A DNA stretch of 64,000 bases from Sulfurovum sp. TSL1 (GTDB lineage Bacteria; Campylobacterota; Campylobacteria; Campylobacterales; Sulfurovaceae), in assembly GCF_019972135.1 (NCBI RefSeq), contig NZ_BPFI01000001.1, positions 851,106-915,105 on the forward strand. The letters run 5' to 3'. Below the pieces are notes generated by a model. The model was not told the origin of the DNA, made no database searches, and saw only the letters and a program-made list of their open reading frames with translations. Positions 1-64,000 of this stretch are shown here, piece after piece. The translations under genes were made by a program, and so were the position numbers. Numbering within the stretch: the first letter of the stretch is position 1; every line of letters begins with the position of its first letter.

Positions 1-66
1 AAAGATGAATATACCGGCAAATAGCCAAAAAAAGAGGCCATGCTGTGATTTTGTTACATGATCCAT
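1..66 (-). CDS. N-terminal fragment of a membrane protein, probably penicillin-binding protein 2
   Basis: Only the first 22 codons lie in the window; the gene runs off the left edge. They read MDHVTKSQHGLFFWLFAGIF, a short polar stretch followed by the start of a hydrophobic membrane anchor. The ATG at 66 sits 12 bp after the stop of the acetyltransferase gene, so this is the next gene of the same leftward operon. The identity is inferred from gene order: in Campylobacter and Helicobacter a class B penicillin-binding protein (mrdA/pbp2) lies beside engB and the lipopolysaccharide-transport genes. The fragment alone does not prove this. Confidence 0.5.
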   Translation of the reverse strand, partial: MDHVTKSQHGLFFWLFAGIFIF

Positions 67-78
67 CAAACACTCAGA

Positions 79-543
79 TTATGCTAATTTGTAGACCAAG
101 GCTACTTCATTACAGATAGGAAAATGGATACACTTGATACAATCCGCCCAGATCTTATGTTCGGGTATCACCTCTTTGTCGATCTCTTTAAAATTCAATT
201 TTAGAAAGAACTGAGGAAGGTAGGTTAAGACAAGTACATCCTCTTCCACACCTATATTTTTCGCTTCTTCCAGTGTGAACTGTACCATTCTCTGACCTAC
301 ATTTTGTCCACGGTATGCTTCATCTACGATAAGGCTTCTGATCTCAGCCAATCTTCTGGAGTGTATATGCAAGGCTGTATACCCCACAAGTTTTTCACCG
401 TCTTTTGCCAAGACATAGGAGCGTATATTGGTCGCGACTTCATCTTCCGTACGATTCAGGATGATCCCGTCTTTTACTTCAGGAGCGACCAGTGCCTGCA
501 TAGCAGGAATATCGCTCAGTTTTGCTTTTACAAGTTCGATCAC
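79..543 (-). CDS. GNAT N-acetyltransferase, short ArgA-like
   Basis: This 154-residue protein is a single GNAT domain. The acetyl-CoA binding motif R-G-Q-N-V-G-Q is at residues 78-84, after a predicted beta strand (LIVDEAYRG). The C-terminus carries the pattern C-x2-C-x5-C (Cys135, 138, 144) seen in short stand-alone N-acetylglutamate synthase-like enzymes, so a role in the first step of arginine synthesis is plausible but not shown. Its ATG overlaps the stop of engB by 4 bp, implying translational coupling in one leftward operon with engB and the lpt genes. A generic amino-acid or protein acetyltransferase is the alternative. Confidence 0.8.
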   Translation of the reverse strand: MIELVKAKLSDIPAMQALVAPEVKDGIILNRTEDEVATNIRSYVLAKDGEKLVGYTALHIHSRRLAEIRSLIVDEAYRGQNVGQRMVQFTLEEAKNIGVEEDVLVLTYLPQFFLKLNFKEIDKEVIPEHKIWADCIKCIHFPICNEVALVYKLA

Positions 544-1196
544 TCTTTTTCCTCATTCTCTTCTGCTGTGTCATTCTTACTTTTACTTTCATCACCCACA
601 CCGAAAATCGTTTTCAGTATCATTTGATGTACTCTGTCATGGCCATTCTTCTTCAGGTTTGAGAGTGTTATAGAACCGGGGAAGTCTCTTTTGAGCTTTG
701 CTCTCTCTTTTTGATTGAGTTTATCGATCTTGGTAAATACTGTCAGGTATTTCTGATCAGGACGAATAAATTCAGAGATATACGTTTCCACATCATCATC
801 TATCTTGGCATGCGGATGGCGGGCATCACGAAGATGAATAAAAAGACGTATAGAGACACGATGCTGAATAAATTCAACAAGGTTCTTCTGCCATACTTCT
901 TTCAATGACTTTGAAACCTTTGCATACCCGAATCCAGGTAGGTCCACAAAACGTACGGGGTAACTCTGCTCATTGTAGAGATATCTTGTTTCAAAAAAGT
1001 TGATCAGTTGTGTTTTCCCCGGTGTAGCTGAACTTTTGGCCAGGTTCTTTCTTTGCGTTAATGCATTCAGTGTGGAACTTTTCCCTACATTGGAACGTCC
1101 CAAAAAGACCACTTCACTCATATCTTCAGGTAATGAATCTGCAATACTCTGTGCAGACTTGATAAATGCCGCTTCTACGACTCGGGGTGTACTCAC
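540..1196 (-). CDS. engB: ribosome biogenesis GTPase EngB/YsxC
   Basis: A 218-residue cytoplasmic GTPase of the TrmE-Era-EngA-EngB family, needed for assembly of the large ribosomal subunit. G1 is GRSNVGKSS (residues 33-41), G3 is DLPG (85-88) and G4 is TKID (155-158). A charged, Lys/Glu-rich tail of about 20 residues extends beyond the usual domain and ends in EENEEKE. The gene overlaps both neighbours by a few bases (lptA upstream, the acetyltransferase downstream). The same engB-lptA-lptC-kdsC order is familiar from Helicobacter and Campylobacter. Confidence 0.95.
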   Translation of the reverse strand: MSTPRVVEAAFIKSAQSIADSLPEDMSEVVFLGRSNVGKSSTLNALTQRKNLAKSSATPGKTQLINFFETRYLYNEQSYPVRFVDLPGFGYAKVSKSLKEVWQKNLVEFIQHRVSIRLFIHLRDARHPHAKIDDDVETYISEFIRPDQKYLTVFTKIDKLNQKERAKLKRDFPGSITLSNLKKNGHDRVHQMILKTIFGVGDESKSKNDTAEENEEKE

Positions 1197-1657
1197 TATT
1201 TGTCCTTCATTTCAAAAATAAACTTCGCAGGCTCTTTACGGTTGCCTTTTACATCTACACTTCCTGTAGACATATCAAGAATGATCTTATCACCCTTGAG
1301 ATGACTATTCTTTACCAGGTCATCCAGTATGGCTTTACCGATCAACACATAAAGTGATTTTGCAATATTGTACTCCACTTTATCTGCACTTCCTTTAAAA
1401 TGTTTTTCATCCTTTTTAAACTCAAACTTTACTGATCCCATAGCTTCATATTTTTTTGTTTCATTATTGTCATCAAAGTAGACGATCGCTCTATCAGCAT
1501 GTAACCAGTCTTTCCCTTTTTTTATCTTGGCATTACCGATGAAGTGTATCTCTTTCTTGAGCTCTTCTGCCTCCATAGAGGTAGATGTGATCTCTACCTT
1601 TTCAGCAAAAAGTGCCTGTGTGAGCATCACTAAAAGTATTATTTTAAAAAAATGCAT
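1196..1657 (-). CDS. lptA: LptA-like lipopolysaccharide transport periplasmic protein
   Basis: A 153-residue secreted protein of the LptA/OstA fold, expected to form the periplasmic bridge that carries LPS from LptC to the outer-membrane LptD. The ATG at 1657 is preferred over an in-frame ATG 108 bp upstream because AAGGGA lies just before it and the protein then starts with a signal peptide (MHFFKIILLVMLTQALFA). The rest shows alternating beta strands (VEITSTSMEAEE..., HFIGNAKIKKG) typical of the beta-jellyroll. It lies between lptC and engB in one operon. Sequence is divergent, as is usual for LptA in this phylum. Confidence 0.85.
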   Translation of the reverse strand: MHFFKIILLVMLTQALFAEKVEITSTSMEAEELKKEIHFIGNAKIKKGKDWLHADRAIVYFDDNNETKKYEAMGSVKFEFKKDEKHFKGSADKVEYNIAKSLYVLIGKAILDDLVKNSHLKGDKIILDMSTGSVDVKGNRKEPAKFIFEMKDK

Positions 1658-1697
1658 AGCGTCCCTTTGTGAGCTGGTTGAATATTGTACCACGATA

Positions 1698-2210
1698 TTA
1701 CTTTTCAGGTGTATAAAATACTGTATCCACAGTCTGGCCGGTAGCCTTTTTTTGGCGTGCATCATACTCCAAACTTTTTCCTTTGATAATATTTTGACCT
1801 CTTATACCGGTAAAAGGTGCTGTAATATGTAAAATTTCACTCTTTTTATTATAGATGGCATGTTCTGTTTCATACCTATAGCCAGTATGTTCCTGCATGA
1901 CAACATGACCATCTAACCGCAGCATGTCACCTTCAAGTTTACCTTTATCCGCAGAGAGTGACTTTATGTTATTATCAAAATAGCGTATGTTCTCTACCTT
2001 CAATACACCCTTGTCTCTCGCCCCGTATGTACCAAATATCCGACTTTTCATAGTGTCAGTATCGACTTCCGTCAAAGTGGTATCAGTGAATTCAAGTTCC
2101 TTGGTAAATACTTTACCGGGTACAGATGCATTTTGTAACCTTAACATGAGGGCCGTGGATATGATCCCGATGATCGCAATGGTCAGTATATATTCTAATT
2201 TTATTCCCAT
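1698..2210 (-). CDS. lptC: LptC-like LPS export protein
   Basis: A 170-residue protein with one N-terminal membrane anchor (about residues 6-24, ILTIAIIGIISTALML) followed by a periplasmic beta-rich domain, matching LptC, which links the inner-membrane LptBFG transporter to LptA. The C-terminal half has repeated strand-turn patterns such as GHVVMQEHTGYRYETEHAIY. The gene starts inside the end of kdsC (10-bp overlap), and the KDO-8-phosphate phosphatase-LptC-LptA order links synthesis and export of the LPS core. Family assignment rests on topology, size and gene order more than on strong motifs. Confidence 0.85.
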   Translation of the reverse strand: MGIKLEYILTIAIIGIISTALMLRLQNASVPGKVFTKELEFTDTTLTEVDTDTMKSRIFGTYGARDKGVLKVENIRYFDNNIKSLSADKGKLEGDMLRLDGHVVMQEHTGYRYETEHAIYNKKSEILHITAPFTGIRGQNIIKGKSLEYDARQKKATGQTVDTVFYTPEK

Positions 2211-2698
2211 AGCTCCAGATACTTCTTTTCAAGCCCTTCTTTGACAATGAGATATTCTATCATTTCACGTACTGCACCATCTCCACCTCTTTTGGAGAGC
2301 ACTACATTGGCGATCTTATCTACATAAGCACTTGCATCTCTTGGCACGAATGAAATTTTAGCCGCTTTCAACATCGGCAGGTCATTCAGATCATCTCCTA
2401 TGGCTGCTACATTGTCCATGGTGAGGTCAAGCTTTTCCAAAAGTGATTCGAGGACCTCTTTTTTATTGCCGATCCCCTGATAAAAATGTTCTATATGCAA
2501 CTCTTTTGCACGACGTGCAACGATCGTTGAAGTTCTTCCCGTAATGATGGCTACCTGTTTTCCAAGTCTTCTCCATGAGGATATAGCCAAACCATCTTTG
2601 ACGTTAAAAGACTTGATCTCATCACCATGTTCACTGTAAGTAATATGACTGTTCGTCATAGTACCGTCTACATCAAGTACGATCAATTCAATGCTCAC
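2201..2698 (-). CDS. kdsC: 3-deoxy-D-manno-octulosonate 8-phosphate phosphatase KdsC
   Basis: A 165-residue HAD-superfamily phosphatase without a cap domain, the length of tetrameric KdsC. Catalytic DxD is DVDGT at residues 9-13, motif II is ITGRTS (about 52-57), the motif III lysine is in GNKKE (77-81) and motif IV is GDDLND (101-106). It hydrolyses KDO-8-P to KDO for LPS inner-core synthesis. It overlaps hisB upstream and lptC downstream by a few bases, so the operon couples KDO formation to LPS export. Confidence 0.92.
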   Translation of the reverse strand: MSIELIVLDVDGTMTNSHITYSEHGDEIKSFNVKDGLAISSWRRLGKQVAIITGRTSTIVARRAKELHIEHFYQGIGNKKEVLESLLEKLDLTMDNVAAIGDDLNDLPMLKAAKISFVPRDASAYVDKIANVVLSKRGGDGAVREMIEYLIVKEGLEKKYLELWE

Positions 2699-3267
2699 AG
2701 TACACCCTTTGTACTTGGGATACCCGCATTTTCATTCACTGTGACCGCCCTGCGAAGCGCCACGGCCAGTGCCTTAAATGCAGCCTCTATAATGTGGTGT
2801 TTGTTCTTACCACGGTTATAGATAAGGTGAAGTGTCAAAGGAAGATTGAATGCAAATGCTTTAAAGAACTCTTCTACAAGCTCTACATCAAAGTTCCCTA
2901 CTTTACCGCCAATGGGGAGTTCAAACACAAGGTACCCGCGGTTTGAGAGATCGATATCACAGGTCACACTTGCTTCATCCATCACGACAGTTGCATTACC
3001 GAAACGCTCTATGCTCTTTACAGGGTAGATAGCTTTTTTAAGTGCCTGCCCAATAACGATACCCACATCCTCAACCGTATGGTGGTCATCGATATGTGTA
3101 TCACCCGTACAATGTACTTCCATATCGATATGTGCATGCTTGGTAAATGCTTCGAGCATATGGTCGTAAAAGCCCACACCGGTGTTTATCTTGGCTTGTC
3201 CTGAACCATAAAGGTTGAGTTTGACTGAAATCTGTGTCTCTTTGGTTTCTCTTGTTACTTCTATCAT
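2695..3267 (-). CDS. hisB: imidazoleglycerol-phosphate dehydratase
   Basis: A 190-residue monofunctional HisB, which dehydrates imidazole-glycerol phosphate in histidine synthesis. The two metal-binding repeats are visible: DHMLEAFTKHAHID (35-48) with DDHHTVEDVGI (60-70), and the second repeat ending NKHHIIEAAFKALA (about 155-168). There is no N-terminal phosphatase domain, unlike the E. coli fusion. It sits alone among envelope genes, with the kdsC start overlapping its stop, rather than in a his operon; scattered his genes are usual in Campylobacterota. Confidence 0.96.
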   Translation of the reverse strand: MIEVTRETKETQISVKLNLYGSGQAKINTGVGFYDHMLEAFTKHAHIDMEVHCTGDTHIDDHHTVEDVGIVIGQALKKAIYPVKSIERFGNATVVMDEASVTCDIDLSNRGYLVFELPIGGKVGNFDVELVEEFFKAFAFNLPLTLHLIYNRGKNKHHIIEAAFKALAVALRRAVTVNENAGIPSTKGVL

Positions 3268-3284
3268 CTTTCTTCCTACATAGA

Positions 3285-4067
3285 TTAATTTCTTACGATA
3301 AATGCACCCTCTAGGTCATTATGGGCCTTAAAGTCCCTCGCTTCATCCTCAGACCTGTATCCCATAAGCCATACGCGATACAGCGGTGCGCCATCTATAT
3401 CATTAAAACGTCTTATGATGGTATTATAGCGTCTATATAGAGCGCTGTATTTTCTTTGATAGACCTTGGCACCCTCATGGAGTCTGAATGCACCCACTTG
3501 AACACCGAAATCAGAGAGTACGATACGTTGTTGCGTGTGCTCTCTTTTCTGCCTTGCGATCGCTGCGTCTGACTCGACCCTTCCTGCAAATCCGACCACT
3601 TTCAAAGAAACCTTAGCGATCCCCATTTTGTCAAGTCCTATCTCTTTACCTGCAGTATAACTACAATCAATGACCCGGCCCCTTACAAAAGGCCCCCTGT
3701 CATTGATACGTACGATCGTGCTTTTACCGTTTTGCAGGTTCTTGATTTTTACCATCGTATCCATTGGCCATGTTTTGTGTGCTGCGGTTCTGGCATGCAT
3801 ATTATAGACTTCGCCGTTACTTGTCTGTTTACCATGGAAGTTAGGTCCATACCAGCTTGAGATCCCCTGCATCACCTGTCCCACTTCAACATATGTCGGA
3901 TTGTAACGTTTGCCCAATACCTTATAGGAGCGCATAGTGGATCTATGTCTGGCTGCACTCGTATATTTTGTGGCTTTGGCCCCTTTAGGCTCCGGTCCAC
4001 ACCCTGTGATAAGGGTACTTACTCCCAAAATAACGATCAATAATATTGGGGATGTAAGTCTCTTCAT
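3285..4067 (-). CDS. rlpA: RlpA-like septal lytic transglycosylase lipoprotein with SPOR domain
   Basis: From the ATG at 4067 (GAGG box 4 bases upstream; a more distant in-frame ATG lacks support) the protein is about 260 residues. It starts with a lipoprotein signal peptide whose lipobox ends LITGC. A double-psi beta-barrel RlpA domain follows, with the typical segments SSWYGPNFHGKQTSNGE and RINDRGPF. The C-terminal 70 residues are a SPOR peptidoglycan-binding domain starting GVQVGAFR. The protein would cleave denuded glycan strands at the septum. It lies between hisB and a histidine kinase on the same strand. Confidence 0.9.
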   Translation of the reverse strand: MKRLTSPILLIVILGVSTLITGCGPEPKGAKATKYTSAARHRSTMRSYKVLGKRYNPTYVEVGQVMQGISSWYGPNFHGKQTSNGEVYNMHARTAAHKTWPMDTMVKIKNLQNGKSTIVRINDRGPFVRGRVIDCSYTAGKEIGLDKMGIAKVSLKVVGFAGRVESDAAIARQKREHTQQRIVLSDFGVQVGAFRLHEGAKVYQRKYSALYRRYNTIIRRFNDIDGAPLYRVWLMGYRSEDEARDFKAHNDLEGAFIVRN

Positions 4068-4138
4068 ACTACCTCGGGAATGCATTTATATTTAGGCAGG
4101 TATTATCACTTTATTTGACTTTGTTTTTGCTTGATGGT

Positions 4139-6013
4139 CTAAGAGTTGCAATGCTCTTTAATGATCATTTTTAACGCTTCTATATCCAGCGGCTTCACGG
4201 CATAATCATCCATACCTTTGGCCATATACTTCTCTTTGTCCCCTGAGGAAGTATTGGCAGTGAGCGCAATGATAGGGACATGTTGCAACCGCTGTTCTGT
4301 TTCATGTTGCAAAATATGCTTACAGGCTTCGACTCCATCCATAACAGGCATTTCAATATCCATAAATATAATGTCATAGGTATGATGTATAGACATCTCA
4401 ACAGCATCTTTTCCATCATTCACCACAGTCACTTCCAGGCCAAGATTCTCCAAAATGATCTTTATGAGTTTGCAGTTGATCTTATTGTCATCCGCGACGA
4501 GCGCATGAAGTCCTTGAAACTGTTCGGTATTTTCTGCGGTATCAGAGGTAAGTATCTTCTCTTTCTTATGCTCACTAGCATTGGTTAAGATCCTGATCGT
4601 TTTTGCCAGGCTGATAGGCGTTAGGACCACATCGGTAAAATGATGTTGCTGGGGATTGACACGCGCCCTTAAACTGCCGTTGGTCAAAAGTACAGATTTG
4701 CACTCCAGGGCAGCACACTGTTCCAACTCTCCGGGCAGCCTCGCATAGCGATGATCAAATATCATAATATCAGGTAGGTTGACAGGCGTGTCTGACTCAA
4801 AAAGATCTTCATAATAGTAGAAAGAAAATGCTGCACCCAGGTGTTCTATGTAGATTTGAAGATTGACATCCAACTGACGGTCAATACTCTTTACAGGCAG
4901 TGCAAGACCTACGGACAGCTCAGAAAAATCAGTATAGACGCTAGGTTCATGGTCTTTGTTCTTTGCTAATGACAGGGTAAAAAAGAAAGTGGTTCCTTCA
5001 TTTTCTTTACTTTCAACTTCAAGTTCTCCACCCATAAGCTGAACCATTTTACGCGATATGGTCAGTCCGAGTCCTGTACCTCCATATTTTCGGCTTGTAC
5101 CAGCCGTTGCCTGTCCGTAAGCTTCAAAAATGGTCTTTTGCTGCACTTCACTCAGACCGATACCGTTGTCACTCACAGAAAACTTCAACCCTGTGTGATC
5201 TTTGTCACTACTTACCCTTTCAACAAAAAGGTTGATCTTTCCATAGGTATCCGTGAACTTAATGGCATTTCCTATAAGGTTTGTCAATATTTGAGAAAGT
5301 TTTGTAGGATCGCCAATGACATAGGGCGACAGCGTCGGATCGACCAAAACACCGAACTCAATATCCTTCTGGTCTGCCATCTGTGCAAAAGATGCTACCG
5401 TCAGATCGATAGTCTCGAATAAATGAAAAGGTATAGATTCGATCTCCATTTTTTCTGCATTCATTTTAGAAAGGTCCAGAACATCATTCACTATAGAGAT
5501 AAGATTGTTTGAGGAATTTTCGATCAGGGAGATGAACTCCTTCTGGTCTTCTGTTGCATCCATCTCTTTGAGAAGTTTGGTAAAACCTAAAATACCATTA
5601 AGCGGTGTACGAATTTCATGAGACATGGTAGATAAAAATTGGCCTTTTGCTTCTGCCTCCTCTTTGATCTCTTTGCCCTTCTTCTCTAAAAGTGAAAAAA
5701 GATGCGCAATATACTTATAGACCTCTTCTCTTTGTTGTGGAATGATCCCTTTCTCAATGTCTGCTAAATGGTCAAAACTGTCTAAAACAGAAACCAGGGC
5801 TCTGTTCTCTCTTTCTTCTTTATACTGATCAAACCATACATATCCCAGGGACAAGAGACTCAATACCACGATCAGCAACAAAGAGACGAACAGCCCTATA
5901 TCAGTAGGATCAAACCTTTCCCATTCTCTATAACTCCAATAACTGCCAAGCATCAACAATACAATAAGCGGAACCATACGGACAGCGTTATCCAGCACAT
6001 TTTTTTTCAACAT
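4139..6013 (-). CDS. membrane hybrid histidine kinase with C-terminal receiver
   Basis: A 624-residue hybrid sensor kinase. Two membrane helices lie near residues 13-26 and 39-60 with only a short loop between them, so no large periplasmic sensor is present. HisKA follows with the phospho-accepting histidine in SHEIRTPLNG (His132), then HATPase_c (DNGIGLS, GTGLGLTI). Residues about 360-490 look like a degenerate receiver without a clear acidic pocket. A true receiver has DDNK near its start and Asp552 in FMDIEMPVMDG, with the conserved Lys in VKPLD. There is no Hpt domain; a free Hpt protein is encoded 2 kb away. The signal sensed is unknown. Confidence 0.9.
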   Translation of the reverse strand: MLKKNVLDNAVRMVPLIVLLMLGSYWSYREWERFDPTDIGLFVSLLLIVVLSLLSLGYVWFDQYKEERENRALVSVLDSFDHLADIEKGIIPQQREEVYKYIAHLFSLLEKKGKEIKEEAEAKGQFLSTMSHEIRTPLNGILGFTKLLKEMDATEDQKEFISLIENSSNNLISIVNDVLDLSKMNAEKMEIESIPFHLFETIDLTVASFAQMADQKDIEFGVLVDPTLSPYVIGDPTKLSQILTNLIGNAIKFTDTYGKINLFVERVSSDKDHTGLKFSVSDNGIGLSEVQQKTIFEAYGQATAGTSRKYGGTGLGLTISRKMVQLMGGELEVESKENEGTTFFFTLSLAKNKDHEPSVYTDFSELSVGLALPVKSIDRQLDVNLQIYIEHLGAAFSFYYYEDLFESDTPVNLPDIMIFDHRYARLPGELEQCAALECKSVLLTNGSLRARVNPQQHHFTDVVLTPISLAKTIRILTNASEHKKEKILTSDTAENTEQFQGLHALVADDNKINCKLIKIILENLGLEVTVVNDGKDAVEMSIHHTYDIIFMDIEMPVMDGVEACKHILQHETEQRLQHVPIIALTANTSSGDKEKYMAKGMDDYAVKPLDIEALKMIIKEHCNS

Positions 6014-6051
6014 TCTTCCCTTTTGAAACTACGATAAAGTATAATAAATTC

Positions 6052-7155
6052 TTATTCTAGTATTTTATCAAATGTTTTCTTGTTTACGGGAATCACCAGT
6101 AAACTATCCAGAACAAGAAAATCATTTTTTAAGTGATTGGAAAAGATGATCTCCTCTGCATCCACATCATACAGTTTGGCAATGCTCTCTACGGTTTCTC
6201 CGAGTGCGACAGTGTGAGAGACCATATGTGACTTGAAGACTTTCTTTTTATCGGGTAACTGATAACGCAAATAAAAGGCATACACTTTTTCAAGAGGAAT
6301 AGTGATCTTGTATGTGGGTCTCTCTTTAGGCACTCTACCGTCTTTTAAACTTTTGTTCAGACTTAAAAGTCTTGCTTCATTCATTTTCAATAATGCTGCG
6401 ATCTCTTTGAGTGATGTCCCGGCCGGTACAGTCACCTGTATCAGTGCATTTTCCAGATTCTGATTCGTTGTATTGCCAAAGTCCAAAGTCTCATTTTCAC
6501 CTATCATAGCAAGAAGAAGGATCTTTTTCATATACTGACGTGTTTCACGGGGGAGATATTTCAAATTGTCGTCCATCAACACACTTAACTCATCTGTTCC
6601 AGCACGTTTAATGGCCCTGCTGACACAACCTTCTCCGCAATTGTAGGCCATGGCTGATAAATACCATTTTCCAAACTGTTTATGCAACCTATTGAGATAG
6701 TTGATCGCTGCAGATGTGGCACTGACCGTATCACACCGTTCATCATAGCTGTGGCATACCGTCAGATTATAATCTTTGGCCGTTGCAGGCATGAACTGCC
6801 ATAGACCTACCGCTTTTTTGGGCGAAACGGCATCTGTCGAAAACCCCGATTCCACCATAGAAAGATAGATGAACAGATCACTCACCCCATCCTCAGCAAG
6901 CAGCCCATGCATCGTAGGCAAGATCTCTTTGCCTCGAAGTAAGGCGTGCCTGTAAAATGACCGTAACTTTTTTTCATGCTTTGACACAAAAGAGATAAAC
7001 GCTTCATTATAGAGATAAGATTCATCCACATCAAATTCATGAAACACATAGGAATAACTGGGGTACTTCTCTGCCAATGAGACGCCATAAACGAACCCTA
7101 TGGAGAATAGGTAAAAAAATAAAATACGTTTAACATATCTTATTGCTCTATACAT
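6052..7155 (-). CDS. MltD-like lytic murein transglycosylase with LysM
   Basis: A 367-residue exported protein starting with a signal peptide (IRYVKRILFFYLFSIGFVYG). The SLT domain (about residues 85-215) has the catalytic glutamate in SMVESGFSTDA (Glu102), then the GLWQFMPATA and AYNCGEG motifs of family 1 transglycosylases. A LysM-type peptidoglycan-binding module lies near the C-terminus (about 308-355, VSHTVALGETVESIAKLYDV), with a possible degenerate one before it. The enzyme would cleave glycan to 1,6-anhydro products in the periplasm. The gene begins 5 bp after the tatD stop and is likely cotranscribed with it. Confidence 0.9.
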   Translation of the reverse strand: MYRAIRYVKRILFFYLFSIGFVYGVSLAEKYPSYSYVFHEFDVDESYLYNEAFISFVSKHEKKLRSFYRHALLRGKEILPTMHGLLAEDGVSDLFIYLSMVESGFSTDAVSPKKAVGLWQFMPATAKDYNLTVCHSYDERCDTVSATSAAINYLNRLHKQFGKWYLSAMAYNCGEGCVSRAIKRAGTDELSVLMDDNLKYLPRETRQYMKKILLLAMIGENETLDFGNTTNQNLENALIQVTVPAGTSLKEIAALLKMNEARLLSLNKSLKDGRVPKERPTYKITIPLEKVYAFYLRYQLPDKKKVFKSHMVSHTVALGETVESIAKLYDVDAEEIIFSNHLKNDFLVLDSLLVIPVNKKTFDKILE

Positions 7156-7160
7156 CCGGA

Positions 7161-7931
7161 TCAGAACCTAAAAAGTCTTTGGGCATTCTGTGTACTTGAA
7201 TCTTCGATCTCTTTCCTGCTGAGTGAAGAGAGTTCAGCCATTTTATCTGCTACAAATGTCGTATAACTTGGTTCATTTCTCTCACCACGGTGGGGATGAG
7301 GCGTAAGATACGGCGCATCCGTCTCTATGACCAGTTTATCTAGAGGAATTTTAGGGTAGACATTAATGAGTTTTCTTGCATTTTTAAATGTCAATACCCC
7401 GCCTATACCGTAATAGAAATTCTTTTTTGCGAGTTTGAGCAGGGACTCATCTGCATTGTAACAGTGCAATACACCGCCCTCTTCTCCCGCATAGTGATCA
7501 AGCATTTCCAAACAATCCGGTGTCGATTCTCTCACATGGACAATAAGCGGTTTTTTCAACTCTTTTGCCCATAGAATTTGATCCAAAAAGACTTCTTTTT
7601 GCAGTGTTTTCTCTGTTTCGATCTCATCTTCTGACTCTGGCAGTCTGAAATAATCCAAACCGCATTCACCGATCGCAACACACTTGGGATGTGTCACATA
7701 GGGTTCCAAAAAGCTTCTGTCATACTCACGGGCATCATAAGGGTGTACACCTACTGCAAAATAGACCCCTTCATACCGCTCTGCCAGATCAACCGCCCTC
7801 TGCAGTGTTTTTGGATCTGCCCCCGGTATAATGAATTTTTCAACACCTTTTTGTCTGGCATTTTCCAAAACCTGCTCTATATCACCATCATACCGATCAT
7901 CATCCAAATGACAATGTGTATCTATTATCAT
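7161..7931 (-). CDS. tatD: TatD family metal-dependent hydrolase/DNase
   Basis: A 256-residue TIM-barrel amidohydrolase of the TatD/YcfH family. Metal ligands are visible in DTHCHLD (His6, His8), GECGLDYFR, VHVRES, HCYNAD and ETDAPYLTPHPHRG. Family members are 3'-5' DNases or tRNA/DNA repair exonucleases in the cytoplasm. It is the first gene of a leftward pair with the lytic transglycosylase and is divergent from the Hpt gene across a 121-bp gap that must hold both promoters. The exact substrate cannot be read from sequence. Confidence 0.93.
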   Translation of the reverse strand: MIIDTHCHLDDDRYDGDIEQVLENARQKGVEKFIIPGADPKTLQRAVDLAERYEGVYFAVGVHPYDAREYDRSFLEPYVTHPKCVAIGECGLDYFRLPESEDEIETEKTLQKEVFLDQILWAKELKKPLIVHVRESTPDCLEMLDHYAGEEGGVLHCYNADESLLKLAKKNFYYGIGGVLTFKNARKLINVYPKIPLDKLVIETDAPYLTPHPHRGERNEPSYTTFVADKMAELSSLSRKEIEDSSTQNAQRLFRF

Positions 7932-8032
7932 CTATACTTTGTCCTTTTTTATACATTATAACAAATTTCTTCTATATTCATCTCTTGAAACATGCTAATC
8001 TAACCTTCAATAAGTTATAGTTAAGTACAAAT

Positions 8033-8038
8033 TATAAT
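8033..8038 (+). promoter_or_regulatory. -10 box for the Hpt gene
   Basis: A perfect TATAAT lies 14 bp before the Hpt start codon, preceded by AT-rich sequence without a clear -35 box, as is common for sigma-70 promoters in this phylum. The ribosome-binding site GAAGGGG follows at about 8043-8049. The implied 5' leader is only a few nucleotides long. Confidence 0.4.
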
Positions 8039-8052
8039 ATTGAAGGGGCGCT

Positions 8053-8697
8053 ATGTCTGCATTAACCATCATATCTATCTTTGTTTTGCTTGTACTTTTA
8101 CTTATCTTTCATGAATACCGAAATGAAAAAAAGTATCAGGAAGAAAGACGCAAAAAACAAACAAAAACTGCTCCAGATACAAAAACCGCACCTTCAAAAG
8201 AAGAAAAGACAACTACTCCAAAGCCTGAACCAAAAGCAGAGGCAAAACCCGAACCAAAACCCGAACGACAACCCGAACCAAAGCCTGAACCTGAACCGAA
8301 ACCAGAACCTGAACCAAAACTCGAGCTAGAACCTGAAGCCATAAAAGAAACAAAAGAACTGCCTGAGGCAAATTATCCTCAGTTCACCCATATTCGTCTG
8401 ATAGAAATGGGGCTTTCGGATGAAGAAGCAAAAGAGTTTGTAGCGGAACTTATCCCTCAGATCGAAACAGAGATCCCACTTATAGAAACAGCCATACAAG
8501 AAGGAGATTTTCATCAAATAGAACGCTTGACACATGGGATCAAAGGTTCAGCGACCAACTTGGGTACAGGTGGCGTCTCAGACCTTTTAACAGATTATAA
8601 TACCTATTTGAAAACCGGGACGGATGTTGACATTGCCAAAATGTATCTTGAACATCTTATACGCTATACCAATGAGCTCAAAACACAATATGCCTAA
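8053..8697 (+). CDS. membrane-anchored histidine phosphotransfer (Hpt) protein with Pro/Glu/Lys linker
   Basis: A 214-residue protein in three parts: one N-terminal membrane helix (about residues 4-19), a low-complexity linker (55-96) rich in P-E-P-K repeats, and a C-terminal Hpt four-helix domain (110-214). The phospho-accepting histidine is in LTHGIKGSATNLG (His161). Hpt domains relay phosphate between hybrid-kinase receivers and downstream regulators. The hybrid kinase at 4139-6013 ends in a receiver and has no Hpt, so the two may work together, but this is inference. The stiff Pro-rich linker suggests the domain is held away from the membrane. Confidence 0.8.
   Translation: MSALTIISIFVLLVLLLIFHEYRNEKKYQEERRKKQTKTAPDTKTAPSKEEKTTTPKPEPKAEAKPEPKPERQPEPKPEPEPKPEPEPKLELEPEAIKETKELPEANYPQFTHIRLIEMGLSDEEAKEFVAELIPQIETEIPLIETAIQEGDFHQIERLTHGIKGSATNLGTGGVSDLLTDYNTYLKTGTDVDIAKMYLEHLIRYTNELKTQYA
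8218..8337 (+). repeat. Pro-Glu-Pro-Lys coding repeat
   Basis: About 120 bp of imperfect 6- to 12-bp repeats of the type CCTGAACCAAAA encode the PEPKPE linker of the Hpt protein. The repeat number could vary by slippage and lengthen or shorten the linker in frame. Confidence 0.8.
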
Positions 8698-10223
8698 GCC
8701 CTTAACTTTTTAGCAAACTCCAATGCTTCATCCGTAGGGTTTTCTCCTGCGATGATCCTTGCTATCTCAGAAACACGGCTCATATCATTCAATACTTCCA
8801 CCTGACTCTTTTGCCCTCTCTTTGTTACGACAATATGCTGTCCCGCTTTTGCCGTAAGATGCGGCTGATGGGAGATCGCAAATACTTGATAGACAGCTGC
8901 AAGCTTGTGTATCATCTCTGCTATGGCGATGGATTCATCCCCACTCACATTGGCGTCTATTTCATCCAGTATGAGCACACCTTGTTTACTTTTATCTGTA
9001 GGGATCGTCGTTGCCATAAGAGCCAAACGTACACGGTTGTATTCTCCTCCGCTCAGTGTAGCTGTTTTTGATGATCCAAGCATCACCTCTACCCTGTCCA
9101 TTCCCCCTTCTCCTAAAGCATCAGAAGAGAATGCAAAGGTCAGTGGAGGAAGTTTGAGTGTTGTCAGATATTCTGCTAAGGACTTTTCCAGTACCTTGGC
9201 TTCTTTTTGGCGTGACTGAGAAAGTTTTGAAGCAATGATCTGTAATTCTGAAAACTCTAACGCTAAAAACGACTCCAACATACTTTTGTCTTGTTCTATA
9301 TTCTGATAATCGGAGAGTTCTTTCTCTTTGGATTCTTTGTAGGCCAAAGCTTCCTCTATGCTTCCGTAACGGTTCTTCAGTGTGGTAAGGTCAGCCAGAC
9401 GGTCCAGTACTTCTTCCACATTGACCTCTTCGAGTTCATCTGCAAGATTTTCCGTCTCTTCAAAGTCAGCACGAAGCTGGTTCATTGCATCACTAAAGAT
9501 TGATCCATCCTTGTCTAAAAGTCTATAGACCTCTTCAACACTCGCTTCTAAAGAAAATATATCTGTTGCGCTTGAAAGTGCATCTTTTATCTTGTCGATA
9601 CGCGAAAGCTGCTGTTTGATCTTGAGCAACTCCTCTTCTTCCCCTGCTTGCGGGTTGATAGAAGCTATTTTTTCTACTTCATAGGTCGCATACTCTATGA
9701 GTTCAGCAAGCTTTGCTTCATCTTCTTTTATCTTTGCCAGCTGTGAAGCTTTTTCTTTATAGTTTCTGTAACGTTTTTTGTACTCTTTGAGTGACTGTTT
9801 AAAGGTTTTATCTTTACTGACAAGCTGACTATCGATCATCTCTAACAGTGTTTCAGACTCAAAACCTCCTTTGTCACGTACAGAGAGATACTTGACATAC
9901 GGCAGAAACATGTCACTCAAAGCCTTTTTAGAGATATTTTGGCCATCGATAAAGTAACGAAGCTTCTCTTTTTTAAGTGTTTTGACCGTCAGATCATTAT
10001 CCAGTTCATAGGCATCACTTTTCAACTGATCAGGCTTGACCAAATTCACTTCGCACAGTGCTGCCGCACCTTGTGTCGTGTATCCAAAACTGGACAATAT
10101 CGCGGACATCAGAACAGACTTACCTGCTCCACTGGGCCCGGTCAAAACCACCAGTCCATTTTCAAACTCCAGTTCCACTTCATCAAAAGTAACAAGATCG
10201 CGTAAATATAAACGTTCTATCAA
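8694..10223 (-). CDS. recN: DNA repair protein RecN
   Basis: A 509-residue SMC-like ATPase involved in double-strand break repair. Walker A is GPSGAGKS near the start, a long coiled-coil middle (about residues 150-350) follows, then the ABC signature LSGGEYNRVRL and Walker B GVLILDEIDANVSG. I place the start at TTG 10223, giving the normal RecN beginning MIERLYLRDLV and a TTGA overlap with the nadK stop; an in-frame ATG at 10238 would add five residues inside nadK. It is slightly shorter than E. coli RecN (553), as usual in this phylum. recN follows nadK as in Campylobacter. Confidence 0.93.
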   Translation of the reverse strand: MIERLYLRDLVTFDEVELEFENGLVVLTGPSGAGKSVLMSAILSSFGYTTQGAAALCEVNLVKPDQLKSDAYELDNDLTVKTLKKEKLRYFIDGQNISKKALSDMFLPYVKYLSVRDKGGFESETLLEMIDSQLVSKDKTFKQSLKEYKKRYRNYKEKASQLAKIKEDEAKLAELIEYATYEVEKIASINPQAGEEEELLKIKQQLSRIDKIKDALSSATDIFSLEASVEEVYRLLDKDGSIFSDAMNQLRADFEETENLADELEEVNVEEVLDRLADLTTLKNRYGSIEEALAYKESKEKELSDYQNIEQDKSMLESFLALEFSELQIIASKLSQSRQKEAKVLEKSLAEYLTTLKLPPLTFAFSSDALGEGGMDRVEVMLGSSKTATLSGGEYNRVRLALMATTIPTDKSKQGVLILDEIDANVSGDESIAIAEMIHKLAAVYQVFAISHQPHLTAKAGQHIVVTKRGQKSQVEVLNDMSRVSEIARIIAGENPTDEALEFAKKLRA

Positions 10224-11092
10224 TTCGCGGCACCCCATGAAAGTTTTTCTCTCAATACAGAGAAATAATTGCGTTCTTTTCTATGCAAAAGTTTTGCTCC
10301 TCGTTTTGCACCCCTGATCACCAGTACATCTTCCGGGACCATCTCATAATCATCTTGTCCGTCTATCACTGCAATGACACGCTCTTCAGGAGAGGAGAGC
10401 TCGATCGTAAAATCAGCAGGCACCACGAGAGGACGCTGGGTCAGAGAGTGTGCCAGTATAGGTGTCATAATCAGTGCCTGGGTCAGAGGATACATGACAG
10501 GACCGCCTGCTGCAAGATTATAAGCAGTGGATCCTGTAGGTGTCGCAATGATCAGTCCGTCTCCTTTATAGGTATTAAACCTTTCTCCATCAATGGATGC
10601 ATATATGGTTGCGATCTTGGAGACTACAGGACGTGTGATCACCACATCGTTAAACGCAAAAAACGGCTCTTTTTGACCATTTTTTCTTTGGATATACCCT
10701 TCGATCATCATACGTTCATCAATACGATATTCATTCTTTATCAGTTGCCCCAGAAACAACTCTACATCATCGATGGTCACATCTGCCAAAAAACCTAAAT
10801 TGCCGGCATTGATACCCACAACAGGCTTATCATGCCCATGAGAACGGCGTACCAGTGATAGCAACGTGCCATCTCCACCCAGAGAGACCAGAAAGTCTGA
10901 TTTTTCACACATTTTTTCAAAAGGCATACCTTCCAGACCTATTCTCTGTGCTGAACGTTCTGCAAGGATCACAGAAATGCCTTTGGACTCGAACTGTGCC
11001 TTGATCCTTTCATACAGTGTTTTTATCTCCGGGTCATTGGGTTTTAAAATAAACCCTGCGGTTTTTATCTGTGCTAATTTTTCACTACTCAT
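10220..11092 (-). CDS. nadK: NAD kinase
   Basis: A 290-residue ATP-NAD kinase that makes NADP. The diagnostic GGDGT motif is at residues 72-76, followed by NAGNLGFLAD and the NAD-binding TPTGSTAYNLAAGGP. It overlaps recN downstream by 4 bp and is divergent from aspS across about 150 bp. No unusual features. Confidence 0.95.
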   Translation of the reverse strand: MSSEKLAQIKTAGFILKPNDPEIKTLYERIKAQFESKGISVILAERSAQRIGLEGMPFEKMCEKSDFLVSLGGDGTLLSLVRRSHGHDKPVVGINAGNLGFLADVTIDDVELFLGQLIKNEYRIDERMMIEGYIQRKNGQKEPFFAFNDVVITRPVVSKIATIYASIDGERFNTYKGDGLIIATPTGSTAYNLAAGGPVMYPLTQALIMTPILAHSLTQRPLVVPADFTIELSSPEERVIAVIDGQDDYEMVPEDVLVIRGAKRGAKLLHRKERNYFSVLREKLSWGAAN

Positions 11093-11210
11093 CTTTTTCC
11101 TGATTTAAGAAATATAATTGTTAGAGTAGCATAAATGTACTGTTACTCTTTGAAAATATTTCATATTGCCATATTTTCAAGTGTGAATTTAACCCTAAAC
11201 TACTTTTTGT

Positions 11211-11216
11211 TATAAT
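11211..11216 (+). promoter_or_regulatory. -10 box for aspS
   Basis: TATAAT in the context TTTTTGTTATAATCGCG, about 29 bp before the aspS start. There is no clear -35 box but a T-rich stretch precedes it, as is typical of housekeeping promoters in Campylobacterota. Confidence 0.5.
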
Positions 11217-11244
11217 CGCGCCATTATAAACAGATAGGATAGTC

Positions 11245-12993
11245 ATGAGAACACATTATTGTGCAGAAGTAAATGAAGAACATATTGGACAAGAAGTTAC
11301 CGTTGCGGGTTGGGTCTCTTCACGCAGAGATCATGGTGGACTTATATTCATCGACCTTAGAGACAAAGATGAAGTAGTGCAGCTGGTATGTGATCCTGCA
11401 GACAATGCGGATGCCCATAAAATGGCTGAAGAAGTAAGAGATCAATTTGTATTGATCGCTAAAGGTAGAGTACGTGCCAGAGGTGAAGGACTCGAAAACC
11501 CTAAACTTAAAACAGGAAAGATCGAGATCGTCGTGGATGACCTGAACATAGAAAACCGTTCTAAACCTATGCCTTTTGACCTCAATGATGACAAAGTAAA
11601 TGAAGAGATCAAACTGAAGTACCGTTACTTGGAACTGCGTACACAAAGATCTTACGATATCTTCAAGCTTCGTTCAAAGGCGACTATCGCTGCACGTAAC
11701 GCATTGGATGCACTCAACTTCCTTGAAGTTGAAACACCTATCATTACCAAATCTACACCCGAAGGTGCCAGAGATTACCTTGTACCTTCGCGTGTACATC
11801 CCGGTGAATTTTATGCACTTCCACAGTCTCCACAGCTTTTCAAGCAACTTTTGATGGTGGGTGGTTTTGACCGTTACTTCCAGATAGCAAAATGTTTCAG
11901 AGATGAAGACTTGAGAGCAGACAGACAACCTGAGTTTACCCAAATAGATGTTGAAATGTCTTTCTGTGATCAGGAAGACGTGATAACAGTCGCTGAAAAA
12001 CTGATACATGATGTATTTTCTGCTTGTGGTTTTGACATTCCTACAACATTTAAACGTATGCCTCACTTTGAAGCCATGGAAAAATACGGTTCAGACAAAC
12101 CAGATATGCGTTATGACCTTGCAATGGTAGATGTGATCGACATCTTTGAAAGATGTGACAATGAAATCTTCTCAAATATCGCAAAAGCACCTAAGAAAAA
12201 TCGTATCAAAGCACTGAAAGTACCTAAAGGTGATGAGATCTTCTCAAAACGTCAAATGAAAGGTTTTGAAGATTACGTACGTAAATTCGGAGCATCCGGT
12301 CTGGGTTACTTCCAAATGAAAGAAGATGGTCTTAAAGGGCCGCTTGCCAAATTCTTTACGGAAGAAGATATCCAGGCTATCATTGAAAGATGTGAACTTG
12401 AAGTAGGTGATGCTGTCTTCTTTGGTGCAGGTGAGAAAAAACTGGTATGGGATTATATGGGTCGTTTCCGTATCTATCTTGCAGAAACCATGGATATCAT
12501 CCCTAAAGATACGTTTGAGTTCTTATGGGTCATGGACTTCCCTATGTTCGAAGTGGAAGAAGGTAAGGTCAAGGCACTTCACCATCCGTTTACACAGCCA
12601 AAATCATTGGATTATGAAGATATCGAAGATATAGAGTCTATCGCCTATGATATCGTACTTAACGGTACAGAGCTCGGTGGCGGATCGATCCGTATCCATA
12701 AAGAAGATGTGCAATCAGAGATATTCAAGCTCCTTGGTATCGATGAAGAGGAAGCGCAAGAGAAGTTCGGTTTCTTACTTGATGCACTCAAATTCGGTGC
12801 ACCGCCGCATGGTGGTTTTGCCTTAGGTCTTGACAGACTTATCATGCTGATGACCGGTGCTTCAAGTATCCGTGAGGTTATCGCATTCCCTAAAACACAA
12901 AAAGCACAGTGTCTTCTTACACAAGCACCAAGCGTTGTAGATGCTGAACAGCTTAAAGACCTGAGCCTTAGAATCAGACAGACTCAGGCATAG
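11245..12993 (+). CDS. aspS: aspartyl-tRNA synthetase
   Basis: A 582-residue class II synthetase with the bacterial layout: N-terminal OB-fold anticodon-binding domain (residues about 1-105, [21 protein letters not shown]), catalytic core with motif 2 [19 protein letters not shown], an inserted GAD domain (about 290-410) and motif 3 GFALGLDRL near the C-terminus. It charges tRNA-Asp; many Campylobacterota enzymes are non-discriminating and also charge tRNA-Asn, and no asparaginyl enzyme was seen here. It is followed by adk on the same strand after a 100-bp gap that contains a long hairpin. Confidence 0.97.
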
Positions 12994-13027
12994 AACGCTT
13001 TTTGAGCTAAGCCCAAAAAACTACGTT

Positions 13028-13070
13028 GTCACTGAGACTACTTCAGCAGTAGGCTCATGTGACTAGTCAC
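13028..13070 (+). other. hairpin and palindrome between aspS and adk
   Basis: The RNA can fold as GTCAC/TGAG/CTAC, a 7-base loop, then GTAG/CTCA/GTGAC, with one mismatch and one bulge (13028-13063). Overlapping its 3' arm is a perfect 12-bp palindrome GTGACTAGTCAC (13059-13070). No T-tract follows, so this is not a standard terminator; an mRNA processing or stability element between the two genes is possible. Confidence 0.5.
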
Positions 13071-13093
13071 ATTATAAAATTTAAGGATATACA

Positions 13094-13687
13094 ATGAAAA
13101 AATTATTTCTTATCATCGGAGCACCGGGTTCGGGAAAAACAACAGACGCAAGTATCATCGCTGAAAGAAACAGTGACACAATCGTACACTACTCTACTGG
13201 AGATATGCTAAGAGAAGAAGTAGCTAGCGGTAGCGAACTGGGGCAAACGATAGAAAGCTACATCTCTAAAGGTGCGCTGGTACCACTGAACATCATCGTA
13301 GATACGATCGTATCTGCTATCAAAAATGCACCGGTAGACAATGTACTTATCGATGGTTATCCAAGAAGTACAGAACAAATGACAGCCTTTGATGAACTGG
13401 TATCAAAAGAAGATGACATTGAACTTGCTTCAGTGATCGAAGTAAGAGTGAGTGAGCAGGTAGCCAGAGACAGAATTTTAGGTCGTCGTGCAGAAGCAGC
13501 ACCTGGTGAAGAGAGAAGTGATGACAGTGAAGAAGTATTTAACGATAGAATGAAGATCTATACGGATCCATTGGCTGAAATTCAGGCATTTTACACTGAG
13601 AAGAACCTATTGGAAGTGATCTCCGGTGAAAGAACACTTGAAGAAGTGGTTGCCGACATGGAAGCGTTCGTAAAGAGCAAGATCTAA
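13094..13687 (+). CDS. adk: adenylate kinase, short-LID type
   Basis: A 197-residue adenylate kinase that equilibrates AMP, ADP and ATP. The P-loop GAPGSGKT is at residues 9-16, DGYPRSTEQM is the AMP-site motif, and ILGRRAEAAPGEE begins the short LID region; there is no Cys4 zinc LID. An AAGGATAT ribosome site precedes the ATG. The aspS-adk pairing is conserved in Campylobacter. The LID replacement is unusually acidic (EERSDDSEEVFND). Confidence 0.95.
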   Translation: MKKLFLIIGAPGSGKTTDASIIAERNSDTIVHYSTGDMLREEVASGSELGQTIESYISKGALVPLNIIVDTIVSAIKNAPVDNVLIDGYPRSTEQMTAFDELVSKEDDIELASVIEVRVSEQVARDRILGRRAEAAPGEERSDDSEEVFNDRMKIYTDPLAEIQAFYTEKNLLEVISGERTLEEVVADMEAFVKSKI

Positions 13688-13695
13688 AACCCACG

Positions 13696-13714
13696 ACCCA
13701 CTTTCCTGGTGGGT
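13696..13714 (+). terminator. possible weak terminator after adk
   Basis: A 6-bp GC-rich stem ACCCAC/GTGGGT with a 7-base loop begins 8 bp after the adk stop. A run of T appears only about 35 bases later, so termination efficiency is uncertain. The rest of this 229-bp gap is AT-rich and contains a TATAAT box at 13842-13847 that probably serves the porin gene. Confidence 0.4.
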
Positions 13715-13916
13715 AACGCTGCACTCTCCTTATTCCATCATTTTTATTTTCTTATTCAAGCCATAACATCATTTAATCTATTATGACTCTAACTATTTTA
13801 TTAGTAAAACAAATCCTACTCAATTAAGAAAAAACATAGAATATAATGCGCAATATCCTTTAATATTTAATATATTTTAGCTACTATAGGTTTACATTTA
13901 CTATAAGGACAAGGGA

Positions 13917-15179
13917 ATGAACGTAAAGACAACAAGAACCTTAGGGAAACTGATCGCACTTTCACTTATTACTTCAACAATGATACATGCGACAAACGGA
14001 GATAACCTTATCGCTGTGGGTGCAAAAGCCAGAGGTATGGGTGGTGTTGGTATCGCTATGAGTCATGGTGCTGAATCTGGGTTGAGCAACGGTGCACTGA
14101 TCACAAGTGTAGAAAGCAGTGAAATCGGGTTTGGTGGTACACTCTTTATGCCTGACATCAAAACACAAATTAATGTGTTTGCGGATGGTGAGATCACAAG
14201 TGATGCAGATATGAACGTGATACCAGAAGTGTCCCTTGCGCATAAAATCGATGACAATTGGTATATCGGTGTAGGTATGTGGGGAACCGGAGGAATGGGT
14301 ACAGACTACCAAGACAATACTCCGCAAAATGCTCAGACCGGTACTTTTGGAAACTTCAGAATGGTTACAAACCTTCAACTGATGCAGTTTGCTGTACCAA
14401 TTGCCTATAAAACAGGTGGATTAAGTCTTTCAGTCACACCTGTACTTCAATATGGAAACTTAGATATTAATTATGTCATACCGGCAAATGCATTTGGAAT
14501 GGGAGCACCATCTGCTGACCAGAATATAGGTGCAGGTTTAGCACAAGACTTTGGTTTTGGGTATAACTTAGGTCTTGCATATGATTTCACTGCAAATGGA
14601 ATAGCTGGGCTTACTTTCGGTGCTATGTATAAATCGACTATTGAGATGGAATACGATTATCAACTTACTACTGCTATTGCACCATTTCAAGCTTTTGGTC
14701 CAACCCTTCCTATCACAGATACACTTGAACAGCCTGAAGAGTATGGTGTGGGACTTGCCTATGCAATGGGTCAACACACCATAGCGTTTGACTATAAAAA
14801 AATAAAATGGTCTAGTGCTAAAGGCTATAGTGAGTATGGTTGGGATGACTCTGATGTCTATGCCGTTGGTTATCAATACACGGAAAATGAATGGACCGTA
14901 AGACTTGGTTACAATCATGCTAGTTCAGCTGTAGTAGAAGGATCTGATGCAAGACTTAACTTCTTTAACCTATTAGGTTTCCCTGCAACAGCAGAAGATC
15001 ATTATACAGTAGGTGCCAGTTACGAATTCAGTAAACAGTATTCTCTTGATCTAGCCTATGTGCATCAAGACAATAATAACGAAACATTTGATGTAAGCGG
15101 TTTATTTGGTCCAGGTGCCACTGTAAGTACGGATCATGCGGAAGAGAGTGTCTCTTTTCAGTTAGCCTATAAATTTTAA
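13917..15179 (+). CDS. FadL/OmpP1/TodX-family outer-membrane transporter
   Basis: A 420-residue outer-membrane beta-barrel. It starts with a signal peptide (LGKLIALSLITSTMIHA), then the FadL-family N-terminal hatch (GAKARGMGGVGIAMSHGAES) and many amphipathic strands, ending in an aromatic strand FQLAYKF with terminal Phe, the sorting signal for the Bam machinery. Family members import long-chain fatty acids or other hydrophobic compounds. The gene stands alone with its own promoter region and is convergent with the deacetylase. The substrate here is not known. Confidence 0.9.
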   Translation: MNVKTTRTLGKLIALSLITSTMIHATNGDNLIAVGAKARGMGGVGIAMSHGAESGLSNGALITSVESSEIGFGGTLFMPDIKTQINVFADGEITSDADMNVIPEVSLAHKIDDNWYIGVGMWGTGGMGTDYQDNTPQNAQTGTFGNFRMVTNLQLMQFAVPIAYKTGGLSLSVTPVLQYGNLDINYVIPANAFGMGAPSADQNIGAGLAQDFGFGYNLGLAYDFTANGIAGLTFGAMYKSTIEMEYDYQLTTAIAPFQAFGPTLPITDTLEQPEEYGVGLAYAMGQHTIAFDYKKIKWSSAKGYSEYGWDDSDVYAVGYQYTENEWTVRLGYNHASSAVVEGSDARLNFFNLLGFPATAEDHYTVGASYEFSKQYSLDLAYVHQDNNNETFDVSGLFGPGATVSTDHAEESVSFQLAYKF

Positions 15180-15194
15180 TTACTGATACAATTT

Positions 15195-16118
15195 TTACAG
15201 AGAGGTGCTTTTCAGCATCTCTTCCAGTGTTACTTTGACATTCTCTCCCAAAGCATTGACATTATAACCCCCTTCTAAAAAAAACACAAAGGGAACATCC
15301 GCACTATCCAGTATACACCTTACTATACTTCTTATGCCTTCAGTAGTGATATTCAGTTGTGCCAAAGGGTCACTTTCGTGTAGATCATACCCTGCAGAGA
15401 CCAGGATGATGTCAGGATTAAAGTTTTTGACAAATGAGGGCAGATCATTTCCATAGATATCAAGCAATTCACTGTCTGAAGTTCCAGCCATCACTGGAAA
15501 GTTTGCAGTATATCCCATGCCTTTACCTTCACCCTTCTCTGATTGGGCACCTGTTCCCGGAAATATATATGCCTGATGTGAAGAAAAATAAAATACGGAA
15601 TCATCATCATAAAAAGTATCTTGTGTACCATTACCGTGATGCACGTCAAAATCGACTATCATCACTTTTTTGTACCCTATGCTCTGTGCATACCGTGCAG
15701 CGATGGCAATGTTATTGAAAAGACAAAATCCCATGGCCTGTGCAGGTCTGGCATGATGTCCTGGTGGTCTTACGGCACAAAAAGCCCGTTCAAATTCCCC
15801 AGACCTAATACCGTCCAACGCCACTACTCCAGCCCCCACAGCCATTCTCGCTGCATCAAAGGAATCAGCACTGCAAACAGTATCCGAATCGATCCTTCCC
15901 TCATAGGCACAAACGTTTTTAATGGTCTCTATATGTTCAGCAGAATGAACGAGTTCAAGTATATGCTCAGAAGCACTGATAGGGGATTTTAAAACCAATG
16001 ATGTAGACAATGGTGCAATGGCCCTGTTGATTGCCTTCAGGCGCGCTGGAGACTCCGGATGCATTGCACCGGTATCATGCTGTAGATAGATATCATCAGT
16101 TATATATGCTACTTTCAT
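15195..16118 (-). CDS. histone-deacetylase-like amidohydrolase
   Basis: A 307-residue class II HDAC-fold protein (acetoin utilization/acetylpolyamine amidohydrolase family). The tandem catalytic histidines are in RPPGHHARP (His121-122), the zinc ligands in VDFDVHHGNGTQ (Asp158, His160) and near SAGYDLHESDPL. It probably removes acyl groups from small amines or proteins; the substrate cannot be predicted. Its stop lies 15 bp from the converging porin gene, and an imperfect 8-bp inverted repeat at 15201-15222 lies inside its 3' end. Confidence 0.92.
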   Translation of the reverse strand: MKVAYITDDIYLQHDTGAMHPESPARLKAINRAIAPLSTSLVLKSPISASEHILELVHSAEHIETIKNVCAYEGRIDSDTVCSADSFDAARMAVGAGVVALDGIRSGEFERAFCAVRPPGHHARPAQAMGFCLFNNIAIAARYAQSIGYKKVMIVDFDVHHGNGTQDTFYDDDSVFYFSSHQAYIFPGTGAQSEKGEGKGMGYTANFPVMAGTSDSELLDIYGNDLPSFVKNFNPDIILVSAGYDLHESDPLAQLNITTEGIRSIVRCILDSADVPFVFFLEGGYNVNALGENVKVTLEEMLKSTSL

Positions 16119-16125
16119 CCCACTA

Positions 16126-16410
16126 TTATACTCTATTTTTCAGTTGAGTTATCTCCTTTTTTAATTTTTCTATCTCTTTTTTCAGTCTTGCATTCTCTTT
16201 TCGTAAGCTATAGGTTTCTGTGATTTCTTCTTTCACGGTAGACTTTTGAACCTTTTCCTCGACAGGATCATCCAGTAAGATATAGACCACATCTTTACCG
16301 TTCTCTACGACTGTTTCTGTTGCAACTTGACCTGATTTGGTCATTTTCACCACATTGAATATACTCAATTTATGTTTTGCCGCATATGATTTAATACTTA
16401 ATTTTTCCAT
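16126..16410 (-). CDS. small protein with HTH-like N-terminus and C-terminal coiled coil
   Basis: From the ATG at 16410 (TAGGAAC ribosome site just upstream; an earlier in-frame ATG lacks one) this is 94 residues. The N-terminal half (LSIKSYAAKHKLSIFNVVKM) resembles a helix-turn-helix of the excisionase/MerR kind, followed by a beta hairpin. Residues about 65-94 form a Lys/Glu heptad coiled coil (LKKEIEKLKKEITQLK). A dimeric DNA-binding protein is plausible, but no family was recognised. It ends 7 bp before the deacetylase gene on the same strand and is divergent from the SYLF gene. Confidence 0.65.
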   Translation of the reverse strand: MEKLSIKSYAAKHKLSIFNVVKMTKSGQVATETVVENGKDVVYILLDDPVEEKVQKSTVKEEITETYSLRKENARLKKEIEKLKKEITQLKNRV

Positions 16411-16476
16411 AATGTTCCTACACAATTTTTTTACTTTTCTAAGATATAATATGACAAACTTCATAAGGATTATAAC

Positions 16477-17028
16477 ATGTACAGTAAAAAATTGAACCCA
16501 ATGATGCTATTGCTTCTTATCTCTCTTGCCTTTACTCAATTTTCATTTGCAAAACCGGCTGCCCAACTTAATGCAGAGGTTGATGCAGCCATCAAAAAAT
16601 TTGAAAAAGAAGTGGTAGGGGGACCAGAATTTCTTTCAAAAGTAAAAGGTTATCTTGTCTTTCCTTCTGTCATTAAAGGTGGATTTATCGTTGGAGGTGA
16701 ATATGGTGAAGGTGCCCTTCGTATCAATGGTACGACAAAACACTTTTACAGTATGACATCCGCTTCCATAGGATACCAGGCCGGTGTTCAAGAGCACTCG
16801 GTCCTTATCGCCTTTCTTTCTGAAGCCTCTTTAAACAATTTTATTCAAAGTAACGGATGGGAAGCCGGTGTAGATGGTTCTATCACGGTATCTGACTGGG
16901 GGAAAAATAAAGATATCACCTCTATCAGTTATGAAAAACCTATTGTGGCATTTATCTATGGTGCAGAAGGTTTGATGTTAGGTGTCAGTATAGAAGGTAC
17001 TAAATTCCAAAGGATCATCCCGAATTAA
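16477..17028 (+). CDS. SYLF-domain (Ysc84-like) lipid-binding exported protein
   Basis: A 183-residue protein with a signal peptide (MMLLLLISLAFTQFSFA) and a single SYLF/Ysc84 domain: KVKGYLVFPSVIKGGFIVGG near residue 50, GYQAGVQEHSVLIAFLSEASLNNF and the C-terminal YGAEGLMLGVSIEGTKF. Eukaryotic SYLF domains bind phosphoinositides; bacterial ones are periplasmic or secreted with unclear roles. It is divergent from the coiled-coil gene and its stop overlaps the converging radical SAM gene by 4 bp. Confidence 0.88.
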   Translation: MYSKKLNPMMLLLLISLAFTQFSFAKPAAQLNAEVDAAIKKFEKEVVGGPEFLSKVKGYLVFPSVIKGGFIVGGEYGEGALRINGTTKHFYSMTSASIGYQAGVQEHSVLIAFLSEASLNNFIQSNGWEAGVDGSITVSDWGKNKDITSISYEKPIVAFIYGAEGLMLGVSIEGTKFQRIIPN

Positions 17029-17894
17029 TCGTTAAATCGATCCTTATATGAACACTTCTGGCAAAGCTCTTCCACCGCTTTGCCCTCTTTAAACCCCTCT
17101 AACATATTGACAGCACGTTTTGCAGTTAAAATCTCATCCAGCGTATTTTCATGCAGGTCTCCGAGTTCTACGATACCATCACAATCCAAACAGCAAGGTA
17201 CGACTTTCCCACTGGCCAGGATAGCCACATGTGACTGTAAGCCCTGACAGGTACCATGACCGTATATTTTATTATTTAAAGAAGGCCATTCAAAGTAGTT
17301 GTCAAAATGAACAAGCACTTTAGAGGCTAAACGTATGGACTTTGGTTTCTCTTGATAAATGGTGTCAAGATCAAGTTCGGTATCAAACGCAGACGAAAGT
17401 TTTTCAAAGAGTGTCTCATTAAACGTGCGTTCACTCATCATTTCATCTAGATTCCATACACGTAAATTGATAAAGATCTCTTCTTCCCTCTTCAATTTTG
17501 CTTCACATAACGCAAGTACGGGGTTCATATACTGTTCAAAGGTGAGAGCAGTATCATTTTTATTGAAACTATTGAGTGAAATATTGATCTGTTTTACACA
17601 GGGATGGAACAGTGTATCATGAGCATGCTTCTTTAAAAAATATCCGCTGGTCGTGAGCATCGCCTTAAGTCCATGCTTGTGGATAATATCCAAATAGGCA
17701 TTCAGATTGGACAGTGTCAGTGGATCCCCGACAACATGGCAAGCGATCTCCTTCGTATACCCTTTGGCCTGGTTCACAATGGATTCAAAAAAATCCAGAT
17801 CCATCTCTTTGGTGGGTAAGGCTTTTGTAGGACAAAAACTGCAGGAGAGCCCACATACATTGGTAAGCTCTATATAAATACGGTAAAACTTCAT
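17025..17894 (-). CDS. radical SAM/SPASM domain protein
   Basis: A 289-residue radical SAM enzyme. The [4Fe-4S]-SAM site is C-x3-C-x2-C in CGLSCSFC (Cys14, 18, 21). A SPASM-type C-terminal region carries further cysteines (CCLDCDG, then CQKCSYKD at the end) that would hold an auxiliary cluster. SPASM enzymes usually modify peptides or act as anaerobic sulfatase maturases, but no small precursor peptide or sulfatase was seen nearby. It may be cotranscribed with the upstream unknown periplasmic gene, which ends 6 bp before it. Confidence 0.9.
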   Translation of the reverse strand: MKFYRIYIELTNVCGLSCSFCPTKALPTKEMDLDFFESIVNQAKGYTKEIACHVVGDPLTLSNLNAYLDIIHKHGLKAMLTTSGYFLKKHAHDTLFHPCVKQINISLNSFNKNDTALTFEQYMNPVLALCEAKLKREEEIFINLRVWNLDEMMSERTFNETLFEKLSSAFDTELDLDTIYQEKPKSIRLASKVLVHFDNYFEWPSLNNKIYGHGTCQGLQSHVAILASGKVVPCCLDCDGIVELGDLHENTLDEILTAKRAVNMLEGFKEGKAVEELCQKCSYKDRFND

Positions 17895-17900
17895 GGATGC

Positions 17901-18965
17901 TTATTTCATACAGCTAGATAGGTCTGTAATATTTTTTGCACGATTCACACAGGGTATACGGGATTGCAGATCTATGAGTTCGTCTTCTATGTTATCGAGT
18001 AATATATCTTTTTGTTTCTCATCCCAAAGCTGTATCTCATCATCCTTCTCTCTTCCCATCTGTATCTTCATTTGACTCAAAGGCTCCATACATTGGTTTG
18101 CTGAAAAAGAGTTTTCCACTGTCTGTAGACATTCACGTGTTTTCTTCATAGATTTTAAGAGTTTAGGTAAGAGTTTCTTTTGTCTTTTATACATATCTTT
18201 AGCAATATGGTTCATGAACTTTGTCCGCTCTTCATTGCTTATATCACCACTACTGCAACTTGTATTCATATCACAGACACCCAAAGCCGCTTCTTTTAAT
18301 ATTTTATAAAAATTTTCTGCTTTACGTGCATTCTTTGTTTTAATTTTATCTTTAAAAAGCGCAAACTCATGTACAGGGAAATCAGGCACAGCATACGTTT
18401 CACTGGACGTATTACTGTCAAAAATAGCTTTGGTTGCCTCTTTTACATACAGAACATCGAATATACGGGACTCTAACTTAAGCACGATATTTTTATAGAT
18501 GCATTTTTTTATACCTGCACCTTCCCACACCTCACAAACAACACCAGCAACCGTTTCTTCTCCTGTTTTAGCCAAAGAAGCTGTTTCATCATGAACGTTG
18601 ATATCATGAGAACTTTTTTTACGTTCCAGGAGTTGTTCATTGGTATAATCAGCAGTAATGACCGTATCTTTTGTATGTTTTTCAAGTCTTTTTACATATT
18701 GTTTATGCGCGATGGCACCTGTAGTAAGTAAATGTCCTTCTTCTTCTTCAATCTTAACTTCACCCCACTCTTTAAAGTGCAATTTTGCATACCCTTCTAT
18801 CGTCAAATTGGTTTCGGGTGTAAGTGCTCCTCCACCGCTGATCTGATAGATGATCATGCCAGACTCTACAGCAAAAGGATGTGTCTTTACTTCTGCATGA
18901 AGCAGTGTGACACTTCCCAGACATGCAAAAAGTACAATCGTTTTAATGTAATGGCATAGTGTCAT
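17901..18965 (-). CDS. uncharacterised exported protein
   Basis: From the ATG at 18965 (AAGGAAA ribosome site; an upstream in-frame start is unsupported) the protein is 354 residues. It has a signal peptide (IKTIVLFACLGSVTLLHA). The N-terminal half is beta-rich (MIIYQISGGGALTPETNLTI) and contains a Cys pair near VAGVVCEVWEGAGIKKC; the C-terminal half is helical and charged with several more Cys (CDMNTSCSS, RECLQ, CM, CVNRA), suggesting disulfides in the periplasm. No family recognised. It ends 6 bp before the radical SAM/SPASM gene, so the two may function together. Confidence 0.7.
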   Translation of the reverse strand: MTLCHYIKTIVLFACLGSVTLLHAEVKTHPFAVESGMIIYQISGGGALTPETNLTIEGYAKLHFKEWGEVKIEEEEGHLLTTGAIAHKQYVKRLEKHTKDTVITADYTNEQLLERKKSSHDINVHDETASLAKTGEETVAGVVCEVWEGAGIKKCIYKNIVLKLESRIFDVLYVKEATKAIFDSNTSSETYAVPDFPVHEFALFKDKIKTKNARKAENFYKILKEAALGVCDMNTSCSSGDISNEERTKFMNHIAKDMYKRQKKLLPKLLKSMKKTRECLQTVENSFSANQCMEPLSQMKIQMGREKDDEIQLWDEKQKDILLDNIEDELIDLQSRIPCVNRAKNITDLSSCMK

Positions 18966-19100
18966 ACGTTTCCTTGTCATACATAAGTAATTGATAGCGT
19001 ATTGTAGCATAATTAAAAGCTATCAAAGATAGCTGCCGATACTAGCTATATCCATCTTACTTGAAAGAATTGTTCCTTTTTCTTTTCTATACATTCTTTT

Positions 19101-20366
19101 TTAAAACAATCCTTTTGAAAATGCAAATCCAACACTCATTTTTGTCACACTTCTATCATAATCGATCAAACTTTCGCCATATCCACTAAACAGTTTAACA
19201 TACCAAAATGTATTCTCTGAATTAAAAAATGGTGTGGTATAGTCAAGTTGAATAGCTCCTTTATTCTCCTGAAAATCAAAATTATTCCGTACATACAAAT
19301 TAAACTGATGTTCTCCATACAGGTATTGAAGCTCTATCTCGCCATAGCCTAAATAATCCGTGATATCGGGGTTATCATCACCGGAATCATTGGGATCAGT
19401 ACCTTCATAAAAAGCATCACTTTTTCTGCTTTCAGGTATCCTGTACCATCCTTCAACCCTCATAAAAAGTGAATCCCACTGCCATAAGGTCGATAAAAAG
19501 AGTCTGTTCCATGATCTGGAGGCATACCCTTCTTCTCCGTTCGATTGGTGTCTATACCCGAATTTGAATGCTTTTAAATTGTATTTTTCGTCCCAATCAT
19601 CCGATGTGGGTAGGATCATATAGAGTTCCGGCGTATAGTTCGTTTCCCGAAACGGTGCTGATGCATCATAGAGTTTCCACCATACCTGTTGGGTGTAGGC
19701 TACAGAAATATATTCATTCCAGCCAAAAAGATCATAGGTCAAAGGTTTTTGAAAACTGAGCTGGTACTCTGCTTCTATATTATTCTCATACTCTATATCT
19801 TGTAGCACATCATCAGATAAAACACTCCCGTTATATATGGAGGAAGGACGCCTGTACCTGCTTGACGAATAGGTGAACGGTGCAAAATAATTGGTCTTAT
19901 AGGGATGCAGACCAAAACGATTTTCCAAAAACTTCATAACCATTGATTTGACTTCCGGTGTTTCAACATCTATTTTAGAAAAGGCGAAGTTCGCACCTTT
20001 CTGTTCTGATGTATAGGTAAACTGCTTTTGTACCCTTTCAAAAAAGCTCTCCTCTTTTTTACGTACAGGTTTTTTATACTCCCGCTGTACATAGGCATAT
20101 TTGGAAGCAGCCTGTTTGTACCAGTGGACTGCTTTGAGAAGATCTTTCTTTACACCTTCACCATTCTCGTACATCTGCGCCAAAATATACTGGGCTTCCT
20201 TATTACCTTCCTGTGCTTCTTTTTTTATCACACCATAGGCTTTACCATAATCTTTTTCTTGATAAGATGCCAAAGCTTTCGTATATTCATCTGCACCTTG
20301 AGCCAGTAGATATACCGAGCTTAACACTGTAAACAACAACACACTGAATATACTGATCCTGAACAT
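19101..20366 (-). CDS. pldA: outer-membrane phospholipase A1 with N-terminal Sel1/TPR-like region
   Basis: A 421-residue exported protein. After the signal peptide, residues 27-95 form Sel1/TPR-like helices (EGNKEAQYILAQMYENGEGV). Residues about 145-421 match the OMPLA barrel; the catalytic His and Ser lie in GYRHQSNG (His273, Ser275) and the Asn in SRSWNRL (Asn287), the same spacing as E. coli PldA. The terminal residue is Phe. OMPLA hydrolyses phospholipids that reach the outer leaflet. The helical N-terminal extension is not part of classical PldA. It directly follows the RND pump gene, sharing its boundary base, so it is probably transcribed with the efflux operon. Confidence 0.92.
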   Translation of the reverse strand: MFRISIFSVLLFTVLSSVYLLAQGADEYTKALASYQEKDYGKAYGVIKKEAQEGNKEAQYILAQMYENGEGVKKDLLKAVHWYKQAASKYAYVQREYKKPVRKKEESFFERVQKQFTYTSEQKGANFAFSKIDVETPEVKSMVMKFLENRFGLHPYKTNYFAPFTYSSSRYRRPSSIYNGSVLSDDVLQDIEYENNIEAEYQLSFQKPLTYDLFGWNEYISVAYTQQVWWKLYDASAPFRETNYTPELYMILPTSDDWDEKYNLKAFKFGYRHQSNGEEGYASRSWNRLFLSTLWQWDSLFMRVEGWYRIPESRKSDAFYEGTDPNDSGDDNPDITDYLGYGEIELQYLYGEHQFNLYVRNNFDFQENKGAIQLDYTTPFFNSENTFWYVKLFSGYGESLIDYDRSVTKMSVGFAFSKGLF

Positions 20367-23300
20367 TATACTTTTCCTTTCTCATACCATTTTCTCAGCC
20401 ATGCATCCATCGGGTACATGATACGGTAAATTGCAGGGACCACCAAAAGGGTCAAAATAGTGGAACTCATAAGCCCTCCGATGATCGCCAGTGCCATGGG
20501 TGCATTGCTCTCATGCCCTGCACCGCCTCCAAAAGCCAGAGGGAGCATCGCCCCGATCATGGCAAACGTGGTCATGAGGATAGGACGAAGTCTTTTTTCC
20601 CCAGCTTCCAAGATGGCTTCATTGACCTCTTTGCCTTCCTTGATCGCCTGGTTTGCAAAGTCAACGACCAGAATTGCATTCTTCCCTACCATACCAAGCA
20701 AAAGAATGATACCGATCATCACAAAGAGACTGAAGTTATTCCCCGTTAGGTAGAGTGCCACGATCACCCCGGTAAAGGAAAGCGGCATCGCCACCATAAT
20801 GATGAACGGCTGGACGATCGACTCATAGAGTGCCGCAAGGATCAGATAGATCAAAATAATTGCCAAAAGTACTGCAGCACCAAATGCGGCATTGGTATCG
20901 GCCATATTCTCGATATCTCCCGTATAACGGTAGTTATACCCTGCAGGAAGTATCTCTCCTATTTTGTCATCGACCACTTTCATGATCACATCCAGACTGG
21001 TCTCATACATCCCCGATGTCACCATGACCTTACGCTCACGGTCATAGCGGTTAATGGATGCTGTTCCGGTATGTTCTTCAAACGTGATCAATCCTTCAAG
21101 CGAAACAAATTCACCCTCACGGTTTTTGACCTGAAGTTTTTTAATATCATCGATCGTACTTCGATACTGATCATCGAAACGCAGGGTGATATCAAATTCA
21201 CGGCCGTTCTCTTCATAATAGGATATCGCTCTGTCACTGGAATACGCGCTCGAAAGGATACCGGCTATTTCATTCGCACTCACACCGGAACGCTGTGCAT
21301 TTTCTCTTAATATATCTATTTTTATTTCCGGCTTTCCACTCTCATAGTCTCTGTCTATACCTACGGCCCCTTTGGTCTGTTTGAGCAGATCCATCAACTT
21401 CTGTGTCGTTTCATTCAACACATCAAGATCACTTCCTGTCACGACGATCTGTACGGGAGCGTTGCTGCTGCCCGTATCAAACGGTGCAACCTCTTCCACC
21501 GTCACGACCATATCTTTGATCGTTTTGAATGCATTGGCATACTGCTGCACTACATCTTCCTGAGAAACGGACCTCTGATCTACGGGCTTGAGCTTTGCAT
21601 AGATCTTGGCCTTATGGATCTCCTTGGCACTGTTATACCCAATGGAGAGTACCGTATACTCTATATTCTCATCACTCTGCATTTTCTCAAGCATAGGCTT
21701 CATTTTTTTCTTCATCTCTTCCAGGCTTGTTCCTACCGGTGCTTTGGTAAATACCTGGAACTCACTGTTGTCCTGCATCGGTACGAAGTCCATTCCTGTA
21801 GAGAGTTTGGTCGAGGCAACCAATACTCCTATCGTGACCAGGATCGTGATCCACTTAAAACGGATCAAAGGTTTGAGCAGCGCTACATAGGCCCTGTCAA
21901 GTTTGACAAAAAGAGGCTCTGTCAAATGGAAAAATCTACTCTCCTTGGCACTTAATACACGTGCACCGACCGTCGGGATGAACATCACCGCTACCAAATA
22001 AGAGATCACAACCCCTGAAGCTACGGTCATGGCAAACGAGTTGAAGAACATACCCACGATCCCGTCCATAAAGGCAACCGGTACGAACACGGCAAGCAGT
22101 ACCGAAGAGATCGCCAAAATGGAAAATGATACCTCTTTGATCCCTTCAAAGGATGCCTTGAACGGTTCCATGCCTGCTTCCATCTTTTTAGTGATGTTCT
22201 CGATCACAACGATCGCGTCATCGATAAAGATACCTATGGCAAGTGTGAGTCCTATGAGTGTCAATTTGTTCAGGTCGTACCCCAACCAGTCAATAATAGC
22301 AAACGTACCAATGATCGATGTAGGAATGGCCAATGCAGAAACGATCGTCGCAGTGATATTTCGAAGAAAGAAAAAGACAATGATGATCGCCAATATGGAA
22401 CCATAGATAAGGTCAAAGGTCACATTGTCTATATTCACCATGATCTTATCGCTCTGGTCCTGGAGCAGCTGTAGCACATAATCATCCCCGGCAATGGTTT
22501 CAAGACGCGGCATCACTGCTTTCACCCCGTTGATGATATCCAGTACATTTTCCCCGGAGATCTTTTTAACCTCGAGCATGACACCTTGATTTCCATTGTA
22601 CGAAGAGAAACTGCTGCTGTCACTCAAACCATCTACAACCCGCGCAACATCTTTCAGTTTAATTCCCGGTTTGATGATCAATTCCCTAAGATCATCCACA
22701 CTGATGGCATCCGCTTTCACTTTGATCACAGTCTCTTTTTGATCACTGATAAGCTTACCCGCCCCCTGGTTAATGTTCTGAGCCGCAACGATATTTTGCA
22801 CATCAAGTGGTGTAAGATCGTATTTATTGAGCTTGAACGGGTCAACAAAAATACGTATTTCTCTGTCCTGATACCCAATGATATTGACTTCGCCCACACC
22901 TTTGATACGTTGAAGTATAGGCTTGATCTTTTCATCTGACATTCGCATCAGTGCAGTGACATCACCTGTTTTACTGGCAACAAAAAGATCGATCACCACG
23001 CCGCTTGCACCCAGTTTTTTTACGATCGGTTTTTCCACTTCATTGGGAAGTACAACAGAACCGATCTTGTCACGTACATCGTTCGTCGCTTCATCGATAT
23101 CCTTAAAAAGCTCAAACTGGATGGTCACCGTACTAAATCCTTCATAGGAGGTCGACATCAGTTTATCGATCCCATCGATCCCGCTGACAGCTTCTTCGAG
23201 TTTATCTGTCACTTTGGTTTCCACTGTACTGGCATCAGCACCGTCGTAGGTCGTTTGAATGGTAACTACAGGGAAATCGACATTGGGGAAAAGATTGACA

Positions 23301-23395
23301 GGCATTGTATTGTAGGACATCAATCCAAATACAATGAACGACAAGACTCCCATCAGGGTGGTGATAGGTCTGTTTATGGCAAATTTATACATCAC
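20366..23395 (-). CDS. RND-family efflux pump, inner-membrane subunit (HAE1 type)
   Basis: A 1009-residue AcrB/MexB-like transporter with twelve membrane helices and two large periplasmic loops. It starts MMYKFAINRPITTLMGVLSF; the proton-relay aspartates are in IGLTLAIGIFIDDAIVVIEN, and the internal repeat has LVVDFANQAIKEG. It would expel hydrophobic compounds or drugs using the proton gradient, with the adaptor and TolC-like proteins encoded just upstream. The four efflux genes run leftward behind the TetR gene. Substrate unknown. Confidence 0.94.
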   Translation of the reverse strand: MMYKFAINRPITTLMGVLSFIVFGLMSYNTMPVNLFPNVDFPVVTIQTTYDGADASTVETKVTDKLEEAVSGIDGIDKLMSTSYEGFSTVTIQFELFKDIDEATNDVRDKIGSVVLPNEVEKPIVKKLGASGVVIDLFVASKTGDVTALMRMSDEKIKPILQRIKGVGEVNIIGYQDREIRIFVDPFKLNKYDLTPLDVQNIVAAQNINQGAGKLISDQKETVIKVKADAISVDDLRELIIKPGIKLKDVARVVDGLSDSSSFSSYNGNQGVMLEVKKISGENVLDIINGVKAVMPRLETIAGDDYVLQLLQDQSDKIMVNIDNVTFDLIYGSILAIIIVFFFLRNITATIVSALAIPTSIIGTFAIIDWLGYDLNKLTLIGLTLAIGIFIDDAIVVIENITKKMEAGMEPFKASFEGIKEVSFSILAISSVLLAVFVPVAFMDGIVGMFFNSFAMTVASGVVISYLVAVMFIPTVGARVLSAKESRFFHLTEPLFVKLDRAYVALLKPLIRFKWITILVTIGVLVASTKLSTGMDFVPMQDNSEFQVFTKAPVGTSLEEMKKKMKPMLEKMQSDENIEYTVLSIGYNSAKEIHKAKIYAKLKPVDQRSVSQEDVVQQYANAFKTIKDMVVTVEEVAPFDTGSSNAPVQIVVTGSDLDVLNETTQKLMDLLKQTKGAVGIDRDYESGKPEIKIDILRENAQRSGVSANEIAGILSSAYSSDRAISYYEENGREFDITLRFDDQYRSTIDDIKKLQVKNREGEFVSLEGLITFEEHTGTASINRYDRERKVMVTSGMYETSLDVIMKVVDDKIGEILPAGYNYRYTGDIENMADTNAAFGAAVLLAIILIYLILAALYESIVQPFIIMVAMPLSFTGVIVALYLTGNNFSLFVMIGIILLLGMVGKNAILVVDFANQAIKEGKEVNEAILEAGEKRLRPILMTTFAMIGAMLPLAFGGGAGHESNAPMALAIIGGLMSSTILTLLVVPAIYRIMYPMDAWLRKWYEKGKV

Positions 23396-23398
23396 TTC

Positions 23399-24106
23399 CT
23401 ACTTTACTGTAATGTATCCATCACCAAAAAGTCCCACAGGGAAACTCTCTGCTTTGACCTCAGCCGACATCTTTCGTGATTTTGTATCGATGGTCGGATA
23501 GATCTTATAGATAGTTCCCTCGTACACTGTATCATCTCCATCTACTTTGTATTTAAAGCTATCACCAACTTTCACTTTACCATGATATTTTTGATCAAAA
23601 TTGAGTATGAGCTTTCGTGCTTTTAGACTTTGTATATCATAGACCTCCGTGATCATTTGACCGCTGACCACATCTCCAACTTCACTATGTTTTGCAGTGA
23701 TCATGCCGTCAAAAGGAGCATGAAGATAGGTTTTGGCTAAAAGTGTTTCCTGGTACTTGAGTTGCACTTTCGCATTGTCGTATTTATAGGCATAACTCTC
23801 AAACAGGGAGACATTAATATGCTGCTGGACCTTTTTTTGACGTTCATAGTCACTTTCTGCATATTTCAGGGCCACTTTTGAGACCTCGACCATCGCTTCA
23901 ATATCATCATTAAGCAGTTCTGCCAGCAATGCATCTTTTTTCACAACTGACCCGATATCCACCTGCATCTCTCCGATTATACCGCTGCTGCTAAAAGCCA
24001 AGGAAGCGCTCTTTTCGGCTTTTACTTCAAAGGTTGCATAGATCTCCTCTGCATGTAACTGCAACACTGCCAATAATAAAACTACCATCTTCTTAAGACT
24101 CGGCAT
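23399..24106 (-). CDS. efflux periplasmic adaptor (membrane fusion protein), short form
   Basis: A 235-residue RND adaptor, shorter than the usual 350-400 residues. After the signal peptide comes the lipoyl/barrel-sandwich half motif (GIIGEMQVDIGSVVKKDALL), a short helical hairpin and the second half (LHAPFDGMITAKHSEVGDVV). A partial beta-barrel follows, and the membrane-proximal domain appears to be missing. It lies between the TolC-type gene and the pump gene (3 bp apart). Minimal adaptors of this kind occur with HAE1 pumps in this phylum, so truncation need not mean loss of function. Confidence 0.9.
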   Translation of the reverse strand: MPSLKKMVVLLLAVLQLHAEEIYATFEVKAEKSASLAFSSSGIIGEMQVDIGSVVKKDALLAELLNDDIEAMVEVSKVALKYAESDYERQKKVQQHINVSLFESYAYKYDNAKVQLKYQETLLAKTYLHAPFDGMITAKHSEVGDVVSGQMITEVYDIQSLKARKLILNFDQKYHGKVKVGDSFKYKVDGDDTVYEGTIYKIYPTIDTKSRKMSAEVKAESFPVGLFGDGYITVK

Positions 24107-24139
24107 TTAGTGCCTCCCTGTACTGAATTTTAATTCTTG

Positions 24140-25387
24140 TCATCTAATAAACTCCTTTGGGTCTTTCCCCGCATAATAGTAATAGATCGACTTACCGATC
24201 TCATAATCATAAAGTGTCTCTTTGTACCGTGACTGGGCAACTGTTTTTTGCGTCAGTGCATCAAGAAAAGCAATATTGTCGATCAAACCCACTTCAAATT
24301 TGTTTTTGAGCACCGCATAGGTACTTTTTGCAGCACGCAGAGCACTTTTGGCACTTTTAAGTCTTGTACGTATCGTCTCCAGACTTTTTTGTGAGAGATC
24401 GAAATTCATCTGTTGTTCTTGTTTTGCATGATCGATCTCTGAGAGCAATGCCAACTTCTGATACTTTACCGCTTCACTCTCTTTTGCCATTTTTCCATTG
24501 TCAAAAAGCCTCATGTTCACAGAGATCATCAATGTGTTCTGATGATCAAGCAGTAATCCATCTCCACTCAGTTCACCCAAAGAAACCGTATCATCAAAAT
24601 GTGATTTATTGTACGTATCAGATATGCTTACCTGTGGTCTGTAGCCTGCATCAATGATATTGGACTGCTCACCGATGGCATTGGCATTGGCTTCAAGCAT
24701 TTTGATAGTTTCAAAAGTTTCAAATCGCTCATTTTCGGGTTCTTTAAAAGAGTCTCTTTTTAACTGTGCAGCAGACAGACCGCTTAGGAGCTGCAGATTT
24801 TTTTCACTGCTTACCAACTCCAAGTGCGTATTAGCCATCGTATAATTATTACTGTCAAACTCTGCCTGAAGTTTATCCACCTCTTCTTGTGTAGAAAGGC
24901 CTGCACTCTTAAATTTTTTGATACGCTTTATCTGTGCTTTCAACTCAACAGAACGTTCTTCCAGAGCCTGCAGTGTTGCCTTGAGCTTCTGCAATCCGTA
25001 ATAATGACGCACGATTTCAAGCGTAATACTTTTTTCAAACGCACGTTTTTCAAAAAGCGCTGCTTCATGTTCATAACGTTTGGCATCAAGCAATGCACTT
25101 TTTCTGCCGCCGTCATATATCTCCAGATTCACCGTAGCAAATGCACTTGAGGTTTGCCCCGGGTTGACTATGTTATTCGGTGAGATGTAACTGTGATTTG
25201 CACCGATATCCACTGTCGGCCAATAAGCACTTTTGGCTGCTTCTACTTCCTCTTGTTTGGCAGTCACTCTTATGTCTTTTGCTTGAATTAATCCGTTCTC
25301 TTTATTTGCATGTTCTATCAATGTCTTTAACCCGTAATTTTGGGCAAAAACAAACAAAGGCAAAAACAATCCTACTACTATTCTCAT
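24140..25387 (-). CDS. TolC-family outer-membrane efflux protein
   Basis: A 415-residue protein with a signal peptide (MRIVVGLFLPLFVFA) and two outer-membrane efflux protein repeats with long coiled coils (for example LKATLQALEERSVELKAQI and KQEQQMNFDLSQKSLETIR). It forms the trimeric exit duct for the adjacent adaptor and pump. Its ATG overlaps the stop of the TetR gene by 4 bp, so the repressor and its target genes are translated from one message. Confidence 0.92.
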   Translation of the reverse strand: MRIVVGLFLPLFVFAQNYGLKTLIEHANKENGLIQAKDIRVTAKQEEVEAAKSAYWPTVDIGANHSYISPNNIVNPGQTSSAFATVNLEIYDGGRKSALLDAKRYEHEAALFEKRAFEKSITLEIVRHYYGLQKLKATLQALEERSVELKAQIKRIKKFKSAGLSTQEEVDKLQAEFDSNNYTMANTHLELVSSEKNLQLLSGLSAAQLKRDSFKEPENERFETFETIKMLEANANAIGEQSNIIDAGYRPQVSISDTYNKSHFDDTVSLGELSGDGLLLDHQNTLMISVNMRLFDNGKMAKESEAVKYQKLALLSEIDHAKQEQQMNFDLSQKSLETIRTRLKSAKSALRAAKSTYAVLKNKFEVGLIDNIAFLDALTQKTVAQSRYKETLYDYEIGKSIYYYYAGKDPKEFIR

Positions 25388-25983
25388 CTGATATCCTTCT
25401 TTTCAATAATCGTAAACAAGGTTTCAACAAATTGATCGATATGCACTTTTGCATCGATCTCATTGACTTTTGATTCTACCACCAAGCCTAAAGAATAGGT
25501 GTGCAGCATCCCAAACATCTCTTTGGACTCCGCTTTTATCTCTCCCATTAGTATAGCTTCATCTACGATCTGATCCAATATTATTTGGAATCTTTCACGA
25601 CATGCCCTACTGAAGTCTCTCATCTCATCCACATTGGATGTCAGTGAAATGGCTAAAAATTCTCTATAGATAGACAACTGTTTTTCATAATCGGCATCAC
25701 TGTAGAGTTGAGACAAAAATCTTTTGATCTTCTCTTTGGTACTGATATCTTCCCTGATCAGTGCATGAAGCCATTTTTCATGTTCCGCAATAAAAACGGA
25801 AATGATCTCAAAAACGATATCTTCTTTGTTTCTGAAATACTCATAGATCGTACCTTTACCGACACCGGCACACTCTGCTATTTTGGAAATGGTAATATTT
25901 TTGATACCGTGTTCAAGTAACAGACTTTTGGAAGCAAGTGCGATAGCACGGCGTTTCTCTTCTTTATTGACAATAATTGCCAT
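25384..25983 (-). CDS. TetR/AcrR-family repressor of the efflux operon
   Basis: A 199-residue regulator. The N-terminal helix-turn-helix is at about residues 27-50 (NITISKIAECAGVGKGTIYE, then YFRNKEDI); the C-terminal ligand-binding and dimer domain is less conserved. It is the first gene of the efflux operon and has a perfect 13-bp inverted repeat just upstream of its start, so autorepression together with the pump genes is likely. The inducing ligand is unknown. Confidence 0.92.
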   Translation of the reverse strand: MAIIVNKEEKRRAIALASKSLLLEHGIKNITISKIAECAGVGKGTIYEYFRNKEDIVFEIISVFIAEHEKWLHALIREDISTKEKIKRFLSQLYSDADYEKQLSIYREFLAISLTSNVDEMRDFSRACRERFQIILDQIVDEAILMGEIKAESKEMFGMLHTYSLGLVVESKVNEIDAKVHIDQFVETLFTIIEKKDIR

Positions 25984-26000
25984 ACCGCTCCTTTTATGAC

Positions 26001-26013
26001 TGACCGTCGGTCA
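26001..26013 (-). promoter_or_regulatory. TetR-type operator
   Basis: TGACCG-T-CGGTCA is a perfect inverted repeat with one central base, 18 bp before the tetR start codon and followed by the AAAAGGAG ribosome site. A TATACT box lies upstream (about 26029-26034 on the minus strand), so a bound dimer would block the start of transcription. The TGACC/GGTCA half-sites are typical for TetR regulators of RND pumps. Confidence 0.75.
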
Positions 26014-26131
26014 ATTAAAAATCAATGAAGTATAACACATTTTATTTAGAATGGGATGTTTGAATCTATGGTGAATTTTTTTACAGGTTTTTGATGAGCT
26101 GAAGTATGGAAATTTGATTATGCAGTGTCAC

Positions 26132-26773
26132 TTATATGTGCTTAAGCCTCTGTATCAAGACGATCATTGTGACCCAAAACAGACCCAGTCCTATGCCTGC
26201 GACCACATCACTCAGCCAATGTACATCCAGATACACTCTCGAAAAAGCAATGATAAGCGGCCAAACGATACAACTTGCCCATAACACTGACCGTAAGGCT
26301 AGGGAATGCACTCTTTTAGAAAGTATCAAATAAACAGCCAGTGCCATTGCTGTTGCCATTGTGGTATGTCCTGAGGGGAATGAGTAAGTTGCGATCGAAA
26401 GTATATCGGAACTCGGCCTGTCACGTTGTACGATCATTTTGATAGAAATATACGCTATATTTGCACCTAATACAGAAAAGAAATAGAACAAAAGATCATT
26501 ATACCATCTCTTATAGATCAAAAAGAGCATCATGAAGAGTGAAAAAATAAAAATACCCATTGCACCGTTGAAGTTGGTCAGTGTCACCATAAACTTGGTC
26601 AATATCGGGGTCTGTATCGTATGGATATACGTCTCTATCCATCGATCTATCATGAGAATATACTCTTTTTCTCTCACCCCATCTGCCATTGCTGCAAACA
26701 GATAAAAGCCTAGAATATTCATTGTGATCACTGCTTTGTTTTTTAAAAGAAATGCAACTACTTTAGTTTTCAT
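26132..26773 (-). CDS. PAP2-superfamily membrane phosphatase
   Basis: A 213-residue protein with about six membrane helices and the three PAP2 signatures: KMIVQRDRPSS, YSFPSGHTTMA and SRVYLDVHWLSDVV. Such enzymes remove phosphate from undecaprenyl pyrophosphate, phosphatidylglycerol phosphate or lipid A. The active site would face the periplasm. Its start overlaps the end of the MFS gene by 11 bp, so the two form one unit. Which lipid it acts on cannot be told from this sequence. Confidence 0.88.
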   Translation of the reverse strand: MKTKVVAFLLKNKAVITMNILGFYLFAAMADGVREKEYILMIDRWIETYIHTIQTPILTKFMVTLTNFNGAMGIFIFSLFMMLFLIYKRWYNDLLFYFFSVLGANIAYISIKMIVQRDRPSSDILSIATYSFPSGHTTMATAMALAVYLILSKRVHSLALRSVLWASCIVWPLIIAFSRVYLDVHWLSDVVAGIGLGLFWVTMIVLIQRLKHI

Positions 26774-27920
26774 GACGACCTTTCATTAAAAGAAAAAAGA
26801 GTGTCAGTGCCAGTGTTCCCGAAAAAGCATAGACCAATGCGATCTTCATATTCATATGTTCCCAGATGAGCCCGGAAATATATGCTCCCAATGCGCCAAA
26901 GAGTGCTACTCCAGCGTAAAAAATGCCATAGACCGAACCTTTATTGGTTGCACTTTGTGCTATAAAGGCACGGTTGGCATTCAGAGACGCCACAGTGAAA
27001 AGGCCCAGGAAAACATAGGAGATCCATGTAAAAAAAGGACTCTGCAGCATTAAAGATCCTTGAGCAGCAGCGCCGCAGGCATAAGAGAATGCCAGGACAC
27101 GTTTCACGCCGAATCGATCAATAAGTATGCCAAAAATATAACTGCTCAGTGTCTGTACTCCAGAAGATACCACAAAAAGCAGCGGTATGACAGCTGTGGC
27201 AATGCCAACCGCTTTGGCCTGCATCGTAAAAAAAGAAGGGTTGAAGGCAAAAAGTAAAAATAGAAAATAAAAGAACAGTGCACCGATCGTTTTTTTGTCA
27301 TCCTGAGTCAATGTAAATGATTGTTGGGATTGGGTCATTGGCTTAGGTACATCACGCACAAAAAATGTGACGATCACAAGTCCTATGATACCAGGAACAA
27401 AAGTAGCATAAAAGATGTTACGCATGACCGTTTCACTCTGACCAAAGTACCAAAGCAATGCAAAGAGTATCAACGCACCGCTCAGTTCTCCTGCGATGTC
27501 CATCATCTTATGAAAACCAAAGGTTTTACCCGATGCATGTGCTCTGATATACTGGACGATCATCACATCTTTGGGAGCAGAACGCAGTCCTTTCCCCAAT
27601 CTCTCCGCCACCTGTAAGCCTGCTACAGTTTTATACCCCTGTGTAAATCCTATCAGAGGCTTGCTCAAGGCAGAAAAAGCATATCCTCCCACAACCAAAG
27701 GTTTGACAATACCATATCTGTCAGAGATATAACCCGATACCAAACGAAGTGCATATGAGGCAAAAGTAGATATCGCTACGATAATACCCAGTTTGTCCAT
27801 ACCCTCATCCAAGACTATAACAACAAAAATAGGTAAAATGGGCATGATCATTGCAGAAGCCATATCAGTAAAATAACTTACCCAACCCAGCATAATGACA
27901 TTTTTATTGATATGTTTCAT
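26763..27920 (-). CDS. MFS transporter
   Basis: A 385-residue major facilitator with twelve predicted helices. The loop 2-3 motif is present as SGYISDRYGIVKPLVVGGY, and an equivalent RFGVKRV occurs in the second half. The family is broad (drug or metabolite efflux); no substrate motif was recognised. It overlaps the PAP2 phosphatase gene, which may suggest a link to lipids or export of a lipid-linked compound, but this is weak. Confidence 0.88.
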   Translation of the reverse strand: MKHINKNVIMLGWVSYFTDMASAMIMPILPIFVVIVLDEGMDKLGIIVAISTFASYALRLVSGYISDRYGIVKPLVVGGYAFSALSKPLIGFTQGYKTVAGLQVAERLGKGLRSAPKDVMIVQYIRAHASGKTFGFHKMMDIAGELSGALILFALLWYFGQSETVMRNIFYATFVPGIIGLVIVTFFVRDVPKPMTQSQQSFTLTQDDKKTIGALFFYFLFLLFAFNPSFFTMQAKAVGIATAVIPLLFVVSSGVQTLSSYIFGILIDRFGVKRVLAFSYACGAAAQGSLMLQSPFFTWISYVFLGLFTVASLNANRAFIAQSATNKGSVYGIFYAGVALFGALGAYISGLIWEHMNMKIALVYAFSGTLALTLFFLLMKGRHEN

Positions 27921-28019
27921 GATCTTGCATATTTCTCATATTTACTCAAATCTGTCATGACCTTTTCCTCACTCTAGAACTATCGGTCCATCTATTCAGT
28001 CAAGAAGGCAGAAACCATG

Positions 28020-28583
28020 CTAAAGCTCCCTGACTCCTCTGGCTATCTCTTCTTCCAATTGTGCAAATGCACTGTCCATAGCATTCACGATACTGCCGGC
28101 ATCTTCATTCGTTGGCACGGTTGTACTAAATAATTTAAGTACTCTTCTGTCGGTTCGCATCTCTCTTGCTTCCCAGCTTGCATCAAGATAGACCGTACCT
28201 TCCTGAGCAATGAAACGTGATACTTGCACATTGATCTTGATGTCCGGTTGACCATCTGTACCCCAGGGATATGCATACACACCAGGCTGTTTAAACTTTT
28301 TTTGTAAAAAGGAGATCAGCCTGCGTGTCAATCCGGTATCCATATCTTCGGCCCATGCTGAGCCCCCTAAAAATATGACATGGTTCGATGATTTTGCGAC
28401 TGCGATCTCTCTTTTAAAAAGATACTTGGGTACCGCAACCTTCTCAACCCCTATCACTTGAGACTTATAAGGATACATCTCTTTGGGTTGAGAAGCAGTA
28501 GAAAGAACATAATAGTTCTTCAAGGTACAGCCACTGACTATCAATAGAACGCTCAAGGTGAATAGTAGTTTGATCCTGGTCAT
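28020..28583 (-). CDS. pqiC: PqiC-like ABC-transport auxiliary lipoprotein
   Basis: A 187-residue lipoprotein with lipobox LIVSGC (Cys19) and the YYVLSTAS... start typical of the PqiC/YmbA family, which forms an outer-membrane-associated cap for the PqiB needle. It overlaps pqiB by one base and closes the operon pqiA-pqiA-pqiB-pqiC. The C-terminal segment (SAFAQLEEEIARGVREL) is helical, as in the family. Confidence 0.88.
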   Translation of the reverse strand: MTRIKLLFTLSVLLIVSGCTLKNYYVLSTASQPKEMYPYKSQVIGVEKVAVPKYLFKREIAVAKSSNHVIFLGGSAWAEDMDTGLTRRLISFLQKKFKQPGVYAYPWGTDGQPDIKINVQVSRFIAQEGTVYLDASWEAREMRTDRRVLKLFSTTVPTNEDAGSIVNAMDSAFAQLEEEIARGVREL

Positions 28584-30175
28584 TATTTATCTCCAAAAAT
28601 AAGTGAATTTGGTTTACGGTTCATCAGTTTGAGGAACTCCTGCATCTCTTGAGATGTTTCTGTCACCTCTTTGAGCGTTTGAGAAATTTGATGCGTTAAG
28701 AGTGAATTACTGTCATACCCTTTGAGTACCTTTTTCGCTGTACGTAGTGTTGTTGTCAACTCTTTCATGGCTTTATCCATCTCCTCAGGCATCGTTTTAA
28801 AGCTTTTAGCCTCAGTCATTGCATTGAGATTATTCACGGTCTGCTGCAGGTCTGCCACTATTTTCCGTAAAGGCTCTGCATTCTCACCCACCACTTTATT
28901 GAGAGAAGCCACCAGTTTTTCAATCCCATCGACTATGCCTCTTGTATCATTAGGAACAGAAGGAAGACGCACAAAATGCTCTCCTTGTACTATACTTCTG
29001 CGTGTAGTATTCGTTTCAAAAACCAAATCAACAAAAAGTGTACCCGTAAATGGGTCTGCAGAAGATATTTTCGCACTTAACCCCTCCTCCAAAGCCTGAT
29101 AGAATTTCTGTTGGCAACTTGTTATATCATCATGCTTTGAAGCAAAAGAAGAGAGGTCTATATCAACAAGAATTTTCCCGAGTATCTTATGTGTCTGTTT
29201 ATTATAGGAAAGTGCAATATCTTTTACACGCCCTACTTCATACCCTTCATACTGTACCAGTGCACCTTTTTTGAGTTTAGCGATAGGGTCCTCGGTCAGG
29301 ATTTCAAAGGTATTGATAAAATCTCCGCCTTTCCCGATCACCTGTCCTTCTGCCAGATTGGCATTTTTGTAAAGACGGAAAACAAATTTATCAGGTACCG
29401 TATCAGAAGTATTTTCTCCCGTAGAAGAGAATTCTATACCTCCTTGTAACAAATGCGTCACGGGCGCGACATTGACATCAAGCCTGCCATGAGCCAGACT
29501 CATCTCGACTGCGCTCGTAACCCAGAACTTGGAACTTCTGTGCACATAGGGTACATAGAGTTTGTTGATGAACACCACAAACTCAACACCCTGCCCATCC
29601 AAAGAGATGTTCACGTGTTCTACCTGACCCGCCTCGATATTTTTAAAATAGACCGGTGTACCTTTTTTGACATTGTAGCTTGTGGGGGCACTAAGCTGAA
29701 AGTACATACCGTCTTCTGTGTACCTGTACGCCTGTGTCAGACCATGAAAAGATCTCTTAGGCTCTCCGTCTTTGGCAGAGAACATATCGATATAGGTTCC
29801 GGATATCAAAGTCTCCAGACCTGAGACACCGGAGATCCCTACCACAGGCTTGACGATCCAGAATTTTGCATGGGTATTGAGATAAGGGGTGGCAGATTTT
29901 TCCATTCTTGCGATCACCTTCACACCTTCACCCTCTTCTTGCAATACGATCTTTTTTACTGTACCAATGGGGACATTTCTGTATTTGATCTGACTCTGCC
30001 CCGCATGCAATCCTGCGTTTTCCGGAAAAATAATTTCGATTTCAGGTCCGAGTTCGGAAAAATACTGATAGGCTAACCATCCGGCTATAATGAGTGCGAT
30101 AAACGGTACGATCCATATGGAGGTGATCAGATTGAATTGACTGGATTCTTCTATGGTAGGTCGCTGTGTTGACAT
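28583..30175 (-). CDS. pqiB: PqiB-like MCE lipid-transport protein
   Basis: A 530-residue protein with one N-terminal membrane helix (about 17-33, SIWIVPFIALIIAGWLAYQY) and three MCE domains: GLHAGQSQIKYRNVPIGTVK, GTPVYFKNIEAGQVEHV and GALVQYEGYEVGRVKD. A long C-terminal coiled coil (about 420-520) would build the hollow needle that carries lipids across the periplasm, as in E. coli PqiB. Flanked by two pqiA genes upstream and pqiC downstream. The MCE count of three matches PqiB, not MlaD (one) or YebT (seven). Confidence 0.93.
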   Translation of the reverse strand: MSTQRPTIEESSQFNLITSIWIVPFIALIIAGWLAYQYFSELGPEIEIIFPENAGLHAGQSQIKYRNVPIGTVKKIVLQEEGEGVKVIARMEKSATPYLNTHAKFWIVKPVVGISGVSGLETLISGTYIDMFSAKDGEPKRSFHGLTQAYRYTEDGMYFQLSAPTSYNVKKGTPVYFKNIEAGQVEHVNISLDGQGVEFVVFINKLYVPYVHRSSKFWVTSAVEMSLAHGRLDVNVAPVTHLLQGGIEFSSTGENTSDTVPDKFVFRLYKNANLAEGQVIGKGGDFINTFEILTEDPIAKLKKGALVQYEGYEVGRVKDIALSYNKQTHKILGKILVDIDLSSFASKHDDITSCQQKFYQALEEGLSAKISSADPFTGTLFVDLVFETNTTRRSIVQGEHFVRLPSVPNDTRGIVDGIEKLVASLNKVVGENAEPLRKIVADLQQTVNNLNAMTEAKSFKTMPEEMDKAMKELTTTLRTAKKVLKGYDSNSLLTHQISQTLKEVTETSQEMQEFLKLMNRKPNSLIFGDK

Positions 30176-30775
30176 TTATTGATATCCCTTAATTAGACGT
30201 TCATTGAAAGCATGTGCTGCTAACAGTGTAAAAAATACGGAGAGTGCAAAAGCAGTCGCTGCCATTCCCGCAATGATCTCGATATTGGCAAGATGAATGA
30301 GTGCGGCAAGTATGGCTACCACAAAAACATCGATCATAGACCATGGGCCGATGACCTCTGTCATATAATACAATTTATGCTTATTGACCTTCTTATCTTT
30401 CCCTATAGGGTATTTTACACTAATCAACAAATAAATCAAAACAAGAAACTTGAGTACAGGTATCAGAATGGATGCAACAAAGATGATCATAGCGATAGGA
30501 TAGGAACCGTGTTCCCATAACATCACAACACCGCCCAAGAGTGTATTGCCCTCCTCGCTTCCGAACTGTTTAGTGATCAGCATAGGATAGATATTGGCAG
30601 GTATATAGGCGATCATAGCAGTGATCAGGTATGCCCATGATCTTTCTGTACTGAAAACTTTATGGTGATACATAGCAGCATCGCAACGACGGCACCTGTT
30701 CTCTCTGCCCTTGTCTATATTCACAGCCCCGCATACCGGGCATCTTATAAGTTTGTCTTCGTCTATCTCTATCAC
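30176..30775 (-). CDS. pqiA: PqiA-domain membrane protein, second of a split pair
   Basis: A 199-residue membrane protein with one PqiA domain: an N-terminal zinc ribbon (CPVCGAVNIDKG...CRRC) followed by about four membrane helices, including PWSMIDVFVVAILAALI. E. coli PqiA contains two such domains in one chain; here the halves are separate genes overlapping by 4 bp. PqiA is the inner-membrane partner of the PqiB needle. Confidence 0.9.
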   Translation of the reverse strand: MIEIDEDKLIRCPVCGAVNIDKGRENRCRRCDAAMYHHKVFSTERSWAYLITAMIAYIPANIYPMLITKQFGSEEGNTLLGGVVMLWEHGSYPIAMIIFVASILIPVLKFLVLIYLLISVKYPIGKDKKVNKHKLYYMTEVIGPWSMIDVFVVAILAALIHLANIEIIAGMAATAFALSVFFTLLAAHAFNERLIKGYQ

Positions 30776-31416
30776 TTTTCATCCTCATCAAATACGATTC
30801 TTTTTCGCAACATCCATAGATCAAAGAGATGCATACGTTTGACTATATAGAGGTCGATCAGTACAAAAACCATGAGTGCCCAAAATGCAATGCCAATATG
30901 AATTTGGGCATACCCAATCAATTTTACCAATGCGACGAGTATACTGATCAAAAATATATCTGTCATACTCCAGGGCTTGATATGTGCAAGCAAAACAAGA
31001 AGTTCTTTGGTTAGCTTCTTGCCCCGTTTCATCTTTAAAAGCGTAAAAAGCAGCATATTAATCGTAAAGACCATAAAAGGGAAAATAAAAATAAGAAAGG
31101 TACAAAGTATGCCTACAAGATAAAACCCATTTTCAAACAGCGAAAAAATCGTTTTAGGGACCGTGATGAACTGTCCGTGTCCGAGTATCTCTATCTGTAC
31201 CAAAGGAAAGAGATTAGCAAGTATAAAAAACACAAGGCCCGTAACACTCAATGCCAAACCATGATCTATAAGTCTGCTGTCATATCTGTAGAGTACCGCC
31301 CCGCATGTTGAACAGCATGCCTTCATACCATCTTCCAGAGGTAACGCTTCATGCAGTGTAAAACATTGCTCACAGAGTATAAGGTTATCAAGTGCATCTT
31401 CATTTTCAAGTTTCAT
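30772..31416 (-). CDS. pqiA: PqiA-domain membrane protein, first of a split pair
   Basis: From the ATG at 31416 the protein is 214 residues; a TTG at 31449 is possible but would overlap the divergent kinase gene, and neither start has a clear ribosome site. It has a zinc ribbon (CEQCFTLHEALP...CSTC) and four membrane helices, with KPWSMTDIFLISILVALVK matching the same segment of the next gene. Together the two proteins correspond to one full-length PqiA. The gene is first in the pqi operon. Confidence 0.88.
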   Translation of the reverse strand: MKLENEDALDNLILCEQCFTLHEALPLEDGMKACCSTCGAVLYRYDSRLIDHGLALSVTGLVFFILANLFPLVQIEILGHGQFITVPKTIFSLFENGFYLVGILCTFLIFIFPFMVFTINMLLFTLLKMKRGKKLTKELLVLLAHIKPWSMTDIFLISILVALVKLIGYAQIHIGIAFWALMVFVLIDLYIVKRMHLFDLWMLRKRIVFDEDEK

Positions 31417-31448
31417 AGATATAATTATATCTGATATAACTAAGGACA

Positions 31449-32132
31449 ATGATGCGTATTCTCTCTATAGGTAAAACACTGCAACATGACAAACTCGATA
31501 TTTTCTCTATAGAAGGGGCTTCCCTACATACGCTGTCTGATATAGAAGCATTTGACTATATCATCATCTCAGGAGGCGATGGTACGATCAGACGTGTCAT
31601 CACACAACTCCACAAGATGACACACTCGACACACTTCATTCTCAACCCTATAGGTTCTTTTAATGTCGTTGCAAAACTGCATAAAGTACCAAAGCTACAA
31701 ACCGTGCTCGATGCTTTGGCGAACAATGAAATCCTTCCGACACAAAAACACTCCTATTTTACACTCAATGAGGAAGTCTTTCTCTTTTCTGCAGGAAATA
31801 TGGGTGATCTGCAGCATATCTTTCTTGCGGAAACGCTGCGTTTTGGTCTGCTGAAAAACAACATGGGTAAATACGTGCTTTCGTTTCTTTTTCTACTGCC
31901 GCTGCACCTCATCATGACACCCTTCATGCTGATGAGTTCGAACCGTTTTTTCATCTTCACCCCTGCATCGTTCATCAAAAGATTCGGTAGTTTTTACGGA
32001 AAGGTCCAAGAGATGACGATCGAACTGGAAGATACCTATAATCACATAGAACTCGATGGTGATATTGTCACGATAACAGATAATCTCCTTCATATCAAGC
32101 CAGCCGGGCATATTCTTATTGTGACAGCGTAA
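31449..32132 (+). CDS. diacylglycerol kinase-like lipid kinase
   Basis: A 227-residue protein with the DAGK catalytic motif SGGDGTIRRVI (about residues 38-48) and LNPIGSFNVVA in place of the usual P-x-G-T-x-N-D/N-F. It lacks part of the larger C-terminal domain of DgkB (about 300 residues), so it is a compact member. It would phosphorylate a lipid or sphingoid alcohol. Two ATG codons (31449, 31452) follow the TAAGGACA ribosome site; the second has the better spacing. It is divergent from the pqi lipid-transport operon. Confidence 0.75.
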   Translation: MMRILSIGKTLQHDKLDIFSIEGASLHTLSDIEAFDYIIISGGDGTIRRVITQLHKMTHSTHFILNPIGSFNVVAKLHKVPKLQTVLDALANNEILPTQKHSYFTLNEEVFLFSAGNMGDLQHIFLAETLRFGLLKNNMGKYVLSFLFLLPLHLIMTPFMLMSSNRFFIFTPASFIKRFGSFYGKVQEMTIELEDTYNHIELDGDIVTITDNLLHIKPAGHILIVTA

Positions 32133-32206
32133 ACCGCTCATACTACACTTTTCAGTGCATCCTACAGAGAATATTAATAATATAAAGTAATAATTATTAT
32201 AAGTAT

Positions 32207-32235
32207 TGACAATACTAAAATTCTTTGCTACAATA
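32207..32235 (+). promoter_or_regulatory. strong sigma-70 promoter of the DUF134-cyd operon
   Basis: TTGACA (32207-32212), a 17-bp spacer and TACAAT (32230-32235) make one of the best consensus promoters in the window. It drives the DUF134 gene and probably the genes through cydB. Transcription would begin at about 32242, directly at the inverted repeat described next. Confidence 0.8.
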
Positions 32236-32243
32236 ACTCATAT

Positions 32244-32263
32244 TTTGGACATATGTTCAAAAT
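32244..32263 (+). promoter_or_regulatory. near-palindromic operator at the transcription start
   Basis: TTTTGGACATATGTTCAAAA is a 20-bp inverted repeat with a single mismatched pair, placed just downstream of the -10 box and 12 bp before the DUF134 start codon. Its position suits repression by a dimeric regulator, most simply the DUF134 protein itself. Confidence 0.65.
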
Positions 32264-32275
32264 GAAAGGTAATGT

Positions 32276-32557
32276 ATGCAGCAGTACGGAAGAAAAAAAA
32301 TTAGACGTCATATAGCACAAGACCACTCTCAAGTCTGTTTTAAACCATGTGGTATACAAGGAAAATATCTAGAAAAGATAATGCTTGATGCAGATGAGAT
32401 GGAAGCGATACGACTAAGTGACTATGAAGGTTTATACCAGCAGGAGTGTGCTGATAAGATGGGTATATCAAGAACCACTTTTTCTCGGATATTACAGCAG
32501 GCACACAAAAAAGTCTCCGATGCCTTGCTTCATGGCAAAGCCATCGTTATGATATAA
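32276..32557 (+). CDS. DUF134/UPF0251 DNA-binding protein
   Basis: A 93-residue protein of the DUF134 family with a sigma-70 region-4-like helix-turn-helix (EGLYQQECADKMGISRTTFS, then RILQQAHKK). The N-terminal part carries Cys and His residues (CFKPCGIQG) that may bind a metal or cluster. DUF134 genes often sit beside NifX/NafY-like genes, as here. Together with the operator at its own start it is the likely regulator of this operon. Confidence 0.9.
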   Translation: MQQYGRKKIRRHIAQDHSQVCFKPCGIQGKYLEKIMLDADEMEAIRLSDYEGLYQQECADKMGISRTTFSRILQQAHKKVSDALLHGKAIVMI

Positions 32558-32581
32558 ACTTAAATAAAAAAAGGAAATAAA

Positions 32582-32746
32582 ATGGCAATAAATAAAGATA
32601 TAGGATGCAATAATATAAAATGCGTTGAAGCATCGATGTGTGAAAGAGCAGTGATGTATGAAAACGGGACTGCACAAGCAGTCAAAAGTTTTGGTGGCAG
32701 CCCTGAAAAAGGCTGTGGTAAATTCATTCCTAAAAAGGAGCAATAG
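32582..32746 (+). CDS. 54-residue Cys-containing protein
   Basis: A short reading frame with an AAGGAAA ribosome site 4 bp before its ATG; its TAG stop touches the ATG of the NifX-like gene. The 54 residues contain four cysteines (positions 9, 14, 20, 45) and a Lys/Gly-rich C-terminus. The tight spacing, good ribosome site and location between two related genes support it as real. A metal or Fe-S binding role is a guess from the Cys content and neighbours. Confidence 0.7.
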   Translation: MAINKDIGCNNIKCVEASMCERAVMYENGTAQAVKSFGGSPEKGCGKFIPKKEQ

Positions 32747-33079
32747 ATGAAAATAGCCATACCCGTAAAAATGAACAATGAAAATACAGCCATTGCTCCA
32801 CTATTTGGCAAAGCCAAATGGTTTGCGATCATTGAAGATGAAAAGATCACGATAGCAAAAAATCCTGCAGAAGGTGGACGTGGCGTGATAGAATGGCTAC
32901 ATCAAATACAAGTTGATACGATCATCATGCAAGAGATGGGACAAAGCCCGTATAAGATGATCCAAAAACTTGGGGGTATAAAAATCTATCATGCCGGATT
33001 TGAACGTATGACATTAAAAGAAGCGCTTGAGAAGTTTGATCAGGATGCTCTGCCTTTGCTCGATGACACAGGTATGTAA
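32747..33079 (+). CDS. NifX/NafY-like (dinitrogenase Fe-Mo cofactor family) protein, shortened
   Basis: A 110-residue protein of the NifX/NifB C-terminal superfamily (MKIAIPVKMNNENTAIAPLF, then GRGVIEWLHQIQVDTIIMQEMG). Stand-alone members outside nitrogen fixation bind Fe-S or Fe-Mo type clusters. The frame stops at TAA 33077-33079, but 23 further in-frame codons with nine histidines follow directly, ending at a second TAA (33149-33151). Relatives often end in such His-rich tails, so this copy may have lost its tail by one base change. The gene lies between DUF134 and DUF4492. Confidence 0.85.
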   Translation: MKIAIPVKMNNENTAIAPLFGKAKWFAIIEDEKITIAKNPAEGGRGVIEWLHQIQVDTIIMQEMGQSPYKMIQKLGGIKIYHAGFERMTLKEALEKFDQDALPLLDDTGM

Positions 33080-33151
33080 AAGATCATTGCACACCATGAA
33101 GAAAAACATTCTCATGGGAACCACGGTCATGAAGATCATCACCATACTTAA
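33080..33151 (+). pseudogene. His-rich tail in frame behind the NifX-like stop codon
   Basis: Continuing the NifX-like frame past TAA 33077-33079 gives 23 codons and a stop, with nine His plus several Glu and Asp, containing HSHGNHGHEDHHHT. Non-coding DNA would not be expected to read this way. It is best explained as the former metal-binding C-terminus of the NifX-like protein, now cut off by a nonsense codon, or reached by readthrough. The DUF4492 start (33129) lies inside it. Confidence 0.6.
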
Positions 33152-33356
33152 ACAAATCCCTCTGTTTTATATAGAGGGATTTAAAAATATGCGCGTTGGC
33201 AAAAAACTCTGGCTGATCATCGGCATTAAGTTCATACTCTTTTTTGTTATTATGAAACTGTTATTTTTTCCCAATATACTTAAAGAGAACTTTTCAGATG
33301 ATACACAAAGAGCAGAGTATATATTGAATAACCTCACTCAGCAAGGAGAAGAATAA
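33129..33356 (+). CDS. DUF4492 small membrane protein
   Basis: I place the start at ATG 33129, giving 75 residues that begin with the family pattern FYIEGFKNMRVGKKLWLIIG followed by one membrane helix (IKFILFFVIMKLLFF). Earlier in-frame ATGs would add sequence that is really the NifX-like tail region read in another frame. DUF4492 genes typically lie directly before cydA in Campylobacterota and Bacteroidetes; here the stop overlaps the cydA ATG by one base. A role in cytochrome bd assembly or stability is inferred from this linkage. Confidence 0.8.
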   Translation: MKIITILKQIPLFYIEGFKNMRVGKKLWLIIGIKFILFFVIMKLLFFPNILKENFSDDTQRAEYILNNLTQQGEE

Positions 33357-34882
33357 TGGAAGAACATTTAGTAGATTGGTCACGTGCGCAGTTTGCACTG
33401 ACCGCAATGTACCATTGGTTATTTGTACCGCTTACCTTGGGACTCTCCTTTATCATCGCCATCATGGAGACGATCTATGTTAAAACAGGCAGCACAGTTT
33501 GGAAAGAGATCACCAGGTTTTGGATGACGCTTTTTGCGATCAACTTTGCTATAGGACTCGCAACAGGGATCATTATGGAGTTCGAATTTGGTACGAACTG
33601 GTCGAACTATTCATGGATCGTAGGTGACATTTTTGGTGCACCGCTTGCTGTAGAGGGTATCATGGCATTTTTTATGGAATCTACCTTCTTTGCGATCATG
33701 TTCTTTGGATGGAACAAAGTCAGTCAAAAAATGCACCTGCTGTCAACCTGGCTTGTTGCGATCGGCTCTAATCTGTCAGCGCTCTGGATCCTGGTTGCCA
33801 ATGGATGGATGCAGCATCCTGTAGGTATGAAGTTCAACCCGGATACCGCACGATTTGAAATGGAAAGTTTTTTTGATGTCCTTTTCAACCCAAATGCCTA
33901 CTCCAAATTTCTGCATACCATAGGCAGTGGCTATGTACTGAGTGCTCTGTTTGTGGTGGGGATCAGTGCCTGGTACCTTCTCAAGAACAAAGAGGTCATC
34001 AAAGCAAAAAAAAGTATGGTCGTGGGGGCGACATTTGGTCTTATCACCTCCATTTTTCTTATCTTCACAGGTGATGAGGCCGCACACCAGGTCGCACTCA
34101 CACAACCTTCTAAACTTGCCGCTATGGAAGGCCTTTACGATGGACATAGACGTGCGAGTATCATTGCTATGGGACAACTGAACCACCACAAAAAAATTGG
34201 TGATGATCAGGAGGAGTTTTTTTGGAGTATTGAGATACCCAGAGCACTCTCATTGCTTGGATTTCATGATGTGGATGCTTTTGTTCCTGGTATCAATGAG
34301 CTGGTATATGGGGATATGGACTATCATAACATTGAACCTGCAAGCCAAAAGATAGAAAAAGGAAAAATCGCCATAGCAGCATTGAAAGCCTATAAAAAGG
34401 CCAAAAAAGAAAAAGATGAAGCAGCAGCCAAAAAAGCTTTATTGGACTTTAGAGCCAATGAAAAGTATTTTGGATACGGCTATTTAAAAGACCCCAAAGA
34501 TATTATTCCACCTGTAGCATTGACCTTTTACAGTTTTCATATCATGGTCGGTCTAGGTACATGGTTTTTGGCACTCTTTTTCTTTATTCTTTACTTTAGT
34601 ATGGTCGGGAAACTAGACAAACAAAAACTCTTGCTCAGATCAGCAGTATTTTCTATTCCGTTAGGATATATTGCCGGAGAGATGGGATGGATCGTTGCAG
34701 AGGTTGGAAGGCAGCCATGGGCGATCTTTGAAATGCTGCCTGTAGGCATGGCAACTTCACAGATAAGTACTACAGCCGTCCAAACAACCTTCTGGCTATT
34801 CGCTCTTATCTTTACAGGGTTACTCATCGCTGAGATACGCATCATCACAAAACAGATCAAAATCGGAATGAAAGGAGACTAA
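33356..34882 (+). CDS. cydA: cytochrome bd ubiquinol oxidase subunit I
   Basis: A 508-residue membrane subunit of cytochrome bd, which reduces oxygen with quinol. The N-terminal heme ligand is in TAMYHWLFVPLTLG (His20), another heme histidine in FLHTIGSGYVLSALFV, and the quinol-side GRQPWAIFEMLP motif is near the C-terminus. The quinol loop is Lys/Glu/Ala rich (KKAKKEKDEAAAKKALL) and of the short type. High oxygen affinity of this enzyme fits a microaerobic lifestyle. Confidence 0.96.
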   Translation: MEEHLVDWSRAQFALTAMYHWLFVPLTLGLSFIIAIMETIYVKTGSTVWKEITRFWMTLFAINFAIGLATGIIMEFEFGTNWSNYSWIVGDIFGAPLAVEGIMAFFMESTFFAIMFFGWNKVSQKMHLLSTWLVAIGSNLSALWILVANGWMQHPVGMKFNPDTARFEMESFFDVLFNPNAYSKFLHTIGSGYVLSALFVVGISAWYLLKNKEVIKAKKSMVVGATFGLITSIFLIFTGDEAAHQVALTQPSKLAAMEGLYDGHRRASIIAMGQLNHHKKIGDDQEEFFWSIEIPRALSLLGFHDVDAFVPGINELVYGDMDYHNIEPASQKIEKGKIAIAALKAYKKAKKEKDEAAAKKALLDFRANEKYFGYGYLKDPKDIIPPVALTFYSFHIMVGLGTWFLALFFFILYFSMVGKLDKQKLLLRSAVFSIPLGYIAGEMGWIVAEVGRQPWAIFEMLPVGMATSQISTTAVQTTFWLFALIFTGLLIAEIRIITKQIKIGMKGD

Positions 34883-34883
34883 A

Positions 34884-36008
34884 ATGTTTGAAACTTTATC
34901 ACATCTAAGTTTGCAGCAATACTGGTGGTTCATCGTGGCTTTACTCGGCGGGCTATTTGTCTTTATGATGTTCGTACAGGGCGGACAGACTCTTTTGAAT
35001 ACACTGGCAAAAAATGAGTCAGAAAAAAATGTCATCATCGCTTCCCTTGGACGTAAATGGGAACTTACCTTTACCACACTGGTCATGTTCGGAGGTGCAC
35101 TCTTTGCCGCTTTTCCCCTGCTCTATGCCGTCAGTTTCGGTGGAGCCTACTATGTGTGGATGGCCATTCTTTTTTGCTTTATTATCCAGGCTGTCTCCTA
35201 TGAATACCGTAAAAAACCTGATAATTTTTTAGGTCAAAAAACCTATGAAATCTTCTTATATATCAACGGTTCGATAGGTATCATCCTGATCGGTATTGCT
35301 TTGGCAACCTTTTATACCGGTGCCAATTTCATCAGAAATGACATGAACCTCTCGTCATGGACGAACCATACCTATGGCCTCGAAGCCGTACTAAATCCTT
35401 TTAATGTTGCTTTTGGTCTCACAGTATTCTTTCTTGCACGTTCACAAGCAAGTCTCTACTTCATCAACAACATCAATGAGCACAACATCGTACAAAGAGC
35501 CAGAAAACAGCTTAAAACAGATGCCCTGCTTTTTTTAGTATTCTTTTTGGCTGTAGCAGTCACATTGATGATGATCAGCGGTATTGCCTATGATCAAAGC
35601 GGCTTCAAAATCGTAGAACATCAATTTTTTCTAAATTTGATCACTTCTCCTATATTGTTGGGTACTCTACTTCTAGGAGTGATTTTGGTTCTTTATGCTT
35701 TTTACATCACGCTGTTTAAAGATTCTACCAAAGGTATATGGTTCAGCGGTGCGGGTACAGTACTGACAGTTGTCACTCTTTTGAGTCTTTTAGGTTTTAA
35801 TCATACGGCGATCTATCCTTCTCTCAGTGACCTGGAGAGTTCATTGAGCATCGAGAACAGTTCAGGAAGCCATTATACACTGACTGCGATGAGTTATGTC
35901 TCATTGATGGTACCGTTTGTACTGGGCTATATCTATCTGGTCTGGAAGTCTATAGACAAAGAACAAATCACAAAAGAAGAGATCGAGTCCGATCATCATC
36001 ATTATTAG
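34884..36008 (+). CDS. cydB: cytochrome bd ubiquinol oxidase subunit II
   Basis: A 374-residue membrane protein with about eight or nine helices that partners CydA. The start LSLQQYWWFIVALLGGLFVF and the segment GGALFAAFPLLYAVSFGGAY are typical. It begins 1 bp after the cydA stop and ends with a His-rich ESDHHHY. A 50-codon gene with its own AGGAG site follows after 9 bp. Confidence 0.95.
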   Translation: MFETLSHLSLQQYWWFIVALLGGLFVFMMFVQGGQTLLNTLAKNESEKNVIIASLGRKWELTFTTLVMFGGALFAAFPLLYAVSFGGAYYVWMAILFCFIIQAVSYEYRKKPDNFLGQKTYEIFLYINGSIGIILIGIALATFYTGANFIRNDMNLSSWTNHTYGLEAVLNPFNVAFGLTVFFLARSQASLYFINNINEHNIVQRARKQLKTDALLFLVFFLAVAVTLMMISGIAYDQSGFKIVEHQFFLNLITSPILLGTLLLGVILVLYAFYITLFKDSTKGIWFSGAGTVLTVVTLLSLLGFNHTAIYPSLSDLESSLSIENSSGSHYTLTAMSYVSLMVPFVLGYIYLVWKSIDKEQITKEEIESDHHHY

Positions 36009-36017
36009 GAGTAAATA

Positions 36018-36170
36018 ATGGAAGTAATAGATTATACAAGTGCCATTTTATGGTATGCATCTTGGCCCATTGCCATATATATCAGTTACAAGTTTATCAG
36101 ACTCAATATTGAGCATTTGGAAGAAAATTTGGAAAATCAAGATAAGCATACAGACAAGGGACAAAGTTAA
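36018..36170 (+). CDS. 50-residue single-helix membrane protein, candidate CydX-like subunit
   Basis: A short frame starting 9 bp after cydB with a strong AGGAGTAA ribosome site. The N-terminal half is one membrane helix (AILWYASWPIAIYISYKF) and the C-terminal half is charged (HLEENLENQDKHTDKG). Its size, topology and place directly after cydB match CydX/CioX-type third subunits of cytochrome bd, though the sequence is not obviously the E. coli CydX motif. Confidence 0.7.
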   Translation: MEVIDYTSAILWYASWPIAIYISYKFIRLNIEHLEENLENQDKHTDKGQS

Positions 36171-36215
36171 AAACATGTGTTACCTATATGATAAAATTAA
36201 TAGGAAAATCTACTT

Positions 36216-36734
36216 ATGAATTTTGAACTACAACAAATTGCCACTATACATTCACCATTTTGTCATTTAGTCAATATGCCTGTACAACCTAAAGGTGCGA
36301 GGGACATCTATGCAACTATAGTATTCAAAGAAGCGTATATTGAAGGGCTGAAAGATCTGGATGGCTTTTCACATGTCTATCTTATATACTACTTTCATAA
36401 GGTTAAAGAGCCAAAACTCTCCGTGATACCTTTTAATGACAACACACATACGCCAAGAGGTGTATTTTCTACCAGAACACCCATGCATCCTAACAGTATA
36501 GGTCTCTCTATAGTAGAACTGGTTAGTGTGAAAGACAACATTGTCACCATTAAAGGTGTCGATATTTTAGATGATACACCACTTTTAGATATTAAACCTT
36601 ACATTGAAAACTTTGACAAGATAGAAGGAGAAGTAAAGTCAGGATGGATGAAGTCTTCAGAAAATGAAGTCAGTCAAAAGAGATCTGATGACAGATTTGT
36701 CAGTCAATCCAATAATCTGGAGAGTTTATCCTAA
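36216..36734 (+). CDS. trmO: tRNA (N6-threonylcarbamoyladenosine-37) N6-methyltransferase TrmO
   Basis: A 172-residue YaeB/TsaA-fold protein: IATIHSPFCHLVNMPVQPKG at the start, GFSHVYLIYYFHK, FSTRTPMHPNSIGLSIVEL in the SAM-binding core and GVDILDDTPLLDIKPY. TrmO methylates t6A37 in tRNAs that read ACY codons. The C-terminal extra domain of E. coli TrmO is largely absent. It follows the cyd operon after a 45-bp gap and may have its own promoter there. Confidence 0.9.
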   Translation: MNFELQQIATIHSPFCHLVNMPVQPKGARDIYATIVFKEAYIEGLKDLDGFSHVYLIYYFHKVKEPKLSVIPFNDNTHTPRGVFSTRTPMHPNSIGLSIVELVSVKDNIVTIKGVDILDDTPLLDIKPYIENFDKIEGEVKSGWMKSSENEVSQKRSDDRFVSQSNNLESLS

Positions 36735-36865
36735 TGCAATCTACTTGTCATCTATACAAATGAGTCTAACGACCATAACCTATCCGTAAATAGTAAAACA
36801 ATATTTTGTCTACCATATATGGGAATCGTATAAAATACAGATCAGATAGTCTTTTAATGATCGAC

Positions 36866-38146
36866 TTAAAGTAGATTCTTATAATATTCCACCACTCTGT
36901 CATCCACATTGATGACCTTTTTCAAATACTGTGTCAGATCTCCCCTGTTAAAATCTATTTTCAGATTTTTAGGGTTGATCGCACGCGATATAGCCACATA
37001 GAACTGGCTTGGTGCGAAGATATTATCCACGTTACACACAAGATTGTCTATACTCATGCCTTGAGACTTGTGTATGGTCACGGCATAGGCCAGCTTCAGA
37101 GGAAACTGTGAAAGTGTGGCTAGAGACATGGTCTCAACACTACCGTCATCTTTTACCAGCATATCGACCAGATCAAAGTCATGTCTTTCGACACGAACGA
37201 ATTCATCCTCTTTTTCTACAATGAGATGGTCCTCTTCTATCTTTCTGAGTATCCCTCTCTCTCCATTGACAAACTTCCCCCATTTGTTCACGGTAAAAAG
37301 GATGGGAACCCCCTCTTTGAGCGTCAAATGTTCGGAGATAGGCAGCATGTTTTTCCAGCCTGCCAGTTTCTTTTCATGGACCGAACCGAACATTTCTATG
37401 TTTGCAAAGAGTATGGTCTCTTCTGTATCGAGTTCATTGATCTTTGCCCTGTTGGTCCGCTCCACTTCCAGGTTACGTCCAAAAAGATAGGTTGGGTCTT
37501 TCTCCATCCCTTCCGTGTTCCAAAGTTTTGTCATGTAATGAATGACTTCCTCGTCACATTGCCCTTTGCGGACCCTGGAGAGGATATGGGTGAACTCTGC
37601 ATCCGTTGTTCTCTTCATCTCGGTGAGTTCAATGACCGTCAGATCAAAACGTTCCCAGGCCAAACTCTCGAAGGCATAGAGTTTTTCTCCAAAAACATCA
37701 GGTCTGTTTTGCTGTTTTTGCACCGGCGGCAACTGAAAAAAGTCCCCTACAAACAGTACTTTCCCCAGATAACCGTAGTGGTTCAGTCTGTAGGCTATCA
37801 TATCCATCAGCTCGGTGCTCACCATCGAAATTTCATCGATGATGATAAGGTCTGTGGCTTTCAGCACCTTCTTCAGGTCTGAAAGTCGACTCTTGGCACG
37901 TTTGTCTCCCGCAGCCAACTCCTCGAAATTGTTTGCGATACCGAACACAAAAAAACTGTGTACCGTAAAACCTCCGATGTTCACTGCACTCACTCCGGTA
38001 GACCCCAGAGAGACCACCTGCTTTCCTCTTTGACGGTAGTCAGTTATCACCTCATTGGTAATATAGCTTTTTCCTACCCCGGCACCACCAGTCAAGAAAA
38101 CATTAGAGTGTTTCAGTGCTTCCAACACTTCTGTTTTATCGCTCAA
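36866..38146 (-). CDS. Pif1-like superfamily 1 DNA helicase
   Basis: A 426-residue ATPase with Walker A GGAGVGKS (about residues 20-27), the Pif1-type STGVSAVNIGGFTVHSFF, Walker B LIIIDEISMVSTELMD and motif VI region YVAISRA preceded by AVTIHKSQGMS. It resembles bacterial Pif1 helicases (5'-3', acting on G-quadruplexes and recombination intermediates) without added domains. It stands alone; a TATAAT-containing promoter lies about 155 bp upstream, giving an unusually long leader. Confidence 0.9.
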   Translation of the reverse strand: MSDKTEVLEALKHSNVFLTGGAGVGKSYITNEVITDYRQRGKQVVSLGSTGVSAVNIGGFTVHSFFVFGIANNFEELAAGDKRAKSRLSDLKKVLKATDLIIIDEISMVSTELMDMIAYRLNHYGYLGKVLFVGDFFQLPPVQKQQNRPDVFGEKLYAFESLAWERFDLTVIELTEMKRTTDAEFTHILSRVRKGQCDEEVIHYMTKLWNTEGMEKDPTYLFGRNLEVERTNRAKINELDTEETILFANIEMFGSVHEKKLAGWKNMLPISEHLTLKEGVPILFTVNKWGKFVNGERGILRKIEEDHLIVEKEDEFVRVERHDFDLVDMLVKDDGSVETMSLATLSQFPLKLAYAVTIHKSQGMSIDNLVCNVDNIFAPSQFYVAISRAINPKNLKIDFNRGDLTQYLKKVINVDDRVVEYYKNLL

Positions 38147-38496
38147 GATCCAGCCTTACTGATAAATTTATTGCTAAAGGTAGAGCAACCCTGATTGGGA
38201 GATGCTTCTTGCTTTGCAAAAAGAGAAAATAAAAAGCATAAGTGTTGTGGAAGTGTTACACTGGATGTATTCATTCAATGGCACCTTGATATTTTTTATG
38301 TATTATACTGTAACAATCTTTGGGAGGTTAAAATAGCTTTTCTTTTGCCATGCTGCACACTTCAAAAGCCGGGGACAAGTATGTTTTCATTCCTGCACTT
38401 TTGGCAGGAATGAAATAGAAATATTTTTTTGTTTAGTTGACATTCTTATGCCTACAAAACTTTCACAAGTATAATACCCAACGATAAAATTGGGTC
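38147..38496. other. 350-bp intergenic region with promoter-like element and strong hairpin
   Basis: No convincing gene is present; one 72-codon frame (38195-38413) lacks a plausible start context and composition. On the minus strand TATAAT lies in TTGTTACAGTATAATAC at about 38300-38316, a likely promoter for the Pif1-like gene. A perfect 12-bp stem at 38385-38415 followed on the plus strand by a T run resembles a terminator. Another TATAAT in the plus sense is near 38471. Confidence 0.6.
38385..38431 (+). terminator. strong hairpin with T-tract, orphan terminator
   Basis: TTTCATTCCTGC (38385-38396), a 7-base loop, and GCAGGAATGAAA (38404-38415) form a perfect 12-bp stem; TTTTTTT follows at about 38425-38431. 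No plus-strand gene lies upstream, so it either stops read-through transcription, works in reverse for the gene at 38497, or ends an undetected small RNA. Confidence 0.55.
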
Positions 38497-38982
38497 CTAA
38501 AATTGTTCTATCAGTTCGCTTTTATCGATTTTTACTAAATCTTTTTTTACGCTTTTCTCTAACTTTTCTTTCGCACGGGTCGAAATCTTATCAAATACCC
38601 GGCCATAAATGTTTTGAGGAAGTGCCATGTACCATTTAGGTGGATTATTCTCTTCTATCACTTCAGAAATATTTCTAGCTAGCATTTCTATAGCCTCTTC
38701 TTCTCTGTGCATTTCAAGATGGTTCGCTTCACCTAAACTTGTACTTCCGCCCGCAGAAACACCGCCCCTGTTTTGACTACCAACGCCTTTAAATTGACCT
38801 GCACTATCTGTAACAACTTCACCAATATTTAAATGGGGGTCAATATAATCAAAATTATTGACAAGGTCAAGCTTTACACTATCAGGCTTTAATCCTGCCT
38901 CTGCTTCTAGATCACGAGAGTTCGCTTTGTAGATTTTAATCCCGCCTAGATTTGCTACGATCACTATATCATTTATTAACAT
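38497..38982 (-). CDS. host-attachment-like protein (PF10116-like)
   Basis: A 161-residue protein that resembles the small family annotated as required for attachment to host cells: IVIVANLGGIKIYKANSRDL at the start and PPKWYMALPQNIYGRVFD with a Lys-rich helical end (LEKSVKKDLVKIDKSELIEQ). Members fold like an eRF1/RNase-type domain and are probably cytoplasmic; the attachment label comes from a plant pathogen or symbiont and may not apply. It has a TATAAT box near 39043 on its strand and a GGAGTG ribosome site. It is a single-gene unit. Confidence 0.7.
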   Translation of the reverse strand: MLINDIVIVANLGGIKIYKANSRDLEAEAGLKPDSVKLDLVNNFDYIDPHLNIGEVVTDSAGQFKGVGSQNRGGVSAGGSTSLGEANHLEMHREEEAIEMLARNISEVIEENNPPKWYMALPQNIYGRVFDKISTRAKEKLEKSVKKDLVKIDKSELIEQF

Positions 38983-39116
38983 TTTTCACTCCAATCTTTA
39001 TTGTATTGATATTGCATGATATTATGCATGATTATAGTTTAGCATAAATAGAGGAACAAAGAAACTATTTTAGAAAAAAGGCCCATATTCACAAGCGATG
39101 GTTTTTATTTTTTCAC

Positions 39117-40136
39117 TCAAAATCCAGCCTGGTCCACAAGTCCGCCTTGACAATGGCTTCTTATTTCTTTTCCCTGTTTTAAGCGTGCAGCCAGAGTATC
39201 ACTGTCTGACCCTATATGCAACCAAAGCTCAGTGATAAGCCCTTTATCACATTTCAACTCTATGCGTTTTCCTGTGCCTGGTCCGAAACTTCTGTCAAAA
39301 ACTGCACGTACCTGCTGAAGTGTCACATGTTTTCGTATGTGTTTTTGAAAGAAATCCCCAACCCTGGAGTCATTCATTTGCTCTACCATGCTTATGGCAT
39401 CTTCATAATACTCATTTGCATCTGTACCATAACAGGTACCATGTTTGATCCATTCGTGTTTGTGCAGATTTGAAGAAAATCCGGGCATCACTTTTTGTAA
39501 ACGTGTTTCCACTTCATTGCTTAGCTCCAGGTCAGGAAGTCTGTTCCATTGCTGATGCTTGTCCAAATTCACATACACTCTGCTTACGTTACAATAGACC
39601 TTACTTTTAGGCTGCGGCCATAATCCGTGAAGCACAAAATGCTTCTCCCTGTAGTTGGACCTTCCAAAGGAGAAGAGACTTCTTTTGCACTCTTTTTTAA
39701 CCCTGTGTGTTTCACAAAAAGCATTGTGCCAGGAGAGCACCAAAAGGTTTTGTTGTGAGATATCCCTATTTTCATATTTTTTAGTATATTTCGATGAATC
39801 CGCATTCATAAATATTTTACAAAGATCATCATCTATACTGGCAACCTTACTCTCAACTCTTTCAACATTGAGAGGGTTGGAAGAGTCTGAATGCTTAGAA
39901 AAACACCTCTCATCCACCCATCTTTGTGCCGGATGTGCACCCCTTATGAGAATAAGGTTTTGTCCTTTGTAATGTTTCAATATCGTATACTTTTGCTTTG
40001 TATCCAAATAGATACCATCGGCATTTTTTGTATGTTTCATATTATTAAATGCAGGGCATTCTAAACGGGGAAATGCTTCTTCTCTTGCCCATAAAGACAC
40101 ACCAAAAAGGATAAATATAAAAATGAGTTTTCGCAT
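39117..40136 (-). CDS. secreted ribonuclease T2 family protein
   Basis: From ATG 40136 (AGGGTA upstream; longer in-frame starts run into the neighbouring gene) it is 339 residues with a signal peptide (KLIFIFILFGVSLWA). Both RNase T2 active-site blocks are present: CAS I FVLHGLWPQ and CAS II KHEWIKHGTCYG, each with the catalytic His. Paired cysteines (CETHRVKKEC, CRNVSR-type region, C-terminal CDKG and HCQGG) suggest disulfides, so it acts in the periplasm or outside the cell. About 100 N-terminal residues precede the catalytic core and contain an SH3-like segment. RNase T2 is sparse in this phylum. Confidence 0.88.
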   Translation of the reverse strand: MRKLIFIFILFGVSLWAREEAFPRLECPAFNNMKHTKNADGIYLDTKQKYTILKHYKGQNLILIRGAHPAQRWVDERCFSKHSDSSNPLNVERVESKVASIDDDLCKIFMNADSSKYTKKYENRDISQQNLLVLSWHNAFCETHRVKKECKRSLFSFGRSNYREKHFVLHGLWPQPKSKVYCNVSRVYVNLDKHQQWNRLPDLELSNEVETRLQKVMPGFSSNLHKHEWIKHGTCYGTDANEYYEDAISMVEQMNDSRVGDFFQKHIRKHVTLQQVRAVFDRSFGPGTGKRIELKCDKGLITELWLHIGSDSDTLAARLKQGKEIRSHCQGGLVDQAGF

Positions 40137-40224
40137 ACAGTGATACCCTGAATTTTTTTGAGTATTATACTGTGACAAACTTTTGAAGGTTATGATAGCT
40201 GTTATTTCTATAGCGTAATATCCG

Positions 40225-40725
40225 TCAAACATACAACTCTCCAGATCTATCACAATAGATCAGATAAAGCCGCAGATCCAACTCAAATTGATGGTATGCC
40301 GGTTCTATATAGGTGCAGAGTTTATAGAAAGCTTTATTGTGTTCTTTTTCTTTGAGATGAGCCAACTCATGAGCCACTATCATCCGTAAAAAGGCTTCAG
40401 GTACTTTTTTGAACAGATGAGAGATACGTATCTCGTTTTTGGCTTTAAGCTTTCCTCCTTGTACGCGAGAGACAAAGGTATGTGTTCCAAGGGCAGCGTG
40501 GATATCGCGTATTTTCGTATCATAAAGTACTTTGGAGAGGGGTGAAGCATTGCGCATGTGTGTATTTTTGAGTTCCTGTACATAGCTATAAAGACTTTTA
40601 TCGGTAGTATAGTCATGTATTTTGGGATATTTTGAGAGAAGATACTCTCCAAGTTTATCCTGATCTATGAGGGTTTGCACCTGTACTTTTAACTGGGTAT
40701 CGTAACCATTAAGGTATTTTAGCAT
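40225..40725 (-). CDS. YgjP-like zinc metallopeptidase domain protein
   Basis: A 166-residue protein with the zinc motif MIVAHELAHLKEKEHNKAFY (HExxH plus downstream His) of the YgjP/DUF45 family. The N-terminal 60 residues are helical. Such proteins are cytoplasmic and their substrates are unknown. It is transcribed towards the RNase T2 gene, separated by an 88-bp gap with a promoter-like element, and is divergent from the CoA-ester lyase gene. Confidence 0.85.
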   Translation of the reverse strand: MLKYLNGYDTQLKVQVQTLIDQDKLGEYLLSKYPKIHDYTTDKSLYSYVQELKNTHMRNASPLSKVLYDTKIRDIHAALGTHTFVSRVQGGKLKAKNEIRISHLFKKVPEAFLRMIVAHELAHLKEKEHNKAFYKLCTYIEPAYHQFELDLRLYLIYCDRSGELYV

Positions 40726-40770
40726 GGAGAATTATATCTCTTTTGAGTTAATTTTAGATACTATAACAGT

Positions 40771-41667
40771 ATGATATTTGAGAATTTAGAGACACTGCCT
40801 ACAACGTTTGGCAATAAAAGAAAAACCCCTGCAGTAAAACGTACCTACCGTTCAAATATGATGCTCAATCCATTGAATCTCAAGCATTTAAACCGTATAG
40901 ATGAGCATGATGCAGATATGATCACCCTGAACCTTGAAGATGCCATTGCACCCTCACGTAAAAAGGAGGCCCTGCATAACATCGCTCTTTTTCTTTCACA
41001 CATGGAACACTCTGATTCTTTCATCATCGTACGTACCAACCCTTTAGAGGAAGGCGGTGCAGAAGAGATAACCTTTTTAAATAATTTCGGCTTTGATGCG
41101 GTGCGTGTGGCAAAAGTAAAAAACCAGACGGAGATCGCCCAGACACTTTCACTTCTCGATGCAGATAAAGAGCTGCATATCTCACTGGAGACAAAAGAGG
41201 CCTTTGAGAGCTTAAGCAAACTCCGGGTAGATGCACGCCTTACTACAGCGAATCTGGGTATCCTGGATCTGCTCACCTCTCTTGGTTTGCCCCAGTCTTT
41301 GGTTACATTGGAAAACCCTACCATAGACTACATTCTCTCCAAGTTTTTAGTAGATGCAAAAACAGCCGGCATACACCCTATCTCATTTATGTTCCAGGAG
41401 TACAATGACACGGAAACCTTCAGAGCATGGTGTGTGAGGGAAAAGATGATGGGGTTTGAAACCAAAGCATGTATGGGGCCCAAACAGGTGCAGATAGCCA
41501 ATGAAATATTCGGTACGAATAGAGATGAAGTAGAAAGGGCTTTACATATCAAAGAGGCTTTTGAAACGCATGCTGCACAGGGTATCAATGGATTTATGGA
41601 TGAGAAGTACGGATTCATAGATGAGCCCATCTATCGTGACAGCCTATTGGTTCTCAATAATAGTTAA
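40771..41667 (+). CDS. HpcH/HpaI aldolase/citrate lyase-family CoA-ester lyase
   Basis: A 298-residue TIM-barrel enzyme of the CitE/malyl-CoA lyase family. RSNMMLNPLNLKHL at the start, DADMITLNLEDAIAPSRK (metal-binding region), FIIVRTNPL (substrate Arg) and GFETKACMGPKQVQIANE (GxxxKxxxHPxQ-like) are visible. It would cleave or form a C-C bond in a 3-hydroxyacyl-CoA such as malyl- or citramalyl-CoA. No CoA-transferase lies beside it, so the pathway is unclear. mltB starts 11 bp after its stop. Confidence 0.85.
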   Translation: MIFENLETLPTTFGNKRKTPAVKRTYRSNMMLNPLNLKHLNRIDEHDADMITLNLEDAIAPSRKKEALHNIALFLSHMEHSDSFIIVRTNPLEEGGAEEITFLNNFGFDAVRVAKVKNQTEIAQTLSLLDADKELHISLETKEAFESLSKLRVDARLTTANLGILDLLTSLGLPQSLVTLENPTIDYILSKFLVDAKTAGIHPISFMFQEYNDTETFRAWCVREKMMGFETKACMGPKQVQIANEIFGTNRDEVERALHIKEAFETHAAQGINGFMDEKYGFIDEPIYRDSLLVLNNS

Positions 41668-41677
41668 GGGAAAAGAA

Positions 41678-42664
41678 TTGAGATTCATTACACTCTTATT
41701 ACTCACTATACTTTTACCATATTTTCTTACTGCAAATGATGATCGTCCCCCTGTACCTTATGATTTTCTAGCGAAAAAAGAGGTCAGATCATTCGTCGAT
41801 ATGATGGTCAAAAAACATCATTTCACACGCAGCTATATGACTGCTGTGCTCGAAAGTGCGAAACTTGACCGTGACACTTTAGCCCGGTATACAGGAAAAT
41901 ATAAAGTGGGCACCACCAACGGTCCCTGGGAACGATACAAGGCACATGTGCTTGATCCCATCACGCTGGACAAAGCCAAACAGTTTAAAAAGAGATACTA
42001 TAAAACACTGCTCAAGGCAAGTAGAGAATATCAGGTTGATATGGATTACATTGTGGGGTTTATCGGAGTGGAGAGCAAGTATGGAGAATACAGCGGAGAC
42101 TACAATGTCCTGGATGCTTTGAGTACCCTTGCCTTTCATAAAAACCGTATGAAGAAATTTTTCAAGTCTGAGTTGGAACATCTCTTTTTAATGGCCAGGG
42201 AACAGAGCTATGATATCACTGCACTGAAGGGTTCTTTTGCCGGAGCCATGGGTATGGTACAACAAATGCCTTCTGTGTTCAGAAAGTATGGCATGGATTA
42301 TAACCGTGACGGGAAAAAAGACCCATGGGATCTGGAAGATGCCATTGGGATCATTGCAAAATTCATGCAGAAGAACGGCTGGAAAAAAAATGCTCTGGTT
42401 GCTGTACCGACCAAATTTAAGGGGAAACGCTATACAAAGCTCAAAACAAGCCACAGACGAACCCTGCCATTAGAGACGATCTTGAAGTATGGTATCACCC
42501 CTCTAAAACGCTTTAATGAGTCAAAAGCCTATCTGCTTAAAAACCGTAACCTGACCCATGATGATATCTGGCTGGGCGCCAAAAACTTCCGTGTACTTAC
42601 ACGCTACAATAATTCAACCAGCTATGGTATGGCCATACACCTCATAGCCCAGGCGGTCAAGTAA
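41678..42664 (+). CDS. mltB: MltB-like lytic murein transglycosylase
   Basis: The best start is TTG 41678, after AAGGGAAAAG, giving a signal peptide (RFITLLLLTILLPYFLTA) and 328 residues; the ATG at 41621 would place extra sequence inside the preceding gene. The SLT_2 domain has the catalytic glutamate in GFIGVESKYGEYSGDYNVLD and the family signature GSFAGAMGMVQQMPS, then NRDGKKDPWDLEDAIG. There is no lipobox, so it is soluble in the periplasm. Its end overlaps the converging GGDEF-EAL gene by 8 bp. Confidence 0.9.
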   Translation: MRFITLLLLTILLPYFLTANDDRPPVPYDFLAKKEVRSFVDMMVKKHHFTRSYMTAVLESAKLDRDTLARYTGKYKVGTTNGPWERYKAHVLDPITLDKAKQFKKRYYKTLLKASREYQVDMDYIVGFIGVESKYGEYSGDYNVLDALSTLAFHKNRMKKFFKSELEHLFLMAREQSYDITALKGSFAGAMGMVQQMPSVFRKYGMDYNRDGKKDPWDLEDAIGIIAKFMQKNGWKKNALVAVPTKFKGKRYTKLKTSHRRTLPLETILKYGITPLKRFNESKAYLLKNRNLTHDDIWLGAKNFRVLTRYNNSTSYGMAIHLIAQAVK

Positions 42665-44510
42665 AAATATATTTTTCCTCAAATGCCATTTTAGAGAGTG
42701 CCTCTTCGAAATAAAACCCCTGAAAAACATCACATTCTATTTTACTCAAGAAGATAAGCTGTTCAAATGTTTCCACGCCTTCAGCCACAATATTCAGATC
42801 AAAATTCTTTGCTATAGAGATGATCGTACTGATCATTTTCTTATCATTTTTACTGTCACTCAAGCGTGCTACGAACGATCTATCTATTTTTACTTCATCT
42901 ATAGGCAATACTTTTAAATAACTGAGTGAAGAGTATCCTGTACCAAAATCATCAATGGAAAATGAAATACCTATTTTTTTTAGTTTATCCATCATACTGA
43001 TCACTTTTTTCATATCTTCGGCAAATACATGCTCTGTGATCTCAAAAGATATTTTTTGTTCATCCTCTTGTTCCCGAAAATAGATTTTTTTTAAATTATT
43101 CACTTCGTTTACAAATGTATCATCTAACAATTGTCTCATACTCACATTCACCGAAATAGAGTTTAATTTCTTTCCCTCTCGATTCCATCTATTGACACTT
43201 TCAAATGTTTCTTTTAGCACATAGCTGCCGACTTCTAAAATCAATCCCGTATTTTCTGCTATGCGTATAAACTCTTCTGGTTCAACGACACCCAGGTCAT
43301 CATCAATCCACCTTATGAGAGCTTCACAACCTACAAGTTTTTCATCTTTATCAAACTGCGGCTGATAAAATACATCTATTTTATTTTCTTTTAACGCATA
43401 ATGAAGTTTCTGCTCTATCAGAAGATGTCTTTCAACCCTCTGGGCAAGATCTTTATTAAATACTATTACACTATCTCGTCCCTGGGCCTTTGCTTCATAC
43501 ATCGCTATATCTACTTCTCTAATAAAATTTCTACTATAGATAAATGAAGGGTCAATTTTATGTACACCAATGCTTGCACTGATATGAAGATGATGGCCAT
43601 CAATACTATAAGGTTTTCGAATAACATTGAGCAATCCTTCGGCAAAACTATATGCAGGATCCCTTTGAAACTCGTCTCCATTTATCTCTTTGCTTATAAG
43701 GATAAACTCGTCACCACCTAAACGTGCCACCATATGTCTATCTTTTGCATGCAGTTTAAGACGTTCGGATACTTCTATCAATAACTTATCCCCAATATCA
43801 TGTCCTAAAGAGTCATTAATGGTTTTAAAATGATCCAGATCTATCAGAAACATACATGCAGTTTTATGATTCACTGCCAATCTTTCATTCAAAGACTCCA
43901 TATACTCCATAAAATAGCGTCGGTTATAGAGCCCTGTCAAGACGTCAAGTTGGGCTTGGGAATAATTCTTCTGAAGTAATTTATTTGTATTATAAGAAGC
44001 ATACAATAACACAGATAAAAATATCAGAGAAAAAACGGACAGTATATACCCATACCATGTATCAACAAGTGCAAAATAGACGGTCAACGGCAACATCAAA
44101 GTGAATAAAATAGGAACAAATAATTTTTTATCAGAGATGAGCAGTGTTGATGCTACAACAGCAGCACCCAACTGTGTAAAAATGGCTATATAATGCAAAT
44201 GGTATTCATCATATCCGACATACATTACAAATATCAATGACCAGGCAGAAAAAATGACATACATGAACCATGTAAGTTTTCTATACCATTTTTTTAAATG
44301 ATCTTCATCCATTTTATGTGTAGCAAATTCTTTATAGAGTGTCCACCCGTATAATGAACTACATAACAATATACCATACCATACTAATGCAGGAGTCACA
44401 ATATGAAAGATCCAGCCAACAATGACATAAACAAGCCCGGGAATAAGAGAAAGTCCGACCATGACAAGAATTTGTTTTTGAAGAAAAGTATAATATTTTT
44501 GATGCTTCAT
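42657..44510 (-). CDS. membrane GGDEF-EAL c-di-GMP turnover protein
   Basis: A 617-residue protein with about six N-terminal membrane helices (residues 10-172), then GGDEF and EAL domains. The cyclase active site RLGGDEFIL is intact (265-269), with FLIDLDHFKTINDSLGHD before it. The EAL domain keeps FYQPQ, CEALIRW (396-398), SFEITEH and DDFGTGYSSLSYL, so it could also hydrolyse c-di-GMP. Both activities look possible; which dominates is unknown. It may feed the c-di-GMP riboswitches at 53.9-56.1 kb, though many such enzymes would exist in the genome. Confidence 0.92.
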   Translation of the reverse strand: MKHQKYYTFLQKQILVMVGLSLIPGLVYVIVGWIFHIVTPALVWYGILLCSSLYGWTLYKEFATHKMDEDHLKKWYRKLTWFMYVIFSAWSLIFVMYVGYDEYHLHYIAIFTQLGAAVVASTLLISDKKLFVPILFTLMLPLTVYFALVDTWYGYILSVFSLIFLSVLLYASYNTNKLLQKNYSQAQLDVLTGLYNRRYFMEYMESLNERLAVNHKTACMFLIDLDHFKTINDSLGHDIGDKLLIEVSERLKLHAKDRHMVARLGGDEFILISKEINGDEFQRDPAYSFAEGLLNVIRKPYSIDGHHLHISASIGVHKIDPSFIYSRNFIREVDIAMYEAKAQGRDSVIVFNKDLAQRVERHLLIEQKLHYALKENKIDVFYQPQFDKDEKLVGCEALIRWIDDDLGVVEPEEFIRIAENTGLILEVGSYVLKETFESVNRWNREGKKLNSISVNVSMRQLLDDTFVNEVNNLKKIYFREQEDEQKISFEITEHVFAEDMKKVISMMDKLKKIGISFSIDDFGTGYSSLSYLKVLPIDEVKIDRSFVARLSDSKNDKKMISTIISIAKNFDLNIVAEGVETFEQLIFLSKIECDVFQGFYFEEALSKMAFEEKYIFT

Positions 44511-44563
44511 ACATTTATTATATAATAATTTTGATATTTATTATATAAACATGAACTCTGATT

Positions 44564-44935
44564 TTAATCCTCAAAAATGATAATATCATAAGAACTTTTT
44601 GTCACCAGCGCCTTACTTGAATGTACAGAACCATGACGGTTTGCTTTACTCAGTTCTTCACGTAATTGGTCTATCTCTTTTTGCATTTCATCTATCTGTT
44701 CTTTAAGCTGAAGTACAATGTCAACCCCTGCAAGGTTCACTCCCATTTGACGTGTTAAACGTAAAATGAGTTTCATTCGTTCAATGTCTCGTTGCGAATA
44801 AAGACGCATGCGTCCCTGAGTACGTGAAGGTTCGACCAAACCTTCACGTTCATACTGCCTGAGTGTCTGGGGATGGATGTCTAACATCGTAGCTACCACA
44901 GAGATCAGATACACGGGTTCATCATAACTATGCAT
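44564..44935 (-). CDS. hspR: HspR-like MerR-family heat-shock regulator
   Basis: A 123-residue regulator with a MerR winged helix at the N-terminus (YLISVVATMLDIHPQTLRQY, then EREGLVEPSRTQGRMRLYSQ) and a coiled coil (LKEQIDEMQKEIDQLREELS). It lacks the Cys residues of metal-sensing MerR proteins, matching HspR. It follows cbpA by 10 bp on the same strand, the arrangement found in Helicobacter and Campylobacter, where HspR represses chaperone genes. No certain HAIR operator was found before cbpA. Confidence 0.9.
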   Translation of the reverse strand: MHSYDEPVYLISVVATMLDIHPQTLRQYEREGLVEPSRTQGRMRLYSQRDIERMKLILRLTRQMGVNLAGVDIVLQLKEQIDEMQKEIDQLREELSKANRHGSVHSSKALVTKSSYDIIIFED

Positions 44936-44945
44936 AGAATATCCT

Positions 44946-45800
44946 TTAAAGTTTTGCTTCGATCATCGCTTTAAGTTCATCATCCAATGTATCTACATCA
45001 GGTAAAACCACATTTGCTACAAGATACAAGTCACCTTTCAATGCGGTTTTTCTGTCGGCGACACCTTTACCTTTCAGTCTGAATTTTTGACCATTCTTCG
45101 TATTTTTAGGTACTTTGAGTGACACCTCTTTTTCTGGAGTATTTACGGCGATCTTCCCTCCAAAAAGTGCTTCTTTTAAAGGCACATCAAATGTCTTATA
45201 GAGGTTATCACCTTTTCTTTCATATTCATTTGAAGCTGCAACCTCTACCTGTATCAGGAGGTCTCCTACATGTCCTTGGTATTGTTTACCTTTACCACGC
45301 ACACGCATGGTCTCACCGCTTTTGATCCCTGCAGGGATCTTTATGTCAAAATTTTGCCCATTGACAGAGACATTGTGTTTGCCACCATTGATCGCCACCA
45401 TGAATGGTACGGTAATACGTGCCTGCAGATCCAAATTCGGAGCACCAAAACCGCCAAAACCGCCTTGCGCTCCACCAAAACCACCGCTGAAACCACCGCC
45501 GCCACCGAACATTTGTCTAAGTATCTCATCGAGGTCAACACCTCCGCCTTGTCCCTGTGCAAAGTCATGGAAATTCTGCCCGCCGAACATTTGATCACCA
45601 AATTGATCATATTGTGCTTTCTTCTCGGGATCAGAGAGTACTTCATAGGCTGCGTTGATCTCTTTGAACTTATCTACAGCACTCTCATCTTTGTTAATGT
45701 CAGGGTGGTATTTTCGTGCCAATTTTCTGTAGGATTTTTTAATTTCATCAGCAGAAGCATTTTCACTTACACCGAGTGTTTCATATAAACTTTTTGACAT
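44946..45800 (-). CDS. cbpA: CbpA-like DnaJ co-chaperone
   Basis: A 284-residue type II J-domain protein. The J domain has HPD at residues 32-34, followed by a Gly/Phe-rich linker ([20 protein letters not shown]) and the DnaJ C-terminal substrate domain ([34 protein letters not shown]). The Cys-rich zinc finger of DnaJ is absent. It would stimulate DnaK in protein folding. It is first in an operon with hspR and has a good promoter upstream. Confidence 0.93.
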
Positions 45801-45836
45801 GGTATTCCTAAAATAATGGTTTTTTTATTTTAAAAA

Positions 45837-45866
45837 ATTATATCAAAAAAGTTTAGTCAATGTCAA
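45837..45866 (-). promoter_or_regulatory. sigma-70 promoter of cbpA-hspR
   Basis: On the minus strand TTGACA (45866-45861), an 18-bp spacer and TATAAT (45842-45837) lie about 40 bp before the cbpA start. The match is perfect in both boxes. Confidence 0.7.
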
Positions 45867-45881
45867 TCAAGTTAGATGAAA

Positions 45882-46277
45882 TTATGGTTGATACGGTACT
45901 GTTTTATAGCCTTCATGTATCATCTTCATAATCCCCCCTTTCAAATTAATGACCTTATAGCCTAACCTTTCTGATAAAAATTCAGAAACGATACTCGTAC
46001 GGCTGCCCACTCTGCAAATGAGTGCAAAGGGCTCATCTTTTTTAACAACCCTGTCTAACTGTTTCAAAAAATCAGGAACATTGAAATTCCCTTTTTCATC
46101 AAAAAACATGATGGTGTAGGAACCTTGTATGATCCCTGTTTCTTTCCATTCTGCAGGTGTACGGATGTCGATGATCTTCATATTTTTTTCAACAAACTCA
46201 GGTGTCGCCCAAACTTGATGCAACTCCGCCATCAATGATACTGTCATAAGACATAAACCTATCACTAATCTTTTCAT
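45882..46277 (-). CDS. exported rhodanese-domain protein
   Basis: A 131-residue protein with a short signal peptide (KRLVIGLCLMTVSLMA) and one rhodanese domain; the active-site cysteine is in ALICRVGSRTS (Cys88) and the start of the domain has IIDIRTPAEW. Periplasmic single-domain rhodaneses are common in sulfur-metabolising Campylobacterota, where they may bind sulfane sulfur. The gene is a single unit upstream of cbpA. Confidence 0.9.
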   Translation of the reverse strand: MKRLVIGLCLMTVSLMAELHQVWATPEFVEKNMKIIDIRTPAEWKETGIIQGSYTIMFFDEKGNFNVPDFLKQLDRVVKKDEPFALICRVGSRTSIVSEFLSERLGYKVINLKGGIMKMIHEGYKTVPYQP

Positions 46278-46379
46278 CTTTGTTCCTTCTATACATTATA
46301 CTATGGTTTCAATTGTTAATAGTATAACAAAACTACGTAAAGTAATCGTGGATTTTACACCCTTAGAGTACAATACAGC

Positions 46380-47159
46380 ATGAATCTTATAACCGTTAAC
46401 GACATCAATGTACCGGAACTCAGCATTTATCATCAACTCAGAGACAATGCTTTTACCTCAGACAACAGCTTTGTAGCTGACAGCCCCAAAGTAGTGAACC
46501 TGCTTCTCAATGCAGATATCACCGTAAAAAGTATACTGGCTACACAAGAGTATTATGATACCTATGCATCTCTCCTCAAAGAGAAAAACATTCCCCAACT
46601 CTATGTCACAAGTAAAGCCCTTATGCAGGAGATCGTAGGACACAAGATACACCATAATGTCATGATGCATGGTACACGTCCGGAACCAACACCACTTGGT
46701 GACCTTGATGATCAGATCATCATGTTGGATGAGATAAGTTCTACACAGAATATAGGTTCCATCGCACGCTCTGCTGCAGCGATTGGTATACACTCATACC
46801 TCCTGCCCAGGCATGGACCACACCCCTACTCCAGACGGGCGCTCAGGGTCTCCATGGGGCATATCAGTATGCTCAAAACACATCTATATGATGACATACA
46901 AAAAACACTCATGACACTCAAAGAAAATGGCTACCGTATCTATGCGGCCGAAGTCACTGATGACTCCACTCCACTCGCCTCTGTCAAAGTGTCAGACAAA
47001 TGGGTACTGCTTATGGGACATGAGGGGTTAGGCTTATCAGATGAGATACTCGATCTCTGTGATGAAGTGGTCACGATAGAGATGACAGAAGGTGTAAAGA
47101 GTTTTAATGTAGGGGTTGCAGCTTCCATAATGATGTATCAATTTAAACACAATATTTAA
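46380..47159 (+). CDS. SpoU/TrmH-family RNA methyltransferase
   Basis: A 259-residue SPOUT methyltransferase. Motif 1 is LDEISSTQNIGSIARSAAAI, motif 2 LLMGHEGLGLSDEI and motif 3 VKSFNVGVAASIMMYQF. An N-terminal RNA-binding domain of about 100 residues is present. It 2'-O-methylates tRNA or rRNA; the target nucleotide cannot be predicted. It ends just before the exopolysaccharide locus. Confidence 0.92.
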   Translation: MNLITVNDINVPELSIYHQLRDNAFTSDNSFVADSPKVVNLLLNADITVKSILATQEYYDTYASLLKEKNIPQLYVTSKALMQEIVGHKIHHNVMMHGTRPEPTPLGDLDDQIIMLDEISSTQNIGSIARSAAAIGIHSYLLPRHGPHPYSRRALRVSMGHISMLKTHLYDDIQKTLMTLKENGYRIYAAEVTDDSTPLASVKVSDKWVLLMGHEGLGLSDEILDLCDEVVTIEMTEGVKSFNVGVAASIMMYQFKHNI

Positions 47160-47202
47160 AATAATTCAAAATAATAGTTATAGATTAATTTAAAAAATAC
47201 TA

Positions 47203-47231
47203 TTGCAAGTTAATTATATTTTTGATATACT
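47203..47231 (+). promoter_or_regulatory. sigma-70 promoter of the wza-like gene
   Basis: TTGCAA (47203-47208), a 17-bp AT-rich spacer and TATACT (47226-47231) precede the polysaccharide export gene by about 30 bp. No JUMPstart or ops element was found between it and the start codon. Confidence 0.65.
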
Positions 47232-47262
47232 CGAAATATATTAAATTTTTAGGGAGTATATC

Positions 47263-48021
47263 ATGAAACGTGTAGTATTGTTTATAATAGCTACTCTTGC
47301 AATGGCAGGGTGTTCGACTAAATCCGATTTAGTCTTATTTCATGACACAAATGTAAGTAGTGAGCAGGCCCAGCAAAGTGTAACTGTAATAGGTAGTGAG
47401 GGGATGTACGAATATAGAATCCGGCCGCATGACAGGATCTCTATTACGATGTATAACCATCCAGAGCTTGGAACAACAAGTGTTAATAGCCAAAGAGAAG
47501 ATACTACAGGTGTCCTGGTTGACTCCAAAGGATATGTCAGACTGCCGCTTATCAAGTCTATACACATTGCAGGGCTCACACAGCCAGCCGCGCAAGCGAA
47601 GATCGAGAGTGCTTACAAAGCCTATCTTGAAGATGCCGAGCTCAACTTGCAAGTCTTAAATAAAAGAGCCTATGTTCTGGGAGAAGTAAATAGACCAGGA
47701 GAAGTGAACCTCTTTAACGAAAGAGCCACTCTCCTGCAAGTCCTGGCCAGTGCAGGAGACTTAACAAATTATGCCAATAGACATGCTATCGTCATCATGA
47801 AACAGAGAAAGAACACAGTTCATACCCAAACTGTTGACCTTACAAGTGCAAATTCGATTAAAATGGCCAACTTAATGATCTATCCTGGTGATACTATCTA
47901 TGTCGCACCGAATGGAGTAAGAGCATTTAACATAGGTGTAAGTGAAGTGACTCCAGTCTTTGACCTGGCAGGAAGAATCACACAACCGATAGTGAATGTT
48001 GAATATTTAAGAGATCGTTAA
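47263..48021 (+). CDS. Wza-like polysaccharide export lipoprotein
   Basis: A 252-residue outer-membrane export protein. Lipobox is LAMAGC (Cys17). The poly-export domain begins YRIRPHDRISITMYNHPELG and includes GYVRLPLIKSIHIAGLTQ; an SLBB domain follows (AYVLGEVNRPGEVNLFNERA). The protein is shorter than E. coli Wza (379) and lacks an obvious C-terminal amphipathic barrel helix, so it may need another outer-membrane partner. It is the first gene of the exopolysaccharide locus, before the Wzc-like kinase. Confidence 0.9.
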   Translation: MKRVVLFIIATLAMAGCSTKSDLVLFHDTNVSSEQAQQSVTVIGSEGMYEYRIRPHDRISITMYNHPELGTTSVNSQREDTTGVLVDSKGYVRLPLIKSIHIAGLTQPAAQAKIESAYKAYLEDAELNLQVLNKRAYVLGEVNRPGEVNLFNERATLLQVLASAGDLTNYANRHAIVIMKQRKNTVHTQTVDLTSANSIKMANLMIYPGDTIYVAPNGVRAFNIGVSEVTPVFDLAGRITQPIVNVEYLRDR

Positions 48022-48085
48022 TACGTTATGAAGGGGGCTCTAGAAAGAAGTAGTCATAATCGTAATGGGATGGATTACTACTATT

Positions 48086-48116
48086 TCACAAGACAGTAAA
48101 GAACACTGTCTTGTGA
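48086..48116 (+). promoter_or_regulatory. 12-bp perfect hairpin in the wzc leader
   Basis: TCACAAGACAGT (48086-48097), loop of 7, ACTGTCTTGTGA (48105-48116). No T run follows, so it is unlikely to be a simple terminator. The 10-mer GAACACTGTC at 48101-48110, which includes part of the 3' arm, is repeated exactly at 48185-48194, between the ribosome site and the wzc start, so the 5' arm could pair with either copy. Confidence 0.55.
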
Positions 48117-48197
48117 GTAGATTCACCTATAATGGTAACACTCAAGACAATTTTTTTCTTACTTTAATTAATACCTTGTACAAGGAACACTGTCCAA

Positions 48198-50579
48198 ATG
48201 CAAAAAGAAAAATATATTCAGAAAATTTCTATGAGTGATGATAGTATAGATTTGAAAGAGATATTTTCTGTCCTTAAACGTTACTATAAGTCGCTGATCT
48301 TTATAACTATCTTAGTAATGTTATTGGCCTCTATATATGCCTATTTTGCTACAAATATCTATCAATCTCAAACACTTGTACAACTCGGAGAAATTGAAAA
48401 TAAGACGATGAATACTGATTTTATTGCAATGGCTGAAGGAAACGTAAACAGCCGTTTCGATGATGAAATGGCTTCCTTCAGTACACGGCGTCTGATCGGA
48501 AGAGCACTTGAAAACCTAAATCTTGGTATACGATATTTTACGAAAAAAAACCTAAAGAGCTATGAACTTTACAAAGACTCTCCCTTTATCGTTACGTTCG
48601 ATTATCTTAACAAAAATGCTATGGGAGTGCCGTTCCGGATTATTCCTTCCAAGGAAGGTCAGTATTTTAGGCTCGTTATAGAACCGACACTGAAAGAGAA
48701 GATCGTAAATACTATACGCTCGTTCATTATACCGCTTCCAGATGACGAACAACCCATAGTCTACAATAAAGTTCATAAATTTGGCGAAAAAATTGAGACA
48801 CCATGGTTTACTATTACTATTCAAAAGGTATTTGAATTCGAAAATGATGACTATTTCTTCACTATGCTACCAAATAAGTTGATGACTAATTTCATACAAG
48901 AAAATATATCGGTATCACCATATTCAGAAGATAGTCGTATCATTGTCATAACTTTTCAGGACAATGTACCACTTCGTGCAAAAGAAGTTCTTGATACGCT
49001 CTCAAGCGTCTATATACAAGAAAGTATGGAAACCAGGTCCAAAAGCGCGAATAGAAAGCTGCATTTCATCGATATGCAGCTCGAAGCCATTGATAAGACA
49101 CTCAAAAGCTCTGCCCAAAACCTTGAGCGATATAAAGCGACCAACATTGTCGTAGATTTAGGTTCAAAAGCACAAATAACATCTGCAAAGATGAATCAAC
49201 TTGAGACTCAGCTTGATGAGATCAACATGCGTATTGATGTAATGGAAAATATCCTCAACTATATTGAAACCCACAAGGATATTAAAGGCATCAACATCGA
49301 CTCTGCTTTTTCAGGCTCTAACTTACAGGGTTCTGCAATACAAAATCTCATTCTAGAAATTCAAAATGTAACGGCCCAACGTATTGATCTACTAACTGAG
49401 TTTACAACACGTCATCCAAATATCATCAAAGTTGATCGCCAGCTTATATCACTTCGAAACTCACTAAAGGAAGCCATACAGAATTCGTTAAATAGATTTA
49501 AAAAACAAAAACTGTCATTAAGTGATATTATCCAAGAGAATAAAGCCAAAATGCAGGTACTCCCAGAGCAAGAACGAAAACTGGCACGGCTTACGCGTAA
49601 CTTTAAAGTCAATGAAAATATCTACTCTTTTCTACTGGAAAAAAGAGCGCAAACAGCCGTTATCGAATCTTCGTCTGTCTCCGAAACAAGTATCTTTGAA
49701 TCCGCAGCTATCCCAGATATACCGATTAAACCAAAACCTTTATTCATTTTAATTATTTCTATTTTCTTAGGTATAATCTTAGGCCTTGTACAAGCATTTT
49801 TACGAAACTCCTTAAATGATAAAATCCAAAGTAGGGAAGATATTGAAAACAGAACTACATTACCTATTTACGGTATTCTTCCTACCATAAACCAAAAAAT
49901 TCTTAAGCTAGAAGTCTTTAAAGATTCTAGATCACATTTTGCTGAAAGTTATCGAAGTTTACGGACCAATTTACAATTTTCCAGAAAAGAAAACCAAGCC
50001 AATGTTATTCTCGTGACTTCAACTGTTTCAGGAGAAGGGAAAAGTACGATAGTAGCGAATTTAGGTGCCATTTTTCAAATGGCAAACATGAAAACAATTC
50101 TTGTCAATTTAGACTTGAGAAAACCTACGCTTCATCATTATTTTAATGTGCCTAACAGTGCCGGGATAAGTACCTATTTGAGTGGTAGAAGTAGGATTGG
50201 AGAGATCATTCAACCCACTGAATATAAAAATTTAGACATCATTTCCTCAGGTCCTACTCCACCTAATCCCTCAGAACTTATTCTCACCGATAAATTAGAT
50301 GAGTTAATAGAGGTGTTAAAAGAAGAATATGATTATATTTTTATCGATAGTGCTCCTATGGGACTAGTATCAGATACTATGCATCTTATGCAATATGCAG
50401 ATATGAGTCTGATCGTTTTCAGAGAAAATTATGCGAAGAAATCATTTGTTACAGACTTAAATAATCTAGTAAAAAAACATGATCTTAAACATATCGGTTT
50501 AGTGATCAATTCCGTCGATGCATCTTCAAGCTCATATGGATATGGATATGGATCCGGCTATAGCTATGGGAATAAATAA
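48198..50579 (+). CDS. Wzc-like polysaccharide co-polymerase/tyrosine autokinase
   Basis: A 793-residue inner-membrane protein. The Wzz domain spans residues about 15-530, with membrane helices at about 33-55 and 512-533 and a periplasmic coiled coil between. The cytoplasmic BY-kinase domain has Walker A' SGEGKSTIVANLG, the second Walker motif ILVNLDLRKP and Walker B YIFIDSAPMG. The tail SSSYGYGYGSGYSYGN holds a cluster of five tyrosines, the usual autophosphorylation site. It controls chain length and export with the Wza-like lipoprotein. The start at 48198 follows an AAGGAAC site that lies in the palindrome CCTTGTACAAGG. Confidence 0.93.
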   Translation: MQKEKYIQKISMSDDSIDLKEIFSVLKRYYKSLIFITILVMLLASIYAYFATNIYQSQTLVQLGEIENKTMNTDFIAMAEGNVNSRFDDEMASFSTRRLIGRALENLNLGIRYFTKKNLKSYELYKDSPFIVTFDYLNKNAMGVPFRIIPSKEGQYFRLVIEPTLKEKIVNTIRSFIIPLPDDEQPIVYNKVHKFGEKIETPWFTITIQKVFEFENDDYFFTMLPNKLMTNFIQENISVSPYSEDSRIIVITFQDNVPLRAKEVLDTLSSVYIQESMETRSKSANRKLHFIDMQLEAIDKTLKSSAQNLERYKATNIVVDLGSKAQITSAKMNQLETQLDEINMRIDVMENILNYIETHKDIKGINIDSAFSGSNLQGSAIQNLILEIQNVTAQRIDLLTEFTTRHPNIIKVDRQLISLRNSLKEAIQNSLNRFKKQKLSLSDIIQENKAKMQVLPEQERKLARLTRNFKVNENIYSFLLEKRAQTAVIESSSVSETSIFESAAIPDIPIKPKPLFILIISIFLGIILGLVQAFLRNSLNDKIQSREDIENRTTLPIYGILPTINQKILKLEVFKDSRSHFAESYRSLRTNLQFSRKENQANVILVTSTVSGEGKSTIVANLGAIFQMANMKTILVNLDLRKPTLHHYFNVPNSAGISTYLSGRSRIGEIIQPTEYKNLDIISSGPTPPNPSELILTDKLDELIEVLKEEYDYIFIDSAPMGLVSDTMHLMQYADMSLIVFRENYAKKSFVTDLNNLVKKHDLKHIGLVINSVDASSSSYGYGYGSGYSYGNK

Positions 50580-50671
50580 TATAATACATTTTTTATCTCA
50601 TACATTTAAAATCTATTATTACTGAGCTCCACTCCCTTTTTTCGATCAGATATAAAGATGAAAGTATGAAT

Positions 50672-50698
50672 ATAAGAAGAGACATTTTCTCTTCTTAT
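50672..50698. terminator. hairpin between converging wzc and transferase genes
   Basis: ATAAGAAGAGA, a CATTT loop and TCTCTTCTTAT form a perfect 11-bp stem 93 bp after the wzc stop and 43 bp after the end of the opposite gene. No long T run follows on either strand; a bidirectional terminator is the simplest reading. Confidence 0.5.
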
Positions 50699-50740
50699 GA
50701 AAATGAGATTTTAACTATGCCTCGACGTTTAAAGTCTGCA

Positions 50741-51736
50741 TCAATGGCGTCTTTTCAACCGTTGATCAAATAAATTTAAATAGATAGAGAACAACAACAT
50801 AAACAGGATCAGAGAAAGAAAATCACTTGCCTGGCTTACCTGATACCCTATAATGGAAAATATCATTTGCATCATTGTCAAGATGATGACCGTATAGCCG
50901 ATATCTCCTTTTACATTGAACAAAAAATGGTGCATATGGTTTTTATCTGCATGGAATGGTGATATGTGACGTTGCATACGCCGTATTATTACGATAAATG
51001 TATCTAAGACAGGCAGTGCAACAATAAACAAAATAGATATAGGCGTAATGTACTGTGTTGATTGTATACCTAAAATAGCTATCACCATACCTAATGAGAG
51101 TGAACCGCTATCACCCATAAATACCTTTGCAGGGTTCCAGTTAAACAACAAAAATGCAAGAAGTGTTACGATAAAGCATGACGATAATAAAATGATAAAT
51201 TCATCACCATGAACTAAACCTATGGCCAAAAAAGTAACAAGGATCACGATAGAGATCGATGCAGCCAATCCGTCTAAACCATCCATTAAATTCAAGGCAT
51301 TGGTGTACCCCGCTATGGCAAAAAAAGTAAAAGGGAACACCAGCCATGCCGGTAAGATCATTTTATAACCGAAATACGTTCCTAAATTATATATTGCAAC
51401 ATCATTGAGATATAATATGAGTGAAGATAAAAAGATAAAGATGAATTTTACTTTTGGTGAAATATTTTTTAGATCATCCCATATCCCTGCTATAAACACT
51501 AATCCGATAGCTGCATAAATATAATAGTATGTTTTAAAATGCTCAAGATCAAAGAGTAGTAAGGGAATCAGTACAGCCAGAACAAAAGCAACCCCTGCAC
51601 CTCTTGGTATAGGTTTCTTGTGTACACTTCTTTCATTGGGGATATCTATTAGCCCAACATACTTAGCAAACATCTTGAGTAGGACCATACCTGCCAGAGA
51701 AGTTAAAAAAATACTGCTTAATAATGAAATATCCAT
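50741..51736 (-). CDS. WecA/MraY-type undecaprenyl-phosphate sugar-1-phosphate transferase
   Basis: A 331-residue protein with about ten membrane helices. Diagnostic cytoplasmic motifs are DIPNERSVHKKPIPRGAG, NALNLMDGLDGLAAS, NWNPAKVFMGDSGSLSLG and HADKNHMHHFLF. It attaches the first sugar phosphate to undecaprenyl phosphate, most likely N-acetylhexosamine, starting repeat-unit synthesis of the locus. It is on the strand opposite wza-wzc and the surface-protein genes. Confidence 0.92.
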   Translation of the reverse strand: MDISLLSSIFLTSLAGMVLLKMFAKYVGLIDIPNERSVHKKPIPRGAGVAFVLAVLIPLLLFDLEHFKTYYYIYAAIGLVFIAGIWDDLKNISPKVKFIFIFLSSLILYLNDVAIYNLGTYFGYKMILPAWLVFPFTFFAIAGYTNALNLMDGLDGLAASISIVILVTFLAIGLVHGDEFIILLSSCFIVTLLAFLLFNWNPAKVFMGDSGSLSLGMVIAILGIQSTQYITPISILFIVALPVLDTFIVIIRRMQRHISPFHADKNHMHHFLFNVKGDIGYTVIILTMMQMIFSIIGYQVSQASDFLSLILFMLLFSIYLNLFDQRLKRRH

Positions 51737-51829
51737 AAATGTATCCTTTAGGTTATTTTCATATTCTGTTCATTCCTAATCATACTATAAAAATATATTT
51801 TTTTATAATATTTGTAAAATAAATATAGT

Positions 51830-51858
51830 TTGATTTATATTTTATTTTGTAGTATACT
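51830..51858 (+). promoter_or_regulatory. sigma-70 promoter with long leader for the LamG/Ig protein
   Basis: TTGATT (51830-51835), a 17-bp spacer and TATACT (51853-51858). Transcription would start near 51865, leaving a leader of about 130 nt before the gene at 51997. The leader holds AAGGAG at about 51898 and a 12-bp palindrome AAACATATGTTT (51968-51979), but no recognised riboswitch. Confidence 0.6.
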
Positions 51859-51996
51859 TTAAATGTTAGCGAAATATTAAGCTAAAACTTAATAACAAGG
51901 AGTGCTGATTACCTCAAGTCTCTTTTTATATTAAACTTTAATAATGGAAGGGGCTATATTGGTTTCTAAACATATGTTTAATAACAGGAGAACATT

Positions 51997-53709
51997 ATGC
52001 GTAGTAATAAAGTCAATTTGTTAAAAAAGATGTTAGGAATGCTTCTAGTGGCACCTGTAATGCTGTCACTATCACTATTTGCCGCAGATCCGGTTAACCA
52101 TTGGAAACTGGATGAGAATGACACTAGTAGTGAAATTTATGTTGATTCTATTGGTGCTGCTGATGGAACATGTGCAACTTCACATTGTCCTACTCCTAGT
52201 GTAGGTCAAATTAATGGTGCACAATATTTTGATGCTGCTGAGCTTGATAGAATCGATGTCAATAATACAACAAGCTTTGAGTGGGATCAAGATGCTAATA
52301 TCACCATAGAATTCTGGATGAAGTCACAGATGGTCCCAATGAGTAATAGAGTTATGATAGGACGCGCTAATACTTTGGGTATCTTATGGTATATTGGAAT
52401 AAATGGAACGGATGCTCCAGGACATGTTAGAGTTGCCGTAGCTAATGATAAAAGTGCCCCTGCAGACAATGTTGTGGGGAATAGTCAAACAAACGTCACT
52501 GATGATGTATGGCATCACATAGCATTTGTTCTTACCGAGCCTGAGGTAAAGGTATATATCGATGGTCAATTTGATTTTAATTTAACCAGATCAGCAGTAA
52601 GTGACCTACATGCTAGTTCAGATGTGCACTTTGGTTCACTAAATGATTCCGCTAGTTTATCGTATACAGGTAATCTGGATGAGATAACTGTTTATACTGC
52701 TGCAATTGATGCAGGACTGATTCAACAGCATTATGAAATGGGATTACAGCCAAATTTAGCAGAAGTAACACCAGTACCAACACCTACAGATGATAATACC
52801 CCAGACTATACTTTCTCTTCAGATGAAGCTGGAACTATCACTTATGGTGGATCTTGTAGCTCTGCTGCAACAGAAGCAACAGCTGGTAATAATACAATTA
52901 CATTTGATACACTTGCAGACGGGGTATACGGCGATTGTACGATCACTGTAACAGATGAAGCAAACAACTCTTCAGCTCCATTATCAGTAACTGAATTTGT
53001 GGTGGATACGACTGTACCAGATGTCACTGCCCCTACCCTTGCAGAAGTAACCGCGGTGACATCACCTACAGATGATAATACCCCAGACTATACTTTCTCT
53101 TCAGATGAAGCTGGAACTATCACTTATGGTGGATCTTGTAGCTCTGCTGCAACAGAAGCAACAGCTGGTAATAATACAATTACATTTGATACACTTGCAG
53201 ACGGGGTATACGGCGATTGTACGATCACTGTAACAGATGAAGCAAACAACTCTTCAGCTCCATTATCAGTAACTGAATTTGTGGTGGATACGACTGTACC
53301 AGATGTCACTGCCCCTACCCTTGCAGAAGTAACCGCGGTGACATCACCTACAGATGATAATACCCCAGACTATACTTTCTCTTCAGATGAAGCTGGAACT
53401 ATCACTTATGGTGGATCTTGTAGCTCTGCTGCAACAGAAGCAACAGCTGGTAATAATACAATTACATTTGATACACTTGCAGACGGGATATACGGCGATT
53501 GTACGATCACTGTAACAGATGAAGCAAACAACTCTTCAGCTCCATTATCAGTAACTGAATTTGTGGTGGATACAACAGTTCCAATTATTAGCGACGGTGG
53601 TGGCGGTGGTTGTACATACAACCCTGACAGTAAGCACTTCGATATGGTGTTCTTACTGATGATCGCATTGGGACTTTTCTATCCGTTTAGAAGAAGATTC
53701 ATCAAGTAA
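51997..53709 (+). CDS. secreted LamG-domain protein with three Ig-like repeats and a C-terminal sorting-type anchor
   Basis: A 570-residue surface protein. A signal peptide (MLGMLLVAPVMLSLSLFA) is followed by a LamG/concanavalin-like domain (about 30-245, NHWKLDENDTSS, VWHHIAFVL), then three nearly identical 94-residue Ig-like repeats, each with two Cys (GGSCSS and GDCTIT). The C-terminus is a Gly-rich stretch with Cys (GDGGGGGCTYNPDSKHFD), a hydrophobic segment (VFLLMIALGLFYPF) and RRRF, the layout of a C-terminal sorting signal similar to JDVT-CTERM. It probably binds sugar and is anchored or released after processing. It lies within the exopolysaccharide locus. Confidence 0.85.
   Translation: MRSNKVNLLKKMLGMLLVAPVMLSLSLFAADPVNHWKLDENDTSSEIYVDSIGAADGTCATSHCPTPSVGQINGAQYFDAAELDRIDVNNTTSFEWDQDANITIEFWMKSQMVPMSNRVMIGRANTLGILWYIGINGTDAPGHVRVAVANDKSAPADNVVGNSQTNVTDDVWHHIAFVLTEPEVKVYIDGQFDFNLTRSAVSDLHASSDVHFGSLNDSASLSYTGNLDEITVYTAAIDAGLIQQHYEMGLQPNLAEVTPVPTPTDDNTPDYTFSSDEAGTITYGGSCSSAATEATAGNNTITFDTLADGVYGDCTITVTDEANNSSAPLSVTEFVVDTTVPDVTAPTLAEVTAVTSPTDDNTPDYTFSSDEAGTITYGGSCSSAATEATAGNNTITFDTLADGVYGDCTITVTDEANNSSAPLSVTEFVVDTTVPDVTAPTLAEVTAVTSPTDDNTPDYTFSSDEAGTITYGGSCSSAATEATAGNNTITFDTLADGIYGDCTITVTDEANNSSAPLSVTEFVVDTTVPIISDGGGGGCTYNPDSKHFDMVFLLMIALGLFYPFRRRFIK
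52781..53572 (+). repeat. 282-bp tandem repeats (2.8 copies)
   Basis: Units start at 52781, 53063 and 53345. Units 1 and 2 appear identical; unit 3 differs at one base (GGGGTA to GGGATA, Val to Ile) before ending near 53572. Each encodes one 94-residue Ig-like domain. Such identity at the DNA level points to recent duplication or gene conversion, and the copy number could change by recombination. Confidence 0.95.
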
Positions 53710-53735
53710 TCTTCTTTGCATAGAATAAACGTTCT

Positions 53736-53780
53736 ATACGGAGAAGCCATCTGTGCTGCTCCGTATTTTACTTCTTTTAG
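53736..53780 (+). terminator. terminator of the LamG/Ig gene
   Basis: ATACGGAG and CTCCGTAT (53759-53766) pair, with an inner AGC/GCT stem and a small loop; the sequence TTTTACTTCTTTT follows. It begins 27 bp after the stop codon. Confidence 0.65.
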
Positions 53781-53910
53781 ATATCACTCACTCTCAATTT
53801 GAATCTCATAAAACAAAAACTCTAATATATACTTCATCAAAAAAATTGATCATAAACATATATTTTAATTTTATATTCTTTTCAGTTTAAGTGTGTATTA
53901 TTCCGGTATG

Positions 53911-53948
53911 ACTATGACTTAAGGTACTACTAAACCATAAGTCATAGT
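53911..53948 (+). other. 14-bp hairpin directly before riboswitch 1
   Basis: ACTATGACTTA pairs with TAAGTCATAGT, and an inner GGT/ACC pair after one A-A mismatch closes an 8-base loop. It ends 12 nt before the conserved core of the first aptamer. It is not part of the known aptamer fold. A comparable hairpin precedes the second aptamer. Confidence 0.6.
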
Positions 53949-54038
53949 AATAAAAGTATTAGGCCAAACCTGTTGTGAAGCAGGGACGGAAAGCTTCAGG
54001 TCTTTTGAAAAAAAGATAGCTGGGTTGCATTTATTTAG
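53949..54038 (+). promoter_or_regulatory. c-di-GMP-I (GEMM) riboswitch 1 of a tandem pair
   Basis: The core AGGCCAAACC is followed by P2 CCTGTT-GTGA-AGCAGG, with a GNRA loop, then GGGACGGAAAGC. P3 is TCTTTT-GAAA-AAAAGA, and the closing strand is ATAGCTGGGTTGC. All signature elements of the GEMM aptamer are in order. By hand alignment the base matching G20 of the Vibrio Vc2 aptamer is G, which favours c-di-GMP over cGAMP. It lies 350 bp before the lipoprotein gene and 140 bp before a second aptamer. Confidence 0.9.
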
Positions 54039-54126
54039 AACTATCGTATCTCAAACGATGACTCTTCATAAATTATAACTTTTATATAAAGTTTATCATC
54101 CTAATCTTAATAAAAATTCAGACATG

Positions 54127-54166
54127 TGGGTAATATTGAGGTAATCCTCTTTCAATATAATTCCCA
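54127..54166 (+). other. hairpin directly before riboswitch 2
   Basis: TGGG/CCCA, ATATTG/CAATAT and AGG/CCT pair around a TAAT loop with small internal loops, ending about 15 nt before the core of the second aptamer. It lies between the tandem aptamers and could be the expression platform of aptamer 1. Confidence 0.55.
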
Positions 54167-54169
54167 TCA

Positions 54170-54272
54170 AGTTAGTGAGAAAAGCCAAACCTATTGTGAA
54201 GTAGGGACGGAAAGCCAAGGATCTCATAATAATCATGAGATAGCCTAGTTGCCTTTGTTGAGCACAACAGAG
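54170..54272 (+). promoter_or_regulatory. c-di-GMP-I (GEMM) riboswitch 2 of a tandem pair
   Basis: AAGCCAAACC, P2 CCTATT-GTGA-AGTAGG, GGGACGGAAAGCC, P3 ATCTCAT/ATGAGAT and ATAGCCTAGTTGCC. Compared with copy 1, the P2 pair G-C has changed to A-T on both sides, which supports a selected RNA fold. Just after it CTTTGTTG-AGCA-CAACAGAG (54253-54272) forms an 8-bp hairpin overlapping the 3' strand of P1, so the two structures could exclude each other. The lipoprotein start codon is 115 nt further on. Confidence 0.9.
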
Positions 54273-54387
54273 TAATGCTACATGCATATTGGTATATTCC
54301 ATTCTTCATAGAAGATTTCCCTCCCCTACTTTTCAATATATTTTCTTCACAACAATACACGTTCATACAAAGAAGGAATATAAACGA

Positions 54388-55959
54388 ATGTTCAGACTTA
54401 ACAATATCAAACAAAATGTACTTATACTGTCTTTTGCAACATTGCTTGCAGGTTGTGGCGGTGAAGGAACAGCGACTACAACAGATTCAACTTCAACTGA
54501 TCTCACTACAACCTCTACAGCAAAAGTAGTGAAGATTGATGTCAGTGCCATTACTACAGAAGATTCTGCCACCATCGAGTGGAATCCTTATGGGTATACT
54601 ACAAAATCAGTAGAGTATGGTACAAGTAATAAGTATGGTTCAGTAGTTTCAGTACAAGAAGAAGGTACTGTTACCTTATACAATTTACAGGCAAATACAG
54701 AATATCACTATAGAATAGTCTCCGAAGATGAGAAAGGCAGACCCGTTGTAAGTAATGATATGACTTTTACAACACTTGCCGCAAGTAACCAACCGATCGT
54801 AACGGACCCAGTGCCAACTGATCCGATCATAACTGAACCTGCACCAACTGACACAAACGCAACAGAACCAACAGTAACCGATCCTGTGTCAACAGAACCA
54901 ATCGTAACCGAAGCGGCGCCAACTGTCACAGAACCGGTTATAACTGATCCGATCGTAACAGAACCAATCGTTGAAGAGACTCAAGCTGTCTGTATAGAGG
55001 GTGATGCAAAAATTGAAGGTCATGTTACGGATAAAGATACTGGAACAGGATTAGTAGGTGTTCAAGTCAATATAGGTGGCTGTGTCACTACCACTGATTC
55101 TCAAGGTGATTATATACTGATGAATATCGCTGTAAGCGATAAAGCTTCTGTCATGTTCAGTGCAGAAGGTTATTATACAAATAGTACGAATATTCAAATA
55201 ACCGATCTATCCCCAAATTACACCACTGTTGAAATAGATAAATATATTAGCCAGTGGACTTATGATAGCCAGACTCTAGTTTCAGGAGCCCATATCGTGA
55301 TACCTTCCGGAGTTTATATCAATCATGATGGAAGTCCTTATATAGGGCAAGTGACTGCCGGATTATCATATCGTAACAGTACAGAAAAAGGCAGTGAAAT
55401 AGTATTTCCTGGAGAGTATAAAGGAGAAGATAACTATGGGAATATCGTTCCATTCATCTCTTATGGGTTTACTGTGATAGACCTTACAGATGAATCAGGC
55501 AATGCATTAAGTGTAGCTGATGATATAACTTTAATATTTGAGGCAACTGGTGCACCAGCTGAGAGTATTCCTTTATGGTTCTATGATTATGAGCAAGGTA
55601 CCTGGATCGAAGAAGGATATGCCACTCGTCTAGCAGATGGAACATATGAAGGTACAGTTTCCCATCCGGGAACATGGAGTCTGAGCCAACCTATTGAAGA
55701 TGCTTCGGGTATCTATACTGATCGTATCCTATATACAGATGGTACACCTGTAAAAAATCTAAGGGTACATGCTATTGGTGACAACTGGATCAGTACCGAT
55801 CTTAGCACAGATGAGAATGGAGTATTTGAAATTGAAGTGATACCAGGTCAAGCATTCACATTGAGAGCATATCACTATGATGATAAATATGGTGCTACAT
55901 ACAACGGTATGATATCCGCTGTGGCTCCGGGTGAAACTATTGATAATTCCAGCTTATAA
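54388..55959 (+). CDS. surface lipoprotein with fibronectin III-like domain, Thr/Pro linker and carboxypeptidase-regulatory-like domains
   Basis: From the ATG at 54388 (AAGGAA upstream) it is a 523-residue lipoprotein with lipobox LLAGC (Cys about 22). After a Thr/Ser-rich stretch comes a fibronectin III-like domain (SATIEWNPYGYTTKSVEYGT, LQANTEYHYRIV), then a 65-residue Thr/Pro linker of D-P-x-x-T-E-P type, a CarboxypepD_reg-like domain (IEGHVTDKDTGTGLVGVQVN), a beta domain with QGTWIEEG-like ends and a C-terminal domain (YTDRILYTDGTPVKNLRVHA) shared with the next gene. It stands behind two c-di-GMP riboswitches, so it is likely a matrix or adhesion protein. Function unproven. Confidence 0.8.
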   Translation: MFRLNNIKQNVLILSFATLLAGCGGEGTATTTDSTSTDLTTTSTAKVVKIDVSAITTEDSATIEWNPYGYTTKSVEYGTSNKYGSVVSVQEEGTVTLYNLQANTEYHYRIVSEDEKGRPVVSNDMTFTTLAASNQPIVTDPVPTDPIITEPAPTDTNATEPTVTDPVSTEPIVTEAAPTVTEPVITDPIVTEPIVEETQAVCIEGDAKIEGHVTDKDTGTGLVGVQVNIGGCVTTTDSQGDYILMNIAVSDKASVMFSAEGYYTNSTNIQITDLSPNYTTVEIDKYISQWTYDSQTLVSGAHIVIPSGVYINHDGSPYIGQVTAGLSYRNSTEKGSEIVFPGEYKGEDNYGNIVPFISYGFTVIDLTDESGNALSVADDITLIFEATGAPAESIPLWFYDYEQGTWIEEGYATRLADGTYEGTVSHPGTWSLSQPIEDASGIYTDRILYTDGTPVKNLRVHAIGDNWISTDLSTDENGVFEIEVIPGQAFTLRAYHYDDKYGATYNGMISAVAPGETIDNSSL

Positions 55960-56009
55960 TTAAAAAATGAATAAGTAATATATGGGTAACACTCTTATAC
56001 TACAATTTG

Positions 56010-56100
56010 AACACTTGAAAAAGCCAAACTTGTTGTGAAGCAAGGACGGAAAGCCCAGGACCTCAATGTATGAGATGGCCGGGCTGCCTAAATACTCCGT
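56010..56100 (+). promoter_or_regulatory. c-di-GMP-I (GEMM) riboswitch 3
   Basis: AAGCCAAACTT, P2 CTTGTT-GTGA-AGCAAG, AGGACGGAAAGCCC, P3 CTCA/TGAG, and ATGGCCGGGCTGCC. P2 again shows paired changes relative to copies 1 and 2 while keeping the GTGA loop, and the G20-equivalent is G. TATACT and TACAAT boxes just upstream (about 55997-56006) could give it a separate promoter. It precedes the small lipoprotein gene by about 90 bp. Confidence 0.9.
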
Positions 56101-56101
56101 T

Positions 56102-56132
56102 TTGAAAGAATGTACTTTCAAAGTACATTCTC
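56102..56132 (+). promoter_or_regulatory. two mutually exclusive hairpins after riboswitch 3
   Basis: TTTGAAAG (56102-56109) can pair with CTTTCAAA (56116-56123), or AGAATGTACTTT (56108-56119) can pair with AAAGTACATTCT (56121-56132). The two folds share bases and cannot form together. This is the layout of an expression platform. No poly-U tract follows, so the output may be translational or Rho-linked rather than an intrinsic terminator. Confidence 0.6.
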
Positions 56133-56186
56133 AAATGTTTCATAAGACGCTTTTATCATATTTATAACAAAAAAGGTAATACAAAA

Positions 56187-56549
56187 ATGTACGTATACAA
56201 AAAAACACTGACCGTCTTTATGGCTATGCTTGTCACTTTATTCACCGGTTGTGGTGGAGGAAGTGGAACTTCATCTATAGAAACAGAAGATGCTTACACC
56301 GATTACACTATATATACCGATCGTATCATCGACATTAATCAAAATGCGATTCCAAACCTAAAAGTAGATGCTATTAGTGACAACTGGATCAGAACCGATC
56401 TTGCTACCAATGAGAATGGTGAATTTGACATTGAAGTGATACCTGGAGAAGCGTTCACATTACAAGTATATGACTCTGATACAAAAACTTATGCCATATA
56501 TTCTGGTAAAATAATAGTAGATGCTGCAGGCGACATTATTAGCCTATAA
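56187..56549 (+). CDS. small lipoprotein paralogous to the C-terminal domain of its neighbour
   Basis: A 120-residue lipoprotein with lipobox LFTGC (Cys22) and a GGGSGTSS linker. The remaining 85 residues form one beta-sandwich domain closely similar to the end of the 54388 protein: IYTDRII, DNWIRTDLATNENGEFDIEV and IPGEAFTLQVY each have a counterpart there. This indicates duplication of a domain within the locus. It is preceded by the third c-di-GMP riboswitch and followed 26 bp later by the beta-helix gene, probably in the same transcript. Confidence 0.8.
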   Translation: MYVYKKTLTVFMAMLVTLFTGCGGGSGTSSIETEDAYTDYTIYTDRIIDINQNAIPNLKVDAISDNWIRTDLATNENGEFDIEVIPGEAFTLQVYDSDTKTYAIYSGKIIVDAAGDIISL

Positions 56550-56575
56550 AAATTAATTAAAACAAGGATTGAATT

Positions 56576-58111
56576 ATGAAAAAAATATTTTTACTCTCAA
56601 CTGCCTCGCTTGCAATGCTGATGGCAGATTTTACATTGGAAGGAGATAAGTTAACTCCTGTGTCAGGAACCATATCGACAGTGACTGATCCTACTACAGT
56701 ATCTGATCCTACTACAGTATCTGATCCTACACCTACTATGGACACAAGTAATCCTTACCTTGAACCAATTAACCTCCCTGCATGTAATGCAAATGATCCG
56801 GAAGTACAATTTATTAGCAGTAATGCTGACTGGGGTACAATAAACGATAGCAGTAAAAGAATTTTTTGTGTCAAACCAGGAAACTATGGTAGTGTTACCC
56901 TGACAGCTGATGGTACACCTAATGCAAGAAGATACATACTTTTAGATAATGGTAATACTGCACACCCTGCTTCACTATCTGACTCGCAACAGGCAAACGT
57001 ACAGATCAATCTATCGGGAGCCAACTACTGGACAATTGACAGGATGTCAACACTTAACACCACAGCAAGTACAGCAATGGATATAAAGGGGCAATCCCAA
57101 TACAATATAATTAACCGTATGCATATTAAAAATTTTAATACATATGCTATTACCATTTATCATAGATCAGACAACAATACTATACAAAAGAGTAGGATAG
57201 CAGAACAATCTCTTGCCGGTAGAAAAGCTGATGGAGTAGGAATATTCTTTCAAAATGATATAAGTTGGGAGAATGATACTTATATATACAACACCAAAAT
57301 AATACAAAATGAGTTTAAAAATATTAGTGACAGTATTCAGCTTATTAGAAGATGGAAAGATTGGGCCGCAAGCATTCCTGTGCCAACAGGTTATGATGGA
57401 ACTATTATTGATAGTAACCATATCTATATTACACCTGATATTTATACTAACGGTAGCGGTAGTCTTACACCAAATGGAAACTACGCTTATGCTGAGAATG
57501 GTATTGACCTAAAAGCAGGTTCAGACGATGCGAACAATAAAATCATTATCACTAATAACTATATTTGGGGTTATAGAGTATCTGATAAAACAGGTTCTTC
57601 GCTTAGCAGTTGGGGTGATGCAATAACTATCCATTATGGTGTAGAAAACCTTACAATAGAGAACAACTATATCTTTGATTCTGCAAGAGCTATAGGTGCA
57701 GGTGATTCAAAAGGATTTGCTTACGGTCTGAGCGATTCAAGCATATCAAACAACATACTATGGGATATTATTGATTTTGACTTGGTACTTTGGGATTCTA
57801 ACAACTTAACAGTTGAAGGAAATATCATCCACGGTGCTAAAAACTGGGCATCATTTAATGCATTCACTAATTCAACACTAAATAATAACGTTGTGATTAA
57901 TGCAGGGGGCATGTCTGGTTCACTTGGCAGTGGTACCACTATGTCAAATACATTTAACTATGCTAATGCTACTGATGCCAACCAGGAAGATCTCACATTT
58001 ACAACAGATCATTATACAACTCCAAGAAATATAACACTTAAGGGGGCTGCTCCAACTACTGCTAGTCCTTATTATGATGTTATTAATATTTCAGTACCGA
58101 CAGCTAATTAG
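56576..58111 (+). CDS. secreted right-handed parallel beta-helix protein
   Basis: A 511-residue exported protein. Signal peptide KKIFLLSTASLAMLMA is followed by a short Thr/Pro linker made of two or three D-P-T-T-V-S repeats, and then many beta-helix coils with N-ladders (NNTIQKSRI, NKIIITNNYIWG, NLTIENNYIFD, NNLTVEGNIIHG). The fold is that of polysaccharide lyases (pectate or alginate lyase-like) and phage-type depolymerases, but catalytic residues could not be assigned. Its place after the riboswitch-controlled lipoprotein and beside the exopolysaccharide genes suggests a role in trimming or binding the polymer. Confidence 0.8.
   Translation: MKKIFLLSTASLAMLMADFTLEGDKLTPVSGTISTVTDPTTVSDPTTVSDPTPTMDTSNPYLEPINLPACNANDPEVQFISSNADWGTINDSSKRIFCVKPGNYGSVTLTADGTPNARRYILLDNGNTAHPASLSDSQQANVQINLSGANYWTIDRMSTLNTTASTAMDIKGQSQYNIINRMHIKNFNTYAITIYHRSDNNTIQKSRIAEQSLAGRKADGVGIFFQNDISWENDTYIYNTKIIQNEFKNISDSIQLIRRWKDWAASIPVPTGYDGTIIDSNHIYITPDIYTNGSGSLTPNGNYAYAENGIDLKAGSDDANNKIIITNNYIWGYRVSDKTGSSLSSWGDAITIHYGVENLTIENNYIFDSARAIGAGDSKGFAYGLSDSSISNNILWDIIDFDLVLWDSNNLTVEGNIIHGAKNWASFNAFTNSTLNNNVVINAGGMSGSLGSGTTMSNTFNYANATDANQEDLTFTTDHYTTPRNITLKGAAPTTASPYYDVINISVPTAN
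56684..56731 (+). repeat. 18-bp direct repeats in the beta-helix gene linker
   Basis: The unit CCTACTACAGTATCTGAT is repeated in tandem, with a third partial copy, coding D-P-T-T-V-S. Slippage here would change the linker by six residues without a frameshift. Confidence 0.75.
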
Positions 58112-58132
58112 AGCATTTATATCTGAATTCAA

Positions 58133-58164
58133 GTATGTACCAGTCTATGATGGCAGGTACATAC
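58133..58164. terminator. hairpin between converging beta-helix and glycosyltransferase genes
   Basis: GTATGTACC and GGTACATAC form a 9-bp perfect stem with a 14-base loop in the 99-bp gap between two converging genes. A T-tract is missing, so it is only a probable terminator. Confidence 0.45.
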
Positions 58165-58210
58165 CTACACTGATGAAACAAAATCCTTGGTCAGTACATC
58201 TTCTAAACCA

Positions 58211-59419
58211 CTATACATGAGTCTTTAAAATTTCTAGCATTCTCTTAGCCAGTTTTTTTCTATCATAGTCTTGAGCTAAAGCCCCACACCCATTTACCAA
58301 ATCACTGTACAGTTTTGAGTCATTCTTCAAAAGTAAAACTTTTTTCAGAAAATCTTCTTCATCTTCAGGCAGGAAACAAAGGCCAGCGTGATATTTTTCC
58401 AGAATCTCCTGGGCTTGTCCTTCTACGCCTAAAAGAGTAGGTTTACACATAGCTGATGCTTCAAATATTTTAGAAGGAATGACTGTTTTAAATGTATCCG
58501 ATTTTATCAAAGGAGCCAGTGAAACATCTATGATCGATAAATATCCAGGCACTTCATCTTTAGCGATAGGATTTAAAAAGGTAATATTGGTTAATGACAA
58601 TTCTAACGCCATATCCATGATCTTATTTTTCATAGATCCATCTCCGATAAATAAAAAATGAATATCTTCATCATCAATCTTAGAAAGTGACTGCACAATA
58701 AAGTCTAAACTATGCGCCATTCCATGGGTTCCAATATAACCGAAAATAAACTTATTTTCCAAATCCAATGATTTCAATAGAATATCATCTTTTTTACGAG
58801 GAGAAAAAAGATCGATATTTGAACCATTCGTAATGACTCCAATTTTATCTGGGTCTATTCCACGCTGTATTAGATTACTTTTAAAAGCTTCAGTTACTGC
58901 TATGATTTTGTCAGCATCTTTATAAAGTCCCAGTTCTATTTTCTCCAGCCAATCAAGTGCAGCCTTGTTTTTCATGGCACCTACAGTCCTGATAGACTCT
59001 GGCCAAAGATCTCTTAACTCAAAAACCCATGGTTTTCTCCGTATCTTAGATATCCCCCATGCTGACCATGTAGTAAAAAACTGTGGTGATGTAGCAATGA
59101 CAATATCATACTTCTGAAACAAACCTACAAAAAATGCCATCAAAGCAAAACTAAAATAATCAGATACTCTTTTAATAAAACCACTATTAGCAGCCATATA
59201 ACTCCATACCCTGATTACCTCTATACCATCTATTGTCTCTTTTTGATAAAGTTTGTTCTTATACCCTTCATAAATCTTGCCATGTGGAAAGTTAGGTGCA
59301 CAGGTAATAATCGTGATCTCTACACCTTCCTTTATCCACTCTTTACAATGTTCTACTGTGCGTGTAGCGGGAGCATTAACTTCTGGGATAAAATTATCTG
59401 TTATAAATAAAATCTTCAT
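58211..59419 (-). CDS. GT4-family glycosyltransferase (WbuB-like)
   Basis: A 402-residue GT-B enzyme. The N-terminal domain starts MKILFITDNFIPEVNAPATR with the segment ITIITCAPNFPHGKIYEGYK typical of WbuB-type transferases. The C-terminal domain has IGVITNGSNIDLF, FIFGYIGTHGMAHSLD and the sugar-nucleotide motif region ASAMCKPTLLGVEGQA. It adds a sugar to the lipid-linked repeat unit in the cytoplasm. It is last in the leftward operon and overlaps the heparinase-like gene by 4 bp. Confidence 0.9.
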   Translation of the reverse strand: MKILFITDNFIPEVNAPATRTVEHCKEWIKEGVEITIITCAPNFPHGKIYEGYKNKLYQKETIDGIEVIRVWSYMAANSGFIKRVSDYFSFALMAFFVGLFQKYDIVIATSPQFFTTWSAWGISKIRRKPWVFELRDLWPESIRTVGAMKNKAALDWLEKIELGLYKDADKIIAVTEAFKSNLIQRGIDPDKIGVITNGSNIDLFSPRKKDDILLKSLDLENKFIFGYIGTHGMAHSLDFIVQSLSKIDDEDIHFLFIGDGSMKNKIMDMALELSLTNITFLNPIAKDEVPGYLSIIDVSLAPLIKSDTFKTVIPSKIFEASAMCKPTLLGVEGQAQEILEKYHAGLCFLPEDEEDFLKKVLLLKNDSKLYSDLVNGCGALAQDYDRKKLAKRMLEILKTHV

Positions 59420-60966
59420 AGTACAACCCTCATTTCAAGTTTTGTTGTAAACGGAATTTCCAATACTTTGGCATCAATTAGCACGTTAAACTCGGGAGCA
59501 TATTGATATATATTAATGCTGTATTCAGAGTTCTTAAACTGTATATACTGCTTTATCATACTTTCATCTACATCAGGATGAAAATGTATCCTTGCAACAG
59601 CCTTTTGTTCATGTTCCGAAATAATTTTGTCAATGATATTTATACTATTATTTTCAAAAATGAATTCTCTCTCATGTAAAGCATTCAATCTTTTTTCATA
59701 ACCATTATGCATTGCTCTAACTCTGTTGTCTCTTTCATCAAGTTGAGTAATGAAAGCCCGTTCGGCTACTCTAAATCCACCCCACACTTCACTTTGACTA
59801 CAGCCAGCTATTTCAACCGTATTGTGGGAAACTGTTGAACGCTCAAATAAACGTCTATTGTTAGTCTCATAGGTTGAAACACCTATATCAACTATAAAGG
59901 GGGTTTTATCTATATATAATTCAAAATTAAACGTATCTGCATGGGCATGGCCAGGAATATAATCTGGACCGATATTGCCAACATCGATAATACACTCATA
60001 TCTATTATTAGATACCATTCTATATCCACTCTCTTGAAGCTTTATATTTTTAATTTTGACTTTTAATTGAGATGCATAGTGATTCAGTTCATTGGTAGTA
60101 GGAGCAATTTTATTACTACTGTCATTCAATAATGGTATGCACCCATTCTTATAGGTAATTGCATTTAACCATCCCAGCATGATTTCAGCTTTATTCATAA
60201 ATAGCTGAAGTAACTCATGATTCTTCCAGTTATTATTTTTAATAAGATTAATACAGTCAAGTACTCTAAAAAGCATTATCTGATGATACATGGGGCTCAG
60301 TTCAAAGTGTGCCCCGTCATCTAGTATCTGTTCTTCAAGTTCGTATATCAAAATCTTTTTAGCTTTGTCATAAAATCTTTCATCCTGAAAATAATAAGCA
60401 GAAAAAAGTAAAGAAAAACCGTTTTCTAACAGGTGATTTCCAAGAAGATGGTACTCAATATTATCCATCAAAATTTGATATTGGGCATAAAGAGAATCAT
60501 TGATTTTTGTATCATCAATCTTGTATTTGACTAAAAATTTAATCCAGTTAATACCCCTAAGTGAAATTGGAAATGCTTCAAGTCCATCTATGACTTTATC
60601 TGACTGCTCTATAAAATCATAAATGAGTCTTAACCCATCATCTTTAGAGGTTTCTTCTTGATGCAAATAGTCAAAATAATTTAAATTATAAGTCCATAGT
60701 TTTCCATATAATGTAAAGTTCCAATCTATATTTTTTTTAAACGTGAATGACTGATTTAGAAACATAAATCTATTTTTACTAAATAAGTTTTTGCAAGGGA
60801 TCGATTTAACTAATGTCAAATGCGTAGAGACTGAAGATATTGACAATACATAATCAAAATTTCGAAATTTTCTAAGATAGCTTCTTGTAACATAAAAGAG
60901 CCGAAAATAAATTTGAATAAATTTCAGGTATTTGATTGTATGTAAAAGTCTATATAATTTACACAT
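59416..60966 (-). CDS. heparinase II/III-like polysaccharide lyase-fold protein
   Basis: A 516-residue protein with an N-terminal alpha/alpha toroid (about 90-320) and a C-terminal beta domain carrying the heparinase II/III signature (YIPGHAHADTFNFELYIDKT, VDIGVSTYETNNRRLFERST, VSHNTVEIAGCSQSEVW). The conserved His, Tyr and Asn of the family are present in those stretches. There is no signal peptide, so it may act on lipid-linked intermediates in the cytoplasm or be exported in another way. Such proteins are common inside bacterial polysaccharide operons, where they may epimerise or cleave uronic-acid polymers. Confidence 0.88.
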   Translation of the reverse strand: MCKLYRLLHTIKYLKFIQIYFRLFYVTRSYLRKFRNFDYVLSISSVSTHLTLVKSIPCKNLFSKNRFMFLNQSFTFKKNIDWNFTLYGKLWTYNLNYFDYLHQEETSKDDGLRLIYDFIEQSDKVIDGLEAFPISLRGINWIKFLVKYKIDDTKINDSLYAQYQILMDNIEYHLLGNHLLENGFSLLFSAYYFQDERFYDKAKKILIYELEEQILDDGAHFELSPMYHQIMLFRVLDCINLIKNNNWKNHELLQLFMNKAEIMLGWLNAITYKNGCIPLLNDSSNKIAPTTNELNHYASQLKVKIKNIKLQESGYRMVSNNRYECIIDVGNIGPDYIPGHAHADTFNFELYIDKTPFIVDIGVSTYETNNRRLFERSTVSHNTVEIAGCSQSEVWGGFRVAERAFITQLDERDNRVRAMHNGYEKRLNALHEREFIFENNSINIIDKIISEHEQKAVARIHFHPDVDESMIKQYIQFKNSEYSINIYQYAPEFNVLIDAKVLEIPFTTKLEMRVVL

Positions 60967-61981
60967 TTTTCAGATGCTCTAAGAATAGTTTTGTTTGTAT
61001 ATCAGATTTAAAATCATCAAATTTGTTATATGCATTTTGTGATAAAGAAACATAGTTTTCTTTATTGAAATATTTGATAGCGTTAACAAGTTCTTCAACA
61101 TTTTTTGGTTCAATTAAAATACCTGTTTTATAGACATCGACAATCTCTTTTATACCATGTAATGTAGTAGTTAAAATTGGTATACCTAAAGAGTATGCTT
61201 CAATAATAATACCTGGATATCCCTCACCTTTATAATAAGTTGGTAACAATAGAACATCATATTTATTTAATGTTTTTAATACTTCATTTGATTGCAAGGC
61301 CCCTTTATATGAAATGTTGTGTTTAGCAAAATATTCTTTTGTATATTTTTTATCTAATATAGGGCCGTAAATATCTATAGTATAGCTTTCATCAAGCCTT
61401 TTAGTTGCATCTATAATTTCATCAATACCTTTTTCCTTTCTAACATGACTGATAAAAACAAACTTTTTTTGAAAACTCCTTGGGATATCCGGTTCTATTG
61501 TTCTATTTCTCACGTTTGGAAACCAAAAACAATGTGTATTCATTTTAGAAAAAAACCGAACCATATGTTTGATCTCAAAAAACAACACATCTATATTGGA
61601 AAAAATAAATTTGAGGGCACTTTTTTTTATTCCCTTACTTTGCTCATATACATTTAACGCTTCACCACCAAATTTTCGAAGACTAGTTTTTTTATCAAAA
61701 ACTTTTCCAATAAAAATAATAATAAAACCAAGAAGTAAATAATCTCTTGAACTATGTAGTGAAATATGTGTACATCCTCTCTGATGAATAAAAGTTTGTA
61801 TAATAATTGATAGATAGGCACTAAAAATATTTGAATAATTTTTTTTGTTCGTATCTATCACACAATATTGGATATTAACGTTATCAAACTGGGTTATCAA
61901 CTCTTCAAATACTGCTATGGCACCACCAATATATCGAGGGTCCTTGCGATTCATTCGTGGGCCCATTAATAAAATATTCAC
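60959..61981 (-). CDS. GT4-family glycosyltransferase
   Basis: A 340-residue GT-B glycosyltransferase. PRMNRKDPRYIGGAIAVFEE at the start, KFVFISHVRKEKGIDEIIDA at the domain boundary, and the donor-binding E-x7-E region LPTYYKGEGYPGIIIEAYSL followed by GIPILTTTLHGI. It overlaps both neighbours by 4-8 bp. The coding strand is markedly AT-rich with many poly-A/T runs, unlike the first half of the window, which fits a variable polysaccharide locus. Acceptor and donor unknown. Confidence 0.9.
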   Translation of the reverse strand: MNILLMGPRMNRKDPRYIGGAIAVFEELITQFDNVNIQYCVIDTNKKNYSNIFSAYLSIIIQTFIHQRGCTHISLHSSRDYLLLGFIIIFIGKVFDKKTSLRKFGGEALNVYEQSKGIKKSALKFIFSNIDVLFFEIKHMVRFFSKMNTHCFWFPNVRNRTIEPDIPRSFQKKFVFISHVRKEKGIDEIIDATKRLDESYTIDIYGPILDKKYTKEYFAKHNISYKGALQSNEVLKTLNKYDVLLLPTYYKGEGYPGIIIEAYSLGIPILTTTLHGIKEIVDVYKTGILIEPKNVEELVNAIKYFNKENYVSLSQNAYNKFDDFKSDIQTKLFLEHLKNV

Positions 61982-63090
61982 AGGTCACCTCTATCTTTTA
62001 ATTGTAATCTCTCATACAACTCGTAATAATGATTCATACATATGTGCATAGAGTAATTCTCTTCATAAGTTTTTCTATTTTCTTCATGATTACTCAAAGT
62101 CTTGGAATAAAATGTAACTAACATTTGTTTATATGCATTTTCTGTAAAGTCATCGGATAGGTATCCATTCACACCATTTTGTATAATATCAGGTACACCA
62201 CCCGCTGGCGTAGAAAGAATTGGTACGCCTACAGACATTGCCTCAAGCACTACTAATGGAAGGCCTTCATAAAGGGAGCATAAACAAAAAGCGTCAGCAC
62301 AGTGCATATAATCGCCGATATTACTTTTCTCTCCTAAAAAAAAGATATTGGGAATGTTTTCTGAGTTTGTAATGCATTGATCAGCATACTCCTTGTCATC
62401 CGTTAACGGTCCGATAAACAAAAGTACAAAATCCAGATCAACTTTATTTAATGCTTTTATGACATGAATCATCATCAATTGATTTTTTTGTTTACTTATT
62501 CTTCCTACATTCAGAAGAACCTTTGTATTCTTAGTTTTCTTGTAAGTATCTACTTCAGCTCTGACATGATCATATAGATCTGTTTTTTTGAGTGCTTTCA
62601 CCCCATTATAAATCAATTCTGTGTGTTTGCTTCCATAGACTTTCTCTGTACTTTCTAAAACTTTTTGGCTAATAGAGACAGGGGTAACATTAAAGTAATT
62701 AAACAATAGTTTATAGAGTTTTTGTATTTTATTGCCTGCCTCTTTATATGCCAAATTATGAATTGTATGTACTACAGGAACTTTCAATAGCAAGATATAC
62801 AAACTAGAATAAGCCAGTGCTCTTAAATGTGTGTGAATAATGTCCGGTTGCAATTTCTTGACCAATCTATAAAGATTGAAAACTGTACCGATACTATAGC
62901 TTTTTGTTTTATTTAACGAGATTACAGTCACATTCTCATTGATTTGCTGTTTTAGCATCATTGTATTGTCTATTTTGTCCAAAATACATAAATAAACATC
63001 ATTTTCCATTGCCAGTTCATTGCATAGATCAACTGCAAATTTTTCTGCACCTCCAACATTTAATGATGCTAAAATTTGTAAAATCTTCAT
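61978..63090 (-). CDS. GT4-family glycosyltransferase
   Basis: A 370-residue GT-B glycosyltransferase. The acceptor-side motif LNVGGAEKFAVDLCNEL is at the start; VLLNVGRISKQKNQLMMIHV opens the donor domain, and the E-x7-E motif lies in SLYEGLPLVVLEAMSVGVPI with LSTPAGGVPDII after it. It overlaps the polymerase gene upstream and the next transferase downstream by 4 bp. It would add one sugar of the repeat unit. Confidence 0.92.
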   Translation of the reverse strand: MKILQILASLNVGGAEKFAVDLCNELAMENDVYLCILDKIDNTMMLKQQINENVTVISLNKTKSYSIGTVFNLYRLVKKLQPDIIHTHLRALAYSSLYILLLKVPVVHTIHNLAYKEAGNKIQKLYKLLFNYFNVTPVSISQKVLESTEKVYGSKHTELIYNGVKALKKTDLYDHVRAEVDTYKKTKNTKVLLNVGRISKQKNQLMMIHVIKALNKVDLDFVLLFIGPLTDDKEYADQCITNSENIPNIFFLGEKSNIGDYMHCADAFCLCSLYEGLPLVVLEAMSVGVPILSTPAGGVPDIIQNGVNGYLSDDFTENAYKQMLVTFYSKTLSNHEENRKTYEENYSMHICMNHYYELYERLQLKDRGDL

Positions 63091-64000
63091 GCCGTCATTT
63101 CCTTGTTGTATACCTGATTTTCAGATGAAATTAATTCTAAATAGTTTCTATATAAATGATGTACATTCATTATAATGGCAATATAAAGAAGAAAATATTT
63201 ATCAAATCCAATACCAAGAGTCATTCCCATCAAGATAAGTGAAATAAATGCTATAAACAGCCAGATCTCATTGTTGTTGATTATAATGTTAAAATTTTGG
63301 ATTAATAATGAAGTCAAAAAAATTAAAAATAAAATAAAAACAAGTACCCCGGCTTCAGCAAAGAGCTGTATATAAACATTATGAGGTGCCGCTGAGTGTA
63401 TATAGGTTTCAGCATACTTTTCTGTATTATTCGCAAATTCATTAATACCAACACCGATCAGAGTGTGATTTTCTATCATATGTAGTCCAGCTATCCAAGA
63501 GTCCATACGATATCCGGCAGTATGTGTAGATTCAGTTCTATCCAGCATATTTGATATAGCATCAATCTTAGTAAAATTTATTTGAAGGGAACTAAATAGC
63601 ATAATCGTTACAAACAATAGTAGTTTATAGTTCAAAATACTTTTAAAATTATAAAATACATACTTAATAATCAATAACATCAGTATAACACCAAGCATTA
63701 AAAAGGCAGACATTGAACCCGCCTTAAAAAGACCATAAATAAAAAACATACTTGTAATACTTAAAAAGAATTTACTTTTATTCACAGTATAAAGATAAAT
63801 TGATGTAAATATAAAAGCCAATAATTGGGCAGCAAATTCATTGGGATCAACTGTTCCTCCAGAAGTTCTAAAAGTCCATGGGTTTATAGGTTCATTGAAA
63901 AAGCAAATGATCACTGAAACCATCATTGAAAACCAAATAAAGTATAGTAACTTCTGTAATTCATAACGACTAAAAAATATAGTGACCACTAGGATACTTA
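63087..64000 (-). CDS. O-antigen ligase/polymerase-like membrane protein, cut by the window edge
   Basis: The reading frame stays open to the right edge, so the N-terminus is missing; a GTG at 63989 is not the true start. About 304 residues are visible with eight or so membrane helices and a central periplasmic loop containing SWIAGLHMIENHTLIGVGIN and HSAAPHNVYIQLFAEAGVLV, the Wzy_C/O-antigen ligase signature with its conserved His and Asn. It would join repeat units on the periplasmic side. It is the most upstream visible gene of the leftward glycosyltransferase operon. Confidence 0.88.
   Translation of the reverse strand, partial: SILVVTIFFSRYELQKLLYFIWFSMMVSVIICFFNEPINPWTFRTSGGTVDPNEFAAQLLAFIFTSIYLYTVNKSKFFLSITSMFFIYGLFKAGSMSAFLMLGVILMLLIIKYVFYNFKSILNYKLLLFVTIMLFSSLQINFTKIDAISNMLDRTESTHTAGYRMDSWIAGLHMIENHTLIGVGINEFANNTEKYAETYIHSAAPHNVYIQLFAEAGVLVFILFLIFLTSLLIQNFNIIINNNEIWLFIAFISLILMGMTLGIGFDKYFLLYIAIIMNVHHLYRNYLELISSENQVYNKEMTA

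Follow-up and report, generated by a model that had tools for sequence, protein, structure and literature searches.

The leader of a 523-aa surface lipoprotein gene in Sulfurovum sp. TSL1 (positions 53896-54388 of the 64,000-nt stretch analyzed here, which is called the window) is probably a stack of two promoter-riboswitch modules, the downstream one of the PHO type. In this arrangement an upstream promoter, P1, would transcribe RNA bearing aptamers 1 and 2, and a second promoter, P2, which lies between the two aptamers and includes an 11-bp direct repeat of the PHO type, would yield RNA bearing aptamer 2 only. A third module, made up of a PHO-type box and aptamer 3, would drive a small lipoprotein gene further downstream. 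When phosphate is limiting, a PhoB-like response regulator would probably increase transcription from the two box-bearing promoters, and c-di-GMP would then gate each RNA, most likely at the start of translation. The 523-aa lipoprotein gene would thus probably integrate phosphate and c-di-GMP, a nutrient signal and a lifestyle signal. That P2 is used as a promoter, which regulator acts on it, and whether c-di-GMP raises or lowers expression are all predictions from sequence.

If this reading is right, a phosphate-type promoter and a c-di-GMP riboswitch are directly coupled on the same gene, and tandem riboswitches could be explained by stacked promoter-aptamer modules rather than by cooperativity.

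Table 1. Predicted regulatory elements and genes in and around the lipoprotein leader (window coordinates)
Feature	Position	Strand	Basis
Predicted -10 of upstream promoter P1, TATTAT	53896..53901	+	Alignment of six leaders; block conserved in close relatives
c-di-GMP-I aptamer 1	53953..54032	+	RF01051, 63.9 bits, E 3.4e-10
PHO-type box and -10 (predicted promoter P2)	54130..54161	+	Exact pattern match: GTAAT-N6-GTAAT-N10-TATAAT
c-di-GMP-I aptamer 2	54174..54256	+	RF01051, 61.8 bits, E 1.2e-9
Candidate anti-aptamer strand TTTCCCTCCCCTACTTTTC	54316..54334	+	Pairs with aptamer-2 P2-stem/core strand in unconstrained fold, z -3.57
Conserved TTTTCTTCAC, complementary to Shine-Dalgarno and to aptamer-2 5' strand (54175-54183)	54341..54350	+	Six-leader alignment; putative function
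Shine-Dalgarno GAAGGAA of 523-aa lipoprotein gene	54372..54378	+	Sequence
Lipoprotein gene, 523 aa	54388..55959	+	Lipobox, fn3-like domain, Pro/Thr-rich linker, CarbopepD_reg_2, C-terminal repeat of that kind
Second PHO-type box and -10 (TACAAT), ahead of aptamer 3	55975..56006	+	Pattern match
c-di-GMP-I aptamer 3	56013..56091	+	RF01051, 56.4 bits, E 2.4e-8
Small lipoprotein gene, 120 aa	56187..56549	+	Paralogue of 523-aa lipoprotein C-terminus
Secreted right-handed beta-helix protein gene	56576..58111	+	PF13229, E 2e-6

Identity and conservation of the aptamers

A preliminary description of this DNA reported two complete GEMM aptamers about 220 bp apart on the same strand, and the Rfam covariance search that it proposed as a check bears this out. 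The RF01051 model matches both copies over its full length (positions 1-87) and far above its gathering score of 35, with 221 nt from start to start and a gap of 141 nt between them. A third full-length aptamer, absent from that description, precedes a small paralogous lipoprotein gene. The P2 stems and GUGA (GNRA) loops of aptamers 1 and 2 are as originally quoted; as to the compensating changes claimed for these stems, a double change from G-C to A-U is indeed present, but at one pair only.

The pocket residues G20, A47, and C92 are present in all three aptamers, as read from the alignments and the sequences, and position 20 was tallied across 68 collected aptamers. G20 marks the three as c-di-GMP type and rules out the c-AMP-GMP (GEMM-Ib) variant, the cGAMP type, which carries A20. 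The c-di-GMP-I-GGC variant (RF03167) was rejected as well: its model scores the aptamers at 58.7, 58.0, and 57.1 bits, all under the cut-off of 59, and the variant has G47 where these have A47. Those scores, slightly below threshold as they are, might be taken to mean that the aptamers recognize another ligand, either cGAMP or that of the GGC variant, whose ligand is unassigned. The near-threshold match can be put down to general similarity, however, since the GGC variant carries G at position 47, and with G rather than A at position 20 and A rather than G at position 47 in every copy, a different ligand is very improbable indeed. Aptamers 1-3 are predicted to bind c-di-GMP and to respond to it.

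The tandem arrangement is kept in the orthologous leaders of five relatives (G157, G003, G166, G027, and G059), where two aptamers stand at nearly identical spacing ahead of the lipoprotein gene. Aptamer copy 1 is closer to copy 1 of other genomes than to copy 2 of its own genome. This likeness, together with the shared spacing, indicates that the doublet is older than these species and that both copies have been retained.

PHO-type boxes in the leader, at phosphate genes, and across the genus

The P2 element, which the preliminary description had missed, ends 12 nt 5' of aptamer 2. It combines a perfect TATAAT (54156-54161) with a direct repeat of 11-bp period located 10 bp 5' of it, formed by GTAAT at 54130-54134 and again, after six nucleotides, at 54141-54145. 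This spacing between repeat and -10 is typical of PhoB promoters. PHO boxes are laid out as direct repeats of 11 nt (PMC4415409), and the element at 54130-54161 satisfies that layout, an 11-nt-period repeat standing about 10 bp ahead of a -10. More generally, a -10-like hexamer is found 10-19 nt 5' of the aptamer in 28 of the 68 collected aptamers (7.4 expected), an enrichment which implies that these aptamers normally start right behind a promoter. Further upstream, between the predicted P1 and aptamer 1, a 10-bp perfect inverted repeat, CTATGACTTA...TAAGTCATAG, occupies 53912-53947 and is partly kept in relatives.

The original suggestion was that tandem aptamers can give a steeper or two-step response. 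Such a response requires both aptamers on one RNA and would hold only for P1 transcripts; transcripts starting from P2, the conserved promoter-like element 12 nt 5' of aptamer 2, would carry a single aptamer. A classical same-class tandem, in which P1 acts alone, both aptamers share one RNA, the response to c-di-GMP is steeper, and the spacer is inert, would fit with the frequency of same-class doublets (PMC9481103), with the retention of both copies in orthologues, and with the many other tandems in the genus that lack a box between their copies (about 13 pairs visible). We nevertheless consider the classical tandem unlikely, because a perfect -10 and a PHO-type repeat at promoter spacing lie 5' of aptamer 2 and are kept in four close relatives, and because the box is also found with a type-2 aptamer alone ahead of other genes. 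In a further relative, G059, both aptamers are retained and the box between them is degenerate.

The box region (54128-54166) also contains a dyad, a potential hairpin that is kept in most relatives and shows double changes at one pair. The conserved feature of the spacer could then be this dyad, ATATTGAGG...CCTCTTTCAATAT, acting as an RNA hairpin that serves as the expression platform of aptamer 1. The consensus hairpin has 12 pairs, one of them with a double change, and most of these pairs are kept in G059 despite its degenerate repeat. That said, double changes are limited to the one pair, no U tract follows the dyad, and at the phosphate genes described below the direct repeat and -10 occur without any such dyad, all of which makes an RNA element a decidedly improbable account of the spacer.

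The proposed role of the box as a PHO-type promoter element draws on its distribution in the 2.35-Mb genome. A strict pattern, namely a GTAAY direct repeat (Y at the fifth base) with TANNNT as the -10, occurs at just five sites: the boxes at 54130 and 55975 and the promoters of pstC, a PiT transporter gene, and a porin gene. As the pattern was derived from the inter-aptamer spacer, independent evidence comes only from the site ahead of aptamer 3 and from those at the phosphate locus. The three sites outside the window are contained within 8.4 kb, immediately 5' of the pstC, PiT (PF01384, E 5e-102), and Porin_5 genes, and three random sites would cluster so closely with a probability of about 6e-5. 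Also encoded at this locus are PstS-, PstCAB-, and PhoU-like proteins and two complete OmpR-type regulators. A matching set of five sites is present in the close relatives G003, G157, G166, and G027, with one extra site in G027.

The repeat may perhaps not be specific for PhoB, given that in two other genomes, G028 and G164, the pattern also stands 5' of hydrogenase, isocitrate-dehydrogenase-divergent, and regulator genes. In these two genomes (L100, L131, L134, L137, L138, and L143), GTAAY-repeat promoters stand 5' of [NiFe] hydrogenase, of a gene oriented divergently to one resembling isocitrate dehydrogenase, and of other genes. In this subclade, a second or a broader regulon may depend on the box. 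On the strength of such additional sites, the repeat could instead be the target of a different member of the OmpR family, such as a regulator of the envelope or EPS; the presence of the repeat at phosphate genes would then reflect a shared DNA preference and not phosphate control. This is a possible but rather unlikely interpretation, since the three other sites of the present genome all fall in the phosphate locus and, in the relatives that were searched, PiT and porin genes again carry box sites.

The association of box and aptamer is itself recurrent. Among 78 genomes of the genus, a box was found within 34 nt 5' of an aptamer core at 18 sites in 12 genomes, and a control with the reversed pattern gave 0 such sites in the same 78. 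The box-aptamer pairs precede genes for secreted or surface proteins, including relatives of the 523-aa lipoprotein, beta-helix proteins (L152, L159, and L160), and lipoproteins that match no Pfam family, of which one (in G164) adjoins a DUF1501 protein. The components also occur as single modules, the box with a type-2 aptamer at gene 2 of G166 and gene 1 of G027, and a type-1 aptamer in G059. In G028, and in G061 from another genus, a box without an aptamer lies directly 5' of lipoprotein homologue genes. A reversed order relative to the window is seen in G049 (L063, about 992-1123), where the box is 5' of a type-1 aptamer and an apparent aptamer remnant, GGGCAGAAAGCC, lies between them.

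Whether the genus reuses the fusion of a PHO-type box with a c-di-GMP-I aptamer as a two-input cassette is about an even question. Such a cassette would have been set before several unrelated secreted families (TTR-domain lipoproteins, beta-helix proteins, and lipoproteins beside a DUF1501 protein) and would couple the remodeling of surface or matrix to both phosphate limitation and c-di-GMP. The tandem in the window would then be one copy of the cassette, stacked beneath a second riboswitch with its own promoter.

Expression platform, target genes, and the wider regulon

No intrinsic terminator was found on the coding strand between 53650 and 56600, so control at the translation start is likelier than attenuation; control may also be Rho-dependent. 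In the window, G157, G166, and G027, the 3' part of the leader competes with the fold of aptamer 2 more strongly than in any of 60 shuffles, and platform competition is also significant for aptamer 3 of the window. The anti-aptamer structure reached no significance against shuffles in G003, G059, or gene 1 of G027, leaving unsupported the idea that it is conserved in all orthologues. The idea that the switch strand pairs with the 5' strand of the aptamer was likewise dropped, as this pairing did not rise above shuffles. Complementarity to the Shine-Dalgarno sequence beats most shuffles in most type-2 leaders, and the predicted exposure of that sequence drops from about 0.5 to 0.15 upon isolating the aptamer in the window, G157, and G166, with no clear sign in G003 and G059. 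These folding models, which leave out tertiary structure, lean weakly toward c-di-GMP acting through aptamer 2 as an OFF signal.

The tandem does stand ahead of a surface lipoprotein gene, as had been described; its ATG at 54388 is the correct start, and the lipobox reads LLAGC. The fibronectin-like domain attributed to the protein is less secure, in that residues 55-129 show fn3 similarity that falls below the Pfam threshold (21.1 vs 25 bits); a purple acid phosphatase N domain also scores within these residues, at 22.3 bits against a cut-off of 30. A TTR-like CarbopepD_reg_2 domain exceeds its Pfam cut-off. Homologues of the protein are encoded in 24 of 150 genomes of the family, and over 80 aa its C-terminus is 54% identical to the 120-aa lipoprotein, whose gene is possibly co-transcribed with the adjoining beta-helix gene. 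Immediately 5' of the riboswitch leader is a gene for a LamG-domain surface protein (51997-53709) in which a segment of about 80 residues occurs three times almost unchanged.

The genus has a large c-di-GMP riboswitch regulon: RF01051 matches occur in 56 of the 61 genomes sampled, at up to 21 copies per genome, and the present genome has 15, 14 of them above the cut-off. Genes 3' of these 15 aptamers include the two lipoprotein genes of the window, a DUF4382 lipoprotein gene, and genes for hybrid histidine kinases of the NIT and other types. Additional targets are small PAS proteins, a weak TonB-receptor match 5' of a gene for a GGDEF-EAL protein, a second GGDEF-EAL protein, and, by inspection, a large SpvB/RHS-type protein and a pseudopilin-like operon. 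The listed targets fit a c-di-GMP regulon, with the exception of threonine synthase, which has no obvious fit.

Several of these aptamers have features of their own. A decayed tandem precedes the DUF4382 lipoprotein gene (L016 9452-9611; G000:C1:685452-685610), its upstream copy lacking the 3' half (29.8 bits). The aptamer 5' of the TonB-receptor-like gene, which is followed by the GGDEF-EAL gene (L013/L023 3136-3213; G000:C4:89135), has U20 in place of G and may be altered in ligand affinity or specificity. Another aptamer (L022 4721-4795; G000:C4:62720) is located 251 nt 5' of the threonine synthase gene, an unexpected target, and that in front of the SpvB/RHS-type gene (L019 8774-8849; G000:C1:770773) precedes a secreted protein of more than 2,800 aa.

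Relation to known systems

Riboswitches in tandem are a familiar architecture (PMC9481103, PMC4759541), and same-class c-di-GMP-I arrays were already catalogued in 2022 as 347 doublets and 12 triplets (PMC9481103). The claim that the regulated module is undescribed does not extend to the doublet, which is ordinary in kind. Of more interest, and apparently not yet described, is a feature that the preliminary description had not seen, the PHO-type promoter box that is repeatedly coupled to c-di-GMP aptamers. Among the papers searched for c-di-GMP riboswitches together with the Pho regulon, the single match concerned a different mechanism.

The box shares with the PhoB-type PHO boxes an 11-nt-period direct repeat before the -10 and a location at pst, PiT, and porin genes, but its repeat, a putative regulator-binding site, is GTAAY as opposed to the CTGTCAT of E. 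coli (PMC4415409). The Bc3-5 triple tandem of Bacillus thuringiensis (PMC4759541) and the catalogued doublets (PMC9481103) likewise place several complete c-di-GMP-I aptamers of the same class and ligand in one leader. The present leader differs from them in its predicted second promoter, with a PHO-type box, between the copies, as well as in its lack of intrinsic terminators, its genus, and the family of its target gene.

Phosphate status and c-di-GMP also converge on surface attachment in Pseudomonas fluorescens, where low Pi acts through the RapA phosphodiesterase on the LapA adhesin (PMC3032545). There the phosphate signal passes through an enzyme that degrades c-di-GMP, whereas in the Sulfurovum leader box and aptamer would act on the promoter and the RNA of a single gene. 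A further comparison is gbpA of Vibrio cholerae, also a surface-protein gene, which has a CRP-activated promoter and the putative Vc1 riboswitch, a c-di-GMP aptamer, in its leader (PMC4545359). In that case the transcription factor is CRP in place of a PHO-type box, the aptamer is single, and transcriptional control by c-di-GMP is independent of Vc1 (PMC4545359).
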